From Blautia sp. (GTDB lineage: Bacteria; Bacillota; Clostridia; Lachnospirales; Lachnospiraceae): a DNA stretch of 34,930 bases. The notes under the pieces were generated by a model. The model was not told where the DNA came from. It saw only the letters and a list, made by a program, of their open reading frames with translations, and ran no database searches. The stretch is taken from the NCBI GenBank assembly GCA_017475035.1, contig JAFVGK010000141.1, positions 1 to 34,930 of the forward strand, read 5' to 3'. The position numbers were made by a program, and so were the translations under genes. Below, piece by piece: positions 1 through 34,930 of the stretch; the first letter of the stretch is position 1, and each line of letters starts with the position of its first letter.

Positions 1-281
1 CGACAAAAGCCTGATTCTACGGATCGCTTCGCAGCGGAGCTGCTCTCGCGTCTCGCCTCCCGGCTCGGTCGTTGCTAAACGCATCCTAAAGGACGCCTTC
101 GGTGTGCCACTGGCATGCAGCAACCTACAGCCACTCGGAATCCGCTCATTTTGCACAGAAAGATTTGCAAAGCCAAGTATAAATAGTGCAAAATGGCTGC
201 TTCCTCGTGTCTGTGGGCGACCCAATCTCATGCAAAAATGAGCGAGCTCATTTTTGCATGACCTTTTGTCGCCTGAATCAT
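1..281 (+). repeat. R2 repeat, copy a (cut by window start)
   Basis: Long intergenic repeat, the fullest R2 copy here. Its start reads CGACAAAAGCCTGATTC and its end reads CTTTTGTCGCCTGAATCAT, so the ends are inverted copies of each other. Positions 228-261 form a near-perfect palindrome (two 16-base arms, 2-base centre). Positions 51-127 hold extra sequence absent from the copy at 23313-23532, itself bounded by the inverted pair GTTGCT (71-76) and AGCAAC (119-124). No protein is credible in this stretch. Confidence 0.75.
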
Positions 282-282
282 G

Positions 283-335
283 CTATAGTAAATGAACAAA
301 ATGCCTGCCATTTTGATTCACTTACGCCGCCCCTG
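283..335 (-). repeat. R3 repeat, copy a (partial)
   Basis: Directly abuts R2 copy a. It shows the R3 end TATAGTAAA followed by a hairpin whose arms are GTAAATGAACAAAATG and CATTTTGATTCACTTAC, then the ACGCCGC that begins the second R3 hairpin. Assigned to the minus strand because the reference orientation, as at 18650-18742 and 25882-25976, runs the other way. Confidence 0.6.
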
Positions 336-342
336 CCAAAAC

Positions 343-379
343 AAAAGGCGCATGCCAAGGAATACTGCATGCGCCTTTT
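343..379 (-). terminator. Intrinsic terminator, probably for the SH3 gene
   Basis: Inverted repeat AAAAGGCGCATGC / GCATGCGCCTTTT with an 11-base loop. On the minus strand it lies about 160 bases after the stop of the SH3-repeat gene and is followed by a T-rich run. It could also work on the plus strand. The remaining bases to 542 show no gene, only a short stretch (about 405-470) resembling sequence near 14270. Confidence 0.7.
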
Positions 380-542
380 GTACTTTTTATTCTCGAAAAC
401 GCTTTGAACTGCCGTTTCAGATTGGAAGTTAAGCGCGCTTACCCGTTCTGCTCCGGGCAGAATGCCAGACAATTACGTCACCGGTATGTATAACATACAG
501 ATCAATCTGAATTCAGCTGCTCCATTCTTTTTCAGCGAATAC

Positions 543-1580
543 TTAATGGACATAGACACGGTTTACATAACCATATCTTCCAAGCTTCGGAGAATATACG
601 TACCAGTAGGTTCCGTTGCCGTCCTGAATGTACTGTACGGTATCGCCGGTATACAGCCTTCCGATTTCATTATTGCTGTCGTAGGCCATCGCCGTGCGCA
701 GAGCAAGATACCCGTTTGGCACGGATACACGGAAATTCGTCCCGGAAGCGACATTGACGTAGTTATTATACAGATACGTCAGGTAACTCTTATTCACATA
801 CCCGTATTTGTCATATTTCGGCGAGTATACATACCAGTATGTGCTGTCTCCTTCTTTGATGAAAAGAACAACATCACCGGTGTAAAGCGCGCCGATTTCA
901 TTGCGGGAATCAAAAGCCATCGCACTGCGAAGGGCAAGGTATCCGGAAGAGACCCCTACCTGATAAGTACCGCATACCACTCCGGTGACGGTGGGAGTGG
1001 AAACAGTATTTAAGTAGTACAGGTATGCATTGTTTACATAGCCGTACTTATTATACTTCGGGGAATAGACATACCAGTACTCCGTATTGCCGGGACCTGC
1101 GTACTGAACGGTATCCCCGTTATACAGTTCGCCGATCTCATTGCGGACATCATAGGCCATCGCAGAGCGCAGGGCAAGATAGCCGCTGGCCACCCTGACG
1201 CCATAGTTCCCGTTCTGGACGGCTGTCGGCCGGACCGGGGCAGGAGTGGGAGTAGCAATCACTCTCTGTGTCGCCACAAGGTAATTGCTGTTTACATAGC
1301 CGTATTTATTATGCTTTGGTGAATAGACATACCAGTATGTGCCGTTTCCGTTCTGGACAAACTCCACGATGTCCCCGTTATACAGCTCTGCAATAATATT
1401 TCTGTCATCGTATGCCATCTCCGTGCGAAGGGCAAGGTAACCACTGGCGACATTGACAGCATAATTCTGTGAAGCAGCAGAAACGGTCTTTGCGCTTCCC
1501 GGAATATGAGTCAGGCAGGCTGCAAAGACAAAGGTCATCGCAAGTATCCAAAGCAAACATGTCTTTCCATTCTTTTTCAT
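543..1580 (-). CDS. Secreted protein with four SH3-like repeats
   Basis: A 345-residue exported protein. The start at 1580 is chosen because a GAGAGGGGG ribosome binding site lies about 10 bases upstream (1591-1599); a start 8 codons further up has no such site. The N-terminus (MKKNGK, then a hydrophobic run ending near FAACLTH) is a signal peptide; the Cys is not in a clean lipobox. Four bacterial SH3-type repeats of roughly 65-70 residues follow, each with GYLALR.AMA(Y/F)D near its start, LY.GD in the middle and YWYVYSPK..(K/R)YGYVN at its end. A Thr/Pro linker (ATPTPAPVRPT) separates repeats 1 and 2. There is no attached peptidase or amidase domain, so the likely role is binding cell wall or a surface ligand. 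The gene stands alone with its own promoter and terminator. Confidence 0.85.
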   Translation of the reverse strand: MKKNGKTCLLWILAMTFVFAACLTHIPGSAKTVSAASQNYAVNVASGYLALRTEMAYDDRNIIAELYNGDIVEFVQNGNGTYWYVYSPKHNKYGYVNSNYLVATQRVIATPTPAPVRPTAVQNGNYGVRVASGYLALRSAMAYDVRNEIGELYNGDTVQYAGPGNTEYWYVYSPKYNKYGYVNNAYLYYLNTVSTPTVTGVVCGTYQVGVSSGYLALRSAMAFDSRNEIGALYTGDVVLFIKEGDSTYWYVYSPKYDKYGYVNKSYLTYLYNNYVNVASGTNFRVSVPNGYLALRTAMAYDSNNEIGRLYTGDTVQYIQDGNGTYWYVYSPKLGRYGYVNRVYVH

Positions 1581-1604
1581 TACGATCCATCCCCCTCTCA
1601 TCAA

Positions 1605-1676
1605 ACGATTGAATCGACAAAAGCCTGATTCGGTGAACCACTTTGCAGCAGAGCTGCTTTCATGATCCGTAATATT
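1605..1676 (+). repeat. R2 remnant, copy b
   Basis: Carries CGACAAAAGCCTGATTC and then GCAGCAGAGCTGCT, matching the left arm of R2 copies a and e. It lies inside the 5' untranslated leader of the SH3 gene, between the promoter (1690-1719) and the ribosome binding site (1591-1599), so it would be transcribed and could fold near the start codon. Confidence 0.65.
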
Positions 1677-1689
1677 ATGAAGTATTTTT

Positions 1690-1719
1690 ATTATAACATA
1701 AGTTCCCGGCTTTTTGTAA
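1690..1719 (-). promoter_or_regulatory. Promoter of the SH3-repeat gene
   Basis: Read on the minus strand: -35 TTACAA (1714-1719), an 18-base spacer and -10 TATAAT (1690-1695). The predicted leader to the start codon is about 100 bases and includes R2 copy b. Confidence 0.6.
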
Positions 1720-1803
1720 CGGTTTCTTCCTGAAAGAATAAAAAATTATTCTCTTCATTTCATTTTTACCATTTTTTTGTTTCAATCCCGATAATTTTTC
1801 TAC

Positions 1804-1832
1804 TTGTATGTTTTATGCTAAGCCGTTAAAAT
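1804..1832 (+). promoter_or_regulatory. Promoter of carB
   Basis: -35 TTGTAT (1804-1809), a 17-base spacer, -10 TAAAAT (1827-1832). The leader to the carB start is only about 60 bases, leaving little room for a pyrimidine-responsive attenuator, and none is visible. Confidence 0.6.
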
Positions 1833-1899
1833 AGGAGGGATAACAAAAAATAAAGAAAAGTAATTTGAAGCAGCCGTCCACGGAGAGGAGAAATCAAAT

Positions 1900-4800
1900 A
1901 TGCCAAAAAGAAGTGACATTCACAAGGTATTGATCATCGGCTCAGGTCCTATTATCATCGGCCAGGCCTGCGAGTTTGATTATTCAGGTACACAGGCATG
2001 CAAAGCGCTGAGAAAATTAGGCTACAAGATTGTTCTCGTCAATTCCAATCCTGCCACGATTATGACCGACCCTGAGATGGCCGATGTTACCTACATCGAG
2101 CCGCTCAATGTCGAACGTCTTTCAGATATCATCGCCAAAGAACGTCCTGACGCGCTTTTGCCGAATCTGGGCGGCCAGTCCGGTCTGAATCTCTGCGCGG
2201 AGCTTGCAAAGGCCGGCGTACTGGAAAAATATGACGTAAAGGTCATCGGCGTCCAGGTGGACGCCATCGAGCGTGGAGAGGACCGGATTGAATTTAAGGA
2301 AACCATGACCAGTCTTGGCATTGAGATGGCCAGAAGCGAAGTCGCTTATTCCGTGGAGCAGGCACTTTCCATTGCGGAAACCCTGGGGTATCCCGTTGTT
2401 CTCCGTCCCGCTTATACGATGGGAGGCGCCGGCGGCGGCCTTGTCTATAACCGGGATGAGCTTGCCACCGTCTGTGCAAGGGGCCTGCAGGCCAGCCTTG
2501 TCGGACAGGTTCTCGTTGAGGAATCTGTCAAGGGCTGGGAAGAGCTCGAGCTAGAGGTTGTCCGTGACAAGGATAACCATATGATCACGGTCTGCTTTAT
2601 TGAAAATGTAGATCCGATGGGCGTACATACCGGAGACAGCTTCTGTACCGCCCCGATGCTGACGATTTCCGAAGAGGTTCAGGCGAAACTGCAGGAACAG
2701 GCCTATAAAATTGTAGAGCATATCGGAGTGATCGGAGGTACGAACGTACAGTTTGCCCATGACCCAAAGAGCGGACGGATTATCGTGATTGAGATCAATC
2801 CCAGGACATCCCGTTCCTCCGCCCTTGCCTCAAAAGCGACGGGATTCCCGATCGCGCTTGTCTCCGCTATGCTTGCGAGCGGGTTATCGCTTGACGAAAT
2901 TCCCTGCGGCAAATATGGTACGCTGGACAGATACGTTCCCGGCGGAGATTTTGTCGTCGTGAAATTTGCCCGGTGGGCTTTTGAAAAATTCAAGGGCGTG
3001 GAAGATAAGCTCGGCACACAGATGCGCGCCGTCGGCGAGGTCATGAGTATCGGAAAAACCTACAAGGAAGCCTTCCAGAAAGCCATCCGCTCTCTTGAAA
3101 CAAAGCGGTATGGCCTGGGGCATGCCTCCGATTTTGCCTCACTCAGCGTCGAAGAGCTTCGCCGCCGCCTTGTCACTCCTTCCAGTGAGAGACACTTTCT
3201 TATGTACGAAGCGCTTCGCAAGGGATTCAGTGTGGAAGAGCTCCATCAGCTTACCTTTGTGAAAAATTATTTTATCGAGCAGATGAAGGAATTGGTCGAA
3301 GAAGAAGAGGCTCTTTTGAAATGCAAAGGCAGTCTTCCGTCCGACCAGGCTCTTACGCAGGCAAAGAAAGACGGCTTTTCCGATAAATATTTAAGCGAAC
3401 TCCTGGAAATCCCCGAAGAGGAAATCCGTTCCCGCCGGGAGGAGCTGGGTGTGACCGAAGCCTGGGACTATGTCCATGTCAGCGGCACGAAGGACAGCTC
3501 CTATTACTATTCCACGTATAATGCGCCGGACAACAATCAGGTACGTTCCGACAGGCCAAAGGTCATGATTCTGGGCGGAGGGCCGAACAGAATCGGTCAG
3601 GGCATCGAGTTTGATTACTGCTGCGTCCATGCTGCCAATTCCCTGAAAACCCTTGGTTTTGAAACCATTATCGTCAACTGTAACCCGGAAACCGTTTCCA
3701 CAGATTATGATACCTCTGATAAGCTTTATTTTGAACCGTTGACCCTGGAAGACGTGCTGTCGATTTACCGCAAGGAAAAGCCTCTCGGCGTAATCGCGCA
3801 GTTCGGCGGACAGACTCCTTTGAATCTTGCTTCTGACCTTCAGAAATATGGAGTGAAGATATTGGGAACAACTCCGGAGGTCATAGACCTGGCTGAGGAC
3901 CGTGACCAGTTCCGCGCTATGATGGATAAGCTGGGCATTCCGATGCCTGAATCCGGAATGGCCGCAACCGTAGAAGAAGCCATTGAAATCGCGCGTAAAA
4001 TAGGCTATCCCGTCATGGTTCGACCTTCTTATGTTCTCGGCGGCCGCGGCATGGAGGTCGTGTACGATGACGAATCCATGGCCGATTATATGAAAGCTGC
4101 TGTCGGCGTCACCCCGGACCGTCCGATCCTGATCGACCGATTCCTTCATCACGCTCTGGAGTGTGAAGCGGACGCCATCAGCGACGGGGACCACGCTTTT
4201 GTCCCTGCCGTTATGGAGCATATTGAGCTTGCAGGGATCCATTCCGGCGACTCCGCCTGTATCATTCCTTCCAGGCATATTTCCGAAAAGAATCTTGCCA
4301 CTATTAAGGAATACACCAAGAAAATCGCTGTCGAAATGCACGTTGTCGGCTTAATGAACATGCAGTATGCGATCGAAGATGACCGTGTCTTTGTTCTTGA
4401 GGCAAACCCGAGGGCATCCCGCACGGTTCCGCTGGTTTCCAAGGTCTGCGGGATCCGCATGGTACCGATCGCGACGGATATCATTACCAGCGAGCTGACA
4501 AGAAGACCTTCACCCGTTTCAGCCCTTTCCGAAACCCGTATACCTTATTACGGCGTTAAGGAAGCGGTTTTCCCCTTCAATATGTTCCAGGAGGTCGACC
4601 CGATCCTCGGTCCGGAGATGCGGTCTACCGGAGAGGTTTTAGGCCTCGCTTCCACCACAGGAGAAGCCTTCTTCAAGGCAGAGGAAGCCGCGCAGGCTAC
4701 ACTCCCGCTTTCCGGCTCTGTGCTGATATCCGTTAACGAACAGGACAAACCTGAGGTGGTTGAAATAGCGGAATCCTTTTATAAGGATGGTTTTAAGATA

Positions 4801-5121
4801 TACGCAACCGGGAAAACATTCCGCATGATTACAGAAGCCGGCATACCCGCCGAACGGATCAATAAGCTCTATGAGGGCAGACCGAATATCCTGGATCTGA
4901 TCTCCAACGGCAAGCTTTCGTTAATCATTAACTCCCCTGCCGGAAAAGCATCGATCCATGATGACAGCTATATCAGAAAGGCTGCCATCAAGTCAAAGAT
5001 TCCATATATCACCACCATTGCCGCCGCACGAATGGCCGCACAGGGAATTCGCCAGATCCAGACGAAAACCGGCGAGCTTCATTCACTGCAGGAATGGCAC
5101 GCTATGATTCAGGCCGATTAA
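1900..5121 (+). CDS. carB: Carbamoyl-phosphate synthase large subunit
   Basis: A 1073-residue protein, full length for the family. It makes carbamoyl phosphate from bicarbonate, ATP and ammonia supplied by the glutaminase subunit CarA, feeding arginine and pyrimidine synthesis in the cytoplasm. The two homologous halves are plain: the first opens KVLIIGSGPIIIGQACEFDYSG and the second (near residue 556) VMILGGGPNRIGQGIEFDY. Each half carries its ATP-grasp region (RPAYTMGGAGGG; RPSYVLGGRGMEV) and an EINPR/EANPR metal-binding motif. The C-terminal allosteric (MGS-like) domain includes YATGKTFRMI. The start has a GAGAGGAG site 9-13 bases upstream. carA is not adjacent, which is unusual because carAB are often paired. 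The final codons (ATGATTCAGGCC) resemble the end motif of R2, and an R2 copy follows 4 bases after the stop. Confidence 0.97.
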   Translation: MPKRSDIHKVLIIGSGPIIIGQACEFDYSGTQACKALRKLGYKIVLVNSNPATIMTDPEMADVTYIEPLNVERLSDIIAKERPDALLPNLGGQSGLNLCAELAKAGVLEKYDVKVIGVQVDAIERGEDRIEFKETMTSLGIEMARSEVAYSVEQALSIAETLGYPVVLRPAYTMGGAGGGLVYNRDELATVCARGLQASLVGQVLVEESVKGWEELELEVVRDKDNHMITVCFIENVDPMGVHTGDSFCTAPMLTISEEVQAKLQEQAYKIVEHIGVIGGTNVQFAHDPKSGRIIVIEINPRTSRSSALASKATGFPIALVSAMLASGLSLDEIPCGKYGTLDRYVPGGDFVVVKFARWAFEKFKGVEDKLGTQMRAVGEVMSIGKTYKEAFQKAIRSLETKRYGLGHASDFASLSVEELRRRLVTPSSERHFLMYEALRKGFSVEELHQLTFVKNYFIEQMKELVEEEEALLKCKGSLPSDQALTQAKKDGFSDKYLSELLEIPEEEIRSRREELGVTEAWDYVHVSGTKDSSYYYSTYNAPDNNQVRSDRPKVMILGGGPNRIGQGIEFDYCCVHAANSLKTLGFETIIVNCNPETVSTDYDTSDKLYFEPLTLEDVLSIYRKEKPLGVIAQFGGQTPLNLASDLQKYGVKILGTTPEVIDLAEDRDQFRAMMDKLGIPMPESGMAATVEEAIEIARKIGYPVMVRPSYVLGGRGMEVVYDDESMADYMKAAVGVTPDRPILIDRFLHHALECEADAISDGDHAFVPAVMEHIELAGIHSGDSACIIPSRHISEKNLATIKEYTKKIAVEMHVVGLMNMQYAIEDDRVFVLEANPRASRTVPLVSKVCGIRMVPIATDIITSELTRRPSPVSALSETRIPYYGVKEAVFPFNMFQEVDPILGPEMRSTGEVLGLASTTGEAFFKAEEAAQATLPLSGSVLISVNEQDKPEVVEIAESFYKDGFKIYATGKTFRMITEAGIPAERINKLYEGRPNILDLISNGKLSLIINSPAGKASIHDDSYIRKAAIKSKIPYITTIAAARMAAQGIRQIQTKTGELHSLQEWHAMIQAD

Positions 5122-5125
5122 TCGT

Positions 5126-5190
5126 ATGATTGCATCGGCAAAGCCTGCTTCTACGATTCGCTTCGCAGCGGAGGCTTTCGCCTGAATCAT
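5126..5190 (+). repeat. R2 repeat, short copy c
   Basis: A 65-base minimal R2: left end ATGATTGCATCGGCAAAGCCTG, central TTCGCTTCGCAGCGGAGG, right end GGCTTTCGCCTGAATCAT. The ends pair with each other, so the transcript past carB would form a hairpin here. It sits 4 bases after the carB stop and could serve as a transcript end or stabiliser; no clear T-run follows. Confidence 0.65.
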
Positions 5191-5268
5191 CATATAAAAA
5201 AAATCATATTTCATCATTCCGCGCTTAGGTGTCTGCCGCCGTAAGCCGCACAAAGGTAATTTAAGACT

Positions 5269-6090
5269 ATGAAGCCTAAAATTTTTTTTACGGATCTTGA
5301 TGATACCCTTTTAAATACGGATAAGGAAATCTCTTCCGGGAATCGTGCCGCTTTAGCAGAGCTGAAAAAGCAGGGGCATTACATCGCCATCTGCACCGGC
5401 AGAGCCACCGGAAGTGCTGTCGGTCTTGCCCATCGCCTCGGGCTTGATGATGACCATTGTTTCCTGATCACCTACAATGGCAGTCATATTTTTGAATGGC
5501 GCAGCAAAAAACTGATTTATACCGCAGGGCTGCCTTTGGATGTGGTCCGCTTCATTTTTGATGAAGGAAAAAAATTCGGAATCAACGTCCAGACCTACCG
5601 CGAGGACGCCGTCCTTGTGGAGGAAGACAACTATGACATCAGGGAATATATCAAAATTCAAAGCATCCCCTATCTTGTCGTAGAAGATGTGACCAAGGCG
5701 GTTGATCAGCTCCCCCCAAAAGTCCTGGCAGCGGATTACAGACATCCGGAGCGGGTCGCCGAATTTCGCCGGCAGATCACCCCGCTTCTGGAAGGCAAGG
5801 CCGATATATTTCTTTCCCATATCGAGCTGTTGGAATTTGTTCCTCCGGGAGTGAATAAAGGCAACGCAGTACGCTATTTATGTGATTACCTTTCCATCCC
5901 GCTTGAAAACTCTGTCGCGGCAGGTGATGCGGAAAATGACCTGAGCATGATCACCGCAGCCCATGTCGGCTGTGCGATGTGCAACGGTGAAGACGGCGTC
6001 AAAGAAGCGGCCGACTATGTCACTGTCAGTGACTGCGACCATGACGGTGTTGCTGAACTGCTCCACCGATTTATACTTGATGAGCAATAA
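5269..6090 (+). CDS. Cof-type HAD-superfamily hydrolase
   Basis: A 273-residue cytoplasmic phosphatase of the Cof/YidA group (HAD class IIB). The nucleophile motif FFTDLDDTLLNTD lies at residues 6-18, motif II is the Thr in ICTGRATG, the conserved Lys is in PPGVNKGNAV, and the metal-binding motif is AAGDAENDLSMI. The cap domain between motifs II and III has the size expected for the group. Members hydrolyse sugar phosphates, flavin or other phosphorylated metabolites; the substrate cannot be told from sequence. It follows carB after 147 bases and is followed after 2 bases by the repeat-rich gene, so those two are almost certainly cotranscribed. The ribosome binding site (AAAGGT) is modest. 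Confidence 0.9.
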   Translation: MKPKIFFTDLDDTLLNTDKEISSGNRAALAELKKQGHYIAICTGRATGSAVGLAHRLGLDDDHCFLITYNGSHIFEWRSKKLIYTAGLPLDVVRFIFDEGKKFGINVQTYREDAVLVEEDNYDIREYIKIQSIPYLVVEDVTKAVDQLPPKVLAADYRHPERVAEFRRQITPLLEGKADIFLSHIELLEFVPPGVNKGNAVRYLCDYLSIPLENSVAAGDAENDLSMITAAHVGCAMCNGEDGVKEAADYVTVSDCDHDGVAELLHRFILDEQ

Positions 6091-6092
6091 AA

Positions 6093-7853
6093 ATGAATAG
6101 AAAAAAACAGTTTTTAACGACATCCTGTTCTGTCGTGATCCTTTTCCTTATTCTGTTTCTTCCCGCAACAATCGCCGCCTCTTCCGAACCACCGGTTCCG
6201 GCCTTTCTTACGCCTTCCGGATATCAGACAGGCGAAGAAATCAACGCAGCCCGGCCGGAGGATATTGCAGCCGATGCACAACAGTCGGAAGAAACCGCTG
6301 CTGTCTCACAGCAATCCGCAGACAGTGCCGCTGTTTCACAGCAGTCCGCGGAAACCGCTTCTGACATACAGCAGTCCACGCTGCCTGCTTCCGATCCGCA
6401 GCAATCCGCGGATTCTGCTTCTGTTCAGCAGCAGCCCATGGACTCCGCTTCTGTTCCACCGCAGTCCGTGGATTCTGCTTCTGTTCCACCACAGTCCGCG
6501 GATTACGCTTCTGTTCCGCAGCAGTCCATGGACTCCGCTTCTGATCCGCAGCAGTCCATGGACTCCGCTTCTGATCCGCAGCAGTCTATGGGTACTGCAG
6601 CAGATCTGCAGCAATCTGAGGATGTCTCTGCCGGCATGCAGCAATCTGAAGACGCAGAAACTGATGAAGACACGGCCAAAGAAGAACAGGCGATAAAATT
6701 AGAGAAGTTAATCCGGCGGATCAAAAGAGCAGAGGGTTCCTTGTACGCCCATGACCTCTTTGATTCCTCCGCCTATGAAGGAACATGGGTATCTCTTACA
6801 GGTCATGAAAGCTCACCGGGATATAAGATTTATCTTCCTTCCGGCTGGTACATCCATGCGGCTTATACCAAGGACCGCTGTTATCAGCTCAGTTACGAGA
6901 GCGAATCTGCAGAGGGTAACCTTGATCTCGCAGTTTTCTGTTTTTTTCCAAAAGGGGATGCCGCCGGCAGGGCTTTAACCAGGATGAAACCTCTTGCGGC
7001 ACTTTATCAGACATACGGAAACGAAAAAGCCTGGTCTGAAAAAATCACCCTCAGCGGATTTACCGGTCATGCCTGTTATTATTGGGATAAAGAAGACTTT
7101 ACCTTCCTCTTTCTTGGCAATAATGTTCCCGGCGAAGCTCTTCTCGTAAGCCTGAGCGGAAATATACCGACAAAAAAGATATTCGAAAAAATCGAGGTTC
7201 TTTTATCCTCGATCCGAGGAATCGAACGAACCGATAAACTGGTCTGGACGAGTGGTGACTGTCTGATTGGTTCGAAAACGGCAGCCCAAGGGGAAGGAAA
7301 CGTTCTGCGTCTGGTTCTTCCGCTCCCGTCTCCGACTCCTACGCCGACGCCGCTGCCCACCCGTCCCGCGACGCCGACTCCCCTTCCAACCCCTACGCCG
7401 ATTCCGGTTCCTGATTTTGTCTCTGCTTATACGGCGCCATACGTCGAAACCTACGCGGGGACCGAACCTTCTGCACAATCATCGAATGCTCCTGATACAT
7501 CGGGTCAGCCTGTAATGCCGGATAATACTGCCGTACAGCCTGCTGCAAACGTAACTTCCGTCCCGCAGCAGCCCGCTGCAAACACCGGTTCTTCAACGGA
7601 TCCCGCTTCTGCTCCGTCAGGAAATGATGCTCCGGAAAACCAGACTGCCGATCCTTCTTATGATGATCTTTTCATGTTTGACAGTTTTACTTCCGAGGGT
7701 GACAGTGGAATCTATGGTGATGCAGCTCCGGTGGAATCAGAAATGCCTTTAGATTTTGACAACTACTCTGTCGGATCTGAGGATCAGAATCCGTACGATG
7801 CCCCATATGAGGAGCAGAATTACGACGATTACGATCCTTTTGCCGAATGGTGA
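6093..7853 (+). CDS. Exported repeat-rich protein of unknown function
   Basis: A 586-residue protein I do not recognise as a family. Residues 1-30 are a signal peptide or membrane anchor (basic start, then a long hydrophobic stretch). Residues about 63-192 contain 13 copies of a 10-residue repeat, consensus QQSxDSASxP, encoded by a 30-bp DNA repeat at about 6279-6668. Residues about 200-410 look globular, with conserved-looking YKIYLPSGWYIHAAY and a mix of strands and aromatics. A Pro/Thr segment (PTPTPTPLP and similar) follows near 410-445, then a low-complexity acidic tail rich in Asp, Tyr and Asn. This layout suggests a surface or wall-spanning protein with two flexible spacers. It starts 2 bases after the HAD stop with no clear Shine-Dalgarno sequence, so translation is probably coupled. 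Repeat number may vary among strains. Confidence 0.75.
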   Translation: MNRKKQFLTTSCSVVILFLILFLPATIAASSEPPVPAFLTPSGYQTGEEINAARPEDIAADAQQSEETAAVSQQSADSAAVSQQSAETASDIQQSTLPASDPQQSADSASVQQQPMDSASVPPQSVDSASVPPQSADYASVPQQSMDSASDPQQSMDSASDPQQSMGTAADLQQSEDVSAGMQQSEDAETDEDTAKEEQAIKLEKLIRRIKRAEGSLYAHDLFDSSAYEGTWVSLTGHESSPGYKIYLPSGWYIHAAYTKDRCYQLSYESESAEGNLDLAVFCFFPKGDAAGRALTRMKPLAALYQTYGNEKAWSEKITLSGFTGHACYYWDKEDFTFLFLGNNVPGEALLVSLSGNIPTKKIFEKIEVLLSSIRGIERTDKLVWTSGDCLIGSKTAAQGEGNVLRLVLPLPSPTPTPTPLPTRPATPTPLPTPTPIPVPDFVSAYTAPYVETYAGTEPSAQSSNAPDTSGQPVMPDNTAVQPAANVTSVPQQPAANTGSSTDPASAPSGNDAPENQTADPSYDDLFMFDSFTSEGDSGIYGDAAPVESEMPLDFDNYSVGSEDQNPYDAPYEEQNYDDYDPFAEW

Positions 7854-7863
7854 TAGAAGGCGA

Positions 7864-7898
7864 AAAAAAGCCCGTGGAGAATATCCACGGGCTTTTTT
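7864..7898. terminator. Bidirectional terminator
   Basis: Hairpin AAAAGCCCGTGGA / TCCACGGGCTTTT with A-run and T-run on the two sides. It ends both the plus-strand carB-side transcript and the minus-strand nucleoside transporter operon, whose last stop is at 7922. Confidence 0.9.
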
Positions 7899-7921
7899 GA
7901 ATAACACAGACAGGAAATCGT

Positions 7922-8854
7922 TTATCTTGCCTTGACGAACGGTTTTCCGTTTGCCGCGGGAGCATTTGCCTTACCGACAAAGAGCACAAGGGCGACAATC
8001 GTTACGATATAAGGTATCATGGAAATCAGATTCGGAGAAACAACATTTCCCATACTTGCAAGTGTCCTGACACCTGTGCACAGACCGAAGAGAAGACAGG
8101 CCATTGTAGCTCCTCCCGGCGAAAACTTACCGAAAATAACGGCGGCGATGGCGATAAAGCCCTGTCCTACAATGACATTCGGACGGAACTGATTGATCGT
8201 TGCCAGTGTAACAAAGCTGCCGCCGAGACCGGCAAAGAATCCTGACAGAATGACGCAGGTATAACGGACCTTATATACATCAATACCCAGAGACTCGCAT
8301 GCTTCCGGATGCTCGCCGCAGGCACGAAGATGAGTGCCGAATCTCGTCTTATAGAATACAAACCAGACAATCAAAGCCAGAACGAAGACAAGATATGCTG
8401 CCGAATACACATTCAGGACATTCGCGCCGAAGGATCCCGTCGCGAAAACGCCGTCAAAAAGCTTTGGCAGCTTGCTGGTAGTCGCTATGGCCGGCGTATC
8501 AGAACTGCCGAAAAATGCCTTGCACAAAAAGATCGCAAGTCCGGATCCTAAAAAGTTGATCGCGGTTCCGGCGATCGTCTGATCCGCATGACAGGAAATA
8601 CAGACAAACGCGTGAATCAGGCCAAACAGAGCGCCGGCAAGTCCCGCGCATAAAAAGGCGACCCAACCGTTTCCGGAAACAAGAGCCATTACGGAACCTG
8701 TAAATGCGCCTATCGTCATCATTCCTTCAATTCCAATGTTAACCACTCCGCTGCGCTCCGAAAAGCATGAGCCCAAAGCTGCAAAAAGAAGCGGAGGGGT
8801 CGCAATCAACGTTGCGTTGATCAGAAGTCCCAGATTACGAATCAATGCTTCCAT
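7922..8854 (-). CDS. ABC transporter permease, nucleoside (BMP-type) family, second permease
   Basis: A 310-residue, strongly hydrophobic inner-membrane permease of the branched-chain-amino-acid-like BPD_transp_2 family, matching the YufQ/NupQ type that pairs with BMP-family binding proteins. Characteristic stretches are ERSGVVNIGIEGMM near residue 33 and THLRACGEHPEACESLGIDVYKVRY in the cytoplasmic coupling loop. About eight or nine membrane segments are expected. The start has AGGAGGG about 8-10 bases upstream. It is the last gene of the operon binding protein - ATPase - permease 1 - permease 2, 18 bases after permease 1. The likely substrate is nucleosides, inferred from the family and from deoD/mtnA elsewhere in the window. 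Confidence 0.88.
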   Translation of the reverse strand: MEALIRNLGLLINATLIATPPLLFAALGSCFSERSGVVNIGIEGMMTIGAFTGSVMALVSGNGWVAFLCAGLAGALFGLIHAFVCISCHADQTIAGTAINFLGSGLAIFLCKAFFGSSDTPAIATTSKLPKLFDGVFATGSFGANVLNVYSAAYLVFVLALIVWFVFYKTRFGTHLRACGEHPEACESLGIDVYKVRYTCVILSGFFAGLGGSFVTLATINQFRPNVIVGQGFIAIAAVIFGKFSPGGATMACLLFGLCTGVRTLASMGNVVSPNLISMIPYIVTIVALVLFVGKANAPAANGKPFVKAR

Positions 8855-8872
8855 TCTAAAAACCCTCCTTCT

Positions 8873-9942
8873 TTATCTTTCTTGCTTGGATTTAATGAAA
8901 ATCCTTGTAAGTGCAGTTTTAAGGCCCTGAGAAATGGCGATAAAGATAATCACGCAGCCCATGATAATGTTAATGACCTCTGAAGGAGCCTTAACCATGG
9001 TCAGCTTGGAACCGCCGTATTTCATGGCGCCATAAAAAAGTCCTGAAAAGATTACTCCGATCGGGTTAGACCCGCCTATCAGCGCTACGGAAATACCCTC
9101 AAAACCAAAACCTTCCTGAGCTGCCAGCTGGCTTAATCTTCCGCCCATGCCCAGAATCTGAACAGCCCCGCCAAGACCTGAAAGAGCTCCGGAAATACCA
9201 AGAGCTGTCAGGATAGAACGGTTTGCGTTAATGCCCGCGTAAGTTGCGGCATTAGGATTAAAGCCTACCGCTTTCAGCTTAAAGCCAAGCGTCGTCTTTT
9301 CGATAATAATCCAGATGATAATTGCGGCAACTACTGCCAGAATGAATCCGGCATTCGACGCGGAACAATCCAGAAGCTTCCTGATATCCTTCGGGAAAAG
9401 AAGTCTCGCGGAATCGAGGACATCTTTTGTTGCCTCGCCGCCGCCTTCTTTGTGGATGATTTTCAGGTTCACGACATAATTGGATAAATAAAAAGCAATC
9501 CAGTTAAACATAATAAAGGAAAGCACTTCGTGAATGCCGCGCTTTACTTTAAGAATGCCAACAATGATCGACCACAGACAGCCAGCCGCCATAGCCGCAA
9601 TAATACAAAGAGGAATATGGATCACGGCCGGAACGTCTACCAGAATACCAACTACGCAGGCAGCCAGCGATCCGACAATATATTGTCTTCTGCCCCGATG
9701 TTAAAAACACCTGTCCGGAACGAAAAAGCAACACTGAGGCCGGTAAAAATAATCGGACTCGCATAGATTAACGTCCAGATCAGATATTTCGGCTTGCTGA
9801 ACACACTGCTAAACAGCTTTCCATAGGCAACTGCCGGGCTGATTCCCGCGACCAGCAAAAAGATTGCGCCGATCACGAAGCCGATGATGATGGCGATAAT
9901 GGTATAGAGAACATTGCTATTTAAGATACTTCTCTTTTTCAT
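8873..9942 (-). pseudogene. ABC transporter permease 1, frameshifted (NupP/YufP-like)
   Basis: The first permease of the importer, split by one missing base. The opening frame (start 9942) reads normally through FRTGVFNIGAE, then runs out of frame to a stop. The other frame resumes GQYIVGSLAACVVGILVD and continues to the stop at 8873. Restoring one G (C on the plus strand) at about 9686-9688 turns GAAGAC into GAAGGAC and yields one intact protein of about 356 residues, the normal family length. There is no slippery heptamer, so programmed frameshifting is unlikely. Either the gene is a recent pseudogene or the base is a sequencing or assembly error; the otherwise perfect frame on both sides favours an error or a very recent event. 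The start codon overlaps the ATPase stop (ATGA) and has a GGAGGG site. Confidence 0.85.
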
Positions 9943-11480
9943 TCCTTCTTCCCTCCTGCCATCAGATAGCCCAACTCTCTCTCATCCGCTTCCTTGCCGG
10001 GCACAGTACCGATAATCTGCCCATCGAATATTACGTCAATGCGATCTGAGAGACTCATAATCTCGTCAAGCTCGAAGGAAACCAAAAGAACGGCCCGGTT
10101 TTTATTCCTCTGCTCCACAAGATATTTATGGACAAACTCAATTGCTCCGACATCAAGACCACGGGTCGGATTTACCGCAATCAACAATTCCTTATCGTTG
10201 GTAACCTCCCGGGCGATAATGACCTTTTGCTGATTTCCGCCGGAAAGAGTCTTGGCAGCATTCGCTTCTGAACCCCTTGGACGGATATCAAAGTCTTCCA
10301 TCTGTTTTGTGGCGTTTTTCCGGATAGAAGGACGATGCAGAATGCTTCCCCTGGAATAAGGAAATTCTTCAAAATGCTGTACAATCAGGTTATACTCAAT
10401 CGGGAAATCCAATACCAGTCCATGCTTCTGGCGGTCTGCGGGAATGCTGGAAAGGCCGATGTCAAAGATTTCCCTCGGGTTCTTGTTGAAAATATCCTTT
10501 CCCTGCATGGTGATCTGTCCGGAATCCGCCTTCTTCAGACCTGTAAGAATCTCCACAAGCTCTGTCTGTCCGTTTCCGTCTACACCTGCGATACCGACGA
10601 TCTCTCCGGAACGGACCTCAAGGTTTAATCCCCGCAGAATCTCCACTCCTCGATAATCCCTTGCGTGAAGATCCGTAACCTTCAGGGCGACATCTCCCGG
10701 TTCCTGCTCCTTCTTTTCCACCCGGAAATTAACCTTACGGCCAACCATGAGAGTAGCAAGGTCATTTTCACTGCAGTCGCCGACCTTTACGGTATCGATA
10801 TATTTCCCTTGCCGGATGATGGTGCAGTTATCTGAGGAAGCTGTAATCTCTTTCAGTTTATGGGTAATCAGAATAACGCTCTTTCCATCAGAGGTCAGGT
10901 TTTCGATAATTTCCATCAGGCCTTCGATTTCCTGCGGGGTCAGGGAGGCTGTCGGTTCATCGAGGATCAGAACGTCCGCTCCTCGATAGAGAACCTTCAG
11001 AATTTCAACACGCTGCTGCATGCCAACGGAAATGTCTTCGATTTTCGCATCCGGGTCTATTTTCATGCCATAGCGTTCGGAAAGCTCAAGGACCTTCTGC
11101 CGGGCTGTCTTTTTATCAACAACAAGCCCTTTCGTCGGCTCTACACCAAGAATAATATTCTCGGTAACGGTAAAAGGCTGGATCAACATGAAATGCTGGT
11201 GAACCATACCGATTCCCATATCGATGGCATCCTTCGGGCTGTTCATGTGAACTTCCTTGCCTTTCACAAAAAGCTGCCCGCTGGTAGGATGGTAAAGACC
11301 GCAAAGGACATTCATCAGGGTACTCTTTCCGGCTCCATTTTCCCCAAGGATCGCGTGCACTTCTCCCTTATGCACCTTCAGGTTAATATGATCGTTTGCA
11401 GTGAAAAGACCAAATCTTTTGACAATTTCGCGCATCTCAACGACGACAACGCTCTCGTCCATGTGGCTTACACGGCTCAC
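9939..11480 (-). CDS. ABC transporter ATP-binding protein, nucleoside (BMP-type) importer
   Basis: A 513-residue protein with two fused ATPase domains, typical of sugar and nucleoside importers (YufO/NupO-like). Domain 1 shows Walker A GENGAGKST, signature SVGMQQRVE and Walker B VLILDEPTASLTP. Domain 2 has the degenerate Walker A GVDGNGQTE, signature LSGGNQQKV and LLIAVNPTRGLDVG. I place the start at the GTG at 11480 because GAGGTGG lies 5-6 bases upstream; ATG at 11462 is an alternative and the longer reading frame to 11522 has no site. It energises import through permeases 1 and 2. Its stop overlaps the start of permease 1. Confidence 0.92.
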   Translation of the reverse strand: MSRVSHMDESVVVVEMREIVKRFGLFTANDHINLKVHKGEVHAILGENGAGKSTLMNVLCGLYHPTSGQLFVKGKEVHMNSPKDAIDMGIGMVHQHFMLIQPFTVTENIILGVEPTKGLVVDKKTARQKVLELSERYGMKIDPDAKIEDISVGMQQRVEILKVLYRGADVLILDEPTASLTPQEIEGLMEIIENLTSDGKSVILITHKLKEITASSDNCTIIRQGKYIDTVKVGDCSENDLATLMVGRKVNFRVEKKEQEPGDVALKVTDLHARDYRGVEILRGLNLEVRSGEIVGIAGVDGNGQTELVEILTGLKKADSGQITMQGKDIFNKNPREIFDIGLSSIPADRQKHGLVLDFPIEYNLIVQHFEEFPYSRGSILHRPSIRKNATKQMEDFDIRPRGSEANAAKTLSGGNQQKVIIAREVTNDKELLIAVNPTRGLDVGAIEFVHKYLVEQRNKNRAVLLVSFELDEIMSLSDRIDVIFDGQIIGTVPGKEADERELGYLMAGGKKE

Positions 11481-11612
11481 TTGCCCCACCTCTCTTTCTC
11501 CTTTTTCGTGCAGACAAATCAAAAAAGACCGGAATAAGGATCAGCCATATATGATTCCTCAGTATTTTCCGCACCGGAATCATAAACGGATTCTATCCTA
11601 AATTCACGAAAA

Positions 11613-11638
11613 GCCAGCGAGCATTGCGCATCGCTGGC
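11613..11638. terminator. Hairpin between binding protein and ATPase genes (attenuator or stabiliser)
   Basis: Arms GCCAGCGA and TCGCTGGC around a 10-base loop, followed on the minus strand by only four T. It lies in the 210-base gap after the binding-protein gene. A leaky terminator or a protective 3' hairpin here would give more binding protein than membrane components, a common arrangement in such operons. Confidence 0.6.
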
Positions 11639-11690
11639 TCTTTGTCATTGATTTTTTATAAAGCAAAAAACGAACAACAGGTCTGCAGGA

Positions 11691-12722
11691 TCAATCATCC
11701 AGCTGATAGAGATCTCCGTAAGCAGCCTCAAACTCATCCTTTGTTGCCGGAACAACGATATCACCGGCAACGATCTTTTCTTTTACTTCGTCGATCGCGG
11801 CGATCACATCTTCAGTAAGAAGATCCTGTGTCGGGGCAATATCAACACCGCCGATGGAAAGATCATAAGTCTTGATACCACCTTCGAGAGTCTCTTCGAT
11901 CAATGCTTCTACGCAGTCATATACGGCATTGTCAACACGCTTCATGGCGGAAGTGATAACGGTAGAAGGAGCAATCACAGACTGGTCAGAGTCAACGCCG
12001 ATAGCCTTGATTCCGGCTTCCTGGCAGGCCTCAATGACGCCAAGGCCGGTAGCGCCCGCTGCATGATAAATCACATCAGCGCCATTTGTGATGGCGTTGT
12101 TTGCCATGGACTTGCCGGTAGCGGCATCGCCGAAGGAGTTTGCGTTGAACTGTTGGATCGTAGCATCCGGATTCGCGTCTTTGACGCCGGCGCAGTAGCC
12201 ATAGCCGAACGCGTTCATGTTGTCATTGCTCATGCCGATAACAAAGCCTACATTATTGGACTCTGTCATAAGTCCTGCGACATAGCCTACCAGATAAGAA
12301 GCCTGCTCCTGCTTGAACATCAGGCAGGTAACATTCTCAAGGTCTGCGTTTGACGCATCATCGATAATCGCGAACTTCTGATCCTCATTATCCTCCGCAG
12401 CAGCTCTTGTAGCGTCAGCAAGCATATAACCTACGCAGATGATCAGATCGTAATCCTCATCCATGAAGTTCTCAATGTTGGGAGCATAATCTGCATCTGT
12501 CTTGGACTCCAGGTAGTTCGCTTCAATACCGAAGTCCTCTGCCGCCCTCTGCAGTCCTTCCCATGCGGACTGGTTGAAAGAGCCGTCATTTACACCGCCT
12601 ACGTCCGTAACCAGACCGATCTTCAGACCTTCGCCGGAGGCCATAACCGTCTGCACGGAAGTAATGCAGGCTGCAGAAAGAACCATTGCTGCGCTAAGAG
12701 CTACTGCCAATGCTTTTTTCAT
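11691..12722 (-). CDS. BMP-family substrate-binding protein
   Basis: A 343-residue exported binding protein of the basic membrane protein (BMP/PnrA) family, which binds purine and other nucleosides for ABC import. The start at 12722 is supported by AAGGAG 10 bases upstream. After the signal sequence comes the family opening IGLVTDVGGVNDGSFNQSAWEGL; other family stretches are DLIICVGYMLADATR, VGYVAGLMTESNNVGFVIG and GADVIYHAAGATGLGVIEA. The only Cys in the signal region follows SAA rather than a canonical lipobox with L/V/I at -3, so lipid anchoring is uncertain. It is the first gene of the importer operon, with a strong promoter at 12786-12814. No purine riboswitch is visible in the roughly 57-base leader. 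Confidence 0.93.
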   Translation of the reverse strand: MKKALAVALSAAMVLSAACITSVQTVMASGEGLKIGLVTDVGGVNDGSFNQSAWEGLQRAAEDFGIEANYLESKTDADYAPNIENFMDEDYDLIICVGYMLADATRAAAEDNEDQKFAIIDDASNADLENVTCLMFKQEQASYLVGYVAGLMTESNNVGFVIGMSNDNMNAFGYGYCAGVKDANPDATIQQFNANSFGDAATGKSMANNAITNGADVIYHAAGATGLGVIEACQEAGIKAIGVDSDQSVIAPSTVITSAMKRVDNAVYDCVEALIEETLEGGIKTYDLSIGGVDIAPTQDLLTEDVIAAIDEVKEKIVAGDIVVPATKDEFEAAYGDLYQLDD

Positions 12723-12785
12723 GTGTAACACTCTCCTTTTCTTTTTTTACGTGCAGGGATCACCCCTTTTTTTATTGCCATAGTT

Positions 12786-12814
12786 ATTATACCTTTTTTC
12801 CGGCTATCTCACAA
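12786..12814 (-). promoter_or_regulatory. Promoter of the nucleoside importer operon
   Basis: On the minus strand: -35 TTGTGA (12809-12814), a 17-base spacer and a perfect -10 TATAAT (12786-12791). Transcription should begin near 12779. Confidence 0.75.
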
Positions 12815-12845
12815 GTCATTTTTGTAAAAAACTTATAAAAGTAAT

Positions 12846-14180
12846 TTAATTTTTTTCCCTTACCAACAGCTCTTCTTTCAACACCTCTATCAGCTTCATC
12901 TGATCAGCGGTATTTCCGTTTGCCCGGATCATTCTTGCCGTTTCTTTCAGGCAGTCAGATCTCACAAACGAAAGTTCTGAAAGACGTACTTCGGAAAGAA
13001 ACCCTTCGCCTCTGGATTTCTCATAATCCTCCGGGGACATATGCCAGATTGAAACCTTGCCACGGCTCCGGCGATAAACCCGGTCTGCCATCGTGAGGCC
13101 TTCCGGATCAACGTCGCCGCTATAATATATGGCAATATCTTCTTTGCAAAGCAAATCCAGCAGCATCAATGCTGCAGTGCGGAGAGTATTGGAAGTACAG
13201 ATCAGGGATGCTTCCGGACATAAGGTTATGAGTTTTTTGAAAACAGACTGGTTCTCTATCACATATACCGCTTTTCCATTTGGCATTGCCCGGATAATTT
13301 TCTGGAGATTGTACAGGGAAACCATCACAGGCTCTTTTCTCTTCAGTATGTCTTCATACGCATCTACCCGGCCTTCTTCATCCTCCAGATGCAGGCCATA
13401 GAAAATAACATAGCTAGAGATATCATCCGGGCGGATTCCTGCACGGATATATACGTCCAGCATCTCTTCATAGCTTAAACGATAGGGAGCGCTTGTTGAC
13501 CTGTCTCCGTAATTATCTTCCTCCGGCAGAACAGATAATGCTGTCAGAAACAGTTTTCCGACGGTGGTATCATGATCTAATTTATCAGGATCACCTGTGA
13601 CTTCTTTTGAAAGCTCGGACAGGCGGATACCTCTTCCGTCTTTCAGAGAAGATAATATCTCAAGCGCATCTCCGATCTGCAGGATCACCTGAATCATTTC
13701 TTCTTCACCGTTAAAGCTCTCCATATGTTTCCATAACTTTGCGGGAGTAAGAGTATTCATCCATACATAAGCAAAGGAACCATCCGGCCACCTGCCATCA
13801 GCTTCTTTGTTTAAATGGGCTGCAATTTTTTCTTTCTCTCCCAGCACAATCGCTTCTTCGTCTTTTTTGGAAACCAGCTCCTCATCAAAATAAATCTCAA
13901 GGATCTCTTTCAGCTTCATCTGCCCGTATGTTACTTCGTCAATGGCAGCTTCAAAATCTTTTGCCATGATCCCAAGCTTTCCCTGCCGGTGCTGCGTTTT
14001 TCCTATAAGCTGTTCGATTTCCCGGATTTCTTCATCCGTAGGATCCTCAAGCCACACTTTACCTGCTGTTTTCCCATAAGAGCGCCATTTTTCGCGAAGC
14101 AGCATCATAAGACGCTCCAAACCCTTCTGTGAATATAGAAACTGCTTCAGTGCTTGACTTTTAGCATCATCCTGTTTCAT
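12846..14180 (-). CDS. DUF2399 / JetD-like Toprim protein (orphan)
   Basis: A 444-residue protein resembling the TIGR02679 (DUF3323-DUF2399) family, whose best-known members are the JetD nuclease subunits of type II Wadjet plasmid-defence systems. The start at 14180 follows AGGGAGG by 5-6 bases. The C-terminal third carries Toprim-like residues: a conserved Glu in YVIENQSVF (about residue 309) and the acidic motif YYSGDVDPEGL (Asp at about 356 and 358). The middle segment RLSELSKEVTGDPDKLDHDTTVGKL matches the DUF3323 style. The N-terminus is charged and helical. The partner genes jetA, jetB and jetC are absent: neighbours are a transporter and a 60-residue gene. It may act alone as a nuclease or DNA-binding protein, or be the remnant of a lost system. 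The family assignment is from recalled motifs. Confidence 0.75.
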   Translation of the reverse strand: MKQDDAKSQALKQFLYSQKGLERLMMLLREKWRSYGKTAGKVWLEDPTDEEIREIEQLIGKTQHRQGKLGIMAKDFEAAIDEVTYGQMKLKEILEIYFDEELVSKKDEEAIVLGEKEKIAAHLNKEADGRWPDGSFAYVWMNTLTPAKLWKHMESFNGEEEMIQVILQIGDALEILSSLKDGRGIRLSELSKEVTGDPDKLDHDTTVGKLFLTALSVLPEEDNYGDRSTSAPYRLSYEEMLDVYIRAGIRPDDISSYVIFYGLHLEDEEGRVDAYEDILKRKEPVMVSLYNLQKIIRAMPNGKAVYVIENQSVFKKLITLCPEASLICTSNTLRTAALMLLDLLCKEDIAIYYSGDVDPEGLTMADRVYRRSRGKVSIWHMSPEDYEKSRGEGFLSEVRLSELSFVRSDCLKETARMIRANGNTADQMKLIEVLKEELLVREKN

Positions 14181-14211
14181 TTTTTCCTCCCTGAATGAAT
14201 TGGGTTGAAAT

Positions 14212-14250
14212 CTCAACTCATTTTTGCATGGTCTTTTTAGTCTGATATTT
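14212..14250 (-). repeat. R2 remnant, right arm
   Basis: CTCATTTTTGCATGGTCTTTTTAGTCTGAT matches, with changes, the right end of R2 (CTCATTTTTGCATGACCTTTTGTCGCCTGAATCAT). It sits just upstream of the DUF2399 gene. The rest of the gap to 14631 holds a short segment similar to 23228-23308 and the palindrome at 14417-14440; I see no gene there. Confidence 0.45.
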
Positions 14251-14416
14251 ATACTCGTGAAACAAATGAAATGCCGTTTCAGATCGGAAGCAGAACGTGT
14301 TTATATATGTGTGCAGATCGGCATACGGGTACGTTACCGAGTATAAATGATAATGCAGCTTTGGCTGCAGATAATATAATTTTAACTTGTATCGTTAGAA
14401 TTTTCAAGAATATTTT

Positions 14417-14440
14417 ACAATCTTTCTTTAGAAAGATTGT
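14417..14440. promoter_or_regulatory. Perfect 10-bp inverted repeat upstream of the 60-residue gene
   Basis: Arms ACAATCTTTC and GAAAGATTGT around TTTA, with no T-run after it, so it is not a standard terminator. It lies about 190 bases before the small gene in AT-rich DNA that could hold its promoter. An operator or leader hairpin is possible. Confidence 0.4.
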
Positions 14441-14631
14441 AATACGTACAAGCGTAGATACAGTTCGAGGCATAAAACAAAAATACGCTTTTTATTTTTT
14501 CAGGGAGTTCTGCTTGAATCTCCTTTCGAAACATGATACATTAAAGCAAAAGCCGGATATGGATCGCATCGTAGAGAGGAGGAAACGGCTGCCGGCTGCA
14601 GCAGTCCACATATTTTTGCGGAGGAGGAACT

Positions 14632-14814
14632 ATGGAGGAGATAAAAAAGGCTTTTACTGAAATGACAAACCAGGAGCTTTTCTGCGTACTGACGGGTGAA
14701 AGAGGCGTTATGGAACAGATGTATCTTCAGAATATCTTAAAGGAGTATATGGAGACTCACCAGGATGCTGTGGATCTGGCTGCAATCGTGAGAGAGAGCG
14801 CCGCTAAAGAATGA
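14632..14814 (+). CDS. Small protein of 60 residues, unknown function
   Basis: Not recognised. The case for a real gene is the very strong GGAGGAGG ribosome binding site 5 bases before the ATG and a terminator (14870-14901) shortly after the stop. The protein is acidic, likely all-helical, with a Glu/Met/Leu-rich core (ELFCVLTGERGVMEQMYL, then ILKEYMETHQDAVDLAAIV), no signal peptide and no membrane segment. It lies divergently from the JetD-like gene, about 450 bases away. It might be a small regulator or adaptor. Confidence 0.65.
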   Translation: MEEIKKAFTEMTNQELFCVLTGERGVMEQMYLQNILKEYMETHQDAVDLAAIVRESAAKE

Positions 14815-14869
14815 ATAGTTGTTTCTGCAGCTTTTATTCCGGAATGGTCTCTCAGGGTGCTGCACAAAA

Positions 14870-14901
14870 AAAGATGTCAGTTATGCTGACATCTTTTTTT
14901 G
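14870..14901. terminator. Terminator after the 60-residue gene
   Basis: Hairpin AAAGATGTCAG / CTGACATCTTT with a TTATG-type loop, flanked by A-run and T-run. It ends the plus-strand small gene and could also work on the minus strand. Confidence 0.85.
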
Positions 14902-14951
14902 TGGATGGGAATTTGCTGACAGGCGAAATATGACAATGCGGCCCTTGCCAC

Positions 14952-14980
14952 AAAAAAAAGCAGACACAACTGTCTGCTTT
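14952..14980 (-). terminator. Terminator of the tRNA-Gly pair
   Basis: On the minus strand, AAGCAGACAGTTGTGTCTGCTT followed by a run of T. It lies just after the second tRNA gene. Confidence 0.85.
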
Positions 14981-14985
14981 AAAGA

Positions 14986-15057
14986 GCGATAGACGGGGCT
15001 CGAACCCGCGGTCTCGACCTTGGCAAGGTCGCGCGTTACCAACTACGCCACTATCGC
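14986..15057 (-). tRNA. tRNA-Gly (anticodon GCC)
   Basis: A full cloverleaf reads on the minus strand: acceptor GCGATAG/CTATCGC, anticodon stem CGACC/GGTCG with loop TTGCCAA giving anticodon GCC, T-loop GTTCGAG. The discriminator base would be T, as expected for bacterial Gly. The CCA end is not encoded. It is cotranscribed with the other tRNA-Gly 24 bases upstream. Confidence 0.95.
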
Positions 15058-15081
15058 ATACCAGAATATTGTGCCTGCTAA

Positions 15082-15151
15082 GCGGGTGATGGGAATCGAA
15101 CCCACGTATTTAGCTTGGAAGGCTAATATTCTACCATTGAACTACACCCGC
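15082..15151 (-). tRNA. tRNA-Gly (anticodon TCC)
   Basis: Minus-strand cloverleaf with acceptor GCGGGTG/CACCCGC, anticodon stem TTAGC/GCTAA with loop CTTCCAA giving anticodon TCC, and T-loop GTTCGAT. No encoded CCA. It is the first gene of a two-tRNA transcript; together the two isoacceptors read all four Gly codons. Confidence 0.95.
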
Positions 15152-15183
15152 ATCTTTGATGCGTTTCCCTCGCAACAATGGAT

Positions 15184-15212
15184 AGTATATCAGACTTGAA
15201 GTGGGTTGTCAA
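15184..15212 (-). promoter_or_regulatory. Promoter of the tRNA-Gly pair
   Basis: Near-consensus on the minus strand: -35 TTGACA (15207-15212), a 17-base spacer, -10 TATACT (15184-15189), about 33 bases before the first tRNA. Confidence 0.85.
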
Positions 15213-15260
15213 CCTGTTTTTTATTTTTTTATGAAAAATGTGAAGGAGGATGCGATAACG

Positions 15261-15506
15261 TGACGCTCGGCTTCAGGGTTTGTACTGGCTCCCGGATCAA
15301 TGTCACATTCGCTCTGCCGTAAAATAACAGCCGAGCCATCTTCTCCTAAAACGAAATTTGTACGTTGACTCAATCTCTTCGGATGACGATTTTGTTGCTT
15401 CGGCAGTTGGACTGCCGAAGACAAAATCAGTCTCGTCGATTATTTTCCGAATGTGTCGCTCATTGTGACATCGTTCCGTCCGCCTCCGTGTTATGAGCCG
15501 GGCTGA
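15261..15506 (-). repeat. R1 self-complementary repeat, copy A (variant centre)
   Basis: Begins TGACGCTCGGCTTC and ends ATGAGCCGGGCTGA. The outer arms match the other R1 copies (ATGTCACATTCGCTC; AATAACAGCCGAGCC; CAGTCTCGTC; TCGCTCATTGTGACATCG). The central part differs: instead of the usual GGGAGAC...CTCCC hairpin it holds a different strong hairpin at 15388-15428 (arms around ACTGCCGAAG and CTTCGGCAGT). It lies between the tRNA promoter and the end of ccsA. Assigned minus because the tandem copies at 33216-33763 run the other way. Confidence 0.75.
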
Positions 15507-15518
15507 CTCCCTGACACT

Positions 15519-16349
15519 TTATGCATAACTATGTATACCAGGCAGGAATGTATTGACTCCGATATATGTGAAAATCACACAGATAAATCCGATCACGGCA
15601 AAAATAGCGGCGTTTTTATTCTTCCAGCCTCTGGATACGCGAAGATGAAGGTAGATCGCGTAGATGATCCAGGTGATCAGGGACCAGGTTTCCTTGGGAT
15701 CCCAGGACCAGTAGCTGCCCCATGCGCGTTCCGCCCAGATTGCTCCTGTGATCATGACGAAAGTCAAAAACAGAAAGCCTAAAGAAACCGCACGATAGCT
15801 GATTAAGTCAAGGCGTTCTCCGGAGGGGATGTGATCGTCCCAAAAACTGTTTTCTTTCATTTTTTCCCTTATCAGAAAAATCAAGGAGACAGCGAAGGAT
15901 ACACCGAAGGCGCCGTAGGAAATAATCGCTGAGGAAACATGGATCGCCAGCCAGTTGCTTCTGAGGGCCGGCATCAGTTCTCTGACTCCTTTGTCCTGCA
16001 TCGCCGCGTACCCGATGATGATGAAAATCACAGGCATGACGAAGGTTCCCAGAAGCCGGAATTTATAGCGCCATAAAAAGATCAGGTAAAACAGACAAAT
16101 GCCCCAGGCAAAGCTCGTGGCAAATTCATATTGATTTGTCATCGGAAGTCTTCCGGCTCCGATCCCTCTGGCGATCAGTGCGGCCGTATGCAGAACAAAA
16201 CCGATTCCGGCTGCATAGCCCGCAATTTTAGCGGCAGCTTCTTTTTTCATTACAAAAAAGATTACATATAGAACCATGGACGCAAGGTATAAGATCATGG
16301 CAGTGGTAAACAGGATATTTTCGATCTGCAAAAACTGTTCGCTATTCAT
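15519..16349 (-). CDS. ccsA: Cytochrome c biogenesis protein CcsA (ResC family)
   Basis: A 276-residue polytopic membrane protein of the haem-handling family. With ResB it forms the System II complex that carries haem across the membrane and attaches it to CXXCH motifs of apocytochrome c. The signature tryptophan-rich (WWD) motif is AERAWGSYWSWDPKETWSL near residue 208-226, with conserved His residues in loops before and after (for example AIHVSSAIISYG). About eight membrane segments are visible. An AGGAAGGAA site lies before the ATG. The companion resB lies upstream, separated by 338 bases of repeat DNA. The thiol-redox partners (ResA, CcdA) are not in the window. Confidence 0.93.
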   Translation of the reverse strand: MNSEQFLQIENILFTTAMILYLASMVLYVIFFVMKKEAAAKIAGYAAGIGFVLHTAALIARGIGAGRLPMTNQYEFATSFAWGICLFYLIFLWRYKFRLLGTFVMPVIFIIIGYAAMQDKGVRELMPALRSNWLAIHVSSAIISYGAFGVSFAVSLIFLIREKMKENSFWDDHIPSGERLDLISYRAVSLGFLFLTFVMITGAIWAERAWGSYWSWDPKETWSLITWIIYAIYLHLRVSRGWKNKNAAIFAVIGFICVIFTYIGVNTFLPGIHSYA

Positions 16350-16378
16350 TCTATGCGTTCCTTCCTGTCATATAATCT

Positions 16379-16680
16379 GATTCATGCGGCATAATCTCAT
16401 GAAACAGGAGCTCGCTCATTTTTTTCATGAGATTGAACCGCCCACTGGCACGAGGAAACAGCTATTCTGCGCAGTTATAGCATGGCACGAATATATTGCG
16501 GAATCATGCCGTTTGCAGCGGCGTAAATTCGGCACAGTAAACGTATCAAAATGCAGGCATTTTACTCGTTTACTATAAATATACGACTTTCCCTGTGCAG
16601 AATGAGCAGATTCCGGGTGCTGCAGGATCGCGAGCGCAGCTCTGCTGCGATGCGATCCGTGGAATCAGGCTCTTGTCACT
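16379..16680 (-). repeat. R2 repeat, copy f, interrupted by R3
   Basis: Fills the ccsA-resB gap. The left part shows TGATTCATGCGGC and an imperfect palindrome at 16394-16433 (ATCTCATGAAA / TTTTCATGAGAT). The right part shows CTGTGCAGAATGAGC, GATTCCGGGTGCTGCAG, CGCGAGCGCAGCTCTGCTGCGA and AATCAGGCTCTTGTC, matching R2 copies a and e read in reverse. Between the halves sits an R3 copy (16487-16580). Confidence 0.7.
16487..16580 (+). repeat. R3 repeat, copy b, nested in R2
   Basis: Matches the R3 copy at 25882-25976: GCGGAATCATGCCGTTTGC, AGCGGCGTAAA, ACAGTAAACG, ATCAAAATGCAGGC and ATTTTACTCGTTTACTATAAA. It lies at a point where other R2 copies are continuous, so it looks like an insertion into R2. 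Confidence 0.75.
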
Positions 16681-16687
16681 TCAATTA

Positions 16688-17995
16688 TTATGTCTGATGA
16701 GCATCAGCAGAATCTTTGCATCGTTCCTTTACCCGCTCCAGATATTCTGCCCCTCCTTTGCGGCTTCGGGCGTATATCTTCCATGATCCGTCCGAATCCG
16801 GAACCGCCCAGAGCTCTTCCATCCTCACATAGAAGGCAAGCAAAAGAGCCAGGAGGATGATCAGCCCGCCCAGACCGGCCAGCCAGGTGAAGGGGTCTCT
16901 TTTGATCTGAATCAGGGTATACTGCTGCGGATCGCTGAACCGGAATGTATAGTCCTCAACGGTAATCACTTCGTCTCCGGTCAATACGTTCATTCCAAGG
17001 ACTCTTTCCTGATAATACAGTCGATATAAGTACGCAGGATTGTCCATCCGTGGAGAAGCTGTCATGGGTTTCCCGGATGCGTCCGGAACATAATCCGGAT
17101 AGAAGGCAGCAAGCGTGATCACCAGATCCGGGAGGTCTTCCACTACAGTGTATTCACCTGCGCACAAAAGAGTTGTCTGTATCTCTTCACCTGCTTTTTC
17201 CACATGCAGCGTTGCCGCATAGCCTGTAGAATTCTGGTACAGCTTATAGCCAAATAAAGAAAGCGGATGATTGACACTGGCTTCACCGCTGCCGGATTGA
17301 CCGGTCTTTGTATCTGTAACGGAAAGAGATGCGGTATACTGTTCTACGGTATCGTCTTCGCGCAGAATGGTTTCAAAATCATCGATCGCAAGCTCATACC
17401 GTCCTTCTTCAAAGGCCTTTGTCTGTCCCGGAACACCGTAGACAGTTTCCTCAGATTTTGTCATCTGCCCCAATGCAAAGCCGGCAATAATGATCAGCAT
17501 GCCCAGATGAGTCAGCCATGCACCCCAGATACCGCATAAATTCCGAAGGGAATAGATGGTTTCCGATTGTCCTGCTTGTCGTATTCCTTCTTCTGAAAAT
17601 TTATGAATTTTCCGGAAATGAAGGGTGGAAAACAGGGCATGAACCTTCTCCTCTCCTTCCATCCTTCCTATTGGCTCGGCAGGAACTTCCGGAATATAAG
17701 AAGGATCCATAAAATTCCTTGTCCGTTTCCATAATGATGGTAAGTGAACAAGATTACATCCAAGTAAATTCAGGCAAAGAATGATTGTTAAAATCACAAA
17801 CCACAGACTGTGAAAAATATCATTCAATCCAAACAGCATCACGGCTCCGGCCATCCGTTCAGAGTATGTCTGCGCATACCACAGCATCGTCTCGCCCTGT
17901 GGTATGACACTGCCAACAATACAGGCTGCTGCCAGAACAATCAGAATACCGATGGCAAATTTCATGGAAAAGAAAAAATGAAATGTTTTTTTCAT
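16688..17995 (-). CDS. resB: Cytochrome c biogenesis protein ResB
   Basis: A 435-residue membrane protein, the ResB/Ccs1 half of System II cytochrome c maturation. Membrane segments lie at about residues 10-30 (SMKFAIGILIVLAAACIVGSV), 63-83 and 155-175, with a last one near 375-398 (LAGLGGLIILLALLLAFYVRM). A large extracytoplasmic domain of about 200 residues lies between the third and last. The sequence GSVIPQGE near residue 28 is typical of the family. The start at 17995 has GTGGAG about 12 bases upstream; an internal ATG at residue 11 lacks a site. It follows the HTH-DUF6465 gene by 67 bases and precedes ccsA. Confidence 0.9.
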   Translation of the reverse strand: MKKTFHFFFSMKFAIGILIVLAAACIVGSVIPQGETMLWYAQTYSERMAGAVMLFGLNDIFHSLWFVILTIILCLNLLGCNLVHLPSLWKRTRNFMDPSYIPEVPAEPIGRMEGEEKVHALFSTLHFRKIHKFSEEGIRQAGQSETIYSLRNLCGIWGAWLTHLGMLIIIAGFALGQMTKSEETVYGVPGQTKAFEEGRYELAIDDFETILREDDTVEQYTASLSVTDTKTGQSGSGEASVNHPLSLFGYKLYQNSTGYAATLHVEKAGEEIQTTLLCAGEYTVVEDLPDLVITLAAFYPDYVPDASGKPMTASPRMDNPAYLYRLYYQERVLGMNVLTGDEVITVEDYTFRFSDPQQYTLIQIKRDPFTWLAGLGGLIILLALLLAFYVRMEELWAVPDSDGSWKIYARSRKGGAEYLERVKERCKDSADAHQT

Positions 17996-18062
17996 ATGGA
18001 TTCACTGCTCCACGAAGCATTCATGAATGGAGAACAAAAAAGGAACATGAAAAAGCGGAAAA

Positions 18063-18632
18063 TCATTCTTCCCAAAGCGTCACTGCGCCTGAGGCTTCTT
18101 TCGCCACCCAGTAAGCCCTGTTTTCTTCCGGCTTGACATATACCTTTTCTGCTTTTGCGCAGGCCGCCCTGACTCTCTTTTCCAGTTCCGTAACATCAAT
18201 CTCGGCTCCGGACTGTGACTGAATGATGACAGACAGATCTGTCCGGAGAGCAGCAGTTTCTTCTGCAGGCTCCTTAACCGCTTGCTCTGCGGCATTTTCT
18301 ATGTCTGATTCCGGGGTGGAAGTTTCTTCCGAAAGGGAAGTTTCTGCTTTCGTTTTCACTGCAGAATCCTCAGCGGATATTTCTTCGGACAACGTCTGGG
18401 TGATTTTTTCAGCCAGTTCTTCTCCTTTTGAAATGCCGTTTTTCAGCCATTCAAAGTCTACATCGAAAATCCGGCATACTTTTTTGATAACAAGATCTCC
18501 CGGAACTGTTCTTCCGGTTTCATAATTCAGAATAGATGAGGGAGACATGTTCAATTTTTTCGCGAATGCGTATTTTGAAATACCTGCCTTTTCCCTGACT
18601 TCCTGAATACGGCTTGCAAATGTTTCGGACAT
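18063..18632 (-). CDS. XRE-family HTH regulator with C-terminal DUF6465-like domain
   Basis: A 189-residue protein. Residues 5-60 form a Cro/C1-type helix-turn-helix (KYAFAKKLNMSPSSILNYETGRT). Residues about 70-130 are an acidic, low-complexity linker of Glu, Thr, Ser and Ala. Residues about 133-189 (AEIDVTELEKRVRAAC, KVYVKPEENRAYWV) resemble DUF6465, a short domain I know from Lachnospiraceae; YVKPEEN is its hallmark. The start is supported by AAAGGAGC. It heads the transcript that continues to resB and ccsA, with a promoter at 18840-18869 and a leader of about 200 bases that contains an R3 copy. It could regulate cytochrome maturation or only share the transcript. The role of the C-terminal domain is unknown. 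Confidence 0.8.
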   Translation of the reverse strand: MSETFASRIQEVREKAGISKYAFAKKLNMSPSSILNYETGRTVPGDLVIKKVCRIFDVDFEWLKNGISKGEELAEKITQTLSEEISAEDSAVKTKAETSLSEETSTPESDIENAAEQAVKEPAEETAALRTDLSVIIQSQSGAEIDVTELEKRVRAACAKAEKVYVKPEENRAYWVAKEASGAVTLWEE

Positions 18633-18649
18633 AAAAGCTGCTCCTTTCT

Positions 18650-18742
18650 GAATTTACAGCAAATGAACCAAACGTACGTGCCTGGTTCGTTAGCTGCGCT
18701 GAGTTTACGCCGCGCGGGCGGCTTCATATCGTGGTAAATTCG
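18650..18742 (-). repeat. R3 repeat, copy c, in the leader of the HTH gene
   Basis: On the minus strand: ACGAATTTACCACGATATG, GCCGCCCGCGCGGCGTAAA, CAGCGCAGCTAACGAACC and GGTTCATTTGCTGTAAATTC. It aligns along its whole length with R3 copy d (25882-25976), but many bases in the hairpin arms have changed on both sides so that pairing is kept. It ends about 18 bases from the start codon. Confidence 0.7.
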
Positions 18743-18839
18743 TGCGTATCCCTAAAGGTTCCTGTTGAAATAGCTGTTTTTTTGCCAAGAGTTTTTTGCG
18801 GATTGTTTTTGAGAATTAAGGTTTCTTTTTTATTATTAT

Positions 18840-18869
18840 ATTTTACGTCATTTTTATCCATTCTGTCAA
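18840..18869 (-). promoter_or_regulatory. Promoter of the HTH-resB-ccsA transcript
   Basis: On the minus strand: perfect -35 TTGACA (18864-18869), 18-base spacer, -10 TAAAAT (18840-18845). The leader to the HTH start is about 200 bases. Confidence 0.65.
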
Positions 18870-18930
18870 GTTTAAAACAGAAAATGGAAGACATGAATGA
18901 ATATCGATTGAAAGAATGATTTATTTCTGA

Positions 18931-19056
18931 TATACTTCATCTGTTATGCTTCATCTGTTATGCTTCATTTGTTATGCTTCATTTGTTATACTTCATCTGT
19001 TATACTTCATCTGTTATACTTCATCTGTTATACTTCATCTGTTATACTTCATCTGA
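18931..19056 (+). repeat. Nine tandem copies of a 14-bp repeat
   Basis: Unit TATACTTCATCTGT, nine head-to-tail copies; three copies have G for A at position 4 and two have T for C at position 11. Degenerate half copies follow to about 19078. The array lies in the 543-base gap between the divergent HTH and GIY-YIG genes. Copy number probably varies. Nothing else is recognised between the array and 19175. Confidence 0.92.
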
Positions 19057-19175
19057 TCTTCATTTGACATACTTCGTTCGGGGATGATTGAAGCAGCGGC
19101 AGCATCAAAAGAACCTTATTCTATGAATCATCATCATAAAAACAGAAAAGAAGCATCAGGAACAGGAAGTGGAAT

Positions 19176-19427
19176 ATGAACTATGTCTATATTGTCTCCT
19201 GTAAGGATGATACGTATTATACCGGTTGGACAAACCATCTGGAAAAGCGTTTGGAAGCCCATAACCACGGAGCCTCAGGAGCAAAATACACAAAGGCCAG
19301 ACGGCCCGTCCGTCTGGTCTATTATGAAGGGTACATGACCAGACAGGAAGCCATGCATAGAGAATGGGAAATAAAAACATATACCCGTCATCAGAAGGAA
19401 CAGCTGATTCTCAATGGTTCTTGTTAA
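19176..19427 (+). CDS. GIY-YIG domain protein (YhbQ-like)
   Basis: An 83-residue single-domain member of the GIY-YIG nuclease superfamily. The motif appears as YVYIVSCKD...YYTGWT near residues 3-18, the conserved Arg is in LEKRLEAHN, and the Glu is in REWEIK. Size and layout match the UPF0213/YhbQ group, whose members are small DNA-acting proteins of poorly defined role. An AGGAACAGGAAGTGGA stretch before the ATG supplies the ribosome binding site. It is a single gene. Confidence 0.9.
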   Translation: MNYVYIVSCKDDTYYTGWTNHLEKRLEAHNHGASGAKYTKARRPVRLVYYEGYMTRQEAMHREWEIKTYTRHQKEQLILNGSC

Positions 19428-19478
19428 AAAAGGCGGTTCCGCTATGCCTGTCAGATAATATGGCATAACGGAACCGCC
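19426..19478. terminator. Bidirectional terminator between GIY-YIG gene and deoD
   Basis: Long hairpin GGCGGTTCCGCTATGCC / GGCATAACGGAACCGCC. On the minus strand six T follow, making a strong terminator for deoD; on the plus strand the tail is weaker. Confidence 0.85.
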
Positions 19479-19554
19479 TGTCCTTTATGATTCCGGTTTT
19501 GTGAGAGTATAGTGTGTGAAACAATCCGAAGGATTATGTATAATCCGGATTCTT

Positions 19555-20286
19555 CTATGCTCGCACTGCTGTTTTTAACGCGATTTCCATCATTTCATGG
19601 AAGCTGTCCTGCCGTTCTGTCGCATTCAGAGCCTCCCCGGTGAAGATATGATCAGAAATCGTCAAAATCGAAAGAGCCTTCTTATGATTTGCCATAGCTG
19701 CAAGATAAAGCCCCGCTGTTTCCATTTCTACCGCAAGAAGTCCCATTTCTTTTGCTTTCCTGTTGACTTCCTTATCCGGATGATAGAAAAAGTCAGAAGT
19801 ATACACACTTCCAACATCAGCTCTCACCCCGATTTCCTCTGCCGCGGCAACGGCTGTCCTAAGCATATTGTAGTCAGCAGTCGGCGCCGGGATTCCCGGA
19901 AGATCATAGGAAGTAATATAGCCTGAGTTTGTCGACGCCGACATGGCTATTACAACGTCCCGGACATGAACATCGTCCTGAAGCGCACCTGCGGAACCGA
20001 CACGAATCACGGATTCCACGCCAAAGAAATTATAGAGTTCATACACATATAATCCCATGGACGGAACACCCATGCCGGAACCCATTACGGAAACTTCCTT
20101 TCCTTCGTACATGCCCGTATAGCCAAGCATATTACGTACATCATTAAACAATACCGGATTTTCAAGATAATGATCCGCGATATATTTCGCGCGCAGCGGA
20201 TCTCCCGGCATCAATACACATTTTGCAATATGAGTTCCCTCTTTTAATTCGATACATGCAGATGGTGAAAAATTTGTAACTGCCAT
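19555..20286 (-). CDS. deoD: Purine nucleoside phosphorylase, DeoD type
   Basis: A 243-residue cytoplasmic enzyme, close to the usual length (about 235-240). It splits purine (deoxy)nucleosides with phosphate into base and (deoxy)ribose 1-phosphate. The hexameric-PNP motifs are present: phosphate-binding GDPLRAKYIAD, RVGSAGAL, the substrate-binding VEMETAGLY and the catalytic Asp region TISDHIFTGE. The ATG has a strong AGGAGGAAAT site. It lies downstream of mtnA on the same strand, 330 bases apart. It probably uses nucleosides brought in by the importer at 7922-12722; with MtnA it could also serve thio-nucleoside salvage. Confidence 0.96.
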   Translation of the reverse strand: MAVTNFSPSACIELKEGTHIAKCVLMPGDPLRAKYIADHYLENPVLFNDVRNMLGYTGMYEGKEVSVMGSGMGVPSMGLYVYELYNFFGVESVIRVGSAGALQDDVHVRDVVIAMSASTNSGYITSYDLPGIPAPTADYNMLRTAVAAAEEIGVRADVGSVYTSDFFYHPDKEVNRKAKEMGLLAVEMETAGLYLAAMANHKKALSILTISDHIFTGEALNATERQDSFHEMMEIALKTAVRA

Positions 20287-20311
20287 AATTTCCTCCTGTT
20301 ATACCCGGCAA

Positions 20312-20402
20312 CTTATAGTAAACGACACTGAAAATCTTTTTAAAGTTCTTTTAAGTTCTTTTTGAAGTCCTTATTGAATTCCTTATTGAATTCCTTTTCT
20401 TT
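20312..20402. repeat. Repeat end plus 12-bp tandem repeats in the mtnA-deoD gap
   Basis: TTATAGTAAACGACACTGAAAATCTTTT at 20312 matches the left end of the element at 31538. Next comes a degenerate 12-bp tandem repeat (about TTATTGAATTCC, 20342-20400). The rest of the gap to 20615 contains direct and inverted short motifs (CGAGTGAACG; CGTTCACGAG) but no supported gene. Confidence 0.55.
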
Positions 20403-20615
20403 GATCCATTTTGATGATAGATTTTTACCGGTAATAAAGAACATCAAAATATAGATATTTTTGACGTTTATATGTTTGTCATTCTGCTCAACAGATAACG
20501 AGTGAACGTGCTCCCCTTCAGGTCCCCGTAAGCAGCTGTTCATTGCGTTCACGAGTATAAAACGCTGTTTTTATACTGACATACGGTTTCAGGATGACGA
20601 TTCTGTCTTCAATCC

Positions 20616-21692
20616 TTAAGATCCCGCCTTCATAATTTTCCTGAGGTTTTCCTCAAACGGCGGATAAACGATCCCCTGATCCGTTACGATAGCAGTCAAA
20701 AGTGTATGGTCCGTAACGTCAAAGGCCGGATTGTAGCATTTTACTTCCGGTAAAGCTATCGGCTCCTGATACCACATATTCTTTATTTCTTCCGGATTGC
20801 GCAGTTCGATAGGGATATCAGCCCCTGTCGGGCAATTCATATCAATCGTGGAACGAGGTCCCAGAGTGTAGAAGGGGATACCGTAATACCTGGCCATGAT
20901 TGCAACCTGACTGGTTCCGATCTTGTTCGCGAAATCTCCGTTTGCGGCAATCCGGTCACAGCCCACAAAGCAGGCCTGCACCCAGCCGTTTTTCATCACA
21001 AGTGAAGCCATATTGTCGCAGATCAGCGTCACATCAATTCCTGCTTTTTGCAGCTCATAAGAAGTCAGCCTTGCTCCCTGTAAAAGAGGTCTGGTCTCAT
21101 CCGAAAATACATGGAAATCGATTCCTCTCTCCTTCCCCAGGAAAAGCGGGCCTAATGCTGTTCCATATTTACTTGTGGCCAAAGGTCCCGCGTTGCAATG
21201 AGTCAGGATTCCGTCTCCGGGTTTTACAAGGGAAAGACCATAGTCCGCAATCGCGTAACACATTTCAATGTCCTCACGATGTATCGCTTTTGCTTCTTCC
21301 ATCATGAGCTTTTGAAGCTCCGCAACCGTACACTCCTGATGAAGAGAGATCAGGTCCAGCATTCTTTTTACAGCCCAGCTTAGATTGACCGCGGTAGGGC
21401 GGGAAGATATCAGATATTCCCCATCCTTTTCCATTGACTGCCTGAAAGCTTTTGTATCGGCAGTGTCTTTTTGTGAAGCCAGTACCGCCATTGCATATCC
21501 GGCACAGATCCCGATTGCCGGCGCCCCTCTGACTGCAAGGGTTTTAATCGCATCGTAAAACTCCTGTGCTGTTTTCAGAACCATCATCGTGGTACGATTC
21601 GGCAGTTGTCTCTGATCAAGAATTTCAACCGCGTCTCCTGTCTGATACAAATGCACACTGCAGGACTGATAATCTGCTTCCGTAACTATCAT
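20616..21692 (-). CDS. mtnA: S-methyl-5-thioribose-1-phosphate isomerase
   Basis: A 358-residue protein of the eIF2B-like MtnA family. It converts methylthioribose 1-phosphate to methylthioribulose 1-phosphate in methionine salvage; some relatives act on ribose or deoxyribose phosphates. The motifs are [13 protein letters not shown] (substrate binding), the catalytic Cys in [20 protein letters not shown] and the catalytic Asp in [18 protein letters not shown], where most relatives have GADRI. The ATG at 21692 follows AAGGAG by 11 bases; a GTG four codons earlier overlaps that site. No other mtn gene is in the window, so the pathway may be split, or the enzyme may work with DeoD on sugar phosphates. 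Confidence 0.92.
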
Positions 21693-21845
21693 ATTTATCC
21701 GCACTCCTTTCCTGATTCTTTTCCTGTTGCCTTATTCATGGCCCCGCGCGTTCCCGGCTCGGATGTCATGCTTCCTTACTCCGTATATGACGGCTTCAAT
21801 CCGGGTATTTTCAGACACATTCTGCAGAATTCCGGTGAATACAGC

Positions 21846-21975
21846 ATGATTGCACCGAAAAGCCTGATTCTACGGATCGCTTCGCAGCAGAGCTTCTCTT
21901 GTGCCTGTGGGCGGCCCGCTCTCATGCAAAAATGAGCGGGCTTCTTTTTGCATGACCTTTTATCGCCTGAATCAT
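21846..21975 (+). repeat. R2 repeat, copy d (internally deleted)
   Basis: 130 bases with both R2 ends (ATGATTGCACCGAAAAGCCTG; CTTTTATCGCCTGAATCAT), the TTCGCAGCAGAGC arm and the palindrome at 21922-21955, but lacking the middle present in copies a and e. It lies between the divergent mtnA start and the end of the chromate transporter operon. Bases 21705-21845 hold no gene I can support. Confidence 0.7.
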
Positions 21976-22010
21976 AGCATATTCCTGCATGAAATGATAC
22001 GGAAGCTTCA

Positions 22011-22574
22011 TCAGAATTGGAAAACAATTCCTGCTATGGCCGCAATAGCTATGAAAATCACAGGATGCCATTTGATCTTCCGCATCCCGACAAACAAGGC
22101 GACTGCCAGCACTACCGCTTTAAGGGAAAACAGATCCGTAATCTGCTTTGATTGGGTAAATGCGGGAATATTGATCAGCGCAACCTTCACTACATTGATC
22201 CCGCCAGCGGTTATCATAGCTATGGAAGCCGGACGCAGCCCGTAAAATACCTTTTCTACCGTTTTGTTCCCACGAAACTTATCCAGAAATTTCGCGATAA
22301 TCAGAATGATAATCACAGAAGGAGCCGCCAGTCCAAGTGTAGCAAGAACTCCCCCAAAAAAGCCTCCGGTTTTGAAGCCTGCGTATGTGGACATATTAAT
22401 CCCGATCGCTCCGGGAGTAGACTCGGAAACGGCGATCATATCCGCAATATCCGCATGGGTAAACCAATGGGTAATATCTGACATTTCGTAAAGGAAAGGA
22501 AGTGTGGCCAGTCCGCCGCCTACGGAAAACAGGCCTGTCATAAAGAATCTGCGAAATAATTCCAGAAAAATCAT
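22011..22574 (-). CDS. Chromate-type transporter, second half
   Basis: A 187-residue membrane protein of the chromate transporter (CHR/ChrA) family, single-domain form. The family motif is near the start: GLFSVGGGLATLPFLYE, followed by SESTPGAIGINMSTYAG. Five or six membrane helices are expected. Its ATG overlaps the stop of the preceding gene by 4 bases (ATGA) and has a GAGGAGG site. Short-chain CHR proteins work as pairs of oppositely oriented half transporters. The substrate may be chromate or another oxyanion; these pairs are common in anaerobes without chromate resistance. Confidence 0.92.
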   Translation of the reverse strand: MIFLELFRRFFMTGLFSVGGGLATLPFLYEMSDITHWFTHADIADMIAVSESTPGAIGINMSTYAGFKTGGFFGGVLATLGLAAPSVIIILIIAKFLDKFRGNKTVEKVFYGLRPASIAMITAGGINVVKVALINIPAFTQSKQITDLFSLKAVVLAVALFVGMRKIKWHPVIFIAIAAIAGIVFQF

Positions 22575-23209
22575 GCCTTCTTTCCTCCTCTTCCATCACG
22601 ATCCGTCTTTTTTTCCGATACACCTTTACTGTCTTTTGCATTCTGGCTAGCTTTTAAAGCCTGGTCTGTTTCTTTATAAAGCAAAAACCCAAAGAAACCG
22701 GATCCGATGACAAGCGCTGCTGCGGGAATCGAAACAGGCAGATAACTCTGGCCTGCCATCAGAAGCAGCACAGCCAGATACAGCCCTAACGTTTTTTTAT
22801 CTACGACCGCTTTTCCCCACAGCCGCAGAACCGCCTGCAGGATCAAAACGCAGACGCAAACACGAATACCTGCAAAGGCATGCTGCACAACAGGATAATT
22901 GGCAAAATTCGTCAAAAACGAAGCAATCACAAGAATAATAGCAATCGGTGCCGTCAAAAATCCCAGGGTTGCGGTAATTCCGCCGAGGATTCCTTTTTTT
23001 CTATGTCCGATAAAAGTCGATACATTTAGCGCAATGATGCCTGGTGTACATTGCCCGATTGCAAAATAGTCCAGTAAATCTTCCATGGTGGTCCAATGAC
23101 GGCGATTAACCAGATCTTCTTCCAAAAGAGGAAGCATGGCATAGCCGCCGCCAAAATTCACAGCGCCGATCCGCAGAAAGGCGATGTACAGATCAAGAAG
23201 CTCCTTCAT
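22571..23209 (-). CDS. Chromate-type transporter, first half
   Basis: A 212-residue membrane protein, the partner of the gene at 22011-22574. Its N-terminal motif is VNFGGGYAMLPLLEEDLV and the second motif IGQCTPGIIALNVSTFIG, the counterparts of those in the partner. It ends in a charged tail (NAKDSKGVSEKKTDRDG) that probably lies in the cytoplasm. An AAAGGAG site precedes the ATG. The two genes form a small operon with R2 copies on either side. Confidence 0.92.
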   Translation of the reverse strand: MKELLDLYIAFLRIGAVNFGGGYAMLPLLEEDLVNRRHWTTMEDLLDYFAIGQCTPGIIALNVSTFIGHRKKGILGGITATLGFLTAPIAIILVIASFLTNFANYPVVQHAFAGIRVCVCVLILQAVLRLWGKAVVDKKTLGLYLAVLLLMAGQSYLPVSIPAAALVIGSGFFGFLLYKETDQALKASQNAKDSKGVSEKKTDRDGRGGKKA

Positions 23210-23312
23210 TTTTTTCTCCTTTTAGAACGCAGTTAACTGCCGTTTCAACACACCGTTCACTCGTTATACGGCAATCGTATCGGCAGAGATTTACGTTATC
23301 GAGTATATATTC

Positions 23313-23532
23313 ATGATTGCATCGACAAAAGCCTGATTCTACGAATCGCTTCGCAGCGGAGCTGCTCTCGCGATTCTACAGCCACTCGGAATACGCTCAT
23401 TTTGCACAGAAAGATTTGTAAAATCAAGTGTATATAGTACAAAATGGCTGCTTCCTTGTGTCTGTGGGCGACCCAATCTCATGCAAAAATGAGCGAGCTC
23501 CTTTTTGCATGACCTTTTGTCGCCTGAATCAT
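23313..23532 (+). repeat. R2 repeat, copy e
   Basis: A complete, uninterrupted 220-base copy: left end ATGATTGCATCGACAAAAGCC, arm TTCGCAGCGGAGCTGCT, middle TTTTGCACAGAAAGATTTG, palindrome at 23479-23512 and right end CTTTTGTCGCCTGAATCAT. Copy a differs mainly by the extra segment at 51-127. Upstream, 23228-23308 resembles the region near 14266-14350. Confidence 0.8.
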
Positions 23533-23614
23533 ATTCATGCACATACGATAAGATTGTCACACGAAAAGATAGGAATGTCAAGGCTTTCTTTGCCGCAGGC
23601 CCACCACCTCCGGT

Positions 23615-23643
23615 TTGCATGAATGCGTCATCTATGGTATAAT
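23615..23643 (+). promoter_or_regulatory. Promoter of the GH13 gene
   Basis: -35 TTGCAT (23615-23620), a 17-base spacer and a perfect -10 TATAAT (23638-23643). The leader of about 95 bases contains the hairpin at 23660-23713. Confidence 0.75.
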
Positions 23644-23659
23644 CCTTAAGATCCGTCAA

Positions 23660-23713
23660 ATGATTCAGGCGGCAGCTTCCTTTGGGAAGCCCGATGTTAA
23701 CAGCCTGAATCAT
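23660..23713 (+). promoter_or_regulatory. Leader hairpin of the GH13 gene, built from R2-like ends
   Basis: Outer arms ATGATTCAGGC and GCCTGAATCAT are perfectly complementary (11 bp) and match the R2 end motif. An inner hairpin GGCAGCTTCC / GGGAAGCCC lies inside. It sits between the promoter and the ribosome binding site, so it could affect transcript stability or translation. There is no T-run, so it is not a simple terminator. Confidence 0.6.
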
Positions 23714-23745
23714 ATTACTCTTTTATAGAAAGCAGAGGTGATTCT

Positions 23746-25677
23746 ATGGCTTGGTATGATGAAGCAGTTTTTTACCACATATACCCCCTGGGACTGACGG
23801 GGGCTCCGGCGCAGAATCCTTATGGAGAACCGGTGCACCGCCTGCAGCAGCTTTTACCCTGGATCGGCCACATTCGAAGCATCGGCTGTAACGCCCTGTA
23901 CATCGGGCCATTGTTTGAATCCGTAGGCCACGGCTACGAAACCACGGATTATAAGAAGCTTGACAGCAGATTAGGCGTAAATGCTGATCTGACAGCTTTT
24001 GTTGCAGCCTGTCATGAGGCAGGGATCCGGGTGATCCTGGACGGAGTTTTTAACCATACGGGAAGAGACTTTTTTGCCTTTAAGGATATTCAGCAAAACA
24101 GAGAGAATTCCGCTTACAGAGACTGGTATTGTAATGTAAATTTCTGGGGCAACACGGAATATAATGACGGGTTCTCTTATGATAATTGGGGCGGTTTTAA
24201 TCTTCTGGCAAAGCTGAACCAGAAAAATCCGGCCGTACGGGATTATATCTGCGACGTAATCCGTTTTTGGGTCAGTGAATTCGATATCGACGGAATCCGC
24301 CTTGACGCTGCGGATGTCCTGGATTTTGATTTCATGAAAGCACTGCGTCATGTGGCTGATCATGTCAAGACGGACTTCTGGCTTATGGGAGAAGTGATTC
24401 ACGGAGAATATTCCCGTTGGGCAAATCAGGACACACTGCACAGCGTGACGAACTACCATCTCCATAAAGCGCTTTATTCCGGCCATAACGATCACAATTA
24501 TTTCGAAATCGCCCACACTGTAAAACGCCTGTATGATATGGGCGGAAACCGTCCGGACGGATTACGCCTATACAATTTTGTGGACAATCATGATGTGGAA
24601 AGGATCTACACAAAACTGTCCAATAAAGCTCATATGGTTCCTGTACACATTCTGCTGTACACTCTTCCGGGCATCCCGTCGATTTACTATGGTTCGGAGT
24701 TCGGTATCGAAGGACGCAAGGAGAGATACTCGGATGCTTCCCTTCGTCCATGTTTACATCTCGAAGATTATTCTTCCGCTTTGACAGAAAATCCCGTTAC
24801 TTCACTGATTGCACGTCTCGGGCAGATTCACGCGGAAGAAAAAGCACTATCCTATGGCCATTACCGTGAGCTTTCCCTTACGACAAGGCAATATGCCTTT
24901 GCCAGACAGCTTGACGGACGCAACGTCATCATTACTGTAAACAATGATGACGCTCCTGCTTCTTTTGGCGTCAGCTCAGATGCATGTACCTATACAGGCG
25001 CACTTTCCGGTAAGCAGGTCAAAGCAAAGGATGGCTTTCTGCAGGTAACGATCGGAGCAAATTCAGGTGATATCTGGATTCCGTCAATGGAAAACAAAAA
25101 CGAAGAAACCGACGATCATTCTGAAGTATTATCGGAGACAGCCGCTGGTAAATCTACGGAAATATCCTCTGAAAGCTCTGCCGGGACTTCCACGGATATT
25201 TCCTCCGGAGCTTTCACCGTAGCTTCCGTGGAAACTTTCTCCGGGACTTCCACGGAAACTCCCACTGAGACTCTTTCCGATACTTCCGCAGAGATTTTCA
25301 CTAAAACTGAGACTTCCGCCGTATCTCCTGTTTCAGAATCAGGGTCTGAAGTAACCACTGCTCCTTCTTCCGAAAATAGTCTCGAAAAAGAACCTCTTCC
25401 TGTGACTGCCGATTCTGTAAGCAGTATTCTGCCGGAAACAGCTCGTTCGGGCAAGGCTGCAGCAAAAAGCGGTCCGGATATGGAGCAGCCATATACAATC
25501 CCGCTCAGACCGGACGGAACACCGAAAAGCTATGATGAAATGAGTGTAAAGGAACTGCAGCGTGCGGTTCTCCACAGACTCAGCCAGAATGGGCCTCTTA
25601 CAGATCAGATGAAACGGGATGTTGCAGAAAATGTCTACCATGATTCACTGGTCAATTGGATTAAAAGCTTCCGGTAA
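23746..25677 (+). CDS. GH13 alpha-amylase family enzyme with Ser/Thr-rich tail
   Basis: A 643-residue glycoside hydrolase without a signal peptide, so probably cytoplasmic and acting on maltodextrins taken up by the cell. The GH13 barrel spans about 1-390: region I DGVFNH (99-104), region II GIRLDAAD with nucleophile Asp187, region III GEVIHG with acid/base Glu216, and region IV FVDNHD with Asp283. A short beta domain follows to about 445. Residues about 449-578 are a long linker rich in Ser, Thr, Glu and Ala (TSTETPTETL, for example), partly repeated at the DNA level. Residues 579-643 are a helical, charged end (SYDEMSVKELQRAVLHRL). Such a linker is typical of exported enzymes, so its presence without a signal peptide is odd. 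The start has an AGAGGTG site. Substrate is not certain. Confidence 0.92.
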   Translation: MAWYDEAVFYHIYPLGLTGAPAQNPYGEPVHRLQQLLPWIGHIRSIGCNALYIGPLFESVGHGYETTDYKKLDSRLGVNADLTAFVAACHEAGIRVILDGVFNHTGRDFFAFKDIQQNRENSAYRDWYCNVNFWGNTEYNDGFSYDNWGGFNLLAKLNQKNPAVRDYICDVIRFWVSEFDIDGIRLDAADVLDFDFMKALRHVADHVKTDFWLMGEVIHGEYSRWANQDTLHSVTNYHLHKALYSGHNDHNYFEIAHTVKRLYDMGGNRPDGLRLYNFVDNHDVERIYTKLSNKAHMVPVHILLYTLPGIPSIYYGSEFGIEGRKERYSDASLRPCLHLEDYSSALTENPVTSLIARLGQIHAEEKALSYGHYRELSLTTRQYAFARQLDGRNVIITVNNDDAPASFGVSSDACTYTGALSGKQVKAKDGFLQVTIGANSGDIWIPSMENKNEETDDHSEVLSETAAGKSTEISSESSAGTSTDISSGAFTVASVETFSGTSTETPTETLSDTSAEIFTKTETSAVSPVSESGSEVTTAPSSENSLEKEPLPVTADSVSSILPETARSGKAAAKSGPDMEQPYTIPLRPDGTPKSYDEMSVKELQRAVLHRLSQNGPLTDQMKRDVAENVYHDSLVNWIKSFR

Positions 25678-25740
25678 AAAATCGTTACCCGAAGGCATTG
25701 AGTCAACGCACAAAACTTCGTAACAGGAAAAGAATTGTGC
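25678..25740 (+). repeat. Fragment of the R1 copy A central module
   Basis: AATCGTTACCCGAAGGCATTGAGTCAACGCACAAAA-type sequence matches the reverse complement of about 15336-15390 in R1 copy A (ATTGAGTCAACG and CCGAAG are shared). The R1 outer arms are absent. It lies directly after the GH13 stop codon. Confidence 0.6.
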
Positions 25741-25807
25741 CGCCACTTGTCTTTGGCGGGACAAAGTTCGCCGGCAGTCGAAAAACCCATCACCGCCGCC
25801 CCTGTAA

Positions 25808-25852
25808 AAAGCCTGTTTACACTGCTTTTACAATACAGTGTAAACAGGCTTT
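25808..25852. terminator. Bidirectional terminator between GH13 gene and hisA
   Basis: Hairpin AAAGCCTGTTTACACTG / CAGTGTAAACAGGCTTT. On the minus strand it is followed by five T; on the plus strand by a T-rich stretch. Confidence 0.85.
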
Positions 25853-25881
25853 CATCTTTCATGAAACCTTATATTATGCGA

Positions 25882-25976
25882 ACGAATTTACTGCGGAATC
25901 ATACCGCTTGCAGCGGCGTAAATCCGGCGCAGTAAACGAATCAAAACGCAAGCATTTTGTTCGTTTACTATAAAAT
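25882..25976 (+). repeat. R3 repeat, copy d (reference copy)
   Basis: Reads ACGAATTTACTGCGGAATC, CCGCTTGCAGCGG, CGTAAATCCGGCGCAGTAAACG, AATCAAAACGCAAGC and ATTTTGTTCGTTTACTATAAA. Two hairpins: TTTACTGCG...CGCAGTAAA enclosing CCGCTTGCAGCGG, and GTAAACGAATCAAAACG / ATTTTGTTCGTTTAC. Its right end touches the stop codon of hisA (25976-25978). Confidence 0.75.
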
Positions 25977-26758
25977 CACAAAATATCCGGATCAGCACCT
26001 GCAATCATCGAAAACGGAATTGTCCCGCCAAACAGATCCAGCGCACTTCCTATCGTAAAATCAAGTCTTCCCATAGTGCATTCCTTCAGAACCAGTAAAT
26101 CCTGTATGGAACCGATCCCTCCCGCGTATGTCACCGGACGTTTCGTGTATCCGGCAAGAAGTCCGGCCAGCTCTGTCTCGATTCCCCTTGCCTTTCCTTC
26201 CTTGTCTACCGCATGCACCAGGAATTCCGCGCAATGCTCTCCCAGCTTTTCCAGCAAAGCCAGGGTCACCTTCTCCTCTGTGAAATTCTGCCAGCGGTCA
26301 GTGACTACATAATAGTCCGCTCCTTTTTTACGGCAGCTCACATCAAGAACCAAGCGTTCCCGTCCTACGGTTTCCTCCATCCAGTTCAATCTGTCATAGT
26401 CAATACGGCCTTCATGAAAAACGAAAGAGGTCACAATCACGTGACTTGCGCCGGCATGTAAAAAGTCCAGGGCATTCTCCGGATTCACGCCGCCCCCAAC
26501 CTGCAGTCCCTGCGGAAATGCCCTCAAGGCAGCAAACGCCTGTCTCCTCGTTTCCTCATAGTAAAAAGAAGAAGCCGGATTTAAAAGAATCACATGCCCC
26601 CCGGTCAGATGATATCTCTGATACAATTTTGCAAAATCCTGCGCCCCTTTTTCCGAAACGAAGTTTTCTGTTGCTTCGTTTTTCTCATCCTTCAGGCTGC
26701 CGCCTACAATCTGTTTTACTTTTCCGTTGTGGATGTCAATGCAAGGGCGAAATTTCAT
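25976..26758 (-). CDS. hisA: HisA isomerase, eukaryotic (HIS6) type
   Basis: A 260-residue (beta-alpha)8 enzyme that opens the ribose ring of ProFAR to PRFAR in histidine synthesis. The sequence follows the fungal/plant HIS6 pattern (TIGR02129) rather than standard bacterial HisA: FRPCIDIHNGKVKQIVGG at the start, LTGGHVILL, LQVGGGVNPENALDFL, GASHVIVTS, RLVLDVSCRKK, VVTDRWQNFTEE, EFLVHAVDKEG, VTYAGGIGS and TIGSALDLFGG. It lies 33 bases after dapB, with GAGGAGAG before its ATG, far from any other his gene in the window. The eukaryotic-type form occurs in some bacteria, so recent transfer from a eukaryote is not implied. R3 copy d abuts its stop. Confidence 0.93.
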   Translation of the reverse strand: MKFRPCIDIHNGKVKQIVGGSLKDEKNEATENFVSEKGAQDFAKLYQRYHLTGGHVILLNPASSFYYEETRRQAFAALRAFPQGLQVGGGVNPENALDFLHAGASHVIVTSFVFHEGRIDYDRLNWMEETVGRERLVLDVSCRKKGADYYVVTDRWQNFTEEKVTLALLEKLGEHCAEFLVHAVDKEGKARGIETELAGLLAGYTKRPVTYAGGIGSIQDLLVLKECTMGRLDFTIGSALDLFGGTIPFSMIAGADPDIL

Positions 26759-26791
26759 GATTCTCTCTCCTCAAGAGCAGGGGATTATAAA

Positions 26792-27547
26792 TTATCCTAT
26801 GACGTCTGACATATCATATTTTCCTGCAGGCTTTCCTGCAAGGAATTTTGCCGCTTCCACCGCTCCTTTTCCGAAAATGGACCGGGAAAACGCCGTGTGG
26901 CGAAACTCTATCACTTCGTCCTGTCCGGCAAAGATCACAACATGGTCTCCGGGTATATTTCCCCCGCGAACCGCGCTGATTCCGATTTCCATCGGATCCC
27001 GCTGCTGACGGACCTGGCTTCTGTCATAGACATAATGAAACTGCCCGTTCATGGCTTCATTGATGCTGTCAGCCAGAGCCAGAGCCGTCCCGCTCGGAGC
27101 ATCAACCTTTCTGTTATGATGCCGCTCCACAATATCTATATCAAACCCGGCCGGAGAAAGAATCTTAGCCGCGTCTTTTAAAAGCTTCAATAAAACATTG
27201 ACACCCAAAGACATATTGGCTGACTTCAAAATCGGAATCTGTTTTGCAGCCTCTTCCACTTTTTGAAGCTGTTCCTCGCTCAGTCCTGTTGTGCACAGGA
27301 CAAGAGGCATCTTTTTTACAAGGCAGTCATTCAGTAAGGCATCCAAAGCCTTTGCCGAAGAAAAATCAACAACGACATCCGCCTCAAGCGTGCAATCCAT
27401 CAAGGAAGAAAAAACGGGAAACGTACATTTTCCCAGATCTGCAAGATCTACTCCCGCAACGATTTCAATCTGAGGATCTTCTGACACAATCCCCGCAATG
27501 ACCTGTCCCATACGGCCATTGCAGCCATGCATGATCATTCTTATCAT
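26792..27547 (-). CDS. dapB: 4-hydroxy-tetrahydrodipicolinate reductase
   Basis: A 251-residue NAD(P)H-dependent enzyme making tetrahydrodipicolinate for lysine and, through diaminopimelate, peptidoglycan. The nucleotide-binding GCNGRMGQVI lies at residues 9-18, the active-site VERHHNRKVDAPSGTAL near 143-159, and the C-terminal EVIEFRHTAFSRSIF closes the fold. The length matches the shorter Firmicute form. The ATG follows GGAGG by about 11 bases. It follows dapA after 163 bases that contain R2 and R3 remnants, and precedes hisA. Confidence 0.96.
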   Translation of the reverse strand: MIRMIMHGCNGRMGQVIAGIVSEDPQIEIVAGVDLADLGKCTFPVFSSLMDCTLEADVVVDFSSAKALDALLNDCLVKKMPLVLCTTGLSEEQLQKVEEAAKQIPILKSANMSLGVNVLLKLLKDAAKILSPAGFDIDIVERHHNRKVDAPSGTALALADSINEAMNGQFHYVYDRSQVRQQRDPMEIGISAVRGGNIPGDHVVIFAGQDEVIEFRHTAFSRSIFGKGAVEAAKFLAGKPAGKYDMSDVIG

Positions 27548-27571
27548 CTTACTCTCAGCCTCCGTATTTCA

Positions 27572-27628
27572 ATGACTGCATCAACAAAAGATTCCGCGGA
27601 ACAATTCTCAGCGGAGCTGCTCTCGCAT
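27572..27628 (+). repeat. R2 remnant, copy h
   Basis: AATGACTGCATCAACAAAAG and CTCAGCGGAGCTGCTCTCGC match the left arm of R2 copy e. It occupies the dapA-dapB gap together with R3 copy e. Confidence 0.55.
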
Positions 27629-27662
27629 AAATTCTTTATAGTATGCGCAGGATTGATTTCCT

Positions 27663-27724
27663 GCAGAAAGATGCCGCTTACGCGGCGTAAAATCCGGCAA
27701 AACAAACAAATCAAAATGCAAGCA
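27663..27724 (+). repeat. R3 remnant, copy e, overlapping the end of dapA
   Basis: GATGCCGCTTACGCGGCGTAAAATCCGGC and AATCAAAATGCAAGCA match the R3 copies at 16487 and 25882. The right end of R3 (ATTTT...GTTTACTATAA) is missing. The stop codon and last two or three codons of dapA are contained in it. Confidence 0.65.
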
Positions 27725-28604
27725 GTCCGTAATTCTTCAAAGCCAGTTTGAGCTTCTCCAGATTAGCCGGTTCCATTTCACAAAGCGGCATCCTTGTCGG
27801 TCCAACCTCAAAGCCCAAAAGATTCATGGCTGTCTTTACAGGAATCGGATTTACCTCACAAAACAGAGCGTCTATCAGCTCCAGTGCTTCCAGCTGCATT
27901 TTTGCAGCCCCTTCCGTATCCTTTTCCAGGAATCGGGCAGCAATCTCATGGGTCTGGCTCGGGGCAACATTAGAAAGAACAGAAATTACGCCCAGTCCGC
28001 CGAGAGACATAATCGGAATAATCTGGTCGTCATTGCCGGAGTAAAGCTCCAGATTACCGTCACATAAAGACATCGTCTTTGCGATCTGGGAGATATTCCC
28101 GCTGGCAGCCTTAAGTCCGACAATATTCGGAACATCCTTTACCAGGGCAGCTACCGTCTGAGGCATGATGTTTGTGCCTGTACGGCTGGGAACATTGTAC
28201 ATAATAATCGGAGTGCCAGGAATCTCTTTTGCGATCATGGTATAATGACCGATCAGGCCTTTCTGCGTTGCCTTATTATAATACGGAGCTACAAGAAGTA
28301 CCGCATCCACGCCATATGAAGCCGCTTCTTTCGACATCATAATCGCGGTCTCCGTACAGTTGGAGCCTGTGCCGCCGATGACAGGGATCCTGCCATGAAC
28401 CTGGTCAACGGCAAATTTGATCGTTTTTAAATGCTCGCCATGTGTAAGGGTTGATGACTCTCCGGTCGTGCCGCAGATAATGATTGCATCTGTACCATTG
28501 TCGATCTGATAGTTTAATATTTCATCCAGCTTATCATAGTTCACGGTAAAATCATCATTCATCGGTGTAACAATCGCCACACCTGCTCCCTTGAAAACAG
28601 CCAT
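27711..28604 (-). CDS. dapA: 4-hydroxy-tetrahydrodipicolinate synthase
   Basis: A 297-residue aldolase condensing pyruvate and aspartate semialdehyde at the lysine/diaminopimelate branch. The family motifs are clear: GTTGESSTLTHGEH, the Tyr in MYNVPSRTG, the Schiff-base Lys in VGLKAASGN and GNDDQIIPIMSLGG. The ATG has AAAGGAGG 8 bases upstream. It starts 14 bases after the CobO-like gene. The protein ends KNYGLLAF: many relatives stop at or near GLL, and the extra codons and TGA stop here lie in R3 sequence, so the end of the gene appears to have been captured from the repeat. Confidence 0.96.
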   Translation of the reverse strand: MAVFKGAGVAIVTPMNDDFTVNYDKLDEILNYQIDNGTDAIIICGTTGESSTLTHGEHLKTIKFAVDQVHGRIPVIGGTGSNCTETAIMMSKEAASYGVDAVLLVAPYYNKATQKGLIGHYTMIAKEIPGTPIIMYNVPSRTGTNIMPQTVAALVKDVPNIVGLKAASGNISQIAKTMSLCDGNLELYSGNDDQIIPIMSLGGLGVISVLSNVAPSQTHEIAARFLEKDTEGAAKMQLEALELIDALFCEVNPIPVKTAMNLLGFEVGPTRMPLCEMEPANLEKLKLALKNYGLLAF

Positions 28605-28618
28605 CGACCGTTCCTCCT

Positions 28619-29122
28619 TTATCTATGATCAATTAAACAGCTTGTGCGAACTTCTGTCACAATATCCACATGTTCGACAATCCAGTCCGGCAGTGTCATC
28701 CCTGTCAGTATAATCTCCATGGAACCGTCTCTCTGAGAAAGCATATCCGTCACAAGCTCTTTTGTGACAATACCCATATCAATCACGCCGAGGATTTCAT
28801 CCAACACAAGAAAATCACATTCTCTGGTCGCAATCACTTTTCTTGCAAAATTGATGCCATTCACGATATTGATTTTTTCTTCTGCCTGTTCCTGTTCGCT
28901 CAGTTCGCTGAATATTGTTTCCTGCTTTTCAAAGCGGAAAAACTTAACATCAAGATCATCCAGCTTTTCGAGGATGCTCAGTTCTCCGCGCTCAGATCCT
29001 TTCAGAAACTGAATGATAATCACGCTTTTTCCCGTCAGCGATGCCTGAATGCTTTTCCCCATGGCCATCGCAGTTTTTCCTCGGCCGCTGCCGCAGATAA
29101 TCTCTGTAAGCTTTTTTTCCAT
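28619..29122 (-). CDS. CobO/BtuR-like ATP:corrinoid adenosyltransferase family protein
   Basis: A 167-residue P-loop protein. The nucleotide-binding loop GSGRGKTAMAMGKS lies at residues 11-24, followed by SVIIIQFLKGSERGEL, the Walker-B-like FLVLDEILGVIDMG and the closing LTGMTLPDWIVEHVDIVTEV. This is the CobA/CobO/BtuR layout, whose members adenosylate cob(I)alamin or its precursors. It lies in a typA-dapA setting with no cobalamin gene nearby, which is seen with some standalone family members; the substrate is therefore less certain. The ATG has AGAGGA upstream, 25 bases after typA. Confidence 0.85.
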   Translation of the reverse strand: MEKKLTEIICGSGRGKTAMAMGKSIQASLTGKSVIIIQFLKGSERGELSILEKLDDLDVKFFRFEKQETIFSELSEQEQAEEKINIVNGINFARKVIATRECDFLVLDEILGVIDMGIVTKELVTDMLSQRDGSMEIILTGMTLPDWIVEHVDIVTEVRTSCLIDHR

Positions 29123-29147
29123 GTCTTAAAAATCCTCTAAATCATTA

Positions 29148-30980
29148 TCAGCTTTTCCTGAAGGCTGCCCTTTTCCTGTCTCTGGAATCCAGGATTCTTT
29201 TTCTGATGCGCAGACTCTTTGGCGTTACCTCCAGAAGCTCGTCCGCATCAATAAACTCAATCGCCTGTTCCAGGCTCAGAATCCTTGGAGGGGTCAGCTT
29301 TAAAGCTTCATCCGCATTGGAAGACCTGGTGTTTGTGAGATGTTTCGTCTTACAGACATTCAGTTCAATGTCTTCCGCTTTGCCATTCTGTCCGATGACC
29401 ATGCCCGCATAGACCTTTTCGCCGGGTCCGATAAAGAGAGTTCCTCTTTCCTGAGCGACAAAAAGTCCATAGGTAACGGACTCACCTGCTTCAAAAGCGA
29501 TCAGGGAACCCTGTTTACGATAAGGAAAATCACCCTTATACGGAGCATAACCATCAAAAATCGTGTTAATAATTCCTGTTCCTTTTGTGTTTGTCAAAAA
29601 ATCACCGCTGAATCCGATGAGTCCACGGGCCGGAATGGAAAATTCCATACGGACTGTCCCATCGCTCTGCGTACTCATGCTCTGCAGCTCTCCCTTGCGT
29701 TCTGAAAGCATAGAGATGACCGTTCCGGAAAACTCCTCTGCCACATCGACATAAGCAAGCTCCATCGGCTCAAGCTTATGCCCCGCATCATCATAACGAT
29801 ATAATACCTCCGGCTTGCTGACCGCAAACTCATATCCTTCCCTGCGCATATTCTCCACAAGAACTGACAGATGCAGTTCACCTCGTCCGGATACTTTAAA
29901 GCACTCTGTCGTTTCCGTATCCTCTACACGAAGACTGACATCCGTATTCAGTTCCCTGTACAGGCGGTCACGAAGATGACGGGAAGTAACATATTTTCCT
30001 TCCTGTCCGGCCATAGGGCTGTCGTTCACCAGGAAGTTCATCGCAATCGTCGGCTCGGAAATTTTCTGGAAAGGAATCGCCGCGGGCCGGTCTCCTCCGC
30101 ATAAGGTATCGCCGATATGAATCTGGTCGATACCTGAAATCGCGACAATTGAACCGATGGCGGCTTCTTTCACTTCGATCTTTGTCAATCCTTCAAACTC
30201 ATAGAGCTTGCTGATCTTTACTTTCTGAAGCTTATCGGGATCATGGTGATTCACAAGGGTTACTTCCTGATTTACACGGATCGTACCGTTTTCGACTTTA
30301 CCTACGCCGATCCTTCCCACATATTCATTATAATCAATCGTACTGATCAGAACCTGCGTGTCCGCTTCAGGATCTCCCTCCGGAGCCGGAATATATTTCA
30401 GGATCGCGTCAAAGAGCGGCTCCATCGTATCTGACGTATCGTTCAGATCCAGCATCGCATGGCCCGTCTTTGCGGAAGCATATAAAAACGGACAATCAAG
30501 CTGTTCGTCTGAAGCACCCAGATCCATCAAAAGCTCAAGGATCTCGTCCACGACTTCATCCGGTCTCGCTTCAGGTCTGTCTATCTTATTTATACAGACA
30601 ATCACGTGAAGATCCAGCTCCAGCGCTTTTTTCAGCACAAATTTCGTCTGAGGCATCGCTCCTTCAAAAGCATCCACCAGAAGAATGACGCCGTCTACCA
30701 TCTTCAGTACACGTTCGACCTCGCCTCCGAAATCAGCATGGCCAGGGGTATCCACGATATTGATCTTTACTCCTTTATAATGGACTGCCGTATTTTTCGC
30801 CAGAATGGTAATCCCGCGTTCTCTCTCTATGTCGTTGGAGTCCATGACGCGTTCGACAACCTCCTGGTTTTCCCGAAACACGCCGCTCTGTCGAAGAAGC
30901 TGATCTACCAGCGTCGTCTTACCATGATCTACATGTGCTATGATCGCTACGTTGCGGACATCCTCTCGCTTCGTTCTCAT
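29148..30980 (-). CDS. typA: Ribosome-associated GTPase TypA/BipA
   Basis: A 610-residue translational GTPase (about 607 in E. coli) that binds the 70S ribosome and helps assembly and growth under stress. The G domain shows [10 protein letters not shown] (G1), the switch region [13 protein letters not shown] (G2), [15 protein letters not shown] (G3) and [10 protein letters not shown] (G4). EF-G-like domains III and V and the TypA-specific C-terminal domain follow ([33 protein letters not shown]). The ATG at 30980 gives the normal length; a reading frame from 31037 begins at TTG with no site. AAGGAAGGG lies about 12 bases upstream. It is probably the first gene of typA-cobO-dapA-dapB-hisA. Confidence 0.97.
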
Positions 30981-31047
30981 ATAAAATGTTATCCCTTCCT
31001 TACTTGTTGTAGGTCTTTTATCGTATAAGTTTTTCAATCAAATGCAC

Positions 31048-31076
31048 AGTGTAGCATATTCCGGAGTATAAGTCTA
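31048..31076 (-). promoter_or_regulatory. Promoter of the typA operon
   Basis: On the minus strand: -35 TAGACT (31071-31076), 17-base spacer, -10 TACACT (31048-31053). Only four -35 bases fit the consensus, but spacing and position are good. Confidence 0.5.
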
Positions 31077-31102
31077 GTTTTTTTTCGAGTGTAGGATCGT
31101 TG

Positions 31103-31185
31103 GCGACAGCCTGACGCCCGGATAGAGTGCAGGGTCTCAGGCGACAATTGACGCCCGGATAGAGTGCAGGGTCTTAGGCAACAAT
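31103..31185 (-). repeat. 38-bp tandem repeats at the edge of R1 copy B
   Basis: Two units (31103-31140 and 31141-31177) share GACGCCCGGATAGAGTGCAGGGTCT, each starting GCGACA. A third partial unit (GCAACAATTGACGC) leads straight into R1 copy B. The R1 edge thus appears to have been duplicated. Confidence 0.8.
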
Positions 31186-31422
31186 TGACGCTCGGCTTCT
31201 GGTCTTGCACTGGCTCCCAGATCGATGTCACATTCGCTCAGCCGAAAAATAACAGCCGAGCCATCTCCCGTGGGAGACTAAAGGTCTGAGATGTCTCCGG
31301 AAGAGCCGGAGCCACCTCAGGCCTTAAGTCTCCCATCGGTTTCAGTCTCGTCAATTATTTTTCAAATGCGTCGCTCATTGTGACATCGATCTGTCCGCCT
31401 CTCAAGGTTATGAACCGAGCTG
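31186..31422 (-). repeat. R1 self-complementary repeat, copy B
   Basis: 237 bases from TGACGCTCGGCTTC to ATGAACCGAGCTG. It holds GATGTCACATTCGCTCAGCC, AATAACAGCCGAGCC, a central hairpin at 31272-31334 (GGGAGACTAAAGGTCTGAG / CTCAGGCCTTAAGTCTCCC), CAGTCTCGTCAATTATTTTT and TCGCTCATTGTGACATCGA. The two halves are complementary throughout. The direction is opposite to the array at 33138-33763. Confidence 0.85.
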
Positions 31423-31537
31423 TATAATAAAGTTTTTACATTAATAAATAAAAACCTTGCGTTTTGTTCGTCAATATATACCCGGCAATAGAAATGTTTG
31501 CCAACCCAGTCAACGTATAGCAGGTTTACGAGCTCCC

Positions 31538-31787
31538 ATTTATAGTAAACGACATTAGAATCTTTTCTTTTCAGCTTATCAAACCAAGCTCCGGAGTGTC
31601 TAAGAATTGCTCTAAAGTAAAGATGCTCTAAAGTAAAAAAATTATTGTCGTTTACTCTGAAAGTCTCACACCCTTGCACAATCATCCTATGAATACGCAT
31701 CAGTTATTTGTACATATTGTACAAAACGAAACAACTTTTATTCATGGTGGTGTCGAGCTGTGCACGGCATGGAGGTTTACTATAAAT
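31538..31787. mobile_element. MITE-like segment with perfect 13-bp inverted ends
   Basis: Bounded by ATTTATAGTAAAC (31538-31550) and its exact inverse GTTTACTATAAAT (31775-31787); an inner pair GTAAACGACA / TGTCGTTTAC lies inside. The left end is shared with 20312-20345 and the terminal motif with R3. No transposase is encoded. A minus-strand reading frame of up to 112 codons (31362-31700) crosses its border with R1 copy B and is not convincing. Confidence 0.55.
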
Positions 31788-31816
31788 AAAAAACAGCCCG
31801 AAACAGTACTCCTATT

Positions 31817-33001
31817 TTATACAAACTCCTTCGCCAGCTTTGCAAACTGAGGAAGAGAATTCATAATCGTATCATAGGAGACACAATATGCAAGGCGTAC
31901 ATAACCCGGGCAGGCAAAGGAGCTTCCCGGTACCATTAATATATTGTATTTCTTTCCCGCCTCGACAAAGGCCTTTTCATCCTCTACCGGAGATTTTACA
32001 AACAGATAGAAGGCACCTTGCGGTTTGATGCAGGTAAAGCCAAGCTCTGTCAGTCCGTTATATAACGCCTGACGATTACGGTCATAAGCCGCCACATCAC
32101 ATTCTGCGTCCACACATTTTGCAATGACCTTCTGCATAAGAGAAGGAGCGTTGACGGCGCCGCTGATCCTGTTTGCGATCGTTACTGCCGCGATGAGTTC
32201 TTCGCTTTGGTCAACCTCATCGGGAATAACCAGATAACCGATCCTTTCTCCCGGCAGGGATAAGGATTTGCTGTAGGAATATCCGACTACGGTATTTGCG
32301 TAATATTTGGTCAGATAAGGAACTTCTACGCCATCATATGCCAGCTCCCTGTACGGTTCATCACTGATCAGATAGATCACCGTGCCATATTCCTTCTGCT
32401 TCTTTTCCAGAATTGCAGCCAGTTTCTTAATAGTCTCCTCTGAATAGACGACACCTGTCGGATTATGCGGGGAATTCACAATGACCGCTCTTGTCTTCGG
32501 CGTGATTTTCTCCTCAAACTCTGTCAGATTCGGCTGGAAGGTCGCTGTATCCGGAGTAATCTCCACCAGAACGCCGTCATAGTTCCTCACATATGCCCCA
32601 TATTCCAGGAAGTAAGGAGCGAAAACGATAACCTCTTCTCCGGGATTCACTACAGCCTTCAGCATAATATTCAGACCGCTGGCAGCGCCAACCGTCATGA
32701 TCAGATTTTTAGCCGCAAAGCAAGTCCCAAAACGCCTGTTCAAAGATCCTGCAATTGTCTGCCTTACGTCCTCAAAGCCGGCGTTGCTCATATATCCATG
32801 CACGACGAGAGGATCTTCTTCGTTTACAAGCTCGATGATCGCTTCCTTCACGCACTCCGGTGCCGGAACGGACGGATTACCAAGACTGAAATCAAATACA
32901 TTTTCCGGGCCGTACAAAGCCTTCAGGCGGTTTCCTTCCTCAAACATCATGCGGATCGCGGAATTATTACGGATGAAGGGTTTCATTTTTTCTGCTATCA
33001 T
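31817..33001 (-). CDS. Pyridoxal-phosphate-dependent aminotransferase, class I/II
   Basis: A 394-residue aminotransferase of the aspartate/aromatic fold-type I group. The PLP lysine is in SYSKSLSLPGERIGY, the substrate/cofactor Asn in NSPHNPTGVVYSEE, the Asp-Tyr in ISDEPYRELAYD, and the C-terminal Arg in CPGYVRLAYCVS. The N-terminal FSLGNPSVPAPE is typical of clostridial AspC-like enzymes. The likely reaction is transamination between glutamate and oxaloacetate, but aromatic or alanine specificity cannot be excluded. The ATG follows AAGGAGA by 7 bases. It is a single gene with its own promoter, flanked by repeats. Confidence 0.93.
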   Translation of the reverse strand: MIAEKMKPFIRNNSAIRMMFEEGNRLKALYGPENVFDFSLGNPSVPAPECVKEAIIELVNEEDPLVVHGYMSNAGFEDVRQTIAGSLNRRFGTCFAAKNLIMTVGAASGLNIMLKAVVNPGEEVIVFAPYFLEYGAYVRNYDGVLVEITPDTATFQPNLTEFEEKITPKTRAVIVNSPHNPTGVVYSEETIKKLAAILEKKQKEYGTVIYLISDEPYRELAYDGVEVPYLTKYYANTVVGYSYSKSLSLPGERIGYLVIPDEVDQSEELIAAVTIANRISGAVNAPSLMQKVIAKCVDAECDVAAYDRNRQALYNGLTELGFTCIKPQGAFYLFVKSPVEDEKAFVEAGKKYNILMVPGSSFACPGYVRLAYCVSYDTIMNSLPQFAKLAKEFV

Positions 33002-33055
33002 GATCGGTTCTCCTTCTTTTATGTCTCTCTGACGGAGACGTTTTCTTCTCGGTGC

Positions 33056-33084
33056 ATCATATCATATTTCACTTCCAAACGCAA
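33056..33084 (-). promoter_or_regulatory. Promoter of the aminotransferase gene
   Basis: On the minus strand: -35 TTGCGT (33079-33084), 17-base spacer, -10 TATGAT (33056-33061). Start site near 33049. Confidence 0.6.
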
Positions 33085-33137
33085 GTTGGCACCTACATCC
33101 CCATATTCTTTCATGCGTTCAAAGCGTCTTCATTATC

Positions 33138-33763
33138 CAGCTCGGCTGTTATTTTTCGGCTGAGCGAATATGACATCGATCCGAGAGCCTGTGCAGGCCT
33201 TGAAGCCGAGCGTCAGCCAATCGTTTGCACCATAAACTCCGGTTTTCACTACACAGCTCGGCTCATAACTTGAAAGGCGGACGGACCGATGTCACAATGA
33301 GCGACGCATTCGTAAAATAATTGACGAGACTGAAACCGATGGGAGACTTAAGGTCTGAGGTGGCTCCGGCTCGTCCGGAGACATTTCAGACCTTTAGACT
33401 CCCACGGGAGATGGCTCGGCTGTTATTTTTCGGCTGAGCGAATGTGACATCGATCCGGGAGCCCGTGCAAGCCTTGAAGCCGAGCGTCATTCAATTGTTT
33501 ACACCATAAGCTTCGCCTTTCACCACACAGCTCGGCTCATTACCTGAAAGGCGGACGGACCGATGTCACAATGAGCGACGCATTCGTAAAATAATTGACG
33601 AGACTGAAACCGATGGGAGACTTAAGGTCTGAGGTGGCTCCGGCTCGTCCGGAGACATTTCAGATCTTTAGTCTCCCACGGGAGATGGCTCGGCTGTTAT
33701 TTTTCGGCTGAGCGATTGTGACATCGAGCCGGGAGCCCGTGCAAGCCTTGAAGCCGAGCGTCA
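33138..33763 (+). repeat. R1 tandem array (copies C, D, E), 274-bp period
   Basis: Two full units (33216-33489 and 33490-33763, 274 bases each) follow a 78-base partial unit (33138-33215). Each full unit is a 38-base spacer (including CAAT[CT]GTTT[GA]CACCATAA) plus a 236-base self-complementary element (33254-33489; 33528-33763). The central hairpins are at 33341-33403 and 33615-33677. The partial unit equals a full one minus 158 bases lying between two GCTCGGCT motifs, so it looks like a recombination deletion. The array fills the aminotransferase-atpC gap; there is no gene in it. Confidence 0.92.
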
Positions 33764-33792
33764 TATGATTGTCCGAATCTGAGAAGCATTAC

Positions 33793-33826
33793 GAAAAAAA
33801 GTGAGCCAGGGTCCCCCCTGACTCAC
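33793..33826 (-). terminator. Terminator of the atp operon
   Basis: On the minus strand, GTGAGTCAGGGG / CCCTGGCTCAC followed by seven T, just after atpC. Confidence 0.9.
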
Positions 33827-33842
33827 TGATTCACCGCTAAAT

Positions 33843-34241
33843 TTACTGTACGGAAAGCCGCACAAGCGCTCTCTGCAGTTTTGCAGAAAAAACTTTATAT
33901 TCTTTGTCACTGATCCCTGACTGAGACAGCTTTTCTTCGGCACGTTCCTTTGCTTTCTGCGCGCGTTCACGGTCGATATTTTCCTTCCATTCCCAGGTCG
34001 TGGCAAGCAGACGGCATACACCGTTCATCATGGTAATCATACCGCCGATGCAGGCAGCATTTCTCCTGGTACCATCTTCGAGAACGATATGCGCCTCGCC
34101 CATCCCAAGAGCCGTGCAAAAGTTGATATGGCCTGCCAGAATCGCAAGATCTCCCGTAATCGAACGGCAGACAACGCGCTCCACTTCTCCGTCGAAGCAG
34201 ATCCCATCAGGCGTACCGATCTGAAGAGGAAATGTCTTCAT
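33843..34241 (-). CDS. atpC: F-type ATP synthase epsilon subunit
   Basis: A 132-residue subunit of the F1 central stalk, which couples rotation to catalysis and can inhibit ATP hydrolysis. The N-terminal beta-sandwich shows FPLQIGTPDGICFDGEVERVVCRSITGDLAILAGH, and the two C-terminal helices start near residue 87 (ENIDRERAQKAKERAEEKL). Its length is normal. The ATG has a consensus AAAGGAGGTG site and lies 12 bases after atpD. It is the last gene of the atp operon, followed by the terminator at 33793-33826. Confidence 0.96.
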   Translation of the reverse strand: MKTFPLQIGTPDGICFDGEVERVVCRSITGDLAILAGHINFCTALGMGEAHIVLEDGTRRNAACIGGMITMMNGVCRLLATTWEWKENIDRERAQKAKERAEEKLSQSGISDKEYKVFSAKLQRALVRLSVQ

Positions 34242-34253
34242 AAAACACCTCCT

Positions 34254-34930
<677 letters not shown>

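Follow-up and report, generated by a model that had tools for sequence, protein, structure and literature searches.

The tandem array at positions 33140-33763 of the window, as the whole analysed stretch of 34,930 nucleotides from a Blautia genome is called here, is one locus of a real family of multi-copy, structure-conserved and non-coding Blautia elements which are most likely mobile and non-autonomous. On balance we favour a non-autonomous mobile foldback element which resembles REPINs and MITEs as a population and which would be recognised by its folded shape, the arrays being secondary products of local duplication. What reaches beyond dispersal in this mechanism we infer. Three options had been offered by the original prediction, and from these the non-autonomous element fits best because an orthologous gap is free of the element in four of six congeners, because the copies are intergenic in all four gene arrangements, and because their occurrence is patchy. 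The other two options, a structured RNA and a nucleoid or replication site, are weighed below as parts of broader explanations.

TRF called the array at 33140-33764 with a period of 274, 2.3 copies and 94% matches, the repeat copies 33140-33413 and 33414-33687 being 94% identical, and a stretch of 76 nt is present three times with starts at 33140, 33414 and 33688. The array consists of two 274-bp units and a partial unit of 76 bp, and each full unit contains an imperfect palindrome of 236 nt. Two full units and a partial one arranged head to tail had indeed been predicted, the partial unit with 78 bases; it has 76 and is the left-most of the three. In its biological register the array reads, on the plus strand, right-arm remnant, full element, full element, separated by 38-nt spacers. 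The remnant of the right arm (B), the first and incomplete unit (33140..33215), carries the left tip CA followed by GCTCGGCT fused straight to the B arm, as if a deletion had occurred between two GCTCGGCT repeats. It is followed by spacer 1 (33216..33253), made up of a weak right collar and a weak left collar (TTTTCACTACA), by copy 1 of the full element (33254..33489), by spacer 2 (33490..33527), which resembles spacer 1 and is specific to the array, and by copy 2 (33528..33763). The left arm (A) of copy 2 (33528..33613) begins with CA followed by GCTCGGCT, its central hairpin (33614..33678) contains a T.T mismatch in the context CTTAA/TTTAG, and its right arm (B, 33679..33763) terminates in AGCCGAGC followed by GTCA. 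The central hairpin is as foreseen except for its length, which is 65 nt in both copies (33340-33404 and 33614-33678) and not about 63. The self-complementary design proposed for the 236-base element was borne out, with GCTCGGCT and AGCCGAGC at its ends and ATGTCACA facing TGTGACAT. The stretch 33490-33780 has a predicted folding energy of -120.9 kcal/mol compared to -87.7 +/- 5.3 kcal/mol for 200 dinucleotide shuffles (z -6.2, no shuffle as low), and the opposite strand yields a z of -6.4. As also anticipated, the flanks are an aminotransferase gene (PF00155, 31817-33001, minus strand) and the ATP synthase epsilon and beta genes. The array sits between a terminator-like hairpin behind atpC (33827-33800, minus strand) and the start of the aminotransferase gene (33001, minus strand) and is antisense to both. 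The hairpin corresponds to a palindrome at 33800-33827, AGTGAGTCAGGGGGGACCCTGGCTCACT, followed by T6 on the minus strand, and is apparently the atpC terminator.

Two further copies are found in the window. A full copy at 31186..31422 on the minus strand is directly followed by a 37-bp tandem repeat (31112-31195), every unit of which ends in the GCGTCA tip of the element, as if the right tips alone had been duplicated. The copy C21:21441 is followed by a tip repeat of similar kind. The second is a divergent full-length copy at 15261..15505, also on the minus strand, in which the centre is replaced by another hairpin, and which lies near two tRNA genes (14985-15151).

The genome from which the window derives, in the following called the home genome, is a 5.08-Mb draft of 200 contigs which is 93.6% complete with 5.0% contamination. 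At least 83 blast pieces matching the element were found in it (40 of 55 first-look candidates scored) and grouped into 40 loci. When left arm, hairpin and right arm were scored separately and all full copies aligned, the census yielded 27 full-length copies (one with the different centre), 21 right-arm remnants and 11 short forms which lack the central hairpin; in one more copy, C111:22094, the left side is truncated. When the left arm was used as query, with 40 of 45 candidates scored, 38 left arms were obtained, each of them within a full or short copy, together with two matches which were core pieces of 21-22 nt; the remnants are therefore one-sided, consisting of right arms only. Among the loci listed, several short forms and right-arm remnants appear to have arisen by deletion between short direct repeats. 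The remnants at 33140, C121, C167:17938, C179:807 and perhaps C31:215 resemble deletions between two GCTCGGCT repeats, and the idea that all right-arm remnants are 5' truncations was dropped for this reason. As the home genome is a metagenome-assembled draft with the contig number and contamination given above, an artefact of assembly or contamination was also considered. It is hardly credible, as the copies differ in their flanks and in their private changes, as related rods occur in two other genomes, and as a similar family is present in a genome assembled into a single contig of 4.69 Mb.

Long gene-like frames are free of copies at all 40 loci. At five of the 40 the element extends 3-59 nt into the end of an adjacent frame, and 13 have a small frame (70 codons or more) running across it. 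The gene context was counted where both sides have a frame of 100 codons or longer, which holds for 37 loci, and comprised 14 and 9 co-directional, 7 convergent and 7 divergent arrangements, with median distances of 117 and 120 nt from the element to the neighbouring genes. Weak conservation extends beyond the 236-nt core for about 11-20 nt to the left (TTTCACTA) and for 6-15 nt to the right (GTTATC), and the element is perhaps 255-286 nt long when these collars are counted. Such a placement, at a median of about 120 nt from each neighbour, would also suit a chromosomal service site, where each rod is a transcription boundary, a nucleoid-protein site or a replication-related site under selection at its own locus. 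The strong constraint within the copies and the position of several copies, among the loci listed, just past the terminator-like hairpin of the upstream gene point in the same direction. That the rods serve in this way is nevertheless distinctly unlikely, since all four gene arrangements occur, since orthologous gaps are element-free in four congeners, since the element is present in only three of 64 genomes of the genus, and since both terminator sites detected between 33000 and 33900 are outside the element.

In the gap between the aminotransferase and the atp genes, none of five element motifs is found in four of six congeners, in agreement with the proposal that element-free orthologous gaps should be looked for, and the remaining two (G061 and G082) contain a different palindrome. 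In G069, 148 nt separate the ends of the blast matches that stand 853 nt apart in the home genome. These gaps indicate absence of the element at the level of the locus, the orthologous intergenic DNA being too diverged to define an exact empty site and no movement of a copy having been observed. Concerning the arrays, the arm pieces have the same orientation within each of 18 clusters, although the second piece of one cluster is only 36 nt long. Three arrays contain two full copies, which in each case are mutual nearest relatives differing by 2.6-4.8%, and dispersed copies diverge more than array neighbours, with the exception of C111 and C162, which differ by 2.2%. As array neighbours are closest relatives, the tandem arrangement is best read as local duplication, secondary to and not the mode of the family's spread. 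Three copies with TCC in place of GGA in the left arm were at one point regarded as independent arm conversions, but they group together with a support of 0.935 and this idea was dropped.

Pairing of the two arms is conserved throughout the family. In the 27 full copies 97.3% of the cells of 76 pairs are paired. Twenty of the 76 pairs have changed on both sides, compared to a mean of 4.5 in shuffled alignments with none of 500 shuffles reaching 20, so that the covariation for which a check had been suggested is present; the structure was derived from the same sequences and related sequences can exceed shuffles. Sliding the partner lowers pairing to 34-40%, a comparison in which the derivation of the structure favours it over the slid versions. 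Among 34 core pairs compared over three genomes (18 sequences), 13 have changed on both sides, with 55 such cells compared to 14.6 in shuffles and none of 500 shuffles as high. The number of changes per column, counted in 26 copies with the divergent copy omitted, is 0.97 for paired columns, 0.38 for the eight columns of core loop 1, and 6.1 and 5.6 for unpaired linkers near the ends. Changes are thus few both in paired columns and in core loop 1, which means that pairing and particular unpaired bases are both constrained. The ends are also well kept, with CAG in 26 of 27 and CGTCA or CGTCC in 25 of 27 copies. A T.T mismatch in the context CTTAA or CTTGA/TTTAG is found in the predicted fold of 22 rods and missing from that of five.

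A search by blastn and by a covariance model of the element (R1) found matches in three of 64 genomes of the genus, which was taken as Blautia because of the named matches. These are the home genome, in which many copies lie outside the window, G062 and G085. G062 contains one copy with poorly paired outer arms and a predicted fold without the T.T mismatch. In G085 two subfamilies occur, subfamily I with six full cores and one cut core and subfamily II with eight. The rods of G085 are more perfect, down to -249 kcal/mol across 293 nt, and their stems are unlike those of the home genome. The motifs CGAGAC and GGCTCG and the apical GCTCCGG..CCGGAGAC are common to the home genome, G062 and subfamily I, and subfamily II retains CGAGAC and GGCTCG. 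Those G085 rods of which the ends are present have CA, the stem and GTCC, and nine of ten have a T.T mismatch in CTTR/YTAG context in their predicted folds. As A.G (13) is more frequent than T.T (11) among the mismatches in G085 and A.C (11) equally frequent, it is the CTTR/YTAG context and not the T.T itself which is notable. A pattern of the core matched 68 stretches collection-wide, of which the covariance model confirmed only those in Blautia RGIG5651 and RGIG5706, both from sheep duodenum; an earlier, first pattern had given no match in the genome contig collection. The search of the wider family matched one of 397 genomes, the home genome itself, with about nine candidates scored per genome under strict filters which distant relatives can escape. 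Within the sensitivity of these searches, the family occurs in a few Blautia and is not widespread in the Lachnospiraceae. Matches in viral contigs were followed as well: one contig matched by the first pattern has phage structural genes and no blastn match to the element and was taken as a chance hit, and three viral matches of a second pattern were not confirmed by the covariance model. A plasmid or phage origin was likewise sought, with no match for the array of the home genome nor for a rod of G061.

Another finding was a second rod family in G061, the single-contig genome mentioned above. A scan for palindromes covered 400 kb each of G061 and the home genome, with 19 and 18 found respectively, and 200 kb each of G029 and G004, where there were none. 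The scan was not blind, the home part having been taken from copy-bearing contigs and the G061 part including the aminotransferase-atp gap, and some of the 37 palindromes are weak or belong to other families. This family, with a core of its own (GCGTTATG ... CATG.TTTTAGC), is made up of five G061 rods, of which two are almost the same. They are located at L328 13239-13441, L330 141-355 and 8952-9166, L337 1247-1445 and L340 6187-6394, and one of them occupies the same aminotransferase-atp gap as the array of the window. All five have the ends CAG...CGTC(C/A), and their tips are of the type CTGAGCG...GCGAG. In a structure predicted from these same five sequences, 395 of 415 cells of 83 pairs are paired and 45 pairs show compensatory change. 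CTTAG/CTTAG was counted seven times among 24 home and five G061 rods, the occurrences being by sequence those of G061. The rods of the home genome, G085 and G061 thus have in common the ends 5'-CA[G...C]GTC(A/C)-3' and usually a T.T mismatch in CTTR/YTAG, and the home rods belong to a group defined by shape that includes one other family or more.

According to the favoured mobile foldback reading, the 236-nt element would fold back on itself as a single long rod, and an enzyme supplied in trans would read the folded single strand, recognising the core loops together with CA/GTC at the base of the rod and not the sequence of the stem. Copies would insert between genes, and arrays such as 33140-33763 would arise later, when neighbouring right arms undergo unequal exchange or slippage. 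The stems may be rewritten in part by template switching from one arm to the other, with core loops and T.T mismatch retained through selection for mobility. A classical MITE, in contrast, would be a deletion derivative of an insertion sequence with a transposase recognising terminal repeats. The size, the intergenic placement, the terminal inverted repeats GCTCGGCT/AGCCGAGC and the internally deleted forms would all suit such an origin. It is very unlikely, however, as no target-site duplication above shuffles was detected in 24 copies (exact words of 4, 5, 6 and 8, at offsets from 0 to 29 on either side), as no autonomous parent with the same left end was found in the 93.6%-complete home genome (40 of 45 left-arm candidates scored), and as a transposase of this type would presumably not need conserved core loops. 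As candidates for the mobiliser Y1, RVT_1 and IS110 were each searched in 12 chosen genomes of the 64. Above the cut-off, Y1 is absent from G062 and RVT_1 and IS110 from G085, each is also found in genomes without rods, and none tracks the rods in these 12 genomes. Y1 is represented by one fragment of 50 positions at a contig edge in the home genome, by a contig-edge fragment in G085 and by nothing in G062, in genomes which are 79-94% complete. That the rods persist because the palindrome nuclease has been lost was rejected as well, as SbcD (TIGR00619) scores above the cut-off in all three carriers and in 60 of the 64 genomes.

A weak spot of the mobile foldback reading is the ratio of 21 right-arm to no left-arm remnants, which a simple DNA-transposon model does not predict. 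Another is the lack of the T.T mismatch in the predicted folds of five home rods and of the G062 copy. The strand bias of the folds and promoter-like matches also count against mobile DNA, as both could mean RNA. In an RNA-based explanation, which we regard as rather unlikely, transcription of the plus strand would give a rod-shaped RNA. This RNA would either belong to a family of structured small RNAs or be reverse-transcribed into new copies that retain the 3' end but lose the 5' end. Incomplete reverse transcription would leave such one-sided remnants, but several of these resemble deletions between GCTCGGCT repeats and not 5' truncations, and G085, a 79%-complete genome, has no RVT_1 match. 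The plus strand folds better in 25 of 27 home rods and in all six rods of subfamily II of G085, and over 37 rods it has 200 G.U pairs compared to 131 for the other strand; against this, the minus strand folds slightly better in four of four rods of subfamily I, one of them a partial rod. Six pairs are G.U in at least 10 copies and one pair is A.C in five copies, a count per pair in which G.U is favoured because the structure was chosen on the plus strand with G.U allowed. Selection on RNA should favour G.U over A.C, and as departures from the commonest Watson-Crick pair (75 pairs) comprise 37 G.U and 29 A.C cells, or 21 and 20 states, no clear bias is present. Five promoter-like matches were found in 33000-33900 where 0.8 +/- 1.0 are expected, all on the plus strand in the left arms of both copies, overlapping one another and falling within the element. 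A terminator scan of the same region detected two sites, both outside the element and none within it. In Rfam the rods had no match at gathering score, the only matches being to microRNAs and snoRNAs far below their gathering scores. We lean to a folded DNA strand with a strand preference, which would fit most of the strand data, and RNA might fit them too.

Among known systems, those closest in behaviour are the REPINs, extragenic hairpin populations with compensatory changes, tandem clusters including flanking sequence, and single-arm remnants (PMC3116915), in all of which the rods resemble them. REPINs, however, are doublets of REP sequences near RAYT genes (PMC3116915), whereas the rods have 200-300 nt, CA/GTC ends, family-specific stems and conserved core bases, and in the 93.6%-complete home genome only the contig-edge fragment of a RAYT-type (Y1) gene was found. 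The GTAG-type tag described in PMC3733652 was not found, the rods of the home genome, G061 and G085 ending in CA...GTC. Closest in tag are the CGTC-tagged REPs, which have CGTC at one end and a short unpaired tail, often CCA, at the other (PMC3733652); the rods have CA at the 5' and CGTC(A/C) at the 3' end. These REPs, for which the source names five phyla, Firmicutes not among them, and no known transposase, have stems of 8-9 bp with loops of 4-5 nt and mostly form head-to-head dimers (PMC3733652), whereas the rods have 76 and 83 pairs in 200-250 nt and neighbours arranged head to tail in 18 of 18 clusters. Bacterial MITEs are likewise small, non-coding, intergenic, strongly folding inverted repeats (PMC10969869), but differ by target-site duplication, not detected above shuffles in 24 copies of the rods, and by a parent insertion sequence, of which none with the same left end was found among the 40 of 45 candidates scored. 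Integron attC sites offer an analogy only, as sequence-variable folded sites recognised by structure (PMC2727003), from which the rods differ by being scattered over the genome. Template switching is a published maker and keeper of hairpins (PMC8794818) and would account for coordinated change in both arms, but acting alone it would presumably also erase the conserved mismatches which the rods retain. REPINs, CGTC-tagged REPs and classical MITEs each have at least one tested defining feature which the rods lack, and in the literature consulted no described repeat of this kind from Blautia or Firmicutes was recognised. The original prediction likewise knew no named repeat of this design, and what was found in its favour are copies outside the window, covarying pairs and no identity to a described repeat or RNA family.

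It is possible, though somewhat doubtful, that the rods are an undescribed class of mobile elements, here called 'CAG...CGTC rods'. These would be foldbacks of 200-300 nt with stems rewritten between lineages but still complementary, perhaps by template switching, and with end tags, core loop and T.T in CTTR/YTAG kept near constant by an enzyme reading the folded single strand. If this is true, a mobile element of a common gut genus is recognised by its shape and not by stem sequence, and libraries based on sequence families would miss such elements. In that case the rods, whose stems are rewritten and whose loops hardly change, would also form a set for asking how long palindromes arise, how they persist despite sbcD, a gene present by sequence match in the carriers (home genome, G085 and G062), and how they move without a known enzyme.

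Some additional observations concern the surroundings of the rods. The copy in G062 is near a tRNA gene, like the divergent copy of the window, and C111:22094 is near an apparent tRNA gene, judged by appearance and not by a tRNA finder. Palindromes of the type TGAGTCA...TGACTCA, like the one behind atpC, are common in G085 and often lie at contig ends. Other long palindromes of the home genome, L348 15469-15622, L349 14038-14195, L353 13084-13248 and L358 14531-14674 and 16390-16580, have CTAAGGATTG-like or GGATTGCC-like ends and look like separate MITE-like families. Elsewhere in the window, a Clostridiales-1 RNA (RF01699) was found at 80-280 on the minus strand with 58.3 bits, degenerate tandem repeats of 30/60/90 bp at 6331-6613, and 9.3 copies of a 14-bp tandem repeat, TCTGTTATACTTCA, at 18926-19055.
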